Shown piece after piece: positions 1 through 64,000 of a DNA stretch of 64,000 bases; positions within the stretch are counted from its first letter, which is position 1, and each line of letters begins with the position of its first letter. Below the pieces are notes generated by a model. That model was not told the DNA's origin. It did no database searches and saw only the letters and a program-made list of their open reading frames with translations. Source of the DNA: Chrysophaeum taylorii (Eukaryota > Sar > Pelagophyceae > Pelagomonadales > Pelagomonadaceae); assembly GCA_029834535.1 (NCBI GenBank), contig JAQMWT010000359.1:134501-198500 (forward strand), read 5' to 3'. The translations under genes and the position numbers were made by a program.

Positions 1-594
1 AAAGGAGGCCCGATAGTTTCCGTCGCGGTCGACGACCGTTAGTACCGGAACAAAATCTTTTTCCGGAACATCTTCTTGGACCGGAACCTCGTTGTTGTTT
101 TCGTCGTCGTCGTCGTCGACAAGATCCTCGACATCTTCGAGGCGAACCCAGAAGGCGCACGTGTCGCCGGCGAGGCGGAGGCGGTCGCCAGAGACTTTGA
201 TGCATTCCATCTTTTGGTTTTGGTATATAAATTCCTTTCCGACGACGTCCATGTCGGCGAGCTTTGCGGCTCTCGCGAGATGATTCTTTGCTCGGTGCGC
301 AGCTCTGTGCAGTTTCTCTTCGATCGACGTCGACACGAACACGCCCTCGACGTCTTTAACGGTCTTCCAGGCGCCGCCGGCACGAAGCCTCATTCCTATC
401 TGCTTCTCGACGGTGACCTCTTTATCGCCGATTAACACCACGTGTCCTTCAAGAGCATCGAGATTCGCGTTGGCTGGGGAGATGAACCCCTGGGGCATCG
501 CCTTGCGGGGCTTCTGGGGCGGCGGCGACGGCAGATACGAGAACGCGTTGAACGCCGGCTTGGGATCTCGCGGAGACCAACAAATGGTTTGCAT
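1..594 (-). CDS. Unknown gene, 3' part outside the window
   Basis: An open frame runs leftwards from an ATG at 594 to the window edge, 198 codons with no stop. The opposite-strand frame in the same codon register is also open, but this strand reads better: a Pro-rich start, then a mixed charged stretch (GDKEVTVEKQIGMRLRAGG), an amphipathic segment with EEKLHRAAHRAKNHLARAA, and an acidic run of Asp/Glu/Asn near residues 160-175. I recognise no domain. The Pro-rich head followed by a compact alpha/beta-looking part suggests a soluble protein. There is no signal peptide. The ATG follows a run of A on the coding strand (T-rich on plus). The alternative is an upstream exon joined by an intron ending near 600. 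Function not assigned. Confidence 0.55.
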   Translation of the reverse strand, partial: MQTICWSPRDPKPAFNAFSYLPSPPPQKPRKAMPQGFISPANANLDALEGHVVLIGDKEVTVEKQIGMRLRAGGAWKTVKDVEGVFVSTSIEEKLHRAAHRAKNHLARAAKLADMDVVGKEFIYQNQKMECIKVSGDRLRLAGDTCAFWVRLEDVEDLVDDDDDENNNEVPVQEDVPEKDFVPVLTVVDRDGNYRASF

Positions 595-1924
595 TTTTTT
601 TGTGCAAAATTTATTTTTGACGCTAACCCTTCTTCAAGAGACTTGTTTTCTGTTGGAAAAACAACAACCGTCGTCGTCGCGCGTGGCCGGAACCGGACGA
701 TCAAGTGTAATATACCAACGAACGAAGGCTCGCACAAGACCGTGGCAACCCCCTCTGGCCGTCACGCGACATACCAGGAGGAGGCCAGCCCCATGCTGTG
801 GGCTGGCTAATCCCGGGCAGCAAGTTGATGGTCAGTGTGTCACATTCTCGAGCGAGATAGTACCACGTCTTCGTCACTATCTTCATTTTTTTTGAGACAG
901 ACCGCGGACATTCAACTTGGTTGTTGTCAACTTCCTTCTGCGCCCCCCGAACATACTCCGCTGCGAACGTTCCGGCTGCCAACCGGCCGGTTCGGGACGC
1001 GAACAGGTGGTGCCAGTCTTCGTCGGAAGGTCCACAAGTTAGTTCCTCCTGGCTTTTCGTCCGTCGACGAGCTTTCTTTTTCCACGAGGACGAACGGATC
1101 TCGCTGTTTTGCTGCTTGGACATCTCGACGACGACCGTCGAGAGCCATCCGCGGTGGTTCGGCAGGGTGGTCGAGTTCAAGCCTGGACGGACAACTACGA
1201 CATTCAGTGGGACAAACAAACAAACAAACAAACAAACAAACAAACAAACTTGTCAGCAGGGCTCAAACTCGAATACTGTGTGCACGACAGTCGAATATTT
1301 ACGAGGAAAATCCCAGAATCCGAATAAGGTAAACCATGGAAATCGGATCAGCCGGAAACTGAGCTTTTTACGTCAAGGCATCCCGACGCAATGAGAAGCA
1401 GTTTTTTTGATAGCATTCTTCACGTGATAGAGGCTAAAGACTTGACGTTTTCGAATACTCAGCGTTCTCTCTTCAGCACTTGCCAAAACGCTCGACAACG
1501 ATAACTTTGTACTAGACGACGAAATATCCGCCGCGCGACGACGATGGAAATCAAGAGGAATTTTGCTGTGTTTGCGCACGTTTTGGACATTTACGCCCAT
1601 CAGCCATCTCGCATAGCCCAGGATAGACACGCGACTATGCATGACGCTATTAAGTCTCCAGGAAGTCACGAACTACTAGACATTGAACAAGTCGCTTACG
1701 ACTCGTCGCAGCCAATGATATTCAAACACAAAGCCGATAAGATTGTTGAACTCATGGGCTTGTTTAAGTCCCGATGATGCGCACATTGAGTCCAACGAAT
1801 CTTCTTTTTACGGTGTGTTCAGATACTCCCGGTCGCTCGTCGATCTCAACGAAACTAATTCTCGACGACGACGACGGAACTCGCGACACGTGACCTGCTA
1901 ATCGTTAAGCGCCGGTTTGGATCG
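595..1924. other. Gene-poor spacer with AAAC microsatellite
   Basis: I see no convincing gene. Positions 1212-1249 hold about nine tandem CAAA units. Short open frames here are antisense pairs without recognisable motifs. Around 1544-1777 a plus-strand frame of 77 codons reads plausibly as protein but matches nothing I know; it may be an upstream, decayed part of the Copia remnant that follows. Confidence 0.5.
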
Positions 1925-2240
1925 TTGGATCCATTCGTGGCTCTCAGAAGAATATGGTTCAAATACGAAAGAACCATCCCGAGTCGAAGTAGCTCTTCGG
2001 ATATGATGAAGGCTCTACACGACCGAAAACAATCTGTGGAACATCAATCTAGACAGTTTCCTTCACGCAGAACGAATTCGAACGCTTCCAAGTTGATATT
2101 ATTATGGAACACGTCTGCCGACAAATCGGTTCTCCTTCCTGTCTCCGTCGATGATCTTCTGATTGCTGGCACCAACAAAGTTGCCCCGTAAAAAATCTCG
2201 AAGCACAAAACTATGCGAAAGGCAGCACCCTGTTGACGCG
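1925..2240 (+). pseudogene. Decayed Copia reverse-transcriptase fragment
   Basis: A frame at 1925-2191 contains KALHDRKQS, then LLPVSVDDLLIAGTN. This is the degraded equivalent of the Ty1/Copia RT stretch KALYGLKQ followed by the YVDDLLIAG box. Codons between these marks are scrambled and stops appear in the neighbouring frames, so it is a remnant. No integrase, RNase H or LTR can be seen around it. Confidence 0.7.
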
Positions 2241-2760
2241 ACAATGGTCGATCCTTTCCTCGGCGACTGTATGATGTCCATTATTGTGCATCTGGTCGTT
2301 GGCCAAGAGCCGCGAGGCTGTCAGTCTCGACGGCGGTGCTTCTGAGCTTCACCTTCTCGAACTCGACGTACTCTCGGCCTGTTGCGACGCCACCGCCGCC
2401 GTTACGACCGAAGACACCTTCCGAGCGGTTGTATTCGAAACACTCCCGAACAACGACCTCGACATCGACCCACCGCGTGCGCCACACGAACGGTGCCTCA
2501 TGTGACCACATCCATACGCCGGCCTCGTCAGCGCGCCGGCACCACATCCAGCGCCGCCGCCGACATGCTTCTTCTTCTGAATCTGAATCTGAAAGGATTA
2601 TTAGCACGACGTGAATGATGAATCCAAGCAAGGTTTTCAAACGGGCCCAAAAAATAATTCTTTGACCAAATATTTTTTTACCAGTAATTACCAGAAGAAC
2701 CCTGGCAAATAAGTACTCACATTTTTCTCCAGAAAATCCAGACTTGTAAGTTTGCCTGTT
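2241..2760. other. Spacer with no supportable gene
   Basis: Several short overlapping open frames occur on both strands with no motif. The right end (about 2740-2768) is T/G rich and ends in CAG directly before the next coding stretch, so it could be an intron 3' end. Confidence 0.4.
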
Positions 2761-2768
2761 GTTGCAGT

Positions 2769-3060
2769 GAAGTGAACCGCGCGGGCTGGTCGGCGGCGTT
2801 GAAGCGGAAGCGCGCTCTGCAGGCGGTGGCTGAAGAGAAGCAGGCGGCGGCCGACGCCCGCGCCGAAGTGAAGCGAGCAGTGACCGCGACGGCGGCTGTG
2901 GCGACGGAGCGGATCGAGGCGGAGCTGGCTGAAAAGTGCGACCCGGCGAAGATGCGCCAGCTCCAGCGCAGCTACGCCGACGTCAACAGGGATGCGAAGC
3001 AGCTGACCCTTGAGCTCGCTCGACAAGGCCGAGGCCGAGCTTAGAGAGCGCGGGACGAGG
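2769..3060 (+). pseudogene. Alanine-rich coiled-coil exon, probably broken
   Basis: Coding-like sequence opens directly after a TTGTTGCAG acceptor and reads as an Ala/Lys/Glu/Arg heptad-rich helix: EVNRAGWSAALKRKRALQ, later AEEKQAAADARAEVKRAV, then ERIEAELAEKCDP. No ATG lies in the frame, which supports an internal exon. Near 3019 the coil continues better in a second frame (DKAEAELRERG) while the first frame ends at 3044, so a one-base indel is likely. No upstream exon could be found. It may be a fragment of a larger cytoskeletal or mobile-element protein. Confidence 0.4.
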
Positions 3061-4728
3061 AGATCGTGATCGACAACGGGCGCGCGTCGCCGAGCTCGAG
3101 AAGGGAGACGCCACTATTCGAGGAGTTCCATGCCGGCCGGCAGGCGTCGGTGCTGGCAAGGGCCAGGCCTGGCCTCCGTGGGTGCGACACCTCTGTAGTA
3201 TGCGTCTGCTGGCGTTGCGCGTCGCGCCGGCGACGTCGACGTTGAAGCCGACATCGGCAGCGACGGCCGCCTCGCGTTCGGCTCTGCCCTTCTTTTTCCC
3301 GCATGACTTTGGCGTGGAGGCTCGAGACCGCATCATCTGATCTGACAGCCCGATCGGAAGGTCCTCGCTGACGGAGCAGCCGTTTTTGTGTCGCGGTCAG
3401 GGAGCTCCAAGGCCGCTGCTTGAAGAGCAGCATCCTCGCGAGGTCCGAAAGCCCGAGCCTTCGGTGGTCCGAACGAGGGACGCGTCGGCCGAGTCACCAC
3501 CTCCACGCCGCCTTGGGGTTGGTTGACCTCGCCTGCTCGAGCTTGAACTTAAAGCACTGGACCGTGTGCTCGGGCGCGCGCGCGATGGTCGTGTCGACCG
3601 GCGGCGGCGGCGAGTGCGTGTGGTGGGCGCCACGGTGCGAATGTCGTCGACGCCTTCTGCGGACTTCATCTTCGCGTTGCCTTTTCCAGGGGGCTCGGCG
3701 TTGGCTGGTTCCGCCGTCGTCCATGCCGTCTGTGAGCTCGGGCCCCTCAGAGTGTTCCTCCACCGTCTCGTCGCAGTTATTTTACCGCGCTTGGCTTTAA
3801 CCTTTAGCTGGACCTATCGCGCGCCGGTGGTGGGGTGAAGACGAAGAAGTAGCGCGGGGGCACACCTAATAGTTCTTCTGGACCCGCCTCGTCAGCATAT
3901 GATCTGGCGCACATTTTTTCAAGGCGCGCCGATCTCCTCCTCCTCGTCTGGAAGGACCTTATCTTCGATCTCTCCGTGCGCAGCAGCAGCGATTCGTGAT
4001 CAATGATCTCGGCGTCCTCGTGGAGCGACTTCGCAGTGATGACGGCCTGCCAGTCCGGGTGCTTTGGCACAGCATCGCAAGAATCAATGACACGGGTGTT
4101 GTTGTCCAGAGACCAGTGATGGTGTCCTCCCGCCTGTACTACGGAAATTGGAACTGCCGCTCGTGTCGCAAAGGAGGCCCCGAGCGAAGCAGTTTTAAGT
4201 GCTTACCGACCGCTCGACTACGCGCTTAAGGAAGAGGACGCGAGAGACAGTGAGTGGCCGCCCCCCCGGTATTCAGCGTTGCGAACGGGGAACAACAAGT
4301 CGCGCCGAGGGAGATCAACGGAGCGCGGCCAATCTCCTACTAAAGTGGAAAGTGCGTTTGCTGGAAGATCAAGATCGAGCGATCGATCGATGACCAACAG
4401 CTAGCGCTCCCCAGGAGTGGGAACTTAATTATCCTAAAAAAATGAACCTCCCGTGGGGCGGACTTTTTTCTCCCCCTCCTGAGCAAAAAAGCTACGAGAC
4501 GAGAAAAGGACAGACCCGAAGACCGCCGTCCACGCAACACACATAAAAAAAAATTCATTCGCCTACTACTACTACTACCATTTCTGCTGCTGCTGCGGCG
4601 GCGAGGATATATATATATATAATTGTGTCAAGGAGGTTGGTTTTCTTTCGCTAGGAGAGGGAAATGTGGATCGACTAAAGAAGCCCCCAAATTCTAAACG
4701 CGACCACCACGCCGAAGAGCACACGACC
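3061..4728. other. GC-rich gene-poor stretch
   Basis: Open frames of up to 130 codons exist on both strands, but they are Arg/Ser-rich, overlap each other antisense and show no motif. There is a TAC trinucleotide run near 4564-4579, an AT dinucleotide run at about 4608-4621 and a GATC run near 4377-4391. I support no gene here. Confidence 0.5.
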
Positions 4729-5760
4729 CTAAGACGGTGTCGGGCGGACCCAGACGCGGACGTCGTAGAATTTGGAGGATGCACAGACTGATTCGTGCCA
4801 GGGACAGCCCCGAGAGCGCGCCCACTTGAGGAGCTCGAGATGGCCTCCGTGGGCTGCCTCGGTGCAGGTCTCTTGGTTCCAGGGACAGCCGTTGGCGTGG
4901 ATCCACTCGAGAAGGTCGAGGTTGCCCGCGGAGGCGGCGGCCGCGGAGGCCCTCTCGTCCCAGTCGCATCCGTTCTCGCGGGCCCAAATCAGCAGGTCTC
5001 TGTGTCCTGCCGACGCTGCTTCTACGCACGTTCTTGCGTCCCAGGGACAACCGTTGCGACGCAACCACTCGAGAACTCGGAGGTGACCGCCGAGCGCTGC
5101 CTCCGCGCAAGTCTGAACGTCCCAACGCGGAAAGTCGTTGGCCCGGAGCCATTCGAGAATCTCGAGGTGACCGCCGAGCGCTGCCTCGTAGCCCGTCCGC
5201 GCGTCCCAATATCTGTTCTCGGCGCGCAAGAATTTCAAGACTTCAAGTTTGCCGAGCCTCGACGCTATCGCGCACGCTCGGCGTTCAAAAAAAGCATGCT
5301 TATCTATCACCCACCTGATCCAGTCGACGGCGCCGACCTCCAAAAATTCCACGAGTTCCTCTTCGTCGTCGCCCGTAGTATGTCGCACGCCGCGCGGTAG
5401 CTGCACGTTCTCGTCGATCCGAGGATCGTACTCGACGCCGGGTACCATCAAGTTCAGAAGTTCGAGCGCGTGATGCTCGACGCCGACTTTGTCGAAGAGC
5501 TTGGACACTTCAGCCAGAATCGCCTGGTCTTCGACGCGGCTCCGGGCGATGCCCTCGAGGGCCTCCTCCGACACGCCCTCGATCAAACCCTCCATCCACT
5601 CCTCCTTCACCAACTCCTCGTACAGCGCATCTTCGTCCTCGTCCACAGCGTTCTGCAACACCAGAGCCTTCATCTCGATGAGCCGCACGAGCACGCGTCC
5701 CTTCAAATCCAGCTCCTCGACCGCCACCTCCACCTCGTCGCCGTCGATGATCATCGACAT
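4729..5760 (-). CDS. Ankyrin-type repeat protein
   Basis: Single-exon frame of 343 codons from the ATG at 5760 to TAG at 4729. The N-terminal 130 residues are acidic and include repeated EE/VE motifs. From about residue 150 there are six to seven units of about 26 residues of the form GHLEILEWLRANDFPRWD and GHLELLKWARSRGCPWHE. These are the ankyrin-like units with the C-P-W loop common in stramenopile and other protist proteomes. Such repeats bind protein partners; no catalytic domain is present. The frame stays open upstream to 5793, but only through a GTG. A TTAGGGT box lies 44 bp before the ATG. The C-terminus ends shortly after the last repeat. Confidence 0.85.
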   Translation of the reverse strand: MSMIIDGDEVEVAVEELDLKGRVLVRLIEMKALVLQNAVDEDEDALYEELVKEEWMEGLIEGVSEEALEGIARSRVEDQAILAEVSKLFDKVGVEHHALELLNLMVPGVEYDPRIDENVQLPRGVRHTTGDDEEELVEFLEVGAVDWIRWVIDKHAFFERRACAIASRLGKLEVLKFLRAENRYWDARTGYEAALGGHLEILEWLRANDFPRWDVQTCAEAALGGHLRVLEWLRRNGCPWDARTCVEAASAGHRDLLIWARENGCDWDERASAAAASAGNLDLLEWIHANGCPWNQETCTEAAHGGHLELLKWARSRGCPWHESVCASSKFYDVRVWVRPTPS

Positions 5761-5989
5761 TGAACACTCCTTGAAGCGAAAGATCCCGAACACCTATCTC
5801 TCCACCCTAACTAACTAACTTCAGACCTCTCCCGAGCATGGGAGCCAGGCAACACAACAACAACAGTACAGTCGTCGTCGTCGTCGGGGTCATGGACGCA
5901 ATTTTTCGTCGTAAGCTCGTCGCCAAACGGTCATATCTAAAAAGATATATTTTGAACTTTAGGTTAGGGGAAGATCCATACACATATCG
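5761..5989 (-). promoter_or_regulatory. 5' flank of the ankyrin gene with TTAGGGT box
   Basis: On the minus strand TTAGGGT lies at 5810-5804, about 44 bp before the ATG. The same box recurs near five other gene starts in this window (see findings). No TATA box is evident. Confidence 0.35.
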
Positions 5990-6600
5990 TGGAATCAGTC
6001 CCTTTCATGTTCGGGTTCCCCACCTGTCACGAGGTCCCAGCAATACCACTGCTGATTGACAGACAACAAGTCGGCCTCGTCTTTGGTGCCTTCGGTGAGG
6101 CCAGCGCGGCGTGCCACGCTCTCGCCCAAACATGCGCAGAGCGCATCGCTGCGCGAACCTGGGTGACAAGCGGCTGCGCCAACTTCACAGAGGCAAAGGC
6201 GGCCCAAACTCGCCGCATCTACCGTGAGTGGGGGATCGCCAACGCATTAGGCCGGGCTCGCTGTGCCCTCACCGCCCTTACCCATGTCGCCGCCTCGGGG
6301 AACCCCACCCAGGCCGCCCGGTCCCAGCAGGACGTCACCCTTCGTCGTCGCACATACGTCCGGCGGCAACATGCGTACGACCTACCAAGGCGGGGCCCTT
6401 GGTCCTCTCTTCGCCTGCCCCACGCCTCGGCGATGACCCCGCCGACTAGGTCCCGCGTACTTATCTCCGCCCGTCAGGCACATCCCTCATACCCCACAAA
6501 CCCACCCACATCCTTCACGCTCCCCACCCCCCCTCTTAGCAGTCGACATTTAAAGACAAACAGACGAACAGACAAACATCTGTCGATTAGTAGTAAGGAA
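5990..6600 (+). mobile_element. LINE-like element, 3' end, longest copy
   Basis: An open frame reads ANFTEAKAAQTRRIYREWG, then RARCALTALTHVA and RRRTYVRRQHAYDLPRRG. It looks like the C-terminal part of a retrotransposon protein, but no RT core is left. After the frame the sequence runs into CTTAGCAGTCGACATTTAAAG and an ACAAACAG-type tail. Shorter copies with the same 3' end and different 5' ends occur at 9003-9052, 32776-33030, 40529-40680 and 40683-40752, and in reverse at 52375-52437. Shared 3' ends with variable 5' truncation are the mark of non-LTR elements; that class assignment is inference. Confidence 0.6.
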
Positions 6601-6714
6601 AAGCATTGTCATGTTCCGGTACCGGACACACACTCTCCGAGGTACCGCCGATCTACCAACAGTGAGGTCTAAAGTCTAAGGAGCAGGGGCAGCAGGCGTA
6701 GGTGTCAGCAGGAA

Positions 6715-8010
6715 GATTCAAGAGAGTACCACGCTGCCGAACAAATATCTCATACTTGCTCGAGGCTTGGTGAGGTAACCGGAGGCATTATTCAAGTTGG
6801 AGTGAATTTTAGCAGGAGCGATGATAGCAGCATTATTAAGCATGTCAGTCACAGAAAAGTAACGTATCCCGATAATATGGCGGCGAGTGTGTTTAGTGAT
6901 AGCAAACTCTCTCATACGATGAATCACACTGTTGTGTTGTCCGTATATATATAAGGGCACTGGATCCGTTTGCAAACCAAGAACAGTCAACAATAAGCGG
7001 CGAAGCCATAACAAGTAGGCGGTGCAGCCAAAAAGCGAAATACTATGCTCTGATTCGAAACTAGAGCGAGGTAGGACCAGATTTTGACACCAACAAGAAC
7101 GAACACCAAGCGATAGCACATCCGCACAGCATGTTAACATAACCAGATACAGAGCGGCGTGAATCAGGATTTGAAGCCTAATCGGCGTCACAGTAGATAT
7201 AAAACTGTTGCCATTTGGAGCCATCAATAGTTAGACACAAGTGGCGGGAGCCATCAGCAAATACTTCAGAATATGTCGAACATTTTTTGTCCAGTGCTTG
7301 CGGCCAGGATTATTACCAAAATGGCAAAAGCTTGAACGACTTGAAAAAACAGAAAATCAGGTCTCGTCATGATAGCGATGAACAATAAAACTCCAAGATT
7401 GCCTCGATGAGAAGGTAAGCGCTGCATATAATAATGCCATTCCGGAGAGTTGATTCGAGGACAAGAATCAGCTGACAGATGAACGCCTGGCTGTCCTGGT
7501 GTTGAAGCGACTTGAGAAGAAGGGCCCAGACGCGCAACCTTAAGTAGTAGATCATTGATAGCCTTTGTCTGCCGTAATTGAAGAAGCAAAATCTCAAAAC
7601 CAATAAAGCAGCCAGAAGCTGGACTCCCCAATTCTTTAACATCAGAGGGTGAATGTACACGTGTCCGAAGGAACACAACAAGATGCTGGTAATTAATTGA
7701 TGAGAGTTTTTATCTATCAAAAGACACAAGCATATCGTTTACAATCACTATCAACATGATGAACAACCTGCATTTGAACGTAAAACAAACATAAGAAGCG
7801 ATCAGCGTCAGTTGCCACAAAGCCAAAGTCAGTATGAAATTCCAGCTACGACTAGCTTGATGAGTACCATACCTTGAGCGTTTGAGTTTCATAACATGAT
7901 AGCCCGATTGTGGTTGTTGAATAGGAAATCCCTCCGCGGGCCATCAAACGTAAACGCTTTCATAAAAAATGAAGCTTGTGTGAACGCACTCTTGATATCA
8001 AGCTTTTGAG
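6715..8010 (-). pseudogene. Decayed Copia RT / RNase H region
   Basis: Three minus-strand fragments in different frames line up in Copia order. 7892-7710 has RYGTHQASRSWN (RT). 7676-7266 has LLFIAIMTRPDFLFFQVVQ, the Copia connection motif before RNase H. 7227-6718 has RRLLLTVLGLQTDPVPLY, then FAITKHTRRHIIGIRYF, the RNase H end with the TKHTRHI box. At least two frameshifts separate them. The protein differs clearly from the Copia element at 40.8-45.7 kb, so it is a second lineage. Confidence 0.75.
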
Positions 8011-9002
8011 CAGCAGCAGGTAGTGGTTCCTTGCTTCCTTTATTTGGGCGACAGCTTTCAGCTGCAGAACTTCCTTTGCTGATTTACGGACGCGACGTTC
8101 GTTTTTTTGCAGATGGTCAACGCTGCGCGAGGAGAATGTTTGCCAGCGGAGGTTGCTGCCATTAGCTCTCACATTTAATGCTCGTGGTTGCTTTTCTTTG
8201 ACCATACAGTAGCCTCCTCGCTCTCATAGAATTCTCCCTGCGGGGAAAAGGGCAGGTGAATAATCTTTGAAAGTCGGCTGCTAAAAAGCGTGCCGTGGTG
8301 CGACCAGACGACAGTGCGGCTTTGTGCGAGACGAACGGCGCGCAAAGACTCGCCGAAGTCTATGAAGGACGACATGCGAAGATGATCGCACCCTCTATTT
8401 TCAATAAGGTTGGTAAGACCGACAATCCTCGTGTAAAATAACTGTGACTCCACTTCGCCTTTGCATGCGCGCAGTCTTCTTTTCGTCGTCGTCCTGATTA
8501 CCAGAGTCCCCCCTTAGTTTCGCGAGTAAAAGCAAACCAATACAGTCACTGTTCGCTTTCGAAGAGACCATTGTCCCGGTCGACTGACCTCTTAGGTGAG
8601 CGAGAAAGGCCCCTTGTGCGGGGGCATGACATTGCGCGACCCCTTATCCTGACTGACCCCCTTAATTTTTAGACGTCATTCTTGGTACATCTACATGGTA
8701 GCAGGTGTTCGTTTCGATCGAACGACGAAGAAGAAGTATACTGAGTCCGGTGAATTTGAAAGATATAAAGCTCGTATTGGGTTATACCCAAGTGTATAAT
8801 AGCATCGACTATTTTGCCACTTATTATTCACGAGTTGCTACAGCAACTACAGTAAGAGTATTTTTGTGTCGTGTCCACAGTACGCTGCTTGAAACAATGG
8901 GTGGGTCCAACCCCACTCAATTACGAATCAATCCTTAACCTGTCCATGTATAGTAAGGACCTCAATCCTCCTTTAACCTCGTCTCCTGAGTGACACAGCT
9001 CC
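8011..9002. other. Spacer, possibly upstream remnant of the 6.7-8.0 kb Copia
   Basis: A minus-strand frame at 8453-8175 (92 codons) could be a worn integrase-region fragment, but no catalytic residues can be placed. The rest shows nothing I can support. Confidence 0.35.
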
Positions 9003-9052
9003 GCATGCTCCCGACACACACCCCCCTCTTAGCAGTCGACATTTAAAGACAC
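9003..9052 (+). mobile_element. LINE-like 3' end, 50-bp copy
   Basis: Carries CATGCTCCCGACACACAC and CTTAGCAGTCGACATTTAAAG, matching the 3' ends of the copies near 6.5, 33.0 and 40.7 kb. It stops 19 bp before the ATG of the next open frame. Confidence 0.65.
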
Positions 9053-9070
9053 AGCGAGCAAGAAGCGGTC

Positions 9071-9958
9071 ATGACATCAGCATCGGGAGGGGAGTGCGGA
9101 GGTCCAGAAAGTGCTGCGCAGAGGAAGCTCGTGTTCGAAGACTTTTTTTTCGAAGGACGTCGGGTACCAATTTTCGATGCATGGCACCTGGTGGGAGGGA
9201 GGACTGCTGCTGAACGTCGAAGAGAATGGCAGGCATTTGTCGTTGAGCACCAACCAAAGCACAAATTTCCGAGCGGAGTGCAGAAAGAGGCGTTGAAGAT
9301 CTCGTGTCCGGAGTACGAAGTCCACGACGACAGCGAGCGCGAGTTCTGGGTTGAATGCCGGAGCTCGAGGCCATTTCATTCGTTTTTGTTTGCGAGTATG
9401 AAGGCGCGGTACGAGAAGATGGATAAAGAGAACTATGAGCGTGTGAAGGCTCAGACCTCGTCAACGCCGAGTGAGAATCGCATGCCATTGATGGAACTAC
9501 CGAGGACGAAGGGGATGTCTCTGATGCCGACGACGATGAGATGGCTACCAGTCTCGCTACAAGTCAAATGTCAAGTCGTTCTGCGTAGTGGCGAACGGCC
9601 CCCTGGCCTGCATGTCCACCGACGGCGTTTCAGAGAAGAGCGTCGCGTTTCAAATGAGATGCATCCTACCGGGCGGCGGCAACAAGCTGCCACTGGTTCG
9701 GCAGGCTTGCAAGAGAAAGGATTCAATCAAGGAGCATCATCGAATACTGGGCGGATGTCTGCGTTTATTAACAGACACTATCCGCCCATCTACGACGACG
9801 AACTTATCCAAGGCAAGTCGCCGTTCTCTCCACCTCGCACATTGTCACCGGCGAGGTCCGTCAAAGAAAAGCCAACAAGGATGATATCCAGCGCTAGAGA
9901 TCGAGGACATGTTGCGCGAGGACATGTTGCGCGACCAGTACGAGCGCCTTCGTTCTGA
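9071..9958 (+). CDS. Unknown protein, frame probably shifted
   Basis: Frame of 295 codons from the ATG at 9071. The first 135 residues look genuine, with charged and aromatic-rich stretches such as KLVFEDFFFEGRRVPIFDAW and FWVECRSSRPFHSFLFASMK. From about 9478 a neighbouring frame is more protein-like: it reads the acidic DGTTEDEGDVSDADDDEM. Around 9575 a third frame gives VANGPLACMSTDGVSEKSV. I infer two indels or unrecognised introns. I do not recognise the family; its place directly after a LINE 3' end and among other fragments suggests a mobile-element gene or a decayed host gene. Confidence 0.4.
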   Translation: MTSASGGECGGPESAAQRKLVFEDFFFEGRRVPIFDAWHLVGGRTAAERRREWQAFVVEHQPKHKFPSGVQKEALKISCPEYEVHDDSEREFWVECRSSRPFHSFLFASMKARYEKMDKENYERVKAQTSSTPSENRMPLMELPRTKGMSLMPTTMRWLPVSLQVKCQVVLRSGERPPGLHVHRRRFREERRVSNEMHPTGRRQQAATGSAGLQEKGFNQGASSNTGRMSAFINRHYPPIYDDELIQGKSPFSPPRTLSPARSVKEKPTRMISSARDRGHVARGHVARPVRAPSF

Positions 9959-10084
9959 TACAGATGCGACTACAGAGACCGACGCCCCGTCTAGACGCCC
10001 CGTCTAGAGCCGTCGAGTCCGCATCTTACTCCGCGTCTTTCGGCAAGGTTCCTCGTTCGAATGGAGCGTCAACTCGCAGCTCGA

Positions 10085-11063
10085 GGCGTCCATGCAGCCA
10101 CCCATGAAACTCACTTCAGACCGAAGGCGACGTTCCAGTGGCCCCGACATGGAGCGAGTGTACGTTTATCGTTGCATCAAGTCGCTTGAGAAACGGGAGC
10201 TGCGTGTCCCAAGACGGCACTCCGGCACTGGCCCGAATCGCAAATTAGACGATGTTCCGTGGGATGATGTTGACCAGTCCTTTCAAACTTTCAGTTAGGT
10301 GCTTGTCAATAAACTGAAGCCAGCCGCGCCACCTGTGCCGCGCGCCGGCGGAAGCGATGATGATTTGATGCTGTTGAATCCAAGGCTCAAGCTCAACCAG
10401 ATTCTGCCGCAGGTGCAAGACAAGCTCGCGACTGTCACGTTCGAGGCAGCTTGGGAGGAAGCAGCAGAGAGACTCGCTTCGCTTCAGCCAGAACCGACGC
10501 AGCCTTTGCGCCATAAGAAGAAACGTCGTACTGCCGACTCCGATTCCGACTCCGACGACGATCTTCTCGACCTCGGCGACGACGATGAATCAGCGGATGA
10601 GCCAGTCGCTACGCCGCAGAAACACGACGCTCACCGAGCTGGCTAAGTTCCGGGCGATGACTCATGATACACACCAGCAATTCGTTGCCGAAGATGGAGT
10701 TCGCGGCAAGCGTCTCGATATGACAAAGATGTATGCGAACTCGATGATCCGCGACGAATACCCGACGGCGACGTTGCTGTTTGAGAGTAAGGGCTGCGCA
10801 CAGTTCACTGAAGCTCACAAGGAGCGGGTCTTCGGGTTCACGAAGCTGACCAAAATGCCGCTTCGCTCTCGCCTCAGGCCCAGGCTGCTCAAGGCCTCGT
10901 AATCATCAAACATAACTTCCCCATCTGGAAGAAACTCGACGGCGGCATCGACTACGACCGGCTTTGGGCGTTGTTCAAAGAAACGCCAAACACCACTGGT
11001 GAGCACGACAATCCCGAGTACGACGACACCGAGGTTGATGATGAAGAGTCCGGCGCCTTTTGA
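10085..11063 (+). pseudogene. Fragmentary acidic coding remnants
   Basis: Successive short frames read as one decayed protein: a basic-then-acidic segment RHKKKRRTADSDSDSDDDLL near 10510-10565 (like a nuclear-localisation signal followed by an acidic tract), then LAKFRAMTHDTHQQFVAED, then VIIKHNFPIWKKLDGGIDYD ending in an acidic tail and TGA at 11063. Stops and frame changes separate them and no starts fit. It may be the downstream part of the 9.07 kb gene. Family unknown. Confidence 0.35.
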
Positions 11064-11640
11064 AAACACTTGATCGCATGTAGTCCTCGCACCTCCTCTG
11101 GGCGTCCTCTCGCTCTACCCTTGATGACGCCCTTCTTTTTGCTTTTCGCTCCTCTTTCGTGTCTCCGCTTCCTGCGGCCCGCGCCTCTTCTCCTCGCACG
11201 AATACCAACTCCCGGCCCGTGGCTTCTACGCCATCTTCAAGTCGGCAGCTCTCACCCTGCCTTGCCCTTGTCGCCGCCTCCTTCCTGTTCGCAAAGCCTG
11301 TTGCGAGTCCATCTCGCAGCCTCGAGCCGCAAGCCCAATACCGTCGAGCCTTTCCTGGCTCCCCACCCCGCCTGGGTCCCGGTGGGCTTCACGATCGCGC
11401 ACTATGCACGATCGCGCACTATGCACGTAAACAAACTTCCGATCAAACGGGCGAGGGCACAGTTACGTAATTGGACGTGTTTCATGGCAAGCAAGGGCGG
11501 CATAAACTCCAACTAGCCTCTTTTCCCCCGCAACCGCGGACACCCTGCAGACTCAGAGCAGCCGCCGCAGGCGCAAGTGTGCCTTGGACGCCGACATACG
11601 CAGATACAGCTAGACGGCAGGCACGGACGTCCCGCGAGTG
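11064..11640. other. Spacer with no supportable gene
   Basis: Open frames on both strands are short, Pro/Ser/Arg-rich and mutually antisense. A 14-bp direct repeat (GATCGCGCACTATGCAC) occurs twice at about 11390-11426. Confidence 0.35.
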
Positions 11641-11880
11641 CGGTTAGACGGCGGATACGGCTGCGGACGCAGCTCCGTACCAGATGCGGACAGCCCCAGA
11701 TAAGGACACGCCGCGGATGCGGAAGCGCGGATGCGGACACGCCGCGGATGCGGGTAACACATGGATGCGGACACGCCGCGGATGCGGATAACGCGCGGAT
11801 GCGGACCGAGCGGATGCGGACAACGTCGCGGATACGAATAGCCCCGCCACGAGCGGATGCGGATAGCAAGCACGCTTCGC
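11641..11880. repeat. GCGGATGCGGA minisatellite
   Basis: At least ten imperfect copies of a 12-24 bp unit containing CGCGGATGCGGA occur here, broken by ACACG, TAACACATG and CCGAG variants. Open frames across it (Arg/Ala/Asp-rich or Ser/His/Pro-rich) are products of the repeat and are not called as genes. Confidence 0.75.
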
Positions 11881-12199
11881 GTTCGACGCGCGAACTCGGT
11901 CCGCGTGCGCTGTGATTCGCGTCCCAACAGCGCGCGAACGCGAACTCGCCGCGCAGGCAGCAAGGGCACTCGAAGGCACAGACGCAGCGATGATGGCCGT
12001 AAAGAAGTTCGAGTCACGGGATTTGACCTCGAATCTTTTTTTCCTTATTCTTCCCTTGATTCGAGGTTCGAAGTCGTCGTCTATTTTACTTGGCCACAGC
12101 CCAACTAACACCATACTCTCCCTCATCTTCGCTTCGCGTCGTACACGCTCTCATCCACGATGCAGAACGCATTAAAGAGTTGGTACTTCAGTCAAAAAA

Positions 12200-12480
12200 C
12201 CGTTTATAAATAGCAATGTTTGGGCCGCATACATTCGGAAAAGAACAGAAAGTATCGTTCGGGTGAAGAAGGGTTGTGAAGTGAATCGCGTTTACAGAAC
12301 GCACTTTTTCTCGGGCCGTTTCGCGCATACATGCTGGAAAGAACACAAAGTATAGGTCCGGTAGAGTTTCCTGACGGGTTTCCCAAATAATAGGTCCGGT
12401 AGAAGAAGAGTTTCCTGATAAACAGACAGACACAGGTTTGACACAGCAAATAATAGGTCCGGTAGAAGAGTTTCCTGGCG
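12200..12480. repeat. Repeated block upstream of the SnoaL-like gene
   Basis: TAGGTCCGGTAGA followed by GTTTCCTG occurs three times (about 12353-12373, 12391-12416 and 12452-12476). Two longer related segments (GGGCCG, CATACAT, GAAA, GAACA, AAAGTAT in order) start near 12224 and 12313. The block ends about 35 bp before the ATG at 12513, so it may hold the promoter. Confidence 0.5.
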
Positions 12481-12512
12481 GCAAAAAATTATTGTGGAGT
12501 TGATCGTTCTGA

Positions 12513-13394
12513 ATGGGGAACTCGAGCTCCAACAAGGAAGAAGAAGCGACGATGGCGCAGACCTACAACCAGGCGCCGCTTGCCGTCGGCTCGCGCGGTG
12601 CGGTTTCGTGTGGTGTTTCATCATCATGTCGATTCACTAATAGGCCCCGTGAGCGCCGAGGAGGTGAAGATGGTGGCAGAGAAGCTCGCGAAGCTTGTGG
12701 AGGCCCACCAGCTCAAGCTGCCCGAGCGCGCCTTCATGGAGGAGGCGCGGTGGCGGTTCGGCGCGAAGCCTGATTACACGCTGGCGGACTACGCGTGGGC
12801 CGTTGGGAAAAAAGCCAACCACGTCGACGGGTCCCTCGATACGGTAGTCGAGAACTTAGTGAAGTCGTGGGAGATGGAGCGGTCGCACAAGCTCGACGTC
12901 GAGGCGCATCAGAGCATCGCGCCGGGGTTCAAGATATCGGCGAACGGAGGTAAGGTCTACACGAGCGACGAAGCACAAGAAGTTGGGAACTACAACGTCC
13001 TGCTCGACGGCTCTAAGACCTGGGAACCCGTGTCCTGGGAAAAGTCCCACGACCTCTTCCACGACGCCTTTGCTGCCTTTCCGTGGGAAGTCTTGAAAGT
13101 GTTCTCTGGGCCACCGCTCGTGGCTTTCGCGTGGCGGCACTGGGGAAAGTTCTCACCGGTTCGTACGAAGGCAATGTGGGCAAGGGCGAGCTCGTTGAGC
13201 TGTACGGCTTCGCGGTTGCACAAGTCAACAACGACCTCAAGCTCGAGGACGTCAAAGTCTACTACGACGCCGACACCTTTCTCGACGCCCTCAGAGGCAC
13301 CGCCACTTCCACCGCCACCGCCCTCGTCGGCGACAAAAAGCCCTGGCTAGAAACCAAAACGAACAAGTGCCCCTTCGCCGCCATCTTCGGCTGA
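12513..13394 (+). CDS. SnoaL-like (pathogen-related type) protein, frameshifted
   Basis: Exon 1 is 12513-12597, MGNSSSN start. A 46-nt GT-AG intron spans 12598-12643 and ends in CTAATAG. Exon 2 resumes as RGPVSAEEVKMVAEKLAKL. The C-terminal half carries FAWRHWGKF, then TGSYEGNVGKGELVELYG and VAQVNNDLKLEDVKVYYD, which is the NTF2/SnoaL fold of plant and fungal pathogen-related proteins. The two parts are in different frames. At 13151-13154 the bases TC are doubled (GTTCTCACC where GTTCACC would keep HWGKFTGSYEG intact). Without that doubling the protein is about 277 aa. Substrate unknown. Either an assembly error or a recent null allele; the coding sequence is otherwise sound. Confidence 0.75.
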
Positions 13395-13537
13395 GTGAGT
13401 AGTCTCTAGCAACATGCGTGAGGCTGCCACACCATGTGTGCCGAGCTCACGCCAGGGTGCTACTACTCTCACAGCAACTCTGGCGCCACAATCATGTTTT
13501 TGCCGCAGAAACTCAACTCGAACAGGTGGGTGGTCGG
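13395..13537. other. Spacer 3' of the SnoaL-like gene
   Basis: Short spacer between the SnoaL-like stop and an LTR fragment. Nothing recognised. Confidence 0.5.
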
Positions 13538-13655
13538 AATAGTGAGGAAGCTATGACACTTACCCCTGCACCACGTATCCTCCAGTATCCCTACGTCATC
13601 ATTCCCTTATCACGCTAGTGGTGTAACGCCTCCTCATTCCAGTTGTCACAACAGG
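13538..13655 (+). mobile_element. Isolated Copia LTR fragment
   Basis: Reads GTGAGGAAGCTATGACACTT, then ACCCCTGCACCACGTATC and a further 60 bp, matching the minus strand at 45903-45810 just outside the gag start of the large Copia element, with small indels. No gag or pol lies next to it, so it is a solo or truncated LTR. Confidence 0.65.
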
Positions 13656-14267
13656 AATGGTCTGTCTACGACAACTCGATGGACGGCGCGATTGATCGCC
13701 GTCGTCACCTGTTGTTCCGCCGTCCGACCTGGCGGTCACCGATATGCCAGTCCAGTTATGTCGACATTTTTCCGCGGAACAAACACTAGGACGACTAAAG
13801 GGGGACAGCGCGCCTCAGAACATCGTTTCGACTCGTTCTCGCGGCTACCCGGTAGCGCTCGATATATATACCACGACCCGTGCCACTTCGGAGAGAAGAG
13901 GAACTGTACATACAGCTCCAATAATTCGTCGACAGCCCCTTGACAGCAGCAGCAGCGCCAGCAAAATGAAGCGCCAGGGTCGGTCGCAAGGCAAGGTAAG
14001 CCGCCGCTTCGCTTGTCTCCGAGCGGTCGTGTCCGCAGCTTCAACTTTTTTTCTTCAGGCGTGATCGCTGCGCCTGCCCGGCGTCCGTGCTCTTCTTCTT
14101 CGTCGCCCTCCAACAACGCGGCCTCGCGATGATTGCGTATTGGCGCTTGCGTTGTTGCCACACTCGGATAATACTGCGAATGACGTCACCTTTCGGGAAG
14201 CACGTGACGTGGCGTGACGTCAGCCTCCCAATTCTAGTAGGATCTTTATTATCGTCATAAGAAGAAG
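13656..14267. other. Spacer with possible small spliced transcript
   Basis: A plus-strand ATG at 13966 is followed after 30 nt by a clean GTAAGC donor, and a pyrimidine-rich stretch ending in TTCTTCAG lies near 14058. The joined frame stops at once (GCG TGA), so I do not call a gene. Nothing else recognised. Confidence 0.3.
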
Positions 14268-14628
14268 ATGAGGGTTATGGTTGAGAATGAGAGTACATCC
14301 CGCGTCGACCGGAAAGCCCTCGACCTCTTCGAGACGTTCGTACGAACGCTCGAAGAGTGCGATCCGACCCAGCTCCACGTGGTGCACACTACGCGAGAGC
14401 AATACGATCGCGGCGCCCACGATCGCGACGCGATACGGTCTGCGCTCGGAGGAATCGACGAGGTGGTGGTGGCGACGACAAGGAAGAAGGTAGTGCGCAA
14501 GCCTACTTTTCTTTGCTCACAGCAGGAGCAGAGCAGTGCCTTACTTTTTTCTGGCGTGATCCCACCACCACCACCACCACCAGCCGAAATTGAAGTGGGC
14601 GGTGTGCGAGGCGAATCATCGTCTATAG
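14268..14628 (+). CDS. Small spliced gene, about 88 aa, unknown function
   Basis: Exon 1, 14268-14489, encodes RKALDLFETFVRTLEECDPT, then HVVHTTREQYDRGAHDRDAI and ends ATTRKK. A GTAGTG donor opens a 94-nt intron (14490-14583) with a pyrimidine run and a CCA repeat ending in CAG. Exon 2, 14584-14628, gives PKLKWAVCEANHRL and TAG. Unspliced, the frame runs into low-complexity proline and is less credible. The helical first part and short basic/aromatic tail look like a small soluble subunit, but I do not recognise it. A second ATG at 14277 is possible. Confidence 0.5.
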
Positions 14629-14746
14629 AGAAACGGCGCCGCAGCAGCATAGATAGATATAGATGGCGCACTACACCGACGAGGAAGGAGGACGACGATT
14701 ATTTTCGTCACTCACCTCATTATTATAGCCGTGCGTATAATAAATA

Positions 14747-15988
14747 CTAGGGAAACCAGAGCTTGAGGGTGCGGTCCTTGGAGCCCGACGCGATGTGCGC
14801 ACCCGCGGGAGCCCAATCGATCGCAAAGACCTCGTCGAGGTGACCCGCGAGGGTGTCGAGGGCCTTTGTTGCTGTTTTTGTCATGTCGTCGCCCGCCCAG
14901 ACCTTGACGGTGGAGTCCTTCGAGGCCGAGGCGAGGAAACGCGAGTCCGGACTCCAGACGACGCCGTAAACCGCGGCCACGTGACCACTGAGCGTTGTTA
15001 GGAAGGCGCCAGTCACGCCGTTCCAGAGTTTAATTTTTTTGTCGAAAGACGCACTCGCGAACTTGCGGCCGTCGGGGGCGAAGGCTACGGCTATCACTGC
15101 TTGTTGGTGTCCGGTTAGCCTCGCTTTCGTATGCCAGAAGAAAATTGTAGCGTCGTCAGAGCCAGAGACGAGGCGGTCCGCACCGTGTATGGCGAGACAG
15201 TTGATGCGATGCGCGTGGCCCGTTAGGGTGGATTGGAGGCGACCCTCGGCCCACACTTTCACCGTGCGGTCTCTGCTGCCCGAGTACAGTTTGTTCTCTT
15301 CGCCCCAAACGATCGCCTCGACGGCGTCCGAATGACTCAGCGATGCCACCATCCTGCCGTTCCGCCATATCTTGATCGTTCCGTCCTTGGAGCTCGAGGC
15401 GAGGCCCTCGGGCCCCCAAGCCAGCGCGGTGACCCACTTGGAGTGTTTGTGGACGTGGAGACACTCGAGAGTATTCCATACTCTCACTTCTCCCCCTCGA
15501 TCCCCCGACGCGAAAACCTCCGGATCTCGCCACGCGACGCAGAGGACGTGGTGCCGGTGCCCCGCGCACGTGCGTCGCGGCCCCGTCGCGTCCCAGAGCC
15601 TCACGGTGCCGTCTCCTCCCGCGGACGCGACGACCTTGGCGTCGGGCGAATATTTCACTTGAAGGATCGCGTCCGTGTGGCCCGGCATCGTCGCGCCGCA
15701 CCGCGTCGCGCGCCGCACCCTGAAGACGCCGAGGGCTTCGTACGTTATTTTGAGCGTCTCCTCTTCGGACCCGAGCGATGCGAGGCTCTCGATTCGCGCA
15801 TGCTCAAAGTAAAACGCGTACTTCTGCGCGTCGTCGTCGTCGTCCTTGAGCGAGTTCACGACCTTCTCCAAATCACGGCTGCTCGCCGTCTCGGGCACGT
15901 CCACAACCCCCAGCGTCTCCCCCGACACCGACACGAGCTCCACGCGGATGCTCCGCTTCTTCCTCTTCTTCGCCACATCGTCCTCCAT
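14747..15988 (-). CDS. NLE1: Notchless homologue (NLE1/Rsa4), WD40 protein
   Basis: 413 codons, one exon, ATG at 15988. Residues 15-90 form the NLE (ubiquitin-like) domain, RVELVSVSGETLGVVDVPE. The linker reads FRVRRATRCGATMPGHTDAI, the hallmark entry to the beta-propeller. Eight WD units follow, such as SAGGDGTVRLWD, SSSKDGTIKIW, SGSRDRTVKVW and a final SGSKDRTLKLWFP. In yeast and animals this protein sits on pre-60S particles, and its NLE domain binds the MIDAS domain of Rea1/Midasin to drive nuclear ribosome maturation. The length is slightly short of typical (about 480) because the loops are compact. It is transcribed away from the ARP4 gene, 39 bp apart. Confidence 0.93.
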   Translation of the reverse strand: MEDDVAKKRKKRSIRVELVSVSGETLGVVDVPETASSRDLEKVVNSLKDDDDDAQKYAFYFEHARIESLASLGSEEETLKITYEALGVFRVRRATRCGATMPGHTDAILQVKYSPDAKVVASAGGDGTVRLWDATGPRRTCAGHRHHVLCVAWRDPEVFASGDRGGEVRVWNTLECLHVHKHSKWVTALAWGPEGLASSSKDGTIKIWRNGRMVASLSHSDAVEAIVWGEENKLYSGSRDRTVKVWAEGRLQSTLTGHAHRINCLAIHGADRLVSGSDDATIFFWHTKARLTGHQQAVIAVAFAPDGRKFASASFDKKIKLWNGVTGAFLTTLSGHVAAVYGVVWSPDSRFLASASKDSTVKVWAGDDMTKTATKALDTLAGHLDEVFAIDWAPAGAHIASGSKDRTLKLWFP

Positions 15989-16027
15989 CCTTGCCCCCGC
16001 GCCAGAGAACTAGAAGAATACAAACTG
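15989..16027. promoter_or_regulatory. 39-bp bidirectional start region, NLE1 / ARP4
   Basis: Only 39 bp separate the two divergent start codons. Both genes must share promoter elements or start transcription inside each other. No TATA or TTAGGGT box can be seen within it. Confidence 0.5.
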
Positions 16028-17185
16028 ATGATGGCCGTCGCGATTGGTGGCGATGAGACGGGGGCTATTGTCGGGGACGTTGGGCACCTCGTGTCCAAGT
16101 TTGGGTTCGCCGGCGAGGACGCGCCCAAGTGCGTGGTGGCGTCGACCCTCGGGAGGAACGGACCGTTGCCGGAGTTTCGACCTATAGATATCTCAGATCC
16201 GAAGAGTTACGAATCCGAGTACACGCCGTCAGACATCGCTCGACCAACGTACAGCGAAATCGTGCTGCCGACAAACACCGAGCCCGCGACGCCCCTGCGC
16301 GACGGCGACTTCGACGATTGGTGCGTTGTCGAGGAGCTGTGGGCGCGGGCGGTCGCGAGAATGAAGGTCGACGCGAGGAACCATCCCGTCCTCGCCGCCA
16401 TACCGAGCTGGACCACATCCCAATCCCAGGAAAAGTATTTGGAGATGATATTCGAGACCTTCGACACCCCGGCAGCCTACCTGAGCCGGAGCGCAGCGCT
16501 GGCGGCGTTTTCGATCGGCCGAAGTTCGGCGTTAGTCGTCGACTGCGGCGCCGGCACGACGTCGGCCGCGCCGGTCGTGGATGGTTACGTGTTGCTGAAA
16601 GCGACGAGACGATCGTCGTTTGGTGGGAACTTCCTGGACGCAAAAGTCCTGGAAAAGTTGGAGGAGGTGGTGCCGAGATGCGTGGTGAGGGAGCGTTGCC
16701 GCGGCCGCGACGTCGATCTCGGTCCTCTCCGACGATATGCCGAGCTCGAGGTCGCGCGGGAAGTGAAGGAATCGTTGAGCTCGGGTCCCATCGAACTCCC
16801 CGACGGCACGACGATCGATCCGACGGAGTTCCAGGAAGTTCCGGATCATCTGTTTACCGTGGACGACGGCCTTCCTTCGCTTCTTCGCGCCGCGTTGGAG
16901 CGATCCGACGTCGACGTCCGTAAAGATCTCCTCCAGTCCGTCGTCCTCACGGGCGGGGGGAGCCTCTTCCCGGGTCTCGCAGACCGTCTCCAGCACGAAC
17001 TCTCCTCGCGCCTCGCGTCCTCTTTCAAAACAAAGATTCTCTCGGCCTCTTCGATCGAACGCCGCTTCTCCGTCTGGATCGGCGGATCCATCCTCGCCTC
17101 TCTGGGCAGTTTCCAGCAAATGTGGCTCTCCCGAGCGGAATACATGGAGGACGGCCCGCTCGCCGCCCAGGAGCGCTGGAACTAA
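16028..17185 (+). CDS. ARP4: Actin-related protein 4 (ACTL6A/BAF53 type)
   Basis: 385 aa from the first of two adjacent ATGs (16028, 16031). Actin fold marks: GDVGHLVSKFGFAGEDAPK at the N-terminus (phosphate-1 region altered from the actin DNGSG), ALVVDCGAGTTSAAPVVDGY (phosphate 2) and LTGGGSLFPGLADRL (adenosine). The C-terminus ERRFSVWIGGSILASLGSFQ followed by QMWLSRAEY matches ARP4/BAF53 best. The protein is shorter than many ARP4s (about 430-490), lacking much of the insertion region. The family works in nuclear remodelling complexes such as INO80, SWR1 and NuA4. Subfamily choice is less certain than the actin fold itself. Confidence 0.87.
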   Translation: MMAVAIGGDETGAIVGDVGHLVSKFGFAGEDAPKCVVASTLGRNGPLPEFRPIDISDPKSYESEYTPSDIARPTYSEIVLPTNTEPATPLRDGDFDDWCVVEELWARAVARMKVDARNHPVLAAIPSWTTSQSQEKYLEMIFETFDTPAAYLSRSAALAAFSIGRSSALVVDCGAGTTSAAPVVDGYVLLKATRRSSFGGNFLDAKVLEKLEEVVPRCVVRERCRGRDVDLGPLRRYAELEVAREVKESLSSGPIELPDGTTIDPTEFQEVPDHLFTVDDGLPSLLRAALERSDVDVRKDLLQSVVLTGGGSLFPGLADRLQHELSSRLASSFKTKILSASSIERRFSVWIGGSILASLGSFQQMWLSRAEYMEDGPLAAQERWN

Positions 17186-18440
17186 CAATGTGCTTTTTCT
17201 CCTCCTCCTGGGGGTGGGGGTTCAGCGGAGGGTCCGCGTCGTGCGTGCTGAGAGGGCGACCACGATGAATGATCGATCGATCGATCGGTCTCAGAGACTG
17301 CACCTCTCTTATTCGTGGTCGTTGTTGGGAAAAACGAGCCGCGGGTTCCTCGCGTGATGACAACGACAGGAAACAATAATAATTACTGGCAAGCCAGGAG
17401 GACGGCCGCAGCACACACCACAGAACTCGACACGCCTTGAAGCCGCTCTGCTGCCACGCGTGAGGGCATCAAGGTCGATCGATGCCCACCACCCGCGGCT
17501 CTTTCGCGGCTCTTTCTCTCCCCGCGGCGCGCGCGCCCGCCCAGTATGCGATGAGCTCGTCGTCGTCGTCGTCGTAACTAGACCCGCGCCCCTTCCTTCT
17601 AACAGCTCTAGCTCACGCAGGGAGCTCGCCCTCGTCCGTGAACAATAGCCTCTCCGTCCGTTCTTATTGACCTTCGAGTCGATAATCGCCGCAAAGTCCG
17701 TCGAGTTCGAGATCGACCTCATCGTCGTGTCCGGCGTGACGCCAGCTTCCTCCTCATACAGCTTCGAGACACCACGGATTCAGTCATTCGGATTGTCCTC
17801 GTCCCCAAAGAGCGACACCAAGCCACCCACCCACCTCGAAAAGCTTTGTCGTCCCCCAGCGATGCAGCATCGCGCCGCTCAGAGGACAGCTCGGACGGCC
17901 TCGCAAATCTCCTCGATACACAATTCTTCTGACAGCTGCTGCTGCTTCGAGATCAAAGCAGGCTTGAGTGATCGAGGGAGCCCTTCGCAGCAGCCCAGAG
18001 CTGTCGCTCGTCGTCGTCGTCGTCGAGACGCTCCACGCTTGGCTCGCAGCAAGAGAAAGAGGAGGAGAAGAGAGCGGGCGCCAAGTTCGCGAGGGCCCGC
18101 CGAGACGAGCCATTCCCGCGAGCAGATCGACAGCACATCTAATAACACGCGGCAAAGCGACATACGAGGCCACGGCTTCGATGACAGCGTGCTAACAACC
18201 GAGCCGCGAGGAGCGCGCGCGGACCGGAGACGGCGACAATGACAACAAGGAAACAATGCCAGGCAAGTCAGGACGCCCGCAGCACCGTAGAACTTGAAGT
18301 CGCTCTTCCTCCGGCCTACGTGAACATCATCATCGTAGGGAGGTGCTGACCACGCTTAGCTCGCGGCAATAAGCCACCGCAACCTTTTATTTACTCTCTG
18401 ACGAAAGAGGTCTTTTCGAAATCTTGGCACCCGTCTTCTT
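17186..18440. other. Intergenic region with a duplicated segment
   Basis: About 120 bp at 17356-17475 (GGAAACAATAATAATTACTGG, GCAAGCCAGGAGGACGGCC) recurs diverged at about 18240-18340 (GGAAACAATGCCAGGCAAG, TCAGGACGCCCGCAGCACC). A GATC run lies at 17270-17286. Arg-rich open frames on both strands overlap each other antisense; I call none of them a gene. Confidence 0.45.
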
Positions 18441-20335
18441 CTTCTTCTTCTTCTTTCGAGAGCGCGCGGCTGCTCGCGAGCATCGTCGACAAAGTCAAGA
18501 AGCTTGTGGACGCCAAGGAGACGAGAAGACCAGGGGGTTGCTTGCGCCTCCGCGCGTCGATTCTCCGCGCCACGCTGGTCAGCCTCCAGCGCGTCCTCGA
18601 GTCGACGACCAAGATGACGCTCGAAAGCGTTGTCGACGCGTGCCAGGCGTGGACTACTCGCAAGTCGATCTTGAGAAAATACTAAGATGCCAGGAAGTAC
18701 GCAGAGCACTTCAAGCAGCTCGAGACCGATCTCCGCGCGCGCGCGCTTCTCGACGAGCTCGCGCTCGCGAACACGGCTGCAATAAGAGACAAGCAGGAAT
18801 CTTTTCGGCGCCACTAGGATTCGATGAGGCGTCACCAGGAATCGATGCGAAGATCAATCTGCGCGCGGCTCGAGGGCGGAGAGGAGACGTTTAATGAGTT
18901 TTTTCGACCCGCCAGACCGGGACAACGTGGATGGAGAGCGCGTCGCGGCAGCTGGGTAATGGCGCGTTCGGGCACACGCACCGCATGAAGGAAAGCGGAG
19001 GTGTGGGCCTGTGGCGCGCGATGAAGATCATCGACATCGATCGCGCGCAACACTCCGGAGTCAATATCGAAGAGCTATATACAACGAGGCCAAACTCTTG
19101 CCTCGAACATCCGAACATCGCGGGCTACATCTCGAGTTTTGAGCACGGTCTTGAATTCTTCATTGTCATGGAGTACGTGGGCGGCGGCGGCGGCCACCTC
19201 GGCGTTCCAGATCGGCAAGTCGCACGACGTGAAGACGTTGCGCCGCTGGGCACTCCAGCTGTTTGGGGCGGGGCGTGCTCCACCAAGATCTCAAGCCGGA
19301 GAACATCCTCCTCGTCGAAGGTGACTACTCGAGCGTCAAGCTCGCCGACTTCGGCCTGTTCCGATGCTGACGGCAGGCCTGAGCACGCACGCACGTCGGC
19401 ACGCTCAACTACTACATGTCGCCCCAAAAATCTACGAACAATCAGCGGTACGATGCCGCCGATGACGTGTGGGGTTGTGTGGCTGCGTTCTTGGTGAATT
19501 CCTCACGGGCACCCCGCTCCGCGAAAGCTGCCCACGAACGCCGTTCTGCAACGACTTGCAAGCCATCGAGGACGTGTGCACCCAGAGTCTAGGAGGCGGA
19601 CGGGGTCCTCGGCACCATCGTATGCGACCTCCTCGAGACCGTGCCGGCGCAACGTCCGTCCGCAGCCAAAGCCGCCGCGCACCTCCTGGGGGGAGGCGGT
19701 GGTGCTTCCGACGAGCGCTTGCCTCAAGTTTCCGAAGAACCAAACCGAGGCGGCGGCGGCGGCGGGGAGGCCGCAGCCGAACGGATGCGCCGCGAGCGGG
19801 TCGCGCGCGAACATGAACGAGAGCGCGAGGAGTCCGAGCGAAAAGCGCTACCGAATTACGGAGCAAGAGAAGAATTTCTAACGAAGTGCAACATGACCTG
19901 GCGTCAAATCCTGGAGTGTCTCGTCGAAACGGACGATCGCGATTTGACGGAGCTTGATCTTTCGAGCGAGCGAACTCGGCGCACTCCGACTGTGTTGCTG
20001 GTTTCGTGGATTAACGTGGCATTTTCCACAGTTCAAGCAGAATCGGCGCCGAGGACGCGGCTCGCATTGCTGCGGCAATCGAGAAGAACACGTCGCTCCA
20101 GACGCTCCGTCTCTCGTGCGTTTTCTCTTGGGCGTCGCGAGGCTGACCGAGCGAGATACTTTTTTCCCGAAGTTTGTTCGAAGTTTGTTCTTTTTCAAAC
20201 CCGATTATTTATTCCGCCGACGAAAATTCGCAGGGCGACCGAAAAAATCGGCCCCAAGGGTTCGGCGCGCATCGCAAGGGCCCTCCCGAAGAACAAGTCG
20301 CTCCAATGGCTCACTCTCTGGTGCGTTTTCCCGTC
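18441..20335 (+). pseudogene. Dead paralogue of the helical-bundle-kinase-LRR gene
   Basis: Reads collinear with the intact gene at 21.66-25.33 kb: LLASIVDKVKKLVDAKE, then ARKYAEHFKQLETDLRARA, RAMKIIDIDRAQ, HPNIAGYISSFEHGLEFF, and two LRR exons after acceptors near 20030 and 20233. It has in-frame TAA and TAG within the helical part (about 18684 and 18815), at least three frameshifts, and the catalytic HRD segment is lost by deletion. The surviving LRR introns share the GTGCGTTTT donor. The duplication is old enough for clear divergence, yet 100-bp stretches stay almost identical. Confidence 0.85.
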
Positions 20336-21018
20336 GGCGTTGTGTCGTTATGGCGCGCGCGCGCGCAACCGCTTGTTGTTACCCCATTCGTTCTGCACCA
20401 CGCCATGTGCTCCTTTTGTTTATGCTTCTCTCTGCGTTTCTGTCTCTCCTTGTCTTTCCCATCTTCTTTGGGTATCGTGCTCGCTCCCGCGCCGTCCTCT
20501 GACTGTGGTCTTCTTTCTCTTCCTCCGCGCGATATCGGTGATATATCATCCATGCTGGCACAAACCAAATGAATGAAAAAAATCGGGCAGTTTCTTCACA
20601 CAAGCGGAAAGGAAATACGAGGAGGGTGGGGGTGCTTAGAGCTTCGATGTGGTGTGTGGTGTCGTCATCCGGCCAGCACACCCCTCTCTCGCCGTCTATG
20701 CAACCGACCGTCCGCGGAGCAGCGTCTTCTTTCGCGAGTCTTTTTGTGGACTCGCTGCTGCTTTTTGCATGCCACCCGCCATTGCATGACGCGGATACGG
20801 GCGCTTCCAAATTACTGACAGCCGCCTTCTTTCCCGCCCTCTCGAAGCCTAGATCATGAGGTATAGCCCGCGATGAGACCGACGCAAAGTCCAATGATGC
20901 TCCTTCTTGGGCGCGTAGCCCGAAAGCAGATTCTGGCGCTGTTCGTTCGTTGCCGTCGACGCGAACACCATCTTGCGATTGGTTTCGTCCGAGGCAGACA
21001 GGGATGGCAATCGTAGCA
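20336..21018. other. Spacer between kinase paralogues
   Basis: A 268-codon minus-strand frame (21185-20379) lacks recognisable motifs and overlaps other possible exons, so I do not call it. A neighbouring minus-strand frame reads SASDETNRKMVFASTATNE and RQNLLSGYAPKKEHHWTLRR before a stop near 20860, and looks more like real coding sequence than the long frame. Confidence 0.35.
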
Positions 21019-21363
21019 TTACGGTGTTTTTCGCGCGCGAGCATTCGCATTCCTGTGGGACAGATAGCCTCGCGTCGCATCGAAATCAAAGGACGCCGCG
21101 CTCGTTGCGCGCTCTCTTCCATCCTCGGTCCCCACTGCGAACAGAGGCTCGGGCTCAGCAGGCGCCCGCGGTAGGTACCTACCATTGGCGGGGCAGACGA
21201 TGTCCTTGACGGCGCGAGGTTTTGATATGACGAGGGCCGACTGCTTAGGTTTCGACTGACATGGACCTCGAAATCGCAAACGAGGCTTCGGCGTTGGCTT
21301 CTCTGCTGACTGACCGACCATTGGGGTCTTCTGTCTTAAAAAAAAGTCGACTGCGTTAACCAT
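21019..21363 (-). CDS. Possible small gene, exon structure unresolved
   Basis: ATG at 21363 opens MVNAVDFFLRQKTPMVGQSA, then a basic Pro/Arg stretch and AVKDIVCPANG, followed by a good GTAGGTACC donor and, 48 nt later, TTCGCAG. The unspliced frame runs to 21019. An additional acceptor (CTGTCCCACAG) further downstream would lead into the EHHWTLRRSHRG frame, giving a longer protein, but the phases do not fit cleanly. Function unknown. Confidence 0.3.
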   Translation of the reverse strand: MVNAVDFFLRQKTPMVGQSAEKPTPKPRLRFRGPCQSKPKQSALVISKPRAVKDIVCPANGRYLPRAPAEPEPLFAVGTEDGRERATSAASFDFDATRGYLSHRNANARARKTP

Positions 21364-21659
21364 TGGGTCCTACCTTCGTCGTCGACCAACTTATGCTCCC
21401 CTTGGTCACACCCCTCTTTTTTTAGAAACCATTTTTACTTTTCCTCCCCCTTCTGGACATCGTTCGACGTCAGGATTTCGGATTCTTCTCAAGAATTTGG
21501 GGAATACGCTAAAATTCTTCAAGTATCATTCAACAACTGGGAAGAACCGCATGAGTGAACTCATGCGTGTGTGAAGTGAACGTGGCACGTGACCTAGTGT
21601 CAGGACAGGCGACGTGGGGTGTCAGTGGCGCGTCACTGGGACAGGCTGGTGAGAAGGAC

Positions 21660-24600
21660 ATGGATGATAGCGCGAGGATGCTCGCGAGCGTCATCATCGC
21701 CGAAGTGAAAAAGTTCGTTGACGACAAGGAGAAGGCCGACGAGAAGACCAGAGGGTTGCGCGTCAGCATGGCGAACCTCTACGCCTCGCTGCTCAGCCTG
21801 CAGGAACAAAGGGACAACAACCTGAGCGTGGAGGTCCTCGAGTCGACCAAGGTGACGGTCGACAGCGTTATCGAAACGTGCTACGCGTGGACTTGCGAGT
21901 CGAACTGGAGCAAGTATAGGGAAGGCAGGAAGTACGCAGATCACTTCCAGCAGCTCGAGACCGATCTCCGCGCGCGCGTCGACGAACTCGCGCTCGCGAA
22001 GATAACCTCGAACCGGGGCGCGCTGGAGTCGTCTATCCGGCGCAAGCAGAACTCGATCTGCGCGAGACTCCAAGGCGGAGAGGAGATGATTTACGCATTC
22101 GACCCGCCGGACTCGGTCAACGGGGAGAGGGCGTCGCTGCTGGGACGGGGCGCGTTTGGGCGCGCGCACCGCGTGAAAGAGCGCGGAGGTCTGGGCCCGC
22201 GGCGCGCGATGAAGATCGTCGACATCGATCGTGCGCTCGACGTCGGGGTCAAGCTCGAAACGCTGTACAACGAGGCCAAACTCTTGGCTAGCCTCGAACA
22301 TCCGAACATCGCGGGCTACATCACGAGTTTCGAGTACGGACTCGAATTCTTCGTCGTCATGGAGTACGTGGGCGGCGGCCACCTCGGCGTCCAGATCGGC
22401 AAGTCGCACGACGTGAAGACGTTGCGTCGCTGCGCACTCCAGATATTTGGGGCACTGGATTACATTCACGCGCAGGGCGTGCTCCACCGGGATCTCAAGC
22501 CGGAGAACGTCCTCCTCGTCGTCGAAGGCGACTACTCGAGCGTCAAGCTCGCCGACTTTGGGCTCGCCACTCAGATGGTGACGGCGGGCCTGAGGTCGGG
22601 CGTCGCCACGCTCAACTACATGTCGCCCCAGATAGCTGCGAACAATCAACGGTACGATGCCGCCGCCGCCGCCGACGACATGTGGGGTTCGGGCTGCGTC
22701 CTCGGCGAGCTCCTCGCGGGCACGCGGCTCGGCGATCGCTGCCCGCGAACGGCGTTCTGCAACGACTTGCAGGCTGTCGAGGACGTTTGTACCCAGAGTC
22801 GCAAGGCGGACGGGGTTCTCGGCGCCATCGTATGCGACCTCCTCAAGACCGTGCCGGCGCAACGTCCGTCCGCGGCCGAAGCCGCCGCGCGCCTCGTGGC
22901 GGGAGGCGGCGGTGCTTCCTCCGAGCGCTCGCCTCCCGAAGAACCAAACCGAGGCGGCGGCGGGGAGGCCGCAGCCGAACGGATGCGCCGCGAGCAGCAA
23001 GAGCAAAAACAAGAACGAGAGGAGGCCGAGACGAAAGCCGAGGTCAAAAAGCGGAGGCGCGGCGCGAAGGTCGCTCACGAGCAGCGAGAAGAAAAAGAGC
23101 GCGAGGAGGAGGCCGAGCGGAAGGCGCTACCGAGTCACGGAGCGAGCGAGCGCGTCATCGTAAAGTGCTGCACGGACTGGCGTTGGATCCTGGAGCCTCT
23201 CGAGACGGACGATCGCGATTTGGCGGAGCTCGATCTCTGGTGCGAACGCGACGTTGTCAATAATGTGGTTTGGGTTTTGTGGATTGACTTTGTATTTTAC
23301 ACAGTTCTGGATGCATCGGTGACCCGGATGCGGTCCGCCTCGCGGCGGCAATCGAGAAGAACACGTCGCTCCAGAAGCTCAATCTGGCGTGCGTTTTCCG
23401 TCGGCGTTTTTCGCGAGAAGACTTAGAAGAACGATTTATTTTTTATCTGATTTTTTTTCCAAAACCCTCGATTTTAACGACGAAATTAAACGCAGGGGGG
23501 ACCATGTCGGCGCCGAGAGCGCGGCACGTCTCGCGGCGTCCCTCGAGAAGAACAGGTCGCTCCGGACGCTCGATCTCACGTGAGTTTAAATCCCGTCGGC
23601 GATTTTAAGTCGCGAGAGGACTTAGAAGAACGACTTATTATTTTTTTTCTGAACTGATTCTTTTTCCTAAAACCACCGATTTTACCGACAAAATTTCGCA
23701 GGGGCAACAGAATCGGCGCCAGGGGCGCGGCACGCCTCGCAAAGTCCCTCGAGAAGAACGCGTCGCTCGAGACGCTTAATCTCGCGTGCGTTTTTCCCGT
23801 CGGCGGCGTTTTTCTCGAGAGAGAGGACTTAAAAGAACGTTCTTTTTTTTTCTGAACTCAATTTTCCAAAACCCCTACCTTAACCGACGATATTTCGCAG
23901 GTACAACCATATCTACGCCGAGGGTGCGGCACGCCTCGCAAAGTCCCTCGAGAAAAACACGACGCTCCAGAAGCTTAATCTCGCGTGCGTTTTTCCCGTC
24001 GGCGGCGTTTTTCTCTCGCTCGAGCGAGGACTAAGAAGAACGATTTATTTTTTTTTCTGAACTCAGTTTTCCAAAACCCCTACCTTAACCGACGCAGGTT
24101 CAACGACATCCGCGATCAGGGGGCAGCGCGCGTCGCTGAGTCCCTCGAGAAGAACAGGTCGCTCCAGGAGCTCAATCTCGCGTGCGTTTTCCCCGTCGGC
24201 GTTTTTCGCGAGAGGACTTAAAAGAACGATTTATTTATTTTTTTTTCTGAAATGACTTTTCTTCTCAAAATCCCCGATTTTACCGACGAAATAAATTTCG
24301 CAGTGGCAACTGTATCTACGCCGAGGGCGCGGGACACCTCGCAGAGTGCCTCGAGAAAAACACGTCGCTCCGGACGCTCGATCTCATGTGCGTTTTTGGC
24401 GTTTTCGCGAGGACTTTATACTCTAAACGATTTATTTTTTTTTCTGAACTGAATTTTCCGAAACCCCTAATTTAACCGCCGACGAAATTTTTTCGCAGGA
24501 TCAACGAGATCGACGCCGAGGGGGCAGCGCGCCTCGCGGCGTCCCTCGAGAAAAACAGGTCGCTCCAGGAGCTCAAACTCGGGTGCGTTTCCCGTCGGCG

Positions 24601-25327
24601 TTTTTCGCGTGACTTTTCTCAAAGTTCCCGATTTTACCGACGAAATAAATTTCGCAGTGGCAACTATATCTACGTCGAGGGTGCGGGACACTTCGCAGAG
24701 TGCCTCGAGAAAAACACGTCGCTCCGGACGCTCGATCTCACGTGAGTTTAAATCCCGTCGGCGTTTTCGCGAGGACTTTCAACGATATATATATTTTTTT
24801 TTTCTGAACTGATTTTTTTTTCCTAAAACCACCGATTTTACCGACGAAGTTTCGCAGGTGCAACCGTATCGGCGCCGAGAATACGGCCCGCCTCGTAGAG
24901 TGCCTCGAGAAGAACCCGTCGGGAATGACGTTCGGTCTCACGTGCGTTTTTCCTGTCGGCGTTTTCGCGAGGATTTAGAACGATTTTTTTTTTTTTCTGA
25001 ACTAAAATTTTCAAAAATCGAAATTAAACGCAGGTTCAGCAGTATCGGCGCCAAGGGCGCGACGCGCCTTGCATGGTCCCTCCTGAAAAACAGGTCGCCG
25101 CTCCGGACGCTTTATCTCTCGTGCGTTTCATGTCACGGCGTTGTGTCACATTACACCGCGCGCATATCAAAACGCAGCATTTTTTGTTGCTCGCGTCACT
25201 CAGACGACGAAGAACAACCTCTTACTGCTAGTGATTTAGGGGCAATGGGCTTGGCTTTCTGACATTGCTACGCTTTTACGCTGTCGCTGCCTTGAAGATG
25301 GGACGGATAAGTGTTTATCTTCTTTAG
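21660..25327 (+). CDS. Helical-bundle (MLKL/HeLo-like) - kinase - LRR protein, 836 aa
   Basis: Twelve exons. Exon 1 is 21660-23239; nine 84-nt exons start at 23305, 23496, 23702, 23901, 24098, 24304, 24499, 24658 and 24858; then 25034-25120 and 25240-25327. All introns are phase 2. Residues 1-130 are helical (ESNWSKYREGRKYADHFQQL, ETDLRARVDELALA), resembling the MLKL/HeLo bundle. The kinase spans about 155-425: GRGAFG (162), AMK, HRDLKPEN (276), DFG (299), MSPQ in place of APE, DMWGSG and RPSA, so it is catalytically complete. A Glu/Arg/Lys coil follows, then about eleven 28-residue RI-type LRRs (IGAEDAARLA-SLEKN-SL-L-L). The tail is short and hydrophobic. By analogy an intracellular sensor or executor; that role is inference. 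Confidence 0.82.
23240..25239 (+). repeat. Tandem exon-plus-intron units of the LRR array
   Basis: About eleven direct repeats of 160-200 bp. Each holds an 84-nt exon (one LRR) and an intron that opens GTGCGTTTT or GTGAGTTTA, continues with a CGTCGGCG / GCGAGGACTT / AACGATTTATT block and a T tract, and closes with CCGAC..AAATTTCGCAG. Introns are alike from donor to acceptor, so the array grew by duplicating exon and intron together. Confidence 0.9.
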
Positions 25328-25708
25328 TTTGAGAACAAAAACCACCACCGTGTGCCGGAGAGAGCGCAAAAAAAAAAAAAAAAGAATTTAGCTTTTTCAG
25401 TGGAGGAAATTAACAATACCGGGTCAGCGTACTGGCTCTCTCTTGTACACACACCCCCCCGGCCCGGGGGGTGGGTTGGATCATCGCGCGAAAAAAAAAA
25501 AAAAAAAACCTCCCCCGCACCACGCAGAAGGATGACGCCCAAATAAATAAATAAATAAATAAATAAAATCCCCCTTCGAGGACCGGACCCTCGGCGCGCA
25601 ACGCGAGGCAGGCCTAACAAAAAAAAAAGATATAAAGAAAAGTGTCATCACCGAAAACACACACAAACAAAAAAACACGGAGTGTGGTGGTGGTTATTAA
25701 GAAGAGAA
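25328..25708. other. Low-complexity spacer
   Basis: Homopolymer A runs at about 25367-25383 and 25491-25508, a C/G run near 25449-25472, an AAAT tetranucleotide run at 25541-25567 and further A runs near 25619. No gene. It separates the 3' ends of the LRR kinase and the GRIP gene, which converge here. Confidence 0.6.
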
Positions 25709-27033
25709 TTAAGCGTCGAACTCGTCGGGGACGTCGATGGAGGGGCACTTGCGCCTTTGGGCGTCGATTTTGATGAGGTCGAGGGGCGGCGAGTTGGGCC
25801 GGTCCACGAAAGTGGGCTTGGCGAGGCGCTTCATGTCGGCGTCGGTGAACTGGAGGACGGTTGCCAGGACGGGGACGAGGGAGGTGCGTTCCGAGGAGCC
25901 GCTGGGGAGGGAGAGGTAGTGGACGACGACGTTTTTTACGTACTCCACGTCGAGGTTGTCGCGGTGGAGACCTCTCCGGGCGTCGGCCAGGAGGGCCTTG
26001 AGTTTCGAGATTTTGTGGTGGAGGTCTGCAACCTCGGCTTCGCGCTTCTTGAGGCTGCGGTGCAGCTTGATGTTGACGATTTTCTGGGATCTGACCTCGT
26101 GGTGGACTCGGCCTTCCCTCTGGGCTTGCGCTTCGGCGATCTCGAGGATGCGGCGATGCGCGTGGCCGCCCGTCGCCGCCTCCCTCGCCATCTCGGCATT
26201 CACCGCCGACAACCGCGTGATTTCCGCGTCCTTTTCCACGACGATCTGGCGCGCGAGCGCCGACTTTCGAGCCTGCGCTTTTTTGGCTTTTAAAAAAAAA
26301 TCGACGGACTCACGTTTTCGAGGTCTAGACGGTGACGGAAATCGGCGAACTCGAGCGCCATCGCCTCGGCCCGCGGCACTTTTGTTGTTGCCGCGAGGGT
26401 CGCGATGCGCGCAGCCTGGAAAGCGTCGCGAGCGACGGTTTCGGCAAATACGATTCGCGTTTCCAGTTTCGCTTCGGCCAATTCTCGGCGAAGCTTCGCG
26501 TTGTCTTCGGCGAGTTCGCGGTTCTCCTTGGTCTTGAGGGCCGACTGGTTGTCGCGAACCGCCGATTCCGCCATAATTCGCGTCAATTGCGCTTCTTTTT
26601 CGTTCAACCGACCTTCCTTCTCTCGGAGCTCGATCTCCGGCTGCTTGGCCTTGTGCCGCAAAAACACCAGCTCCTCCTCGTGCTTGGCGCGCGCGGCCTC
26701 GAGCTCCTTCTGGAGGATCTCGCATCTCGCCTCTAACTCACGGTCGGCAGCGAGGCTCTCGGTGTCTACCTCGGGGTCCAACTTTTTCAGGTGTCGCTGC
26801 AGCGCGTTCCGCTTCTCCCGCTCCGCCTCGAGCTCCGTCTCCAACTTGGCGTTCCCCGCTTCCACCACCTTCAACCGCTTCGACAGCTTCATCGTCAGCT
26901 GGAGCAGATCCTCTCGCGATATCGACGGACCGACTGACGACGGACCGACTGACGACGGACCGACTGACGACGGACCGACTGACGACGGACCGACTGACGA
27001 CGGACCGACTGACGACGGACCGACTGACTCCAT
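25709..27033 (-). CDS. GRIP-domain golgin, 427 aa
   Basis: Exon 1 is 27033-26314, then a 41-nt intron 26313-26273 (GTGAGT donor, GCGCAG acceptor, phase 0), then exon 2 26272-25709 ending TAA. The N-terminus is seven copies of VGPSS coded by identical 15-bp units. Residues 40-340 form a long coiled coil rich in Glu/Lys/Arg/Ala. The C-terminus has NLDVEYVKNVVVHYLSLPSG, then RTSLVPVLATVLQFTDADM, the GRIP domain with its key Tyr, which in golgins binds ARL1-GTP at the trans-Golgi. It should act as a vesicle tether. Head-to-head with the hydrolase gene, 94 bp apart, with a TTAGGGTAA box between. Confidence 0.88.
26926..27030. repeat. 15-bp tandem repeat coding VGPSS
   Basis: Seven uninterrupted copies of GACTGACGACGGACC (plus strand) with essentially no differences, at the extreme N-terminus of the GRIP gene. 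Perfect identity implies recent expansion and likely length variation between individuals. Confidence 0.9.
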
Positions 27034-27127
27034 CTCTCTCTAGCGCCTTCCTTGACCTATTTTCATCATCATCATCTTAGGGTAAAAGAGGAAGTGTTGA
27101 AGATATTGTTTTTTCGACATCCAAAAA
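27034..27127. promoter_or_regulatory. Bidirectional promoter, GRIP / hydrolase
   Basis: 94 bp between divergent ATGs. TTAGGGTAA sits at 27077-27085, nearly central, 44 bp from either start. It follows a CAT trinucleotide run. Confidence 0.45.
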
Positions 27128-28039
27128 ATGAAACCCTCGTCGTCGGCGGAACTGGAAGAGAGGGCTGTGGCCGCGGTTCTCGGCGCGCTGGTCGGGGACG
27201 CCGCGGCCGTGCCGTGCCACTGGCACTACGCCCCTCACGAGCAGGGCGCCTTCTCCGAGGAGTGGATAAACCCGTTCTATCGCGTCGCGCTCGGCGCGAA
27301 CTCGTGTTACGGCGATCAGATTCGATGCGTTGCGGCGTCGATGGCGAGATGGGGCGAAGACCTCGAAGATCGGCTGCGGGACCGCTTTTTGGCGCCGGAC
27401 TATGCGGCCGCCGAGCCCGCGAAGCAGGCGTACGGCTACCGCGGGGACCAGAGGGCGCGTAGTACCCCGATCGACGGGCCTTGGCGCCACCGGACCGTAG
27501 ACCGTTTCCTCGCCGGCGCGATCGAGGACGACGACACGTCCGCCGACGCCCTGGTCCGCGCGATCCCTGCTGCCGCGGCCGCCGCGATTGCGGGGGAGCC
27601 CGCAGCGCCGATCGTAGACAAAGTCGTCGTCGCGACGCAGCGAAGCGTCGTCGCGCGCGAGCACGCGCGACTGATCGGTACTGCCCTAAGCGCTGTTATC
27701 CGAGGGATGTCGCCAGCCCAAGCCCTCGAGAATGTTGGGGATCTCGATGCGGATTGTGCGATCAACTGACACTTGCCTTCGAGCGCGATTTTGCCCGCGC
27801 TCCTCGCCTCGAATAACGACTCTTACGTCGACGGCGTCCAAGCCGCCATCCGGATGGGCGGGTGCTGCGCATCGCGCGCCGCCGTCGTTGGGGCCTTCCT
27901 CGCGGCGGCCTACGGAGGTATCCCAGATTCGTGGATTTCCAAGCTCCGAGACCCGATAGATCTTTCGCCACTCCTCGAAGCTGCCAAACGCCGTCGGTCG
28001 ACACATGACGGTGCTTCTTCTACTACTACGCCCGAGTAG
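27128..28039 (+). CDS. ADP-ribosylglycohydrolase / SelJ-like, in-frame TGA
   Basis: ATG at 27128. The frame meets TGA at 27767-27769 and then stays open in the same frame to TAG at 28039; read through, it is 303 aa, the usual length for the family. N-terminal part: AVLGALVGDAAAVPCHWHY and YGDQIR. C-terminal part: RMGGCCASRAAVVGAFLAAA YGG, like the J1-crystallin / SelJ branch (GGxxxSR in place of GGDxDS). The TGA lies in AIN-TGA-HLP, where relatives have Cys before x-L-P. This makes selenocysteine the natural reading. A SECIS-like fold lies at the 3' end. DraG-type enzymes remove ADP-ribose or are crystallins; substrate unknown here. The alternative is a pseudogene with one nonsense change; no intron that keeps frame removes the TGA. 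Confidence 0.75.
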
Positions 28040-28068
28040 GAGGAGCGCCCGACGCCGAAACAACCGAC
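27993..28068 (+). promoter_or_regulatory. SECIS-like RNA hairpin
   Basis: Hand-folded. Helix I GUCGGU (27993-27998) pairs with ACCGAC (28063-28068). After internal loops of 7 and 9 nt comes AUGAC (28005-28009) facing CGAC (28050-28053), which fits the SECIS quartet (UGA / GA sheared pairs). Helix II is 15 continuous pairs, 28010-28024 with 28035-28049, including G-U wobbles. The apical loop is 10 nt (28025-28034). Against it: no AA at the 5' side of the loop, helix II is longer than usual, and the TAG stop is inside the stem. Confidence 0.5.
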
Positions 28069-28071
28069 CAC

Positions 28072-28660
28072 GATTATTATTATTATTATTATTATTATTA
28101 TGGCGAAGAAGTAGTGTCTAAGTTGTTGTTGTTGTTCTTCGTGTGAGGTTACCTCTACGGCCCGGGCCGTCAGTGTATTATAATTCCAAGTAGAGTCTGC
28201 GCCGGCAGTAGCGCGCGAGTGGCTGGCTGCACCACGGTTTTTTTATCGTGGCCAATCCCGCCACTCTCGCAGCGACTATTATTATCGGGGAAAAGAGGAA
28301 ATGGAATGGCGGGTTGTGTCGCGGTGTGTCGACTAGCTGGTGGTCGTCTACTGCATCTTCCATTCCTTCCACTAGAGGGCTCGTCCATTTGGCGGCGCTA
28401 CCCCTCGGAAGTCTGGCTACTTGCTCCCTCAAGCGAGTATATTCAGCAGCAGCAGCAGCAGCAGCAGCCCTGGTTATAAATATATATTTATTTAGCATGA
28501 CGAGATTGCCCGTTTCCTCCGCACCCCTCGGCTCCGGGACGGATACACGCCCGATGACATGATCTCATTTCTCTCGGTCTCAGCTTTGTGTAAGAGCTGC
28601 GAGAGAGCAATAATAATCCAATTCAACTGAAACGGCGGCCGATTGAAGAAGAATGAATCA
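28072..28660. other. Spacer with microsatellites
   Basis: ATT repeat at 28072-28101, TTG repeat at about 28122-28136, GCA repeat at about 28446-28467. Short open frames arise from these repeats. It lies between the hydrolase 3' end and the RAP gene 5' end; no gene supported. Confidence 0.5.
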
Positions 28661-31549
28661 ATGAGGGTAAAGGTTGAGAGGAGATATACGCACTCAACGG
28701 ACCTCGTCGCTGGCGTCACGATGGATCGCCACGAAGAACAACGAAGTAGCCACGGCGACGATCGGAATTGGCGCGTCGACGAGCCACCGCCTCGCCGTCG
28801 ACAGAAGGTGGACTTTCGCCCGTGGCGCAACGAAAGCCCGCCGCGAGGAGGAAACTTGGAGACAACGACCTGGTCAACGCGACAGGAGGACTCGAACTAC
28901 CAAGAGCGGCACCGTCCCGGAAGAAGAGATGACTGGCGTCGCGCCAATCAGTCTCCAGCGAGACGAATCCCTGACGACGCATGCCGCGAAGACGAGAGAG
29001 GCGACTCTTTCTTGTCGCTAAAACGACGGCTATCCGGCGCTGACTCGCTCGGATCGCGAACAGCACGCGGGTCGCAGCGCCGCTGCGTCGAGGCACCGCG
29101 ATGGCAACAAATCATTTGGGGAAAGCAGATGACGGAACGCTGGGCGACGCCGGGGAGTATTCTCTCCCTCTTCGCGGCTCGAGGCGACGAATTCAGCGCT
29201 CGGAATTTGGCGACTGCCGCGCACCGCGTCGCCAAGTTCGGCGGCAAGAACCGTGACATCCAACGCGATCGCCGCGTGATTGCCCTCGCAGCTGCTTGTC
29301 GACGTTGCATCGTTGAGTTCGACGCGCAAGCGCTCGCCAACGCGGCCTGGGCGTTCGCGACGGTGCGCGTCGATGCACCCGACCTCTTCGCGGCGATCGC
29401 CGACGCGGCTCCTTCTCGATTGGGCGAATTCATATCGCAGAACTTCTCCAACACGGCGTGGGCCTTCGCGACGGCGGGCATTGAGGCACCTCACTTCTTT
29501 GCGGCGATCGCCGACGCGGCTATTTCGCGGCTCTGGGAATTCAATCCGCAAGACCTCGCCTGCACGGCGTGGGCCTTCGCGACGGCGCGCGTCGAGGCAC
29601 GTATGTTCTTCGCGGCGATTGCCGACGTGGCTCGTTCGCGGCTGGATGAGTTCAGCCCGCAGGGGCTTGCCAACACAGCGTGGGCCTTCGCGACGGCGCG
29701 CGTCGAGGCACCTACGCTCTACGCGGCAATCGCTCGCGCGGTTCCTTCGCGGCTGGGCGAGTTCAACGCGCAGGGGTTCGCCAACGTGGCGTGGGCCTTC
29801 GCGACGGCGCGCATCGAGGCACCTATGCTCTTCGCGGCAATCGCTGGCGCGGCGGCTTCTTCGCGGCTGCGCGAGTTCAACCCGCAGGGGCTTGCCAACA
29901 CGGCGTGGGCCTTCGCGACCGCGGGCGTCGAGGCGCCCGAACTTTTCGCGGCTATCGCTGGCGTGGCTCCTTCGCGGCTGGGCGAATTCAAACCGCAGGA
30001 GCTCGCCAACACGGCGTGGGCCTTCGCGACGGCGGGCATCGAGGCACCTCGCCTCTTTGCGGCGATCGCCGACGTGGCTCCTTCGCGGCTGGGCGAATTC
30101 AAACCGCAGCATCTCGCTAACACGGCGTGGGCCTTCGCGACGGCGGGCGTCGAGGCGCCCATGCTCTTCGCGGCAATCGCTGGCGCGGCCACGTCGCAGG
30201 TGAGCACGTTCAGTCCGCAGGACTTTGCGATCGCGGCGTGGGCCTTCGCGACGGCGGGCATCGAGGCACCGATGCTCTTCGCGGCAATCGCCGACGCGGC
30301 GTGTTCGCAGCTGGGGGAATTCAATCCGCAGGACTTCGCCAACACGGCGTGGGCGTTCGCTTCGTCGCGCATCGAGGCACCTCAACTCTTCGCGGCGATT
30401 GCCTCCGCGGCTCCGTCGCGGCTGGGCAAATTCAAGCCGCAGCATCTCGCGAACGCGGCGTGGGCCTTTGCTACGATGAACGTGAAGGCACCCGAGCTCT
30501 TCGCGGCGATTGCCTCCGAGGCTCTTTCGCGGCTGGGCGAATTCAAGCCGCAGCATCTCGCCAACACGGCGTGGGCCTTTGCTACGATGAACGTGAAGGC
30601 ACCCCAGCTCTTCGACGCGATTGCCCTGGCAGCCCCGTCGCTTCTGGACGAGTTCAACGCGCAAGGGCTCGCCAACACGGCGTGGGCCTTCGCTACGGCG
30701 GGCATCGAGGCACCTGAGCTCTTTGCGACGATCGACCGAGCGGTTTCTTCGCTGCTGTTGGAAGAGTTCGATCCGCAGAATCGCGCAAACACAGCGCGGG
30801 CTTTCGCGTCTACCGAGCCAGCGCCTCCTCGGTTCTTCCGCGCGGCCCCGTCGCTCCTGGGCGAATTCATTCCGCAGAATCTCGCCAACACAGCGTGGGC
30901 CTTCGCGTCTACGGGTATCGAGGCACCTCAGCTCTTCGACGCGATTGCCGTCGCCGCCCCTTCGCTGCTCGGCGGGTTCCATCCGCAGGATCTCGCCAAC
31001 ACGGCTTGGGCGTTCGCTTGCGTCGACTGGAAAAAAGACCCCGAGTTTTTTGCCAAGCTCGCCTGCTTTTCTGTGACAGAGCTGGACGCCCTCGATGATC
31101 GTGGCCTGTCCCAGCTCCATCTTGCTTCGTTGCACGCAACACTAGAATGGCCCGGCCGGAGCTTTCCGCTCTCGAACCATCAGCGGATACTCCGAGAAGC
31201 GAATCAACGTTGGAATCCAACACCGTCCCAGCTCCAACGCGACGTGGCGACCGCGCTCGACCGCGTTGGCTGGGCCTACGTCTTCGAGCACGTCACCGAA
31301 GAGGGATTGTCGCTCGACATGGCTCAACCCGACACCAAACGCGCGGTCGAAGTCGACGGGCCCTACCACTATCTCAAGAGAACGAGGGTTGAGAACGGTG
31401 CTACGCGCTTCAAGTCCCGATTGTTGCGGCGGCTTGGCTGGAACGTGGTCCACATTCCGTTTTTTGAGTGGGACGCTCTCGACAGCGAGCGGGAACAGGA
31501 TTCTTACCTCCGGGCCAGGCTGCTCCAACTCTCCATGCGTAACACCTAA
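28661..31549 (+). CDS. RAP-domain protein with 16 AWAFAT repeats, 962 aa
   Basis: ATG at 28661 (a second at 28721 is equally good). Residues 1-200 are Arg/Asp/Ser-rich and disordered. About 225-830: sixteen units of about 37 residues, of the form FNPQGLANTAWAFATAG, then EAPELFAAIADAAPSRLGE. Each is coded by a 111-nt direct repeat. C-terminus about 860-955: the RAP domain, KRAVEVDGPYHYLKRTRV, then KSRLLRRLGWNVVHIPFFEW. Such helical-repeat RAP proteins (FASTK, OPR types) bind and process RNA in mitochondria or plastids; no clear transit peptide is seen here. Repeat 14 is shortened. A decayed copy of the C-terminal part lies at 55.6-56.1 kb. Confidence 0.9.
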   Translation: MRVKVERRYTHSTDLVAGVTMDRHEEQRSSHGDDRNWRVDEPPPRRRQKVDFRPWRNESPPRGGNLETTTWSTRQEDSNYQERHRPGRRDDWRRANQSPARRIPDDACREDERGDSFLSLKRRLSGADSLGSRTARGSQRRCVEAPRWQQIIWGKQMTERWATPGSILSLFAARGDEFSARNLATAAHRVAKFGGKNRDIQRDRRVIALAAACRRCIVEFDAQALANAAWAFATVRVDAPDLFAAIADAAPSRLGEFISQNFSNTAWAFATAGIEAPHFFAAIADAAISRLWEFNPQDLACTAWAFATARVEARMFFAAIADVARSRLDEFSPQGLANTAWAFATARVEAPTLYAAIARAVPSRLGEFNAQGFANVAWAFATARIEAPMLFAAIAGAAASSRLREFNPQGLANTAWAFATAGVEAPELFAAIAGVAPSRLGEFKPQELANTAWAFATAGIEAPRLFAAIADVAPSRLGEFKPQHLANTAWAFATAGVEAPMLFAAIAGAATSQVSTFSPQDFAIAAWAFATAGIEAPMLFAAIADAACSQLGEFNPQDFANTAWAFASSRIEAPQLFAAIASAAPSRLGKFKPQHLANAAWAFATMNVKAPELFAAIASEALSRLGEFKPQHLANTAWAFATMNVKAPQLFDAIALAAPSLLDEFNAQGLANTAWAFATAGIEAPELFATIDRAVSSLLLEEFDPQNRANTARAFASTEPAPPRFFRAAPSLLGEFIPQNLANTAWAFASTGIEAPQLFDAIAVAAPSLLGGFHPQDLANTAWAFACVDWKKDPEFFAKLACFSVTELDALDDRGLSQLHLASLHATLEWPGRSFPLSNHQRILREANQRWNPTPSQLQRDVATALDRVGWAYVFEHVTEEGLSLDMAQPDTKRAVEVDGPYHYLKRTRVENGATRFKSRLLRRLGWNVVHIPFFEWDALDSEREQDSYLRARLLQLSMRNT

Positions 31550-32775
31550 TGAGGTGTGTTTTATTATTATTATCATCATCGAAAGTAGAGCCTGCTGCTG
31601 CTGCTGCTGCGAAGAGTGTGAAAGAGGGGTGTGTGCAAGCAAAATGGTGTGTTTGATGCGAGGAGCGCGCGACTGGACATGGGTATCGATGCGATTCGTC
31701 TTGTTCTGAATTATTATTAGACTCTAGTTTAATTAATCCCCCTCTCGAGTTCCGACTTATTATTATTGTTATAAGTTTCATCGGGAACGTGTCTCGTTCC
31801 AAGCCCCGCTCCGTAATTTCTTGTTTGCATGCCCGCCGCAATATCCATATGCCTGCATCCCACAACTCCTCGGTTCCCGAGGGCACCCATCCCGCGACTG
31901 ACTGTCGCCGCCCGGTTTCCTACGACCACCCTGCGTTTTGCAAGGCCGTGATGCTCTCCCGCCCAACGATCATCTTTAGATCCGTGTCTAAGAGGTGAGT
32001 TCGGAGGTGCTGTGGCTCGACTTTTTCGTCTCTACGTTTTTGGCTTAAAGGGTCTTTCACTCCCGGCTCTGGAAACTCAATCTGCGTATCGCGCTGAGGC
32101 AGAATCTATATTCATGCCGCACAAGCTGTTGAATTTAAGCTGCCCTTGAGACCTGTGCTCGCAAACATTCTGGTGCCAGTCTCTCGTCGGGCGATGATCT
32201 GGGACGAGATTACGCACTTCACTCTAGCGGCGGCGATTTTGGTTCATACGATGCGTGGCCACCCTATAATCGAACTCGGCAAATTAATTCTCTCCCCAGT
32301 TCACCTTTGTGTCGAGTCTCTCAAGTAAAGTGGTCGTGCGGCGCGCGTATGGTGTTCGGATGACACTCCTTGCACGCATTTTTTCAGTCTGTTCTTCCTT
32401 CCAGCGGCAGTCTCGGTTTGACGCAGCCGTGTTTTTTTAATCTGCGGATGTCGATCTTCTCTCTGAGGCCCGTAGTAGTACCACCTACGAAGTCACTCGT
32501 GGCGCAGGCCGTGGAGGTTTTAGATTGTTAGCTTCATCCAGGGCTTTTAAGTAAAACTTCTTGCGACCAAGACTTTGCAGGAACTGGAGACTATCGCAGC
32601 TTCTTCGTCTTGACATCCTTGTTGTTGTTGCTTTGGGGTTAAAAAATACCAAGGTGTTCTTTTCTCGCAACATATTTTTTTGCCCTGCCCTTTTCGAATA
32701 ATCATCGTGTCGCGTCATCGCCCTTTCTTCTGCTCTGAGTCGTCCTGGTGTCTTGAACCCCCCTTCCCGCTTGCT
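31550..32775. other. Intergenic region, no supportable gene
   Basis: TTA/TTATCA-type and TGC repeats at about 31560-31610. Frames of 60-70 codons occur (for example 31789-31995) but share no motif. Some T-rich stretches near 32030-32450 alternate with ordinary sequence, as in decayed mobile DNA. Confidence 0.4.
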
Positions 32776-33030
32776 TCGGGGAACCCCACCCAGGCCGCCC
32801 GGTCCCAGCAGGACGTCACCCTTCGTCGTCGCACATACGTCCGGCGGCAACATGCGTACGACCTACCAAGGCGGGGCCCTTGGTCCTCTCTTCGCCTGCC
32901 CCACGCCTCGGCGATGACCCCGCCGACTAGGTCCCGCGTACTTATCTCCGCCCGTCAGGCACATCCCTCATACCCCACAAACCCACCCACATCCTTCATG
33001 CTCCCCCCACACACCCCCCTTCCCCCTTAG
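32776..33030 (+). mobile_element. LINE-like 3' fragment, about 255 bp
   Basis: Near-identical to 6295-6539, from TCGGGGAACCCCACCCAGG to the terminal CTTAG. It is truncated at its 5' side relative to the 6-kb copy and ends 25 bp before the ATG of the VCBS gene. Confidence 0.8.
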
Positions 33031-33054
33031 CATTCTTCGAAAATCAGTTGTCCT

Positions 33055-34083
33055 ATGTTGTTGTTGTTGTTGTTGTTATGGCTCGTTGTGCCTAGAGTAG
33101 TCTGCGGGACGTATCGCGTGGTTTTAGAGGGATGTTCGGGCGCGCGCGACGTCGGCGTCGGGGACCTCGATGGCGACGGCCATCTTGATCTCGTCCTTCC
33201 GTGCCACTCGCAGTCGCGGGTATTCGCGTACTTGAAGAATGGGACCACGCGCGAATTGTTTGGGACACGGCGGCAGTTTCCGAGGTCTGTCGCCGTCGCT
33301 GATTTTAACGGCGACGGACGCGACGATATTGTTGTAGGGTACTCGGCGAAGGACGTGAGCTTGTTTCTGGCGCCGGAGTTTCGCGCGAAAACGTTGCGAT
33401 CGCCTCGAATGATAAATTGCCTCAAAGCCGTCGACGTCGATGGCGACGCCGACGTCGACATCGCGTACGTCGCGCAGGAAGACAACGAACTCGGCTGGTT
33501 CGAGGCGCCGTCGTGGATCCGGCGCCGGATCTTCGTTTTCGCGGGGCAGAAGAAGAAGATGCCGAAGAAACTGCACGCCGTGCTCGCCCAAGACCTCGAC
33601 GGCGATTCTCGGGCGGATTTTCTGCTGTTGGACAACTACCTGCCCCCGAGCTTTTTGGACAGACCACCCCTCGAGACCCGGCGGCACGCGGGTGCCCGCG
33701 ACGCGTGCGCCGCCGACATCGACGGAGACGCGGTCTTGGACGTCGTCGTCGCTTTTAAATTTGCGGACGAAGTGCTCTGGTATGACGGTCGGGGGGCCCA
33801 ACCGCACACCGTATGTTCGAAATGCCGGTTCGCGTGCTCGGTGGCCTGCGTCGACGTCGACGGCGACCAGGATATCGACGTCGTGGTCGCCGAGAAGGCG
33901 GCGAACCGGATTTCGGCATTTGTGAACCCCGGCTGGGACCGGATCGAGGTCGCGGCGGTCGCGGAGCCCGACGTCGTCAAGCCGCTGGGGCCACACCATC
34001 TGGCCTTTGCGAGCCGGGGGTGCGAACAGCCCTACTGCCGCAACATGACCCCCAACGGCTTTTTCGGTATCCTTACCCTATGA
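33055..34083 (+). CDS. Secreted FG-GAP/VCBS repeat protein, 342 aa
   Basis: ATG at 33055. Residues 1-18 are a signal peptide (a run of Leu, then WLVVPRVVCG). Then six or more FG-GAP/VCBS blades, each with a calcium-loop motif: VGDLDGDGHLDLVLP, VADFNGDGRDDIVVGY, AVDVDGDADVDIAY, AQDLDGDSRADFLLL, AADIDGDAVLDVVVAF and CVDVDGDQDIDVVVAE. This should fold as a beta-propeller in the secretory pathway or outside the cell, as in integrin-like adhesion proteins. There is no membrane anchor. The stop TGA overlaps the next gene's ATG by 4 bp (ATGA). Its 5' flank is a LINE fragment. Confidence 0.88.
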   Translation: MLLLLLLLWLVVPRVVCGTYRVVLEGCSGARDVGVGDLDGDGHLDLVLPCHSQSRVFAYLKNGTTRELFGTRRQFPRSVAVADFNGDGRDDIVVGYSAKDVSLFLAPEFRAKTLRSPRMINCLKAVDVDGDADVDIAYVAQEDNELGWFEAPSWIRRRIFVFAGQKKKMPKKLHAVLAQDLDGDSRADFLLLDNYLPPSFLDRPPLETRRHAGARDACAADIDGDAVLDVVVAFKFADEVLWYDGRGAQPHTVCSKCRFACSVACVDVDGDQDIDVVVAEKAANRISAFVNPGWDRIEVAAVAEPDVVKPLGPHHLAFASRGCEQPYCRNMTPNGFFGILTL

Positions 34084-34949
34084 TTCTTGTTCTGTTGGCG
34101 GCTGCTGGGTCACCACCACCGAGGTGGTGGTCCATTCCGCGGCGGCAGCTGGCCCCTCTCGTGCCGCTGCTGCCGACGGTGGCGCGCGGCAGCGACGAAG
34201 AAATCTCGCACCTCACGAACGGCTGGAGCGACGTCTACATCGTCGGCACGGCGCACGTCTCGAACGCGTCGGCGCAGGTTGTGGCGTCGACAATTGACCG
34301 CGTGCAGCCCGACCTCATCGCCGTCGAGCTCGATGCGAAGCGTCTCGCGCGCGCCACCACCAAACCCCGGGGTGTTGGGGGTTTTGTTTTGAGTCTCGTG
34401 CTCCGAGCTCTGTACCGGGCGTTTGATATACTCGGATACAATTCCGGCGCAGAATTTCAGGTCGCTCTGGACAAAGCTCGGAATTACCGGATTCCTGTCC
34501 TCCTCGCCGACCGCGACATCGACGTCACCTTCCAGCGAGTCTCGGAGGCTTTGAAGGCGATCGACCCCGCGAAACTCGACGAGATCGAGACGCCCTTTTT
34601 CGTCGAAGACTCTTTGACCGCCTCGATCGAACTCATGAAAACGCGTCAAAATGTGCGGGCGATCGTGGGTCAGTTGAAGGACCTCGCCCCGGAACTCTAC
34701 GAGGCGATTCTCGTCGAGCGCGACGACGTCATCGCGTCGAACTTGATCGCGGCGATCAACGACGCGAGGCCGCGCGCGGTCGTCGCGGTCGTCGGCATGG
34801 CCCACGAGGACGGCATCGAGGCGCGTTTGAAGAAGAAGGGCTTCCGGGAAGTGTTCACTTCGACACCCCCGCCTGTGGTTGTTGGTGCCTCACCTCCTCC
34901 TCCTCCGGGGACTCCCCTCGTCCTCGTCCCCCCGCGAGTCTCATCTTAG
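34080..34949 (+). CDS. TraB-domain protein, 289 aa
   Basis: ATG at 34080 overlaps the preceding stop. A hydrophobic leader MILVLLAAAG could be a signal or organelle-targeting peptide. The TraB/PrgY fold follows: WSDVYIVGTAHVSNASAQVV, then PDLIAVELDAKR, RIPVLLADRDIDVTFQRV and AVVAVVGMAHEDGIEARL, with the conserved GTAH, E and GxxH positions. The C-terminal 30 residues are Pro/Val-rich. Eukaryotic TraB proteins are found on mitochondria and plastids; catalytic activity is suspected to be peptidase-like and is not established. It is shorter than animal TRABD (about 375 aa), lacking a C-terminal membrane part. Confidence 0.85.
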   Translation: MILVLLAAAGSPPPRWWSIPRRQLAPLVPLLPTVARGSDEEISHLTNGWSDVYIVGTAHVSNASAQVVASTIDRVQPDLIAVELDAKRLARATTKPRGVGGFVLSLVLRALYRAFDILGYNSGAEFQVALDKARNYRIPVLLADRDIDVTFQRVSEALKAIDPAKLDEIETPFFVEDSLTASIELMKTRQNVRAIVGQLKDLAPELYEAILVERDDVIASNLIAAINDARPRAVVAVVGMAHEDGIEARLKKKGFREVFTSTPPPVVVGASPPPPPGTPLVLVPPRVSS

Positions 34950-34967
34950 GGTTTAGGATTATTTTTC

Positions 34968-35291
34968 ATGACTGTGAGTCTTTTCTTTTCTCCTCGACGA
35001 CAGCCCGTGTTGTTGTTGTTGTTGTTGTTGTTGTTGGCACGAACAACAACAACAACAACAACAACAAGAAGATGGGTCCACGTCCTGCCCTTCGCGCCGA
35101 AATTTGGGGCACTGCCGACGGGAGCGTCGCGGCACATCATCCCCAAGGTCGTGTACGTTCTCGAACGAAACCCCTCTCGGCTCCTCGAGTGAGTGACGTT
35201 TTGGACCCAAAGACCAGTCTGAACACCAATCGCCGCGTGGCAAGAAACGACGACCAAGACGACCCTTTTACCTCCTTCACTACCCCGCGCT
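34968..35291 (+). CDS. Small protein with hydrophobic leader, about 76 aa
   Basis: ATG at 34968. Reads a poly-Leu leader, a poly-Thr stretch from an ACA repeat, then WVHVLPFAPKFGALPTGASR and HIIPKVVYVLERNPSRLL. The unspliced frame ends at 35192. A GTGAGT donor at the last codon and a CTTGCAG acceptor near 35296 would splice to one or two more codons and a stop. The Leu and Thr tracts are coded by TTG and ACA microsatellites, so their length is likely variable. Possibly secreted. Family unknown. Confidence 0.4.
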
Positions 35292-35299
35292 TGCAGTAC

Positions 35300-35956
35300 T
35301 TAAGAAGGCGGCTGCTTTGGGGGGTTGTCGGCGATAAACCGCAGGACGGCCTGGATGAGGCGGTCGGCGGTCTGGTCGGGGGTTTCGCCCGGGTCGTCGA
35401 CCGCGACCCGCACGTCCGCTTGCTCGTACAGGGATCGCCTGGCCGCGAGGATAGAAGCGACGTCGGACGTATCGCGAAGCAATGGCCGATCGCCAGGATT
35501 CGCCGAAAGGCGAGCTTCCAGGATCTCTTCGTCGGGATCCAAAAACACGACGAGTCCCGTCTGAAGCGAAGCCCAATTAGACTTGCGAAGCACTATGCCG
35601 CCGCCCGTAGCGACGACGAGCCGAACGTACGGCGACACTTGGCCAAGGACAGCTGTTTCGGCGTCGCGGAAGTACTCCTCGCCCTCCGCAAATATCTCGG
35701 GGATGCTCTTCTTCATCGCGCTCTCGACCATCGCGTCCGTGTCGACGAACGCGTAGCTCCCGAGCTTCCGGCACACGCTGTCGCCGACGACGGATTTTCC
35801 AGAACCCATAACTCCCACCAAATACAAGTTTACCCCGCGCATCCGCTCGGCGAGGAGTCGACCCTGCTCGCTCGCGCGCACGCTCACCCCAGCCCGCGGA
35901 ACACCCGGCGACACCTCAAAACTTACGGCAGCGCCGACCAAAATCAACATCACCAT
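35300..35956 (-). CDS. Shikimate kinase, probably plastid-targeted, 218 aa
   Basis: ATG at 35956; the frame is open further but only through a TTG. The leader MVMLILVGAAVSFEVSPG has a hydrophobic core followed by a Ser/Phe motif, as in the bipartite presequences of secondary plastids. The kinase core is complete: Walker A GVMGSGKSVVG, DTDAM, FRDAE, VVATGGGIVLR, lid DRPLLRD and the adenine-side Arg. It phosphorylates shikimate in aromatic amino-acid synthesis. A standalone enzyme, not the fused AROM protein, which suits an algal plastid pathway. TTAGGGTAA lies 15 bp before the ATG. Its 3' end meets the small leader-bearing gene. Confidence 0.9.
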   Translation of the reverse strand: MVMLILVGAAVSFEVSPGVPRAGVSVRASEQGRLLAERMRGVNLYLVGVMGSGKSVVGDSVCRKLGSYAFVDTDAMVESAMKKSIPEIFAEGEEYFRDAETAVLGQVSPYVRLVVATGGGIVLRKSNWASLQTGLVVFLDPDEEILEARLSANPGDRPLLRDTSDVASILAARRSLYEQADVRVAVDDPGETPDQTADRLIQAVLRFIADNPPKQPPS

Positions 35957-37468
35957 GTTCAACCAACCCCTATTAGGGTAAGGGTTTGTGATCTGTAGTG
36001 TAGACGCCCATCCGAAATCATCATTTCTAAAACCGACAACAGGCTGAGATGACAATTATTGATGAGGGTGCGCCGTCGGCTCTGTAGAGAGAGAGAGAGA
36101 GAGAGGCGCGTCTGTGTGGGAGCTGACCGAGATAGGTACTCATAATAAATAAATAAATAAATAAATTCATGCGGGAAACATTACTCCACTCGTCGTGTGA
36201 TGTTCGCACTCGAGTCAAAGAAAGGACTAGAGATATTGTCCTCGCCCGCAGCCCTTACTATAGGACTTTTATCAGCCCCCGAAATACTATCTTCTTGCCT
36301 TTGTGGTGCGTCTTTCTGAACAAAGCCATATGATCTCAGGCTTGACTCGCTTACCTGGTGGAAAGTAGTCAACCCATACATACATACATACATACATACA
36401 TACATACAGGTCGATTGACTCTGAATATATGGAGGCGAGCACGGGCATTTTTTTGTAGCGTGACATATTATGGGGACTAAAAGTCAGAGCCTCTCTTTCC
36501 CAACACTCCACGCCCACAAGTAGCAGTCTGCTTTTCACAACCTTCCGTCTGTCTTTTGGCGCCTTGGGCGATACCGGCCACAATGCGTGCCACACATCTT
36601 GATCGCCGACCTGAGACGTGGGTCTAGTGCTGGGTTCGCTGCGCCCCCACCGCCCTCGGCCACGTTGCCGCATCCCAAGGCTGTTGGCGTCACCCTCTTT
36701 GAAAATCAAGGATATCACTCACTCTCTTGGTGCCGGTGTCGTAGTGGAGGTCGACGATGCACAGACATCACCGTCTTCGCAGAATAAGATGTCACCCTTC
36801 AGTGGTCATGCAAGAATGTTTGAGATTCGGCTTTGTGGGAAAGTACAAACTGATGAAGGCTCCTTCTGCATTGCTGGTTTTGGTCGCCAACCGCTGTGGT
36901 GGTACCTTCCGCATTTGATTCCTCGCCATTGTCTTGTCGATCGTCAACACACACAGTTCTTCTCACGATGCTGCGTGAACTTCGTTAGCGTCGAGTTGGA
37001 GCCGGGCTGCTTGCTTCCCCTGCAATCTCAACGCTGTGGGTCCTCAGCCGGCATCAGCTAAGTTGTTGCTCCAGTTCTGCAGAGTCTGCAGCGGGCGTGG
37101 CGGGGCCTCGACGTCAGCCTCGTCCAAGTCGCAAATAAATACACGAGAAAACTATCTTTTTTTTTTCCATATAGAAGGTTACACAGGGGGGTGACATCGG
37201 CAACCTTTTCTTCCAACTTGGGTGGGTAGCAACCTTTTTTTTTTTTGGGGTAATACTTACAACCTTTGCATTTTTCATCAAGCAGAACGACACCGATAAT
37301 ACTACTTTGAATTTTTATTTTTTTTTGCGCAGATGATACGGATTGCATTTTTGGTCTGAATGGCGACACCGTTAGCCCAAAAGGTATGAATAAAACCCTC
37401 GGAAACGTTCTTCTTCTTCTTCGTAATTAAGTCTGAGTTAGCGGCGTCACTAATTAAGTCTATGTGTT
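35957..37468. other. Spacer with microsatellites and a faint LINE echo
   Basis: GA run at about 36086-36104, AAAT run at about 36144-36168, CATA run at 36375-36408, T/G runs near 37155-37245. At 36630-36670 there is weak similarity to the 6.25-kb LINE frame (CGCCCCCACCGCCCTCGG). No gene supported. Confidence 0.4.
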
Positions 37469-37930
37469 ATGTCTGATTCTTCGATGGATTCAATGGATCA
37501 CCTGCTCGACGCTAACGCGCAGGACCTCTCGCCGAGTTCGATCATGGCTCTCATCTCGCAGCACCTCTCGGCTATCGACTGGCGCGCGGCGGATTCATCT
37601 CCCATCGCCGCCGTCTACGAGCTCTTTCACGGCAACCATCATGTCGCGCGGACAGCACGAAAGGGCTTTCTCGCGGCGACGGAGGCCTTCTCGCTGGAAA
37701 GTGAACCCTTTCTCGAGAACGGCGCGCTCGCTCGCTCCGCTGATGCGTCGCCGAACAATCCCCGCGCGACCCGTCACGACACATCCCTGGCAAGAAAACA
37801 CTCAAGGCATGACTCGGTTTTTTATTTCACTTCTTCGAGCAATCGCAGAGAGGATAAGATGAGGTCGACACGCGGAGTGCCGTCTTGTTACTCAAATCAT
37901 CTGCGTCGTTCGAGAAGCGCACCGTTTTAG
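37469..37930 (+). CDS. Unknown open frame, 153 aa
   Basis: ATG at 37469 opens MSDSSMDSMDHLLDANAQDL, a Ser/Asp-rich start. Then LISQHLSAIDWRAADSSPIA and AVYELFHGNHHVARTARKGF. After about residue 95 the frame turns Arg/Ser-rich and low in structure, so coding support is limited to the first part. It could be a gag-like or small host protein cut by decay. Not recognised. Confidence 0.35.
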   Translation: MSDSSMDSMDHLLDANAQDLSPSSIMALISQHLSAIDWRAADSSPIAAVYELFHGNHHVARTARKGFLAATEAFSLESEPFLENGALARSADASPNNPRATRHDTSLARKHSRHDSVFYFTSSSNRREDKMRSTRGVPSCYSNHLRRSRSAPF

Positions 37931-39237
37931 TCCGTTTTAGTGTCGCCTCTTTCTCATTCTGACCGGCAAACCCGCAATACGATGATCTTACTCGAATGAG
38001 AACATTGTGCATCGTGCCACACCAGTTGCTGCCAAGCCTCATTGGGGCAAGATCACGCGGGCGCTCGTCGGCGTTTAGTAGGAGAGTATGTTGGGAGAGA
38101 GGTCGCGTGCGGTGAATTGTGAATCACAAGGACAATGTGGACTAGGGTCATCAGGAAAGGGGCTAGGGTTAATTAATATCGCGTAACACCCGTATAGGGC
38201 TTTGCAACGCATTCGTATGTCCGTCGTGATGGCCTCATTCGCGGACAAGATAATGACGTAAGATAGGTCGACTTGAGGCGCGTCAGCATGGGCAGACCAT
38301 GGTGAGTAGCAACTGCTGTCAATTCGCGACCAGTTAGTTGCCAACATCGTTGGAGGGAAAATGGATGTCTAACCGAACCCCTGCCGCCGCTCTCGCTATG
38401 TCAGAATCCACGCTGAGACGGGTACTGAAGTCGATCTCGACACAGATCTACTAGATTGGATGAGAACTCCCACGGCATCAGTCCGAATGCATCTCTCGAC
38501 GATTCGCGCGTAGTCGCTATCGCCTCCACAATCGCACGCTCGTCGCCCGATGCGACTTCAAGGATCTGGCGTTGAAAACGTTGTTCTCCGGGAACACCTC
38601 CGCGAGGGGCGCGACGCATTCCGCGAACCCACGGAACCTTTGCCTCTCATTCGGAATCTGGTCCCACCCCCCCAGAGTCAGCGTCCTACGCGCGCGCGCG
38701 CCTTCAGTCTCGACGACCAAGCTCCTTCGAACCCAAACGCTGCGGGTCCCACGTACCAGGCGCCTCAGCGACGGCGCGAGGCCTCGATTCAGACCTTCAA
38801 GTCTCGAGGCTCCGCCAACCCAGACTAACCCGGCCCCGATCGTCGGTCTGCCGCCAACACGCGCGAGAACGAGATGCCGACGCTACAGCAGCTTGAATAA
38901 GAGCGACAATATCACCGCTGGCAAGCACGGAAGCCGAAAGCCATGGCCGCATTCACCCTCGTGGAATAAAATGACTTCGAGGGATAACCCACGGTGGAGT
39001 ATCAGCCGCCTGGATACACGGGCGTCGCGTATGGTGCATTCTCGCGCTTGGGGCCAATCCAGATAGCGGCGTGCGTGGTGACGATCAAGGCGAAAATGCG
39101 CTCTTCCCCTGCCCATTAACTCCGCCCTTGAAACGTCGGCCAGGACCTGAGCAGGACCATGAGCGACATGGCGAAGTTCCTTCACTCTCCTCTCTACGTT
39201 TTCTAATAATTAAAATTCTGGTGGTTGTGGCATAAAA
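37931..39237. other. Spacer with decayed coding-like pieces
   Basis: 38540-39060 holds overlapping plus-strand frames such as DLALKTLFSGNTSARGATHS that change frame more than once. Nothing was recognised and no start fits. 38060-38400 shows nothing. Confidence 0.35.
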
Positions 39238-39604
39238 TCAGCGCCTATTTTCCTTCTTGTGGCACACAACGGGGATGATTTCGTCACGTGGTGATTCCGG
39301 CATATCCTTCATGACGGCCAGGATGTCCTCGTCGAATCTCAGCGCCTCGCCGGTGAAATCGAGCGGGTTGCGCTTTGTCTCGCGGTCCTTATCGTCGGCG
39401 TACTGGAGCGCTGTTCCCTCTTGTTGGACGGCGGCGAGGACGACCTCCTTGTCCTCGCGGAGGGTCTCGTCGGCGTACTGGAGCGCTGTTCCCTCTTGTT
39501 GGACGGCGGCGAGGACGACCTCCTTGTCCTTGCGGATGGTCGCGTCGCCCTCGTCGAGCCGCAATCCATTTTGTCGGACTATGTCGAGGAGGACCGACTT
39601 AACC
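39238..39604 (-). pseudogene. DUF4116 gene fragment
   Basis: Reads KSVLLDIVRQNGLRLDEGDA, two 25-residue DUF4116 units with KEVVLAAVQQEGTALQYAD, then a tail ending KENRR. The start matches the N-terminal part of the big DUF4116 gene at 48.2 kb (LLDIVRQNGLRLDEGDATL), and the tail corresponds to its C-terminal flank (LDFTGEALRFDEDILAV). It has only two or three of the 28 repeats and no ATG before the homology begins: upstream is Helitron-associated GGTGAACTTACTGGG repeat with an in-frame TGA. A truncated, possibly captured, copy. Confidence 0.7.
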
Positions 39605-39880
39605 CCAGTAAGTTCACCTGGTCCCAGTAAGTTTCATAAAAGTTCACCTGGTCAGTAAGTTCACCTAGCTCACACCAACTCCTTTCAGCTCGTCGCTCTC
39701 GCCTCCGCCAATCTAAGCTGCTTTGATCCGCACGCGCCGCCAACCTTTGAGTTTACTCTAAAAACCCTTTACTCTAAAAACCCCAGTATGTTCACCTGGT
39801 CCCAGTTTCACCTGGTCACTCAGTTCACCTAGTCCCAATCTCAAACCCCAGTAAGTTCACGTGGTCCCAGTAAGTACACC
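39605..39880 (-). repeat. GGTGAACTTACTGGG repeat block, left copy
   Basis: About seven GGTGAACTTACTGGGACCA-like units, interrupted by about 110 bp of other sequence that also occurs in the right copy near 53220-53300 (CAAAGCAGCTTAGATTGGCG). It lies at the 3' side of the Helitron helicase fragment. Confidence 0.8.
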
Positions 39881-40515
39881 TACAGTGCGCGTGTAGACAC
39901 CGGGAGGGGGCTTATCGGTATTGCGCAGCACGTGTGGGGTAGGGTGGAGTCGTCGACCCAGATGAGTATATCCTCGGGGATGCCGATCGACAGAGAGCCA
40001 CGTAGAGCTGGACGTGGCAGAAGACGGGCTTGTGGGCAAGAGGACGCCGACCTCGCGGGGCGTCTGGCCCTGGCTCTTGTTGATCGTTTGGCGTAGGCGG
40101 GCCTTAAGCGATACAGGTTGGAGGAGCCTCGGTGACAACGACACGATCGATCATGTATCTGGTACCGTTGCAGTGGCCGTGCGACGGGTCGAGGTTTCGA
40201 AGACCTTAAGCTCGCGCTCAAAGTCAGCATCCCGTTGGTTGTCAGGGAGTTGAAAACTCTACTGTAAAGAGCGAGGCGTCGTCTTCCGACCCAGCCTAGT
40301 CGGCCGAAAAGAACTCCGACGCCTCGTCTCCGGGAAAAAAGGCCGCGGTCATGCGCGCGGCGTTGTCAGCATCGACAACATCGTTTCGACGGGGCGTGAG
40401 AATGGCGCGCAGAAAGAGCCGCCGCGAGTCGTGGAAACAGTCTGCGAGGTCGCCGTAGACGGCTTGGAGGATCAATGCCTGCCTGGCTCGTGGGCCTACC
40501 TGATCCTTACCCTAA
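39881..40515 (-). mobile_element. Helitron-type helicase C-terminal remnant, left copy
   Basis: On the minus strand the frames read AAFFPGDEASEFFSAD, LKARLRQTINKSQGQT, then PREVGVLLP: the Pif1/Helitron helicase end, whose intact form has TINKSQGQTL, a V-L-P-x-P-V-F box and LYVALSRV. Frames break several times. The same sequence lies inverted at 52440-53095. Confidence 0.8.
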
Positions 40516-40528
40516 ATCCGGGACAAAC

Positions 40529-40752
40529 TGCCCCACGCCTCGGGGATGACCCCGACTAGGTCCCGCGTACTTATCTCCGCCCGTCAGGCACATCCCTCAT
40601 ACCCCACAAACCCACCCACATCCTTCATGCCCCCCACACACACCCCCCTCTTAGCAGTCGACATTTAAAGACAAACAGACAAACCCACAAACCCACCCAC
40701 ATCCTTCATGCTCCCCACACACACCCCCCTCTTAGCAGTCGACATTTAAAGA
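40529..40752 (+). mobile_element. Two LINE-like 3' ends in tandem
   Basis: 40529-40680 matches the family from CCCCACGCCTCGG to the ACAAACAG tail. 40683-40752 repeats the last 70 bp to CATTTAAAGAC. It is wedged between the Helitron remnant and the Copia 3' end. Confidence 0.75.
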
Positions 40753-40804
40753 CGTCAATAGAGGCATTGTGGCAAGAAAGAAACAACAGAGATCAGGGCG
40801 AAGA

Positions 40805-43800
40805 TCACGAAGTGAGGTAAAGAGCACGAAGCCGGTGGAAGGAGGGAGCTTCCGCACTGCGGGTAAAAATATCGCTAAGATTGTGAAGGCGGGGAATGTG
40901 TTGGAGATCAATGATGTGGTTGCGATGATATTCGGCGGTACTGTAAAAGCGAATGTCAATGTGGCGGGTGCGCCGTGTGAGACATTGGAGACGGACTTGG
41001 GTGACGGTGGTGCTATTATCGACATACATTGGGACCGTGTGACGAGGGAGATCAAAGTCATCAAAAAGTTTGAGAAGCCAAGAGAGCTCAGCAGTAGCAG
41101 CGTAAAGAGCGAGCAATTCAGCTTCAAAAGAAGAGCGAGCAAGTAAGTACTGCGAGCGGGAGCAGTAGGCTATCATAGAGCCAGCAAGGAGAAAACAAAA
41201 ACCAGTTGTAGAGTGGCGGTCATCAGGGTCGTCGGCCTAGCTGGAGTCGGAATAACCACAGAGACGAAGGGTAGAATCGCGACCAAGAATAAGGGCAAGA
41301 TCCTGAGAACCGTTGAGATAACGCAGAGTGTGGGATAAAGCGTGCCAGTGGGGTTTACCAGGATTGTGGGAAAAACGCGCACACTGATTGACGGACCAAG
41401 TGATATCAGGGCGAGTCATGATGGAGATGAAGAGGACACAGCCGACAATACGGCGAAAAGGGATGCGCGCCATGAAGATGTGATCTGGAGAACCAGGAGC
41501 AGGACAATCAGCCGCAGAAAGATGAAGACCTTTGGGAGCGGGAGTCAGTTCAGGTTTACTGTTGATGGAGCGATGTTCGGTAAGGATTTCACGGATAGCA
41601 TGGGATTGGTCAAGAGTGAGGGTTTTCTGAGAGCGATCACGCGTAATGCGAAGACCAACGTAAGAGGTGAGATCAAGCTCATTGACGTCAGTGAAAGCGC
41701 GGAAACGGAGGAAAAAGGCTTGGTAATGGCCAATGCAATGACGAGGGTGCGCCACAAGAAGATCATCAACGACAAGAACGAGACGCAGGACAACGGTAGA
41801 ATTGAGCACAAGCTTGTAATTGCAAGTGTCACCAGATCCGCGGACGAAGCCACAATCATTGAGAAGGAAGCGTTCCAAATAAAGCCACTAATAGCGACAA
41901 GCTTGTTTGCAACCATACCAAGGGCGACGGGGCTTGTAAACGATTTTGGAACCATCGGTGAGTTGGCGAGGAGCATAGCCTTCGGGTGGCCAGACATAGA
42001 TGTCTTCGTCAATGGGAGCTTGGATAAAAGCGGAGCTGACATCCAACTTGTTTAAATCCCAGTCATGAACAGAGACAAAGGTTAGAAAGAAACGGATCGT
42101 GACGATGTTAGCAACCGGTGAGTAGGTGTCATGATAATCAATGCCGTGAACCTGGGTGTAACCGCGGACGACGAGGCGAGCCTTGTATGATTTGAAGCGG
42201 CCAGAGTCATACTTCTTGCGGAGGATCCACTTGAGGGTACAAATGTTGCCAGAAAAAGTCGAAGGAAGGCGAACAACATCCCAGCAACCAAGCTGACCAA
42301 GGGAGCCATACTCTTTGGCGATGGCTTGCAACCAGCCAGGACGCTCAGGATTGGTCGGAGCTAAAGCTTCACGTAAATGGGTGGAAGTAATGGTAGTTTC
42401 GTCAATGTATGAATACTGAGAGGTTTCTTCGGAAGCAGAGTAATACACATTAGCATGGGGATTAACAAGGGTGTTAGCTAAACAAAGGGGAAGGAAGATA
42501 TAATGAACTAACAAACGAAAGCTAACATAAGAGACATACAAAGAGTTACAGGAGGAAACAGAAGCGACAAAGGAAACAGAATCGACATTGTGACAGGATG
42601 AAACAGAATCGCCCGTATAAAAGTTTGTTGGTTGTTGTAACGCGCGTTGGTCGACTTTGCGCGGTCGGCCCCGTCTGGCTCGACGTAATGGTGCACGTTT
42701 CGTATTGTCCGGGAACGGTTGTGTATGGTCCGGTGACGGTTGAGATATTGTTTCAGGTGTGATCAGTCCCGATAAGGCCGGCTCCTGAGCATCAAAAACA
42801 GAAGACAAGGGAGCAACAGCGGAAGATAAACGAGGGTCGTAATAAAATAAGTCAGGAAAACGAGAATCCACAAGAGACGGAGGAAGGGGTTGAGAGGACA
42901 GAGCCTTACGCAGAGCAAAATTTTCATCAAAAACAACATCAATCGAGGTGTGGATGACAGGACCAGTGGAGCGTTGAAGCAAAATGCGATATCCAGGGCC
43001 TGCAGAGGGATACCCAATGAAGATACCGGTCATAGCTTTGGTAGGCCATTTGTCGCCAGTAAGAATTGCAGCAGGACAACCCCAAACACGAAGAAAATCA
43101 ACACGGGGGAGAGTTTCATGTAGCATTTCATATGGCGTCATATATCCAGGATTAGAGGCATTTGGCATGCGCTCAGAAATGAAGTCAGCCGTTTCCATGG
43201 CCCAACGCCAAAAATCAGGTGGACGGTGCGCATGTACCAAAAGAGTGCGAGTAATATCAGCAGTTGCGCGATGAGAGCGTTCCACAACACCAGAAAAGGC
43301 GTGCGCCTGTGAAGTTTTGGACTGAGCTGCAGGAGCACGCTTGAGAGCGATGTTGTTGCCCAGACAGAAGGTTTCGAATTGGCCCATAAGAGAGCGGTCA
43401 CGATCGGTGTAGATGAGGGCAATGCTATATCCGAATGGGCGAACCACGGTAGACAGAAAAAGTTCGAGTTGACGAGCGTTCGTAAGTGCATCGTGTCGTG
43501 GAGCAAAGTAACGTGTGCGGCGGCGCGTATGATCATCGACAAACGTGAGGATCGCGCGATCTTGATATATGAAGGATGGGACGCCTGCAAACATGAGATC
43601 GGCGTGGATAATAAGGTAGGGCGCAACGGCACGTGGACGAGACAAAGGCTCGGAGGCAGGAAGCGAAGTGGAAGCGGAAGCAAGGGCTTTACGTTGGCCA
43701 ACATGCGCAGCATGCATTTTACCGAGAGCACAAACAGGACAAAAAGAAAGAGACGCGGAGCTCGGGAAAAGCGGTACGCCAACAGCGAGAGAAGACAACC

Positions 43801-45200
43801 GGCGGATATAAGAGGGACTGTAATGACCAAGACGAGCATGCCAAAGGTCGAAGGTAAGTTGAGTGCGTTGAGACACAGCGGGAAACGCACAAGGGTCATG
43901 GACACGGGGGCAAGAAGAAAATGCCACACAAGGTGAAACGAAGTCCGCGTAGGGCGCAGCGGTCGTATTGCCGATCCAACAGACGATCAAATGAAGACCA
44001 CAGCGACGAAGCAGGGGAATAACGTGATGCGTTTGGCGGTGACGTAAAATACGTTGCGGATGAGCAGGGCCAACGGCCTGAATGGTGTGGCAATCGTAAC
44101 CAACTTGCTCAAGGGCATGATCCGAAAGAATCCGTTTGTCACCAAGGCCAGGAGAGATGAGGGTATGCGGGAACGCGACATGGATGCCATGAGGGGCGGA
44201 AAGAGTGGGTGCAGGAGAAGGAAGACCACGATTGTCAAGAGGACCAATTGAAGGGAACGTTAAGTGAGCAGTGCCAGAACCAGAAACAGAGCCAGTGCCG
44301 ATAGCAGAAGTGATGGAGTGCTGTTGACTGTTGTCAAGGTCAGTGAAACCAGCTGCGGAATTGAAGAGATTGACGTTGGCACCGGCATCGTAGACAACGA
44401 GACGAAGGTTGGTGCTGTGAAGGTAGTCGCGCTCACGGGCGGTGAGCAGAGCGGTAAGGGCATTGGCGGAGGAAAGGACTTGGTGAACGGAGGGGGAGAT
44501 GGAAAGAAGATGGAAATTGAAAGACGGATAGGCGGGTGCAGAAAGAGATGGGCCAGGAAGGGAGACAGCGGTGGAAGGCGGGACAGAGGGTGTGGTGGAG
44601 GGGGGCAACGCAAGAAGCGGCGGAGAGGATTGAGATGGAGGCAAGAGTGGGATGGGGGCGGAAAGATAGTTTTGGTAGAAGGGTGGATGGGGCCTAGATG
44701 GGTATTGGGGATTGGACCGAGGTGGGTATTGGGGATTTGACCGACGTGGGTATTGATATTGATGGCGAGGGCGGGCGGTGGCTTGTGAGAGCAAATAGCG
44801 CTGGCGCTTATGACAATCTTTCTGGTGATGGCCAGGAATACCACAAAAGTGACAAAGATCAGTATGGCGTGGGCGCTTGCGATGGAAACCACGGGAAAAT
44901 GAAGATGAAGGTCGGTTACGGAAAGATGTTCGAAAAGATGGGCGAGGGCTAGAACGTTGTTGGGAGCGCAAAGCATTGAGGCGATGAAGGTATTTATCAG
45001 AAGGATGGTTGGTACGACCGTAAAAGTTGCAACGTTCACGATGACGGGGACTTTCACGGAACGTAGCATGGACAAGCGCAGACTTGGTCTGAAGATAATC
45101 AAAAACTTTACTGTGGAGGCGATCAACGAAACCATCATATGTGCGCAGTTTAGGATCAAGGGCAATGAGATCCTTAGACAAGATCGAGTCGGGGATTTTC
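40805..45200 (-). pseudogene. Copia pol polyprotein with two amber codons
   Basis: Frame from about 45200 (KDLIALDPKLRTYDGF) to the end at 40805. Parts in order: zinc knuckle CHFCGIPGHHQKDC; protease VYDAGANVNLFN; GAG-pre-integrase HARLGHYS; integrase HADLM, YTDRDRS, VVERSHR (D, D, E); RT ARLVVRGYTQVHGIDYHDTY and LVVDDLLVA; RNase H ending NLSDIFTRSAEA. TAG interrupts the same frame at 41890-41888 and at 41239-41237. At the second the family has Trp (YSDSS-TAG-ADDPDDR). The rest is open, so the element was active recently. Confidence 0.88.
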
Positions 45201-45726
45201 TTTCGTTTGAAGCAATTGCAATGCATTTGCGTCAGGGAAGAAATCTTGATGATGCCAAGCAACATGAACACCAGTGATGAACTTGTTAAGAAAAGACTCA
45301 AGTTCATCGATGTTGTTGCACACCAAGGAATGCAGTGAAGCAATTGCAGACTTAGCGACACGATCTCCATGACCCACGTAAACATCAGTAATGCGCTTGT
45401 AAAAAAAACCGCGTGAAGTTCATATCGCGGTTTTCACGGATATCCGCACGATCAGTATCATGCATTGGTAGCGCCATGAACAGTGCAGAGTACCAGCGTT
45501 GCTGCTTAAGACCAAATTCTTCTTCAGAGCAGCCAGGGGCGGAAATGCTAGTCCAAGTGTCATTGGTCAAGATATTGCGATCACCGGTGGAAATGATCAT
45601 GTTTTCCAGGCGCCGGGTCCATTGGTGAAAAAGATGTCGCTCACCACTGAAGGCATCGAGTTTTTGCGAAAGCTTGCTATCTTTAATTTCGATCGAGGGC
45701 ATGATAAACGATAACGAACCGAACAC
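45174..45726 (-). pseudogene. Copia gag, frameshifted
   Basis: The first frame (45726-45385) runs MPSIEIKDSKLSQKLDAFSG, then HQWTRRLENMIISTGD, the usual Copia gag beginning. It ends at TGA just after a T8 run (CGGTTTTTTTTACAAG). One base away the frame goes on as VAKSAIASLHSLVCNNIDEL and WHHQDFFPDANALQLL until 45174, and near 45190 another one-base shift leads into the long pol frame. The T8 slip could be sequencing, mutation or programmed; see findings. Confidence 0.75.
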
Positions 45727-45897
45727 GTAGCAATGAACTGGAGCCGAGGAGGAGTCGCCACGAAGTCAAGCACAGGTTCGATCGGAACGAACGAACACTG
45801 CTGCCATCTTACAACTGGAATGGGGCGTTAGACTAGCGATAAGGGAATGACGTAGGGATACTAGATACGTGGTGCAGGGGTAAGTGTCATAGCTTCC

Positions 45898-48369
45898 TCA
45901 CAGGACAGGTGCTGGAAAAGAAAGAAAAGGAAAAAAAGGGGTAAGTGAGGTCCTCACAGGGGTGGTGGAAAAATTAAAATTCGGGATTCCGGCATTCTTT
46001 AGGACGGCGAGGATATCCTCGTCGTTTCTCAGCGCGTCGTTGGTGAAATTGAGCGGGTTAAGCACCGCGAGGTTCCTGCGGTCGTCACCGACGCTTTTCT
46101 GGAAAATTTTTGCGTATTGCTGGGCGGCGGCGAGGACGACTTCCTTGTCCTTGCGGAGGGTCTCTTCCGCGAACTGGAACGCAAATCCGTTCTGTCGGAC
46201 GGCGGCGAGGACGAACTCCTTGTCCTTGCGGATAGCCTCGTCGGCAAAAAGAAGCGAAATGAAATTTGTTTGGACGGCGGCTCGGACGATCTCCTCGTCC
46301 TTGCGGAGGCTCTCGTCGGCGTACTCGAGCGCGATGCCACTTTCTTGGACGGCGGCTCGGACGACGTCCTCGCGTTTCTTCAGCTCGTCGCTGGCGTACT
46401 CGAGCGCGGTGCCATTTTGTTGGACGGCCGCGAGGACGACTTGTTCGTCTTTCTTCAGCTCGTCGTCGGCGTACGCGAGCACAGGCCCAGAATTCACGAC
46501 GAGGCGAAGGACGAACCATTTGTCCTTGCGGAGGGTCTCGTGGGCGTATTGAAGCGCTGTTCCGGACAGTTCGACGGCGGCACCGACGAATTCCTTGTCC
46601 TTGAGGAGCCCCTCGTGGGCGAACCGGAGCGCAGATCCGTCTTGTTGGACGGCGGCGCGGACGACCTGCTTGTCTCCTCGGAGGTTCTCGCTGGCGTACT
46701 CCAGAGCTTCGCCGTTCTGTCGGACTGCGGCGAGAACGATCTCTTTGTTCTCGCAGACGGCCTTGTCGGCGTTTCTGATAGCTAAGCCATATTGTTTAAC
46801 GGCGGCGAGGACTACCCCTTTGTCCCTGCGGAGTGTCTCGCTGGCGTTTTGGAGCAACAAGCCATTTTGCTGCACGGCGGCGAGGACGACTTCCCTGTCA
46901 CTCTTGAAGCTCTCGTCGGCGAAACGGAGCGCTTCGCCATTTTGCTGCACGGCGGCGAGGACGACCTCCTTGTCCCCGCGGAGGGTCTCGTTGGCGTACT
47001 GGAGCGCGGATTCGTTTCGTCGGACGGCGGCGACGACGAACTCCTTGTCCTCGCGGAGGGTCACGTCGGCGTACTGGAGCGCGGATCCGTTTTGTCGGAC
47101 AGCGGCGACGACGAACTCCTTGTCCCTGCGGAGGGTCTCGTCGGCGTACTCGAGCGCGAATCCGTTTTGTCGGACGGCGGCGAGGACGACCTCCTTGTCC
47201 CTGCGGAGGGTCGCGTCGGCGTACTGGAGCGCGAATCCGTTTTGTCGGACGGCGGCGAGGACGAACTCCTTGTCCCTGCGGAGGGTCATGCCGGCGTACT
47301 CGAGCGCGGATCCGTTTTGTTGGACAGCGGCGAGGACGACCTTCTTGTCCTTGCGGAGGGTCTTGCCGGCGTACTCGAGCGCGGATCCGTTTTGTTGGAC
47401 AGCAGCGACGACGAACTTCTTGTCCCTGCGGAGGGTCTTGCCGGCGTACTCGAGCGCGGATCCGTTTCGTTGGACAGCGGCGACGACGAACTCCTTGTCC
47501 TTGCGGATGGTCTCGTCGGCATCAAGGAGTGCGATGCTGCTTTCTCGGACGGCGGTACGGACGACGTCCTCGCGTTGCTTCAGCTCGTCGCTGGCGTACT
47601 CGAGCGCGGTACCACTATGTTGGACTGCGGCGAGGACAACTTCTTCGTCATTCTTCAGCTCGTCGTCGGCGTACGCGAGCACTCTTCCGGAGTGCTTAAC
47701 GAGGGCGATTACGAACTCTTTGTCCTTGCGGAGGGTCTTGTGGGCGTATCGGAGGGCTGTTCCGGATTGTTTGATGGCGGCACCGACGAACTCCTTGGCC
47801 TTGCGGAGCCCCTCGTGGGCGAACCGGAGCGCAGATCCGTCTTGTTTAACAGCGGCGAGGACGACCTGTATGTCCCTTTGGAGGTTCTCGTTCGCGTACT
47901 CCAGCGCTTTGCCATTCCGTCGGACGGCCGCGAGGACGACCTCCTTGTCTTTGCGGAAGCCCTTGTCGGCGAAACGGAGCGCTTCGCCATTTCGCTGCAC
48001 GGCCGCGAGGACGACCTCCTTGTCCCTGCGGAAGATCTCGTCGGCGAAACGGAGCGCTTCGCCATTTTGCTGCACGGCCGCGAGGACGACCTCCCTGTCC
48101 CTGCGGAAGATCTCGTCGGCGAAACGGAGCGCTTCGCCATTTTGCTGCACGGCCGCGAGGACGACCTCCTCGTCCCTGCGGAGGGTCGCGTCGCCCTCGT
48201 CGAGCCGCAATCCATTTTGTCGGACTATGTCGAGGAGGACTCTCTTGTCTTTTATTTTATGCTCCCTGCTCGCCAGGTTATCACAAAAAGGCCTAGACAG
48301 CCCGACGACGGCGGCACCACAAGCGCCGCTAGCTGTGATTAATCCCGCAGTCACAGCGGGCTCAGGCAT
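45898..48369 (-). CDS. DUF4116 protein with 28 tandem repeats, about 823 aa
   Basis: The first ATG is at 48369 (the frame is open to 48402 without ATG). Residues 1-50: MPEPAVTAGLITASG and a short hydrophobic stretch, then LLDIVRQNGLRLDEGDA. Then 28 units of exactly 25 residues, such as ALQYADATLRRDKEVVLAAV followed by RQNGF. Each predicts two helices, giving a solenoid. Units 4-9 and 20-25 share the same unusual order (NENL, AHEGL, AHKTL, DDELK, SDELK). Role unknown: DUF4116 arrays are common in pelagophytes and some other protists and are thought to mediate binding. The stop TGA falls in the Copia LTR sequence. Confidence 0.88.
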   Translation of the reverse strand: MPEPAVTAGLITASGACGAAVVGLSRPFCDNLASREHKIKDKRVLLDIVRQNGLRLDEGDATLRRDEEVVLAAVQQNGEALRFADEIFRRDREVVLAAVQQNGEALRFADEIFRRDKEVVLAAVQRNGEALRFADKGFRKDKEVVLAAVRRNGKALEYANENLQRDIQVVLAAVKQDGSALRFAHEGLRKAKEFVGAAIKQSGTALRYAHKTLRKDKEFVIALVKHSGRVLAYADDELKNDEEVVLAAVQHSGTALEYASDELKQREDVVRTAVRESSIALLDADETIRKDKEFVVAAVQRNGSALEYAGKTLRRDKKFVVAAVQQNGSALEYAGKTLRKDKKVVLAAVQQNGSALEYAGMTLRRDKEFVLAAVRQNGFALQYADATLRRDKEVVLAAVRQNGFALEYADETLRRDKEFVVAAVRQNGSALQYADVTLREDKEFVVAAVRRNESALQYANETLRGDKEVVLAAVQQNGEALRFADESFKSDREVVLAAVQQNGLLLQNASETLRRDKGVVLAAVKQYGLAIRNADKAVCENKEIVLAAVRQNGEALEYASENLRGDKQVVRAAVQQDGSALRFAHEGLLKDKEFVGAAVELSGTALQYAHETLRKDKWFVLRLVVNSGPVLAYADDELKKDEQVVLAAVQQNGTALEYASDELKKREDVVRAAVQESGIALEYADESLRKDEEIVRAAVQTNFISLLFADEAIRKDKEFVLAAVRQNGFAFQFAEETLRKDKEVVLAAAQQYAKIFQKSVGDDRRNLAVLNPLNFTNDALRNDEDILAVLKNAGIPNFNFSTTPVRTSLTPFFPFLSFPAPVL

Positions 48370-48452
48370 ACTGCTCAGGCTCTGGTTGAAGGTGAACAAC
48401 ACACTTACTGATACGCTTTCACAACAACATTCAAACTACAAGTAATTGTTGT

Positions 48453-49020
48453 CAGACACGCAGACTTCTTATATTTCCAGAGAGTATCCTGGATACATAT
48501 ATATACCGCCGTCTGCTTTAATTTTCGTGGTATGTAGGATCGAACGATACGCGTATTCCGCCGACACGTAATTATTTTTTGAAGGACTCTGTGTGTCAGA
48601 CACGCAGACTTCTTATATTTCCAGAGAGAATCCTGGATACATGTACCACCGTCTGCTTTAATTTTCGTGGTATGTAGGATCGAACGATACGCGTATTCCG
48701 ACACGTAATTATTTTTGTTGAAGGGGAATAAATAATCCCTCGCAGCGAGTAGTACGCTCTCTTTTGTTTGTGCAAGTTGTTACACAGGTTGAAGGACTCT
48801 GTGTGTCAGACACGCAGACTTCTTATATTTCCAGAGAGTATCCTGGATACATGTACCACCGTCTGCTTTAATTTTCGTGGTATGTAGGATCGAACGATAC
48901 GCGTATTCCGCCGACACGTAATTATTTTTGTTGAAGGCGAATAAATAATCCCTCGCAGCGAGTAGTAGGACGCTCTCTTTTGTTTGTGCAAGTTGTTGTT
49001 ACACAGGTTGAAGGACGACT
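48453..49020. repeat. Three direct repeats of 144-210 bp
   Basis: Units start CAGACACGCAGACTTCTTAT at 48453, 48597 and 48807. Each carries GAGAGTATCCTGGATACAT, GTGGTATGTAGGATCGAACG and CCGACACGTAATTATTTTT. The second and third also share a 65-bp block with AATAAATAATCCCTCGCAGC and TTTGTTTGTGCAAGTTGTT. It lies between the 5' end of the DUF4116 gene and the 3' end of the PPR gene, so it may hold the DUF4116 promoter. Confidence 0.9.
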
Positions 49021-49286
49021 TTGTGTGCGCAAAAAAAGAGCAGCAGATCGGAGGAGGTCGAGTGACGTCCGCGTCGCTTTCCTCGGGCGGCTCGAGGCCT
49101 CTCGGGTCCTGTCGTCTCTAACGAATAGCAGCAGCATCGCGTGTTCGTTCTACTTCGTAATACGACGACGGACGACGACGAACGACGACCGTGAACCGCC
49201 GAGGTCTCACTCCTGGCGTGCGAAGGTCCCATTTTCCCCTCGACATCGTAGTCCCCATTGTATTTTGGAGGACGATGAAAGAAAGA
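49021..49286. other. 3' flank of the PPR-SMR gene
   Basis: CGA/CGT-rich sequence with no supported gene; open frames here are antisense shadows. It ends in the ATG/CAT trinucleotide run that enters the PPR gene. Confidence 0.5.
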
Positions 49287-49289
49287 CTA

Positions 49290-49322
<33 letters not shown>

Positions 49323-52316
49323 CCCCACCACGACGAGGGCTCCTCCGGGGCTTCGCGCGCGGAAAGAAATTGCGGACGTCGCGAGGAGGTCGACGATCGC
49401 GGATCGCAAGACTTTGTCCCCGGTGTGTATGACGGCGTTTTCGACGACGAGTCCACCACGGGAGATCGCGAGGCGGACGACGGTTCTGGCGACCGGAACG
49501 CTGAGCTTTCGGAGGTCGAGGTCAGTTCCGGAAAGACACCACCTCGAATAGTGTCCTTCGTCCAGCGCTCGGAGGAGGGTTGCATTTGCCGCGGCGTACG
49601 CGCCCGCGAGCTCGCAGGCCGCGATAGCAGCGTTGTAGGCGTAGACGTCGCGCGAGGGCGTTTTGTCGAGGAGTTCGAGCGCTAATTCCCAGCGACCCGC
49701 TCGCTCGCACGCGAGGATCGCCGAGTTGAAGGAGACCGGCGTAGGCTCCGTCATCTCGTCGAGGAGACTCACGGCCTGCTTCCATTGGCCGCTTTTCGCG
49801 CACGCAGATATCGCGGCGTTGTAGGCGACGACGTTTGGTTCGACGCCAGCATCGCGCATCTCGTCGAGGAGTGATAGTGCCGTTTTCCAGCCGCCGCCGC
49901 CGTCGTCGCCGCCGCAGCCCGAAATCGCGGACGTATACGCGTAGACGTCCGCGACGTATCCGTTTTGGCGCATTTCTTCGAGGAGGAGAGCTCGATCGCA
50001 GCAGGCGGCGGCGGCGAGGAGGGCGTTGTAGACGACGACCGTCGGGGTGACGCCTCGACGTTTCATGTCGTCGAAAAGCTCGAGAGCTTCCGCGCGATAC
50101 CCGGCTTTACCGCACGCCGAGATAGCAGCAGAGTAGGTGAAATCGTTGGGGGAAATCCCGGCCGCGCGCATTTCCTCCAGGAGCTCGAGAGCTTTCGCCC
50201 CCCGACCGCCCTTCTCGCACGCCGCGACGGCTGCGGTGTAGGCGACGACGTTTGGCTCGACGCCATTATCCCGCATCTCTCTGAGAAAACTGAGTGCCAA
50301 TTGCCACCGAGCGCCGCACGCCGAGATGAGAGCGCTGTACGCGAAGAGGTTTGGGTCGACGCCGTCGTCGCGCATCCGGTCGCGCAGCGCGAGGGCCTCG
50401 TCGGTGCGGCCGGCCTTGGCGCACGCCGAAATCGCGGACGTGTACGCGACGACGTCGGGCACGAGGTTCTTGCGATTCCGCATTTCGTCGACAAAATACA
50501 ACGCTCTCTCCCAGTCGCACGCGGATATTAGAGCCGCGTACAGCCCGACGGTCGGCGCTACGCTCATGCCTCGGAATATTTCGATAGCCTTAGTCTCCTT
50601 ATCATCATCATCATTCCGGACGGCGTTCAACAAGGCACCGTAAGTGATCTCGTTCGGCTCGATTCCTCTCGCCCGCATCTCGTCGAAGAGCTCCATAGCT
50701 AAAGAAGAAGACGCGGCAGCAGATATTGCCGCGGTGTAGGTGACCACGTCCGGGCGGCAGTACCGCTTAGCCTCTTCGAGCAGTTCTCTCGCGTGGTTGG
50801 GGGCGGCCGAAATCGCAGCATTGTAGACGACGACGTCTCGAATCTTCGCGTCGCGCAGAAACGACAAAATCTCGTCGCCCGGTCGGCCCGCCTCGCCGCA
50901 GGCCGCGACGGCCGTGCTGCAGGCGACGGGCGTCGGCATCTCGAGTGCGAGTTCCACGGCCTCCCGCCATTTGCCGGCGCGTTCGCACGCAGCGATAGCT
51001 CCCGCGTACGCGAGTTCGTCCCGACGCCCCATCTTCCTCAGAACTCGAACCGCGAGGTCCCAGCGGTTCTTGCACGCGACGATCGCCGTCCTGTACGTGA
51101 TCGCGTCTCTCAACGGAACTTCGTCCAGATACCTCACCGCCCTCTCCGCGTCGTCACCGCAGGCGGCGATGAGAGAATTGTAGGTGACGACGTCGGGCTC
51201 GAGCCCGTCTTCGCGCATTCGATCTACGAGCGAGACGTCGCCCGTCGCGGCGATCGCCGCGTTGTAGGCGACGACGCTCAACAGACCTTTCGCCCGCATC
51301 TCGTCGAGGCGCGAGGGATCGGCCGACACCCCCGCCGTATACGTCTTCTCGTCGGGTTCCACCTTATCGCGTCTCATCTCCTCCAACAACGACGCGTTTT
51401 TCGACGCAGATATCGCCGTCGTGTAAGCTACCGCATCCGGCTCGATCCCTCGGTCCTTCATCTCCCGGAGCAGACCCCAGACCTTCTCCGGGTGGTGGTT
51501 GCGGCACGCGGCGATCACGCCCGTGTACGAGATGACGTCGGGGTTCTCCATCTGCCGAAGCAACGTCATAGCCTGGTCGTAGTTGCCCGAAGACGCCTTG
51601 ATCGCGACGTTGTACGTGATAACGTCTGGTCGTACGCCGCGATCCCGCATCTCGTCCAACAACAACAAAACCTCCCCCGACGCAGCAATCGCAGCGTTGT
51701 AGGTGTAGACGTTGGGCTCGATCCCCTTCGCCCGCATCGCTGCGAGCAGCCGGAGCGCTTCTTTCGACTTCTTCTTTCGACGACACGCCGATATAGCCGC
51801 CGTATAAGAAACGACGTCGGGACGCGGAGTTAACTCTTCGAGAACGCGGATCGCAGCCTCCCACTCCCCCGCCCGCCCGCACGCCGTGATCACGGTGTTG
51901 TACGCTAGAGCCTCGGCTGGCCGGATCTCTTCTAAAATCCGCACGGCCTCGGCCCAAGGTTTCGACCCGAGAGCTAGACCCAAAGCCGAAGACGTCGCCG
52001 AGTTCGGTTCTATACCCCGCGCCCGCATCTCCGCGACCAGCGCCACCGTCTTCTCGGGCGCGGCCTTGATTGCCGCGTTGTACGCGAACACGTTCGGCTC
52101 GGCCATCTCCCGCAACAGCGAGAGGGCCTTCGACGGCTCTCGCGCGCGGCCGTAAGCGTTGATGAAGCTCGTGTACAGCTTGGCCGACCGCAAGGGCCGC
52201 TCCATTTCCGAAAGAACGCGGTCGATCTCGGCGCACCGCCGGAGTTCGCGGATCTGCTGCAGGCCGCCGGCGATTCGCGTCTTAGTCAACACCAACCAGA
52301 ACAACAACATCATCAT
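49287..52316 (-). CDS. PPR-SMR protein, 1009 aa
   Basis: ATG at 52316, no intron. The leader MMMLLFWLVLTKTRIAG is hydrophobic, then basic, consistent with an organelle presequence. About 24-26 PPR units fill residues 35-900, such as VVAYTAAVAACEKGGRGAKA, then LELLEEMRAAGISPNDFTYS. Several are short S-type units. The C-terminal SMR domain is at about 920-1000: DLDLRKLSVPVARTVVRLAI and GGALVVVG, with the LDLHGLS motif altered to LDLRKLS. PPR-SMR proteins of plastids and mitochondria bind RNA or DNA and affect transcription and RNA processing. The protein ends in ten His, coded by a CAT repeat. Confidence 0.92.
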
Positions 52317-52374
52317 CGCGTCGTGAGTTCCTTCAACCGAGGGTAAAGATCATAATTAATGCTTAGGGTAACAA
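52317..52374 (-). promoter_or_regulatory. 5' flank of the PPR-SMR gene with TTAGGGTAA box
   Basis: TTAGGGTAA at 52363-52371 and GAGGGTAAA at 52339-52347 lie 25-50 bp before the ATG. Confidence 0.4.
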
Positions 52375-52437
52375 TCCTAACTACTAATCGACAGATGTTT
52401 GTCTGTCTGTCTGTTTTGTCTGTCTGTTTGTCCCTCG
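52375..52437 (-). mobile_element. LINE-like tail, inverted
   Basis: The minus strand reads GACAAACAGACAGACAAAAC, then AACATCTGTCGATTAGTAG, matching the tail of the copy at 6557-6597. Confidence 0.65.
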
Positions 52438-52439
52438 AT

Positions 52440-53095
52440 TTAGGGTAAGGATCAGGTAGGCGCGAGAGTAAGGATCAGGTAGGTGCGAGAGCCAGACAGT
52501 GATCCTCCAAGCCGTCTACGGCGACCTCGCAGACTATTTCCACGACCCGCGGCGGCTCTTTTAGCCAGCGCGCCATTCTCACGCCCCGTCGAAACGATGT
52601 TGTCGATGCTGACAACGCCGCGCGCATGACCGCGGCCTTTTTTTCCCGGAGACGAGGCGTCGGAGTTCTTTTCGGCCGACTAGGTTGGATCGGAAGACGA
52701 CGCCTCGCTCTTTACAGTAGAGATTTCAACTCCCTGACAACCAACGGCATGCTGACTTTGATCGCGAGCTTAAAGTCTTCGCAACCTCGACCCGTCGCAC
52801 GGCCACTGCAACGGTACCAGATACATGATCGATAGTGTCGTTGTCACCGAGGCTCCTCCAACCTGTATCCCTCAAGCCCCACCGACGCCAAACGATCAAC
52901 AAGAGCCAGAGGCAGACGCCCCGCGAGGTCGGCGTCCTCTTGCCCAAGCCCGTCTTCTGCCACGTCCAGCTCTACGTGGCTCTCTGTCGATCGGCAACCC
53001 CGAGGATATCGTCTTCTGAGTCGACGACTCCACCCTACCCCACACGTGCTGCGCAATACCGATAAGCCCCCTCACGGCGTCTACACGCGCACTGT
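52440..53095 (+). mobile_element. Helitron-type helicase C-terminal remnant, right copy
   Basis: Carries FNSLTTNGM, then TINKSQRQTPREVGVLLPKP and VFCHVQLYVALC, the C-terminal Helitron/Pif1 helicase motifs. The sequence is an inverted near-copy of 40515-39881, with a duplicated AGTAAGGATCAGGTAGG at its left end. Frame breaks make it non-functional. Confidence 0.8.
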
Positions 53096-53445
53096 AGGTG
53101 AACTTACTGGGACCAGGTGAACTTACTGGGGTTGGAGATTGGGACTAGGTGAGCTGAGTGACCAGGTGAACTTACTGAGACCAAGTGAACTTACAGGGGT
53201 TTTTAGAGTGAACGCAAAGGCGAGCGGCGTGTACGGATCAAAGCAGCTTAGATTGGCGGAGGTGAGAGCGACGAGCTCGAAGGAGAGTGGGGTGAGTGGA
53301 TGTGAGCACGAGTGGGCTTACACCGAACTTACTGGGGTTAGAGATTGGGACTAGGTGAACTTACTGGGGCCAGGTGAACTTACTGGGGTTAGAGATTGGG
53401 ACTAGGTGAACTTACTGGCGAACTTACTGGCCTGCACTTGTATTA
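53096..53445 (+). repeat. GGTGAACTTACTGGG repeat block, right copy
   Basis: Roughly a dozen units of GGTGAACTTACTGGGACCA or GGGGTTAGAGATTGGGACTA, with a 110-bp insert shared with the left copy. It follows the helicase remnant directly, as in the left copy. Confidence 0.85.
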
Positions 53446-53785
53446 TTATAGGGAGATGATCGGTCACAACTTTGGTGGTCAACAAGTTTGGTGCTCTATT
53501 TTTTTCAAGTTTGCTCGATTTTTATGTATGTTTTTTAAGGAAAAAATTTACAAGTTTGGGTCACTTTCAATTATTGACGTTTGATCACTTAAAAGTTTTT
53601 TTTTTGGTCACTCTTTTTCTCGGAAGTTGTGCCTCCTTCAGTTTGATCAATCAACCCTTCTTAAGTTTGATTAATTTTATTGTAAGAAGTTTGGTCAACA
53701 AGAGTTTGATCACTACTCCTCAAACTTCCACAGTTATTGACCAAACTTTCTTTTTGGCTTTTTAAATCAAACTTAAGAAGAAGGC
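53446..53785. repeat. AT-rich island with AAGTTTGGTCAA motifs
   Basis: A/T-rich against a GC-rich surrounding. AAGTTTGGT or its inverse occurs about ten times (ACAAGTTTGGTG near the left, GACCAAACTTTCT near the right). The ends form an imperfect inverted repeat. Coding potential is absent. It could be a non-autonomous DNA element or the spacer end of the Helitron. Confidence 0.5.
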
Positions 53786-55590
53786 TTTTCAAGGGGGCGC
53801 GTGAGCGCTTTTGGTTCTGCGAAAATGCTGTAAAAACGAGAGCTAGGTGCTGCAGCCACGCAGAATCAATCTACCGTGGCGGCGTTACACGCGCGGCATG
53901 GGCATAGGCACCCCCCCCATGACCGCCCGCCCGCCCGCCCGCCCGCCTTAGAAGGAGGTCCGTCCTAAGACAACGCGGCGATACGCAGGGAGAGCGGGCA
54001 GCGACACGCGCGCCCCGAGAGCAGATTTTATTTTTCCCACGGCTTGGCGTACTTAAGCTGCTGGGCCCATTCTCGTACCTTCCATCGTTCGTAGAAGCCA
54101 CCCAAACCGCGACTCACCACGGTGGTGTTGCCGTGGTCGTGCGTCATTCTTCAACAACAAGCGGGGACATCGGACACCAGACTTATTACATGGTCTGCGT
54201 GAGACGGACGGATCACCCCATTCTGCATCCCAAAATCTTCTCTCCGAGAGGGAGCGCCCTTTGATAATCGACTCGGGGTCGAGTTAAAACGCGAAACTCG
54301 ACGACGACCTCGAGAAACTGCGAGAGGCAACGCTCCTGGAGGGAGCACCCAAAGATTGTAGTCCCACCACGCTTGTGCGGGACCGTACGGGACCACGTTC
54401 AGGAGTTCCTCACCGTCGCGTACCCGATCCGGAGTTAGCTGTCCAGCTTGATCATGGGAAAACGGCAACGCGAGCACGTGCCGTTACGCCAGCATAAACA
54501 ACTCGCACGACCGTAAGTGAACACCTCCTTATCCTCCTCCTCCTCCTCGCGCATCTCGACAACCCCTCCCTGCCGCAAGATCTCCCCGGGAGCTGCTGCT
54601 GCTGCACCGTCGAGCACTGTACTACGAGAAAGTCGGCAAATACAAGCTGCGGCGCGAAGGGATGTCAAGACGTCGACAGCCTCGTTCGAAATTTGATCAC
54701 ACCAAATTGAATGCCACCAAGTTTGCCCATATACACGCATCAACATGCGAATACTCACAGAACAACATCCACAAATAAGGCCTGCGTAAATTCAACGCTG
54801 ATACCACGCTGTTTCGTCGTCGCCCAAGATTATTCATTCGGATGCGCCTTATTGGTTCGATCTTTATGACAGACTACAGCGAAAGATCCCGGTTCGTCAT
54901 CTCGTGCCTTTAGCGGATGACATTGTTGCAGATGTCTATCAAACGCATGTGCCGAGAAGAAGAGCCGCCTGACTTGCCCTCCATAAAATGCCCTTGATGA
55001 GGACCGACACGGCGTCGCAGAAGTGCTTCGCGCGATAGCAGGATCTTTGTCGGCACGAAGGTTCCGAGAGCAGGCGTGCCTTTTACAACAACACGCGCGA
55101 CGGTATTGTCTACTTGCACATCACAAAGAACAGCACGCACATAAAAGCTGCATCTTGCATATAGCACTTAAAACGACTGCGCTGTCGCGCTGTAGACCAT
55201 GTTGTTGTTGTAAACGCCGTCTAAAAACTTGCCACCCGTGTCGAACGAACATCAGATGCTGCTGCAAGTCGGCCTCGAGAACACACGTGCTAAACTTGGC
55301 ATCATCTTGGTTAGATCTCGAGTAAAGTGGACTACCCTCGTATTTTTTGCGCGCGCCGAGCTGCGACGACAGCGTACTCGGCGATCTCTCATAGTCGTTT
55401 ACCACCTTCGTCTGGGCACGCTTAGACTTGTTGTTTTCTTTCTCGGCGTCGTGGTCAACCGACGTCGGCGTGTTACCACCGCGCGACCTGAGCGACGACG
55501 AAACCCGCATCGATACCGTGTTCGTTTCGAAGTCGAAGGACGCTCCGGAGTCTCAGAAAGCTTGATCACGGCGGCCCTTGCTTTAAAGTA
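53786..55590. other. Gene-poor stretch with weak minus-strand frames
   Basis: CCCG run at 53925-53947. On the minus strand, 54758-54435 reads an acidic EMREEEEEDKEVFTYG, then RASCLCWRNGTCSRCRF (Cys-rich). 54477-54151 has DGEELLNVVPYGPAQAWWDY. Both may be worn exons of one unknown gene, but no start or splice sites fit well. Between 54.8 and 55.6 kb nothing is supported. Confidence 0.3.
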
Positions 55591-56095
55591 CAAGTTTAGT
55601 CAACCCACCTCAGCTCTTCGACGCCGTCTCGAGAGACCCCTTCTCCTGCTGCTAGTGTTTGTTCAAAGCAGGAGCTTTCCAACACGGCGTGGGCATTTGA
55701 GTTTGCTGAGATCGATCGCCTCCTTTGTAGATTTCGGCGATGATCGTGGCCTGTCCACCTTGCTTCGTTACACTCCAACGACCCGACAGGAGCTTCGCGC
55801 GCCGTCACGCTCTACCAGCGGATGCTGCAGGTGGCTTATCACCACGCGCGCGCGGTCCAAGTTGACGAACCTACCTCGAGAGAACGAGGGCTGACTGAGA
55901 AGAGCTCTACGCGCTTCAAGTGCCTGCCCACTGCTGCGCCGGCGGATTGGCTGGGACACATTCCATTTTTTGAGAGGGTGCTCGAGGGCGAGAGCAGAAT
56001 TCTTATCTCCAAACCAGGCTGCAAGTGTTCGCAACGGCGCACGCACCAAGGCGATACCCCTCCTATCTTCAAGGCTGCTGCTGTTGCTCCCTATT
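55591..56095 (+). pseudogene. Decayed RAP-gene fragment
   Basis: In several frames: SNTAWAFEFAEI (repeat), TLLRYTPTTRQELRAPS next to the part matching LSQLHLASLHATLEWPGRSF, and STRFKCLPTAAPADWLGHIP followed by FFERVLEGESRILIS. It is collinear with the RAP gene from the last repeat to the domain end (ATRFKSRLLRRLGW, HIPFFEWDALDSEREQD). Stops and frameshifts throughout. Confidence 0.8.
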
Positions 56096-58683
56096 GATCA
56101 TCGCCCAATTTTCATAACACCTTCTTCCAGCCCTTTTCTCTTCACGGGTGGGCGCCTTGGTGCGCGACCGCCCGCGGGAGCCCGCGTGGACTGCCTACCA
56201 CCGGGAGCATCGTCGTCTCTTGACTTGATTCTATCTACGCTGGCTCGACAGTGTCTAGGGGCGCGATTCAGGGATTGGGATGTTCGTTTTGACGCTGCTC
56301 CCTGACGCGCTTGTACGCCGCGGTCTAGCTCCTTGTTTCAGCGCGCCATGATGGCCCCGGTGCTTTGAGTCTGATCGGCGTTGGAGCTTTCATACTCAGA
56401 CGCTGAAGTATGGCTCTGCTCATGACGCTCCTCTGATTTTTTGGAAGTCGACGATGGAACTCTCCTCGATCTGCTCTATTCTTTTTATTATTTGAAATTC
56501 TACCTTTGCCACGACACGAGAACCCTTATTTTTATTGCAGGTTTTTGTTTTTTCAAATTATGGGAACCAGGCTCCTCCAAGAGCCGGGCGCAAGGACGAC
56601 CTGGGCGAAGAAGGAGCAAGAAAGGGTTGGCAGAAGCAGGGAGCGAAAGTGAGGAAAAGGCGGAGTGTATTGATTTTAAGGTAAGCAGCTCTCTAGCAGG
56701 ACCACGGCCGCTCGCACGCTCGACTTGCCAAAATCGGGCGCATCGCCCTCGAGCGGTACCCTTTTGTCGTAACTGTAAAACTTCCGCGCTTTTAGCAGCG
56801 GCCAGGATCTGCTCAAGAAACAGGCAACGCACGTGAAAGACAGGCGCGAATGGCGCACGCTCGCCCAACATCGAGGGCGATCACAATTTCTCACTTTGCA
56901 GACAATAAATACCTATTTTTGTACTACTCGAAATCATTGCGAACGGTCCAGCAGTGCACGTATCGTCGGTCCCCTCCGACGCTCGTGGATGCAACACCCG
57001 AGCCCGACTGCGTCGAAGAGTCGCCGCGAGTGAAGACGACATTACAGGTCGCCGAGCCGCGGGCTCGCGCGTGTGTCGCTCTGCAGGTATTCGAAAAAAC
57101 TTGAATTGCGATCGCGAAAGTTCAGGATGATTAGGTACATCGCCGGAGACGACCGTTGGAAGCCGGCGCTTGTGTCGTGAGAGCTTGTCGCGGCGTCAAT
57201 GCCATGCTGAGCAGCACCCCGATGACCTCGGTCCGATAAAGAACCAAAGCGCGTGTCTGGCCCGTCGGACATGCGTGAATATAGCTGTTGCCTTGGCCCA
57301 ACGAACGCCGAATTTAACTCGCCATCGCCTCCTTAGATCCGATCACGTATATCGAGATACGCAGCATCTTCCTCGGTATACGACGACGGCGTAAAACTCG
57401 CAGAAGTGGAGATCCGCTGCGTCCAGGAAGAGCCAGAAAATGCCAGCATACCGCGTAACCCGCCATGCTTGCTCGTCCCAAGGTGGTAGGTACGTTGTTG
57501 AAATGCGGGACGACTCGACCGACGTCGCCGCCGCGACGAGAGCAAGCTGCTGCGTTTTTCGGAAAGGCATGAGGCTCTCGGTAGAGAACCACGCGCTCGT
57601 GCCAGATGCCCAGCAATCTTGGAACTTCCTGTTCGCTAAACCGGGCAAACTCGTCTTGAAAGCTACCGATAATTAGCGACTGCACCATCCTCGTCAATTG
57701 CGTGCTGCGATATTCCAGGTCCCAATCGCCCCGAAGCAGTTATTAACTCTTGGCAGCCCCCATGCCATCGAGCACTCGACCAATCGTCGCGTCGTGATGC
57801 CAAAAGAGGTGTCGCACCTGGGCCAAAGACGCTGCTTAAAAAAGGTCGGGGATCGTACGATCCACCGCGCACACGAGTGCAACTGGAGCACTGAGCGTGC
57901 CTAGGCACCACGCAGTGGAAAGAATGAAGAAAAAGCACCCAAGGATGCGAAAGCCGAGCGAGCTCGAATTTCATGTCAGAAAGACTCCGAAGACCCACTA
58001 TTCATAAGGTTTGAGCTCAAAAATCGTTCGTTCGTTCCAAGAAGCTCAAAACCTGTCAGATATTCTCACCGGAGATCATGACTCGCGAAATCGTGAAGAC
58101 CAGTGCTGACCTTTTCGCGAGTTGAGGGGCAGAGCACTGCTAGGTCGCTTGTTTTTGTGGTGGGGCTCATCCCTTTGTTTGAGATGGAAGTAGACCCGGA
58201 GGGAGAGTGCGTTTCGTTCGTTGTCTCGAGACGGGCGGCTCGGGGGGCACGATTTTTTCTAGTTCACCGAATGCCAAAAGGATTAGGTTGTCGAGGGCAT
58301 CACAGGTTTTGATAGTTCTATAGTTTGATGATTCGGACTCGTCGCGCGACGAATATAGTTGTTGGCAAGCTTCCGATAGATAGATAGATCGATCGATCCA
58401 AGGCGAACGCACGCTTGGATCGCTCTAGTCCGATGTCTGCTGCGACGATGTCTCTCGCATGTGGACCAGGAGAGTCGTCGTGGCCAATCTTTCCGCAGTA
58501 CGCACACGGTAGAAGGTAGAGAACAGTAAAAATCACCGTGCCTCTGGTAGAGAATGCTGGCAGCGGTAGTGCTGCCTTTCGTCCTGTCCTCTAACGACGA
58601 CGACACAAAGAGCAGCACGGTGGTGTGCGACACAGCGATTTAGTGGTTGTAGGTGTGAAGTGATGAGGGGGTGGGGGGGGTTC
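56096..58683. other. Gene-poor stretch
   Basis: At 56441-56690 a plus-strand stretch has a good acceptor (TTTTTATTGCAG), a Lys/Arg-rich frame (WEPGSSKSRAQGRPGRRRSK) and a GTAAGC donor, like an isolated exon; no partner exon was found. A GATA/GATC run lies at 58376-58398. Nothing else supported. Confidence 0.35.
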
Positions 58684-59016
58684 CTAACCCTGAATTTGAT
58701 TTTCTATCTCTAACGCCCTCGCAGATTGATTGAACTCGGGGATGAGCGAAATCTGGAACAAACACAACAAATGTCTGGCCAAGGACAAATAGATGTCGAG
58801 TCGTGAGGAGGTATTGAAGGAAAGTGTGCGAAGTGCATGAAAGAGATAGAGGAAAACGAAACGCAGGGAGTGTGTGAAGTGAGAAAGGAGAAAGAGCGGA
58901 TGATCAAAGAAAAGAAAAATCATCGATCGTGAGAAAGAAGAAAAGAGGAGGAAGATGCTAAGTAGGCTAACGATGAAGTATGGCAAATTCTGTTGTGCGA
59001 GAGAGCAGATCGTCAT
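58684..59016 (-). CDS. Hydrophobic open frame, 110 aa
   Basis: ATG at 59016, MTICSLAQQNLPYFIVSLLS, then long Phe/Leu/Ser stretches. A T/C-rich strand composition gives such frames easily, so this may be chance. No family recognised. It lies just beyond the decayed coding region to the right, on the same strand. Confidence 0.2.
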   Translation of the reverse strand: MTICSLAQQNLPYFIVSLLSIFLLFSSFSRSMIFLFFDHPLFLLSHFTHSLRFVFLYLFHALRTLSFNTSSRLDIYLSLARHLLCLFQISLIPEFNQSARALEIENQIQG

Positions 59017-59551
59017 CTTGCTCGGTGGCTAATGATATAGGGGACGGTGTGTGTGCCGGTGGATAAATCCGAAGTGGCTGGGGGAGCAGCATTTGAGTAG
59101 AGCAGGTGATCTAACGAATAATGACAGGAGGGATCATGGGTCAGGCAGTCGGGAACTGTGCAGCAGCAGACCAATGGTTTTGATCGAAAGGCGAATAATG
59201 AGAGTGGCCGTAGGAATGAGATTCTATTGTGGCTAATGTTGGACTAGTAAAGATTTGACGATGTGACGGAGCGCCAGCGTGATTCCATGAAGAGATATGA
59301 CCATTTAACCAAATCGGTTTCGACGTGGTAAGGTAATCGTCGTAATGAGAGCGAGTAAGGCGGAGCTGTTTCTGGAAGATGAGGGAACCAACCAGAATTG
59401 CCTGTCACATACGTGTCAAAGCTGTCGTCCCGAGTGTAGCGTGGGACAGCTGAAGCTAGGCTATGAGCGTCTAAAATGATGTGGGTGTAATCGTAGTGCG
59501 ATGGTGATATCTTTATAAAGTTGTCTGGGGTTGGCCATAAATATGAAAACT
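59017..59551. other. Spacer with no supportable gene
   Basis: Mixed sequence; only short open frames without motifs were seen. Confidence 0.4.
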
Positions 59552-62500
59552 CTAAATTTGCTGTAGGTTTTTGGGTTCGTAGTCACGTGTAAGTCGTCGC
59601 CAGTGGCTGTCATCGAAAGATGATTGGGCGGAGACTGAGGTTCGCGAGTGTATCGCGTACGATGGTGGATACAGGCGTGTGTCCTGTGCTGACGAGTCGG
59701 TGCCCTGTGCAGAAAATGCAGAAGAGTTGGGCAGTAGAAGAGAATGCCTGAAGGCGAAACGAAGCGTTTTCACCAGAATCAAACTTCCCTTGATGTACAA
59801 GCGCGAGGGAGCGTGGTGCATCCCTGGTGAATCGTGCAGTGACTGAAAGGGGAGACATTCGACAGAAGGGTGTTGTCGATATGCGAGAGCTGTACAGTTT
59901 ACAACGTGTAGGGAACGTATGTTGCAAGAGAGGCTTAATCTGTGGACGGGGGATGTCCGAAGAATGAACATGATGTGAGGTCCTGTCCATAATGCGAGAA
60001 CTGTCCGGCAATGAGTCATGCGAGACTGGGGCTAGCAGCGAGTGTGTGGGAATGAAGAAGTAGGTAGGCATGGCAGTTAACTTCTGTATTCGTAACACAA
60101 TTGGGTGGGGCTAGCGGTATGCGGCAGTGACAATTTGTGGTGGAATGCTTAGAGCAGAGCGCGTGTCCGACCTGTGGAGATTGGGAGTTATCCTCGCGGG
60201 TGCTACGGAAAGCACCGGCTGGGTGCGAATCGCGATGGCGGCTGTTGGACGCAGAGTTCTGCAAGATGGAACCTGTAGTGCGAACGGGAAGGAGCGAACC
60301 GAGTGCGTCATAAGAGCGTAGTACGCTAGTGCTGTCTGAGCTGTGTCCGAAGCATGATTCCGATAACAATGTCGACAGATGCGAGATATGATCAGAACTG
60401 GACGAGGATTTCGCGTGAAGTTGTGTGGTAACCGAACCATAGTGGTGCAGAGCTTCAACGTCAAGCATAGTGCTGGGAAGGACGTGAAGAGAGATGAGTA
60501 AAGGACTCTGCGTGCGGCTATCATTTGGTGGCGAGCATTTATTGCGCGAGACTAGCGATAACTGCGAAGTGTGGCGTTGGCGTGACTGAACTTCGTTTGC
60601 ATATGGCAGCATGCTGGATAAAATCGAGCGAGGGTGGTGGAATGCTGAAACTTGAGAGGTGTGACCTGCGAGAGACTGACGGAGGAGCGTGGGAGGCTCT
60701 GAATTGCATTGATGACGGAACTTAGTGTCGTCACAAATCGTCGGGGATTTGATCGTCGGGATTCGCGTTGAAGCGGGGAGGAACGACGAATACTCATCAG
60801 GTCTTGGCGTGTGACGGAGGTCCTTAGAAAGAGGGACTTCGGTACGTGCCTTGAATTGTGTTCCGGTGTAGCCAGAGTAGCCATAGGAGGCATGACTGAT
60901 ACGAATCGAAACGAATCTTGTCGTCGGTGGAATACAAACCAATCTCGTCGTCGGTGGAATACTAATGCGCCCTCGTAATTCGAACTGGGTGGAATATTCG
61001 AATTGTCGGTGAGACCGAGAGAACATGATTGCAAAACGAGCGCAGAGCCGGGCGGCGGTCGGAGGAGGTGCTTCAGCGGTGGCTGAGACGACAGTGTTCT
61101 GCATATCATGAATCAAAAGGTGTTTGGGCATCGTACTGTGCGACAAGCGAGCGTGCGTCTCAGTTGACTGGGAGTTTACCAGGGGTGTGGCGCAATGTTC
61201 GTAGTCTAAACCGAGAGGGGCGGTGAGCGTGCCGTCGCGAGTGCATTGTAGCCTGTGCGGTGTCTGGGCTTTAATCGGAATATGACATATGACGTCATAC
61301 AAAGCGATGGGAGCTGAATCAGACGTGATGGGACTGGCTAGTAGTGCCGGGAGCAGCATGTCGGGGGTGGCGCTCAGAGATGAGGGTGGAACGCAGTCCA
61401 CTTCTATCTTGGTTGCCGTGTGTCGCGGTACTATGGGCGTAAACAAATGACATGAAGTAAATGCTTGTGTCCCAAACGAGAATGCGGTTATAGTCGCATG
61501 GGGAGGTTTCATTTTGTCTCTGCTGCAGTCAAATGCTTTGGAGGAAACCAATGGAGAAACCATGAGCACATGGGTGGCGTCTGGTGGCCAAAGTTCCTGT
61601 GGGCGTGGTTGGGGTGACTCCAAAGTAGGATTGCTTCTTGGGTATGACTCAAGTGTTGCAATGAGTTCATGCTCGAGATCATAGTCGTCCATTAGATGAC
61701 TTGAGGTGGTCGCGAATGAGCGATACGTCGACCTGGTGTCAGGAGAGACCGAGGTGGTGCAGTGACCTGACTGGCTGAGGTAGCCGTGCTGGTCAAATTC
61801 CAGCGGGTGCGCATAACTCCGCAGAGTGCTGACATTGGCTCGTGCCTGATCTGCGGTCGTGCAGGAGGCGAAATCGTCTGTGCTAATACGGATTGCAGCG
61901 ACAGGGAAGGGTCAGGTGCCTGGGGGGCTGAGAGGCGGCCTTTGTCTTCCAGAGGCGAAGGGGTCAAGCAAAGCTGTAGCTTCGTCTCGTCGTGATCGGA
62001 TAGGCGCAATGAGCTTGTGCGCATGATCGTGGTGCGCTTACCCGAGTCTTCATGATGTACCTTTGTGTCCTGTGGTGGTGCTTCTGCGAGCGGGACATTT
62101 CTTAGGGATTGGTCCATCGGATGGGGTGCATCAGCTATGGATGAGACAGGAGCCAGTAGCAGTGCAAGGTCAGGTGACAGAACGTTTGCGTGGTCGAGTA
62201 ATTGAGCGTTGGACCTGAGCATCGTCTGCATATTCTGGAACCGTGCTGTGCCGTTGGTTTGCGTTGTCTCGTCTGCTACATCAATGAGCTGGCTGGTGTA
62301 GCTAGCCGTTGTGGTCTTATCTTTCGTCTTGTCGTCCAATAGAGACTGCGAGATAGTACTCGTTGCTATGTGCGAGACTTTAAGTAGCTGTTGAGCGGCT
62401 GTTGAGAGCTGAGTGCTTTCTTGTCAGGCAGTTTCTGTTGCTTTGGAGTTCCAGAGACATGATTGCGCAGCTTCGGGCGTCTTGGCATTGGGGATTGTCA

Positions 62501-64000
62501 TAAAGTAACTCGCAAGTTCAAAGTCGGACGTCGGAAAATGCATCGAAAGACCTGTGAGGTCACCAATTGATATACGCCCTTGTAAGGCGTGCGCGTCGTG
62601 GTGCGGGCGCGAGCGACTTAGGTTGGTGATCTGAAGGTCGTGAGATACGTTGCGGCGCGGAGCGTGAGTGGAAATGACGAGTGTCGTGGTGTTAGATGCG
62701 GTGACGCGGAGAGCATCGAAAAGCGTGTCATGCTCCAAGAGCGAAAGCGCGTGATGCGGGTGGTCCGAAGTCAGTGCCAAAAGGGGTGTGGCTCGCGGCT
62801 GACCTGTCTGCAAGGTAGGGCAGATGGGCGCGTGAGCTGGGATCCCGTGGTGGAGAGTATCCGGCCTGAAATGCTTGGGGTCCAGTGCGGGAAGTCGAAA
62901 AGAGGGGTCGCCGAAGGAGAGTGCAGTTGAACCAAGGGCGATGTAAGGGCCAGTTCTGCTGGGTGCATCCTAAATAGTGGAGATGCTAGGACCAGAGCGG
63001 TGAGTGCCGTATTGACCAGGGTTGCCCTTAGGCGTGTAGAGCATTCGAAGGTGCGGGCATGTGACATGCGTCCTCAACTGAGGAGTGACGTGCTGAGCGA
63101 TAAGACGCTTTTGAGGGAGGCAACGTACGTGACTTGGGTGCATGTTTGTGGTGGAGCCGGCAGCTGGCGTGGAACGTTTGTCGTGCATTCCAGTGATGCG
63201 AAAATGCTTAGAGAAGTGGTTCAGTTGAAGCGAGTCTGTGCATAGTGCGCAGAGAATGTTTCCTGAGAGCGCAACGTCGATTTTCCGGAGGCAGCGCAAG
63301 CGTGTGGCGTCCAGAAGAAAGCTATGCAAGGGGACACACAGGACCGAAGTGGTCGCAATGGAATCGCGCATAGTTTGCGGCTGATCGAGTCGTTCAGAAC
63401 TCTCGAAATCTATGTCTGTTACTGCAGCCATGGGGAAAGCTTTCCAGAGGCTTGGTCGCGGTGAGACATAAGGATCGGCAGTCAAAAGGAGTGCGTCCTC
63501 TGACCGAAAGTTAGGGAGCGGGTGGTCAGGTGTTGCGACTGGTGCTCGTGCGAAGACATCCATCAAATCGTTACATGGCGGTCGCAGATGGGTCCATGCA
63601 ACCTGCTGAGCAGTGTCATCCAGTGCATCCAACCGAGAAGGTGGATGGTGGGTGCAGCAGCAAGCGCCGGTGAGCGGCAGTGCGCGCCTGTCGTCGAGGA
63701 GCGGGGGCGGCGAGGTGGAGCCAGCTTCGAAGTGATCGGGAGCTGCTGATAGAGAGATATCGAACAAGGCGGGAGTGCCAGGTGAATCTGAGCTGATACC
63801 TGCAGGTGCGGTGAGTGCCTGCGAGTATGGCGACCGTGGGACCGTTGACAGCGTGTCTTGTCCTTGTGGATACGGCATTGCAGGGGCATTGATGGTGCTT
63901 GGATCAGGCGGTTGATCTGGAATGGTCGAGGAGACCATCTTCGAGACTTGTGAAGTGGGTCTTGCTACTTCGCTGTGTGAATCATACCAGGGGACTGAAT
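59552..64000 (-). pseudogene. Large decayed coding region, unknown, runs off the right edge
   Basis: From the right edge to 61694 one minus-strand frame stays open apart from TAG (62972-62970), TGA (62426-62424) and TAA (61694-61692): about 768 codons with three stops, where over thirty are expected by chance. It then continues in another frame (61692-60016, 558 codons; ATG overlapping the TAA as TAATG), then further frames to 59552. Composition is Ser/Thr/Pro/His-rich; a helical stretch QLSTAAQQLLKVSHIATS lies near 62380. No RT, integrase or helicase motif was seen. It could be a retroelement gag/ORF1 or a host gene recently lost. Start lies beyond the window. Confidence 0.5.

Follow-up and report, generated by a model that had tools for sequence, protein, structure and literature searches.

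A probable selenoprotein of the ADP-ribosylglycohydrolase superfamily in the pelagophyte Chrysophaeum taylorii

In the stretch of 64,000 nucleotides of C. taylorii DNA analysed here (the window), we identified a gene of the DraG/ARH fold with one in-frame TGA, which very probably encodes a selenoprotein lacking the acidic motifs of the fold; we put the probability of this reading at roughly 85 %. The UGA would be decoded as selenocysteine (Sec) by the eEFSec of the alga together with a Sec-tRNA carrying the anticodon UCA, and Sec would take the place of a Cys that is conserved in the family. A putative SECIS element at the 3′ end of the gene, belonging to the ATGAC...CGAC type seen elsewhere in this genome, would direct the decoding. 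The initial annotation had already proposed a selenoprotein, and this proposal is supported by the Cys column in the relatives, by the Sec apparatus encoded in the genome and, with the reservations given below, by the SECIS-like element. The coordinates of all features are collected in Table 1.

Table 1. Features of the candidate selenoprotein gene and its 3′ end (positions in the window)
Feature	Position	Strand	Remark
ORF, intron-free frame with one in-frame TGA, DraG/ARH fold	27128..28039	+	303 residues if the TGA is read through
Proposed selenocysteine codon TGA, residue 214	27767..27769	+	Cys in 81/82 relatives and in the paralogue of the same genome
Supported coding part after the TGA, residues 215-275	27770..27952	+	profile match to residue 275; codon usage
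C-terminal tail, coding status doubtful	27953..28036	+	no homology beyond chance; poor codon usage
+1-frame TAG, located 45 nt upstream of ATGAC	27957..27959	+	speculative alternative stop, conditional on a frame shift (small intron or assembly indel)
Candidate SECIS	27989..28072	+	hairpin with ATGAC...CGAC core as in control genes
Candidate SECIS, helix 1 (GTCGGT/ACCGAC)	27993-27998 / 28063-28068	+	
Candidate SECIS, quartet ATGAC	28005-28009	+	
Candidate SECIS, helix 2 (15 bp)	28010-28024 / 28035-28049	+	
Candidate SECIS, apical loop	28025-28034	+	
TAG closing the frame, within the 3′ arm of helix 2	28037..28039	+	
Candidate SECIS, CGAC	28050-28053	+	

Reading frame and the conserved Cys column

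The gene lies in a single frame made of 213 codons, the TGA, 89 further codons and the closing TAG. The whole protein matched the Pfam family ADP_ribosyl_GH (PF03747) with an E-value of 1e-16, and the pieces before and after the TGA matched the same family separately, with E-values of 9.1e-11 and 1.7e-7. As each piece alone is recognised as ADP_ribosyl_GH, the TGA interrupts a single gene. The candidate was left out of a profile of 39 relatives, which gave 38 bits for the half preceding the TGA and 44 bits for the half following it. The initial annotation had described the same frame on both sides of the TGA and an ORF reaching to 28039. The common frame and the homology across the TGA are both borne out by these matches, but the full extent of the ORF is not, as homology reaches only to residue 275.

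Codon-usage scores favour the frame of the ORF over the two others both in the half before the TGA (0.151) and in positions 27770-27946 (0.193), and in the latter region the other two frames of the + strand have negative scores. Both supported halves are low in codon usage: the value of 0.151 is just below that of the lowest training gene (0.157), and the training maximum is 0.534.

The TGA stands in the context AIN-TGA-HLP. Relatives were collected using the paralogue from the same genome as the query (7996 candidates scored), and at least 82 are found among the matches listed, namely the entry of the paralogue itself (P0003) and 81 others. At the column of the TGA, 81 of these carry Cys and one carries Ser (P0054), in agreement with the Cys that had been supposed for the family at this site. 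Position C214 is one of six invariant columns in an alignment of 40 rows, which were picked by hand and do not include P0054. The paralogue (L006, protein entry P0003), which is 100 % identical to C. taylorii CTAYLR_007229, reads RSCALP at the site of the TGA and thus has Cys. The candidate protein shares 29 % identity with P0003 and 22-32 % with the 39 aligned relatives.

With the candidate protein itself as the query (7999 candidates scored, and 461 in a second search), only its own 213-residue entry appeared among the matches listed, so a TGA-bearing orthologue is not known. Searches of phage records and of viral contigs with the candidate protein recovered no relatives. In prokaryote contigs no relatives were recovered with one query, and two bacterial relatives were recovered with another. 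NCBIfam provided no name for either the candidate protein or the paralogue.

Regarding the neighbourhood of the gene, positions 26930-27030 of the window contain a head-to-tail repeat with a 15-base unit, the period of 15 being kept at 84 of 86 positions. The repeat is situated at the start of a leftward ORF (26290-27033). The next ORF downstream (28643-31549) has 968 residues, and judging by eye we take its start to resemble a RAP/octatricopeptide-type repeat protein.

Selenocysteine apparatus and the candidate SECIS element

The genome of C. taylorii contains matches above the cut-off for a tRNA-Sec (60 bits, anticodon UCA, loop CTTCAAA), SepSecS (298 and 227 bits), SelD (273 bits) and the eEFSec-specific domain eEFSec_4th (71 and 37 bits). 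The Sec-tRNA that the initial annotation had suggested looking for is therefore present, and it is accompanied by SepSecS, SelD and eEFSec. ARAGORN called no tRNA at the tRNA-Sec locus, and the match for PSTK was weak (56 bits, far under the cut-off of 382). The SelD match L021 is located within an uninterrupted frame of 930 residues, roughly three times as long as the domain itself, and may represent a fusion.

In-frame TGA codons were present in three of five genome matches to Rdx, in two of three to GPx, in all three to Sep15/SelM and in two of seven to MsrA, one of the latter being clean (L026). The other one, the MsrA-like L027, carries one in-frame TGA and one TAG and looks like either a broken gene or a gene with an unrecognised intron.

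The eight TGA-containing Rdx, GPx and Sep15 genes (L009, L010, L011, L013, L014, L016, L017 and L018) served as controls for the SECIS analysis. They share a SECIS type in which ATGAC is followed by a hairpin, with an apical CC in five of the eight, and then by [CT]GA. The descriptor derived from them, with length bounds of 22-45 nt, is satisfied by all eight source genes and by the candidate gene. The inner length of the candidate is 41 nt compared with 23-37 nt in the controls; the upper bound of 45 was chosen with this length already known, and a descriptor bounded to 23-37 nt rejects the candidate. As for the background, 200 kb from one other contig contained 296 ATGAC sites, counting both strands, of which 7 satisfied the descriptor; the window contained 113, of which 3 satisfied it, the candidate being one of the three (2 of the 112 others). 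These nine sites, out of 408 others spread over 528 kb, correspond to a chance expectation of about 0.006 matches per 360-nt zone around a stop.

The region 27983-28078 folds with a z-score of -3.45, none of 200 shuffled versions being as stable. The inner stem of the candidate SECIS reaches -23.2 kcal/mol, and not one of the 408 other ATGAC sites is at or below -20. In the candidate, the apical CC is found in the 3′ half of the loop, 22 nt downstream of ATGA, whereas the distance is 11-17 nt in the five controls that possess an apical CC (the other three have none); the rule for the apical position quoted in the available text of PMC2375036 is 10-13 nt. Moreover, the candidate element begins 35 nt upstream of the stop of the ORF, while those of the controls are situated 26-155 nt downstream of theirs, with ATGAC 26-46 nt past the stop in seven genes and 155 nt past it in L009. 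The search for a SECIS element, as suggested in the initial annotation, thus yielded a hairpin of the type used by the alga itself, but with a deviating length, CC position and overlap with the stop.

In L009, a SelW-type UGA gene, a slightly altered second copy of the last ~33 codons can be recognised by eye after the stop (L009:1741-1870). The accepted SECIS of this gene lies past the repeated end (+155 nt), and the end of the gene seems to have been duplicated in tandem.

The candidate SECIS was listed by an initial hairpin scan. It was missed by a second scan demanding AA or CC 7-16 nt past the quartet, which recovered the element accepted later in only three of the eight controls (L013, L017 and L018). 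The held-out UGA MsrA gene L026 failed the 22-45 nt descriptor and passed once the lower bound was set to 18. None of ten TGA-less genes passed, nor did L027; since an ATGAC occurs in the zone of only two of these ten, they are a weak control. Using cmscan with Rfam, no SECIS was found near the candidate gene, and likewise none in the eight control genes at E-values up to 5, so the silence of Rfam at the candidate is uninformative. The model RF00031 had no match in the genome or in any of 14 control genomes, and hence says nothing either. MAFFT did not bring the control SECIS elements into alignment.

The end of the protein and other readings of the TGA

The C-terminal end of the protein is doubtful. 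Homology ends at residue 275 (nt 27952), and the residues that follow add 1.5 bits to the match with the profile built without the candidate. When the last 30 residues were shuffled, 26 of 30 versions scored as high as the real one or higher. The last 30 codons (27947-28036) have a codon score of -0.354, a value as low as which is seen in none of the 1749 training blocks of 30 codons. The ends of 15 control genes, several of which overlap training stretches, all score higher (minimum -0.123). As there is neither homology nor coding signal past residue 275, the stop at 28037-28039 is insecure. The AlphaFold model displays a helix at residues 280-298, which makes a translated tail possible.

A speculative alternative is a frame shift near 27950, due to an indel in the assembly or to a small intron, which would make the TAG at 27957-27959 the stop. 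The ATGAC would then be placed at +45 nt, inside the range of 26-46 nt seen in seven of the controls. We consider a SECIS in the ordinary 3′-UTR position likelier than a translated tail. In the second case the SECIS would straddle the real stop and its 5′ half would be translated, so that ribosomes completing the protein would unwind the element on which Sec insertion depends. We regard such an arrangement as rather unlikely, but feasible, since a SECIS inside the reading frame is tolerated by mammalian cells according to the available portion of PMC6769590. If true, the SECIS straddling the stop would act as an intrinsic limiter within a cellular gene.

The UGA could also be a plain stop that arose by nonsense mutation at the conserved Cys codon of a decaying gene, the function being kept by the paralogue L006. 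The existence of a Cys paralogue, the divergence of the candidate from it, codon scores that are low for the genome and the non-coding appearance of the end of the frame would all be in line with decay. However, with a Cys codon set at position 214, the ORF offers 82 single-base changes that create a stop codon, and only one of them falls at this codon. For 61 residues past the TGA, the frame remains open with homology preserved. Moreover, the organism possesses UGA selenoprotein genes and the locus a SECIS-like hairpin, and altogether we consider decay improbable. We give even less credit to an assembly or sequencing error concealing a TGC or TGT codon of an ordinary Cys protein. A single assembly was examined, and the doubtful end of the ORF hints at an indel nearby, but an error would by coincidence have to strike the Cys codon of all positions, in a genome that encodes Sec machinery and beside a SECIS-like hairpin, and of all the readings we find this one the hardest to believe.

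A very improbable reading, in our opinion, is that the UGA acts as a stop and yields an N-terminal product of 213 residues, either alone or beside a minor read-through form. Eukaryotes often insert Sec with low efficiency, and the sole entry for this gene among the protein matches listed is its own 213-residue piece, both of which would be compatible with such a product. It would, however, lack the C-terminal helices of the predicted fold, and all 39 aligned relatives extend beyond the conserved Cys. Decoding of the UGA as Sec is thus the reading that we prefer.

Likely function and comparison with known proteins

The predicted model of the protein has an all-helical DraG/ARH fold. In ADP-ribosylhydrolases the stretches TDDT near the N terminus and GGDTD near the C terminus provide the metal ligands. 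These acidic motifs are absent from the candidate, which reads YGDQ and GGCCAS where the consensus of its relatives is YGEQ and GDTCS and where MJ1187, a protein of the DraG/ARH3 type, has TDDT and GGDTD. Given the replaced acidic motifs and a putative Sec at the position of the conserved Cys, the candidate is most likely a protein of selenol/thiol chemistry, perhaps with a redox role, or a structural relative, and not a Mg-dependent ADP-ribosylhydrolase.

The candidate would add a selenoprotein to those of pelagophytes. The literature searched contained no report of a selenoprotein in Chrysophaeum, and the term 'seleno' does not occur in the available text of the genome paper (PMC10366177). 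Gene prediction would probably cut such a gene at the UGA, as suggested by the length of 213 residues of the existing entry. If our reading is correct, Sec and Cys forms of one fold occur in the same genome, so that the choice of Sec over Cys in an ARH relative of non-catalytic appearance is directly testable. As a by-product, the analysis revealed a form of SECIS shared by the C. taylorii control genes and missed by Rfam.

The Cys-type, stramenopile-type ADP-ribosylglycohydrolases (P0003-P0084, including CTAYLR_007229) resemble the candidate in the Pfam family, in the Cys/Sec column and in the shared YG-[ED] and S-R positions. They differ from it in the motif GGCCASR, which is GDTCSR in their consensus, and a shorter middle region is a further difference.

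SelJ is a known selenoprotein of the ADP-ribosylglycohydrolase superfamily and is found in sea urchin. Among vertebrates it is restricted to fishes, as stated in the available part of PMC3316567. In algae, several SELENOJ selenoproteins, one of them with two Sec, were published together with Cys homologues in 2020, according to the accessible sections of PMC7539508. The view of the initial annotation that an algal SelJ-type protein would widen the family is outdated by this report, and the candidate adds a member to a known family and not a new kind of selenoprotein. With its match to PF03747 and its TGA at the Cys column, the candidate corresponds to SELENOJ in the sense of a superfamily member with a Sec codon. 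It may be either SELENOJ proper or the product of a separate change from Cys to Sec within the Cys family of the paralogue. SELENOJ/SelJ and the candidate are alike in their affiliation to the ADP-ribosylglycohydrolase superfamily and, if the UGA is decoded as we propose, in carrying Sec in place of Cys.
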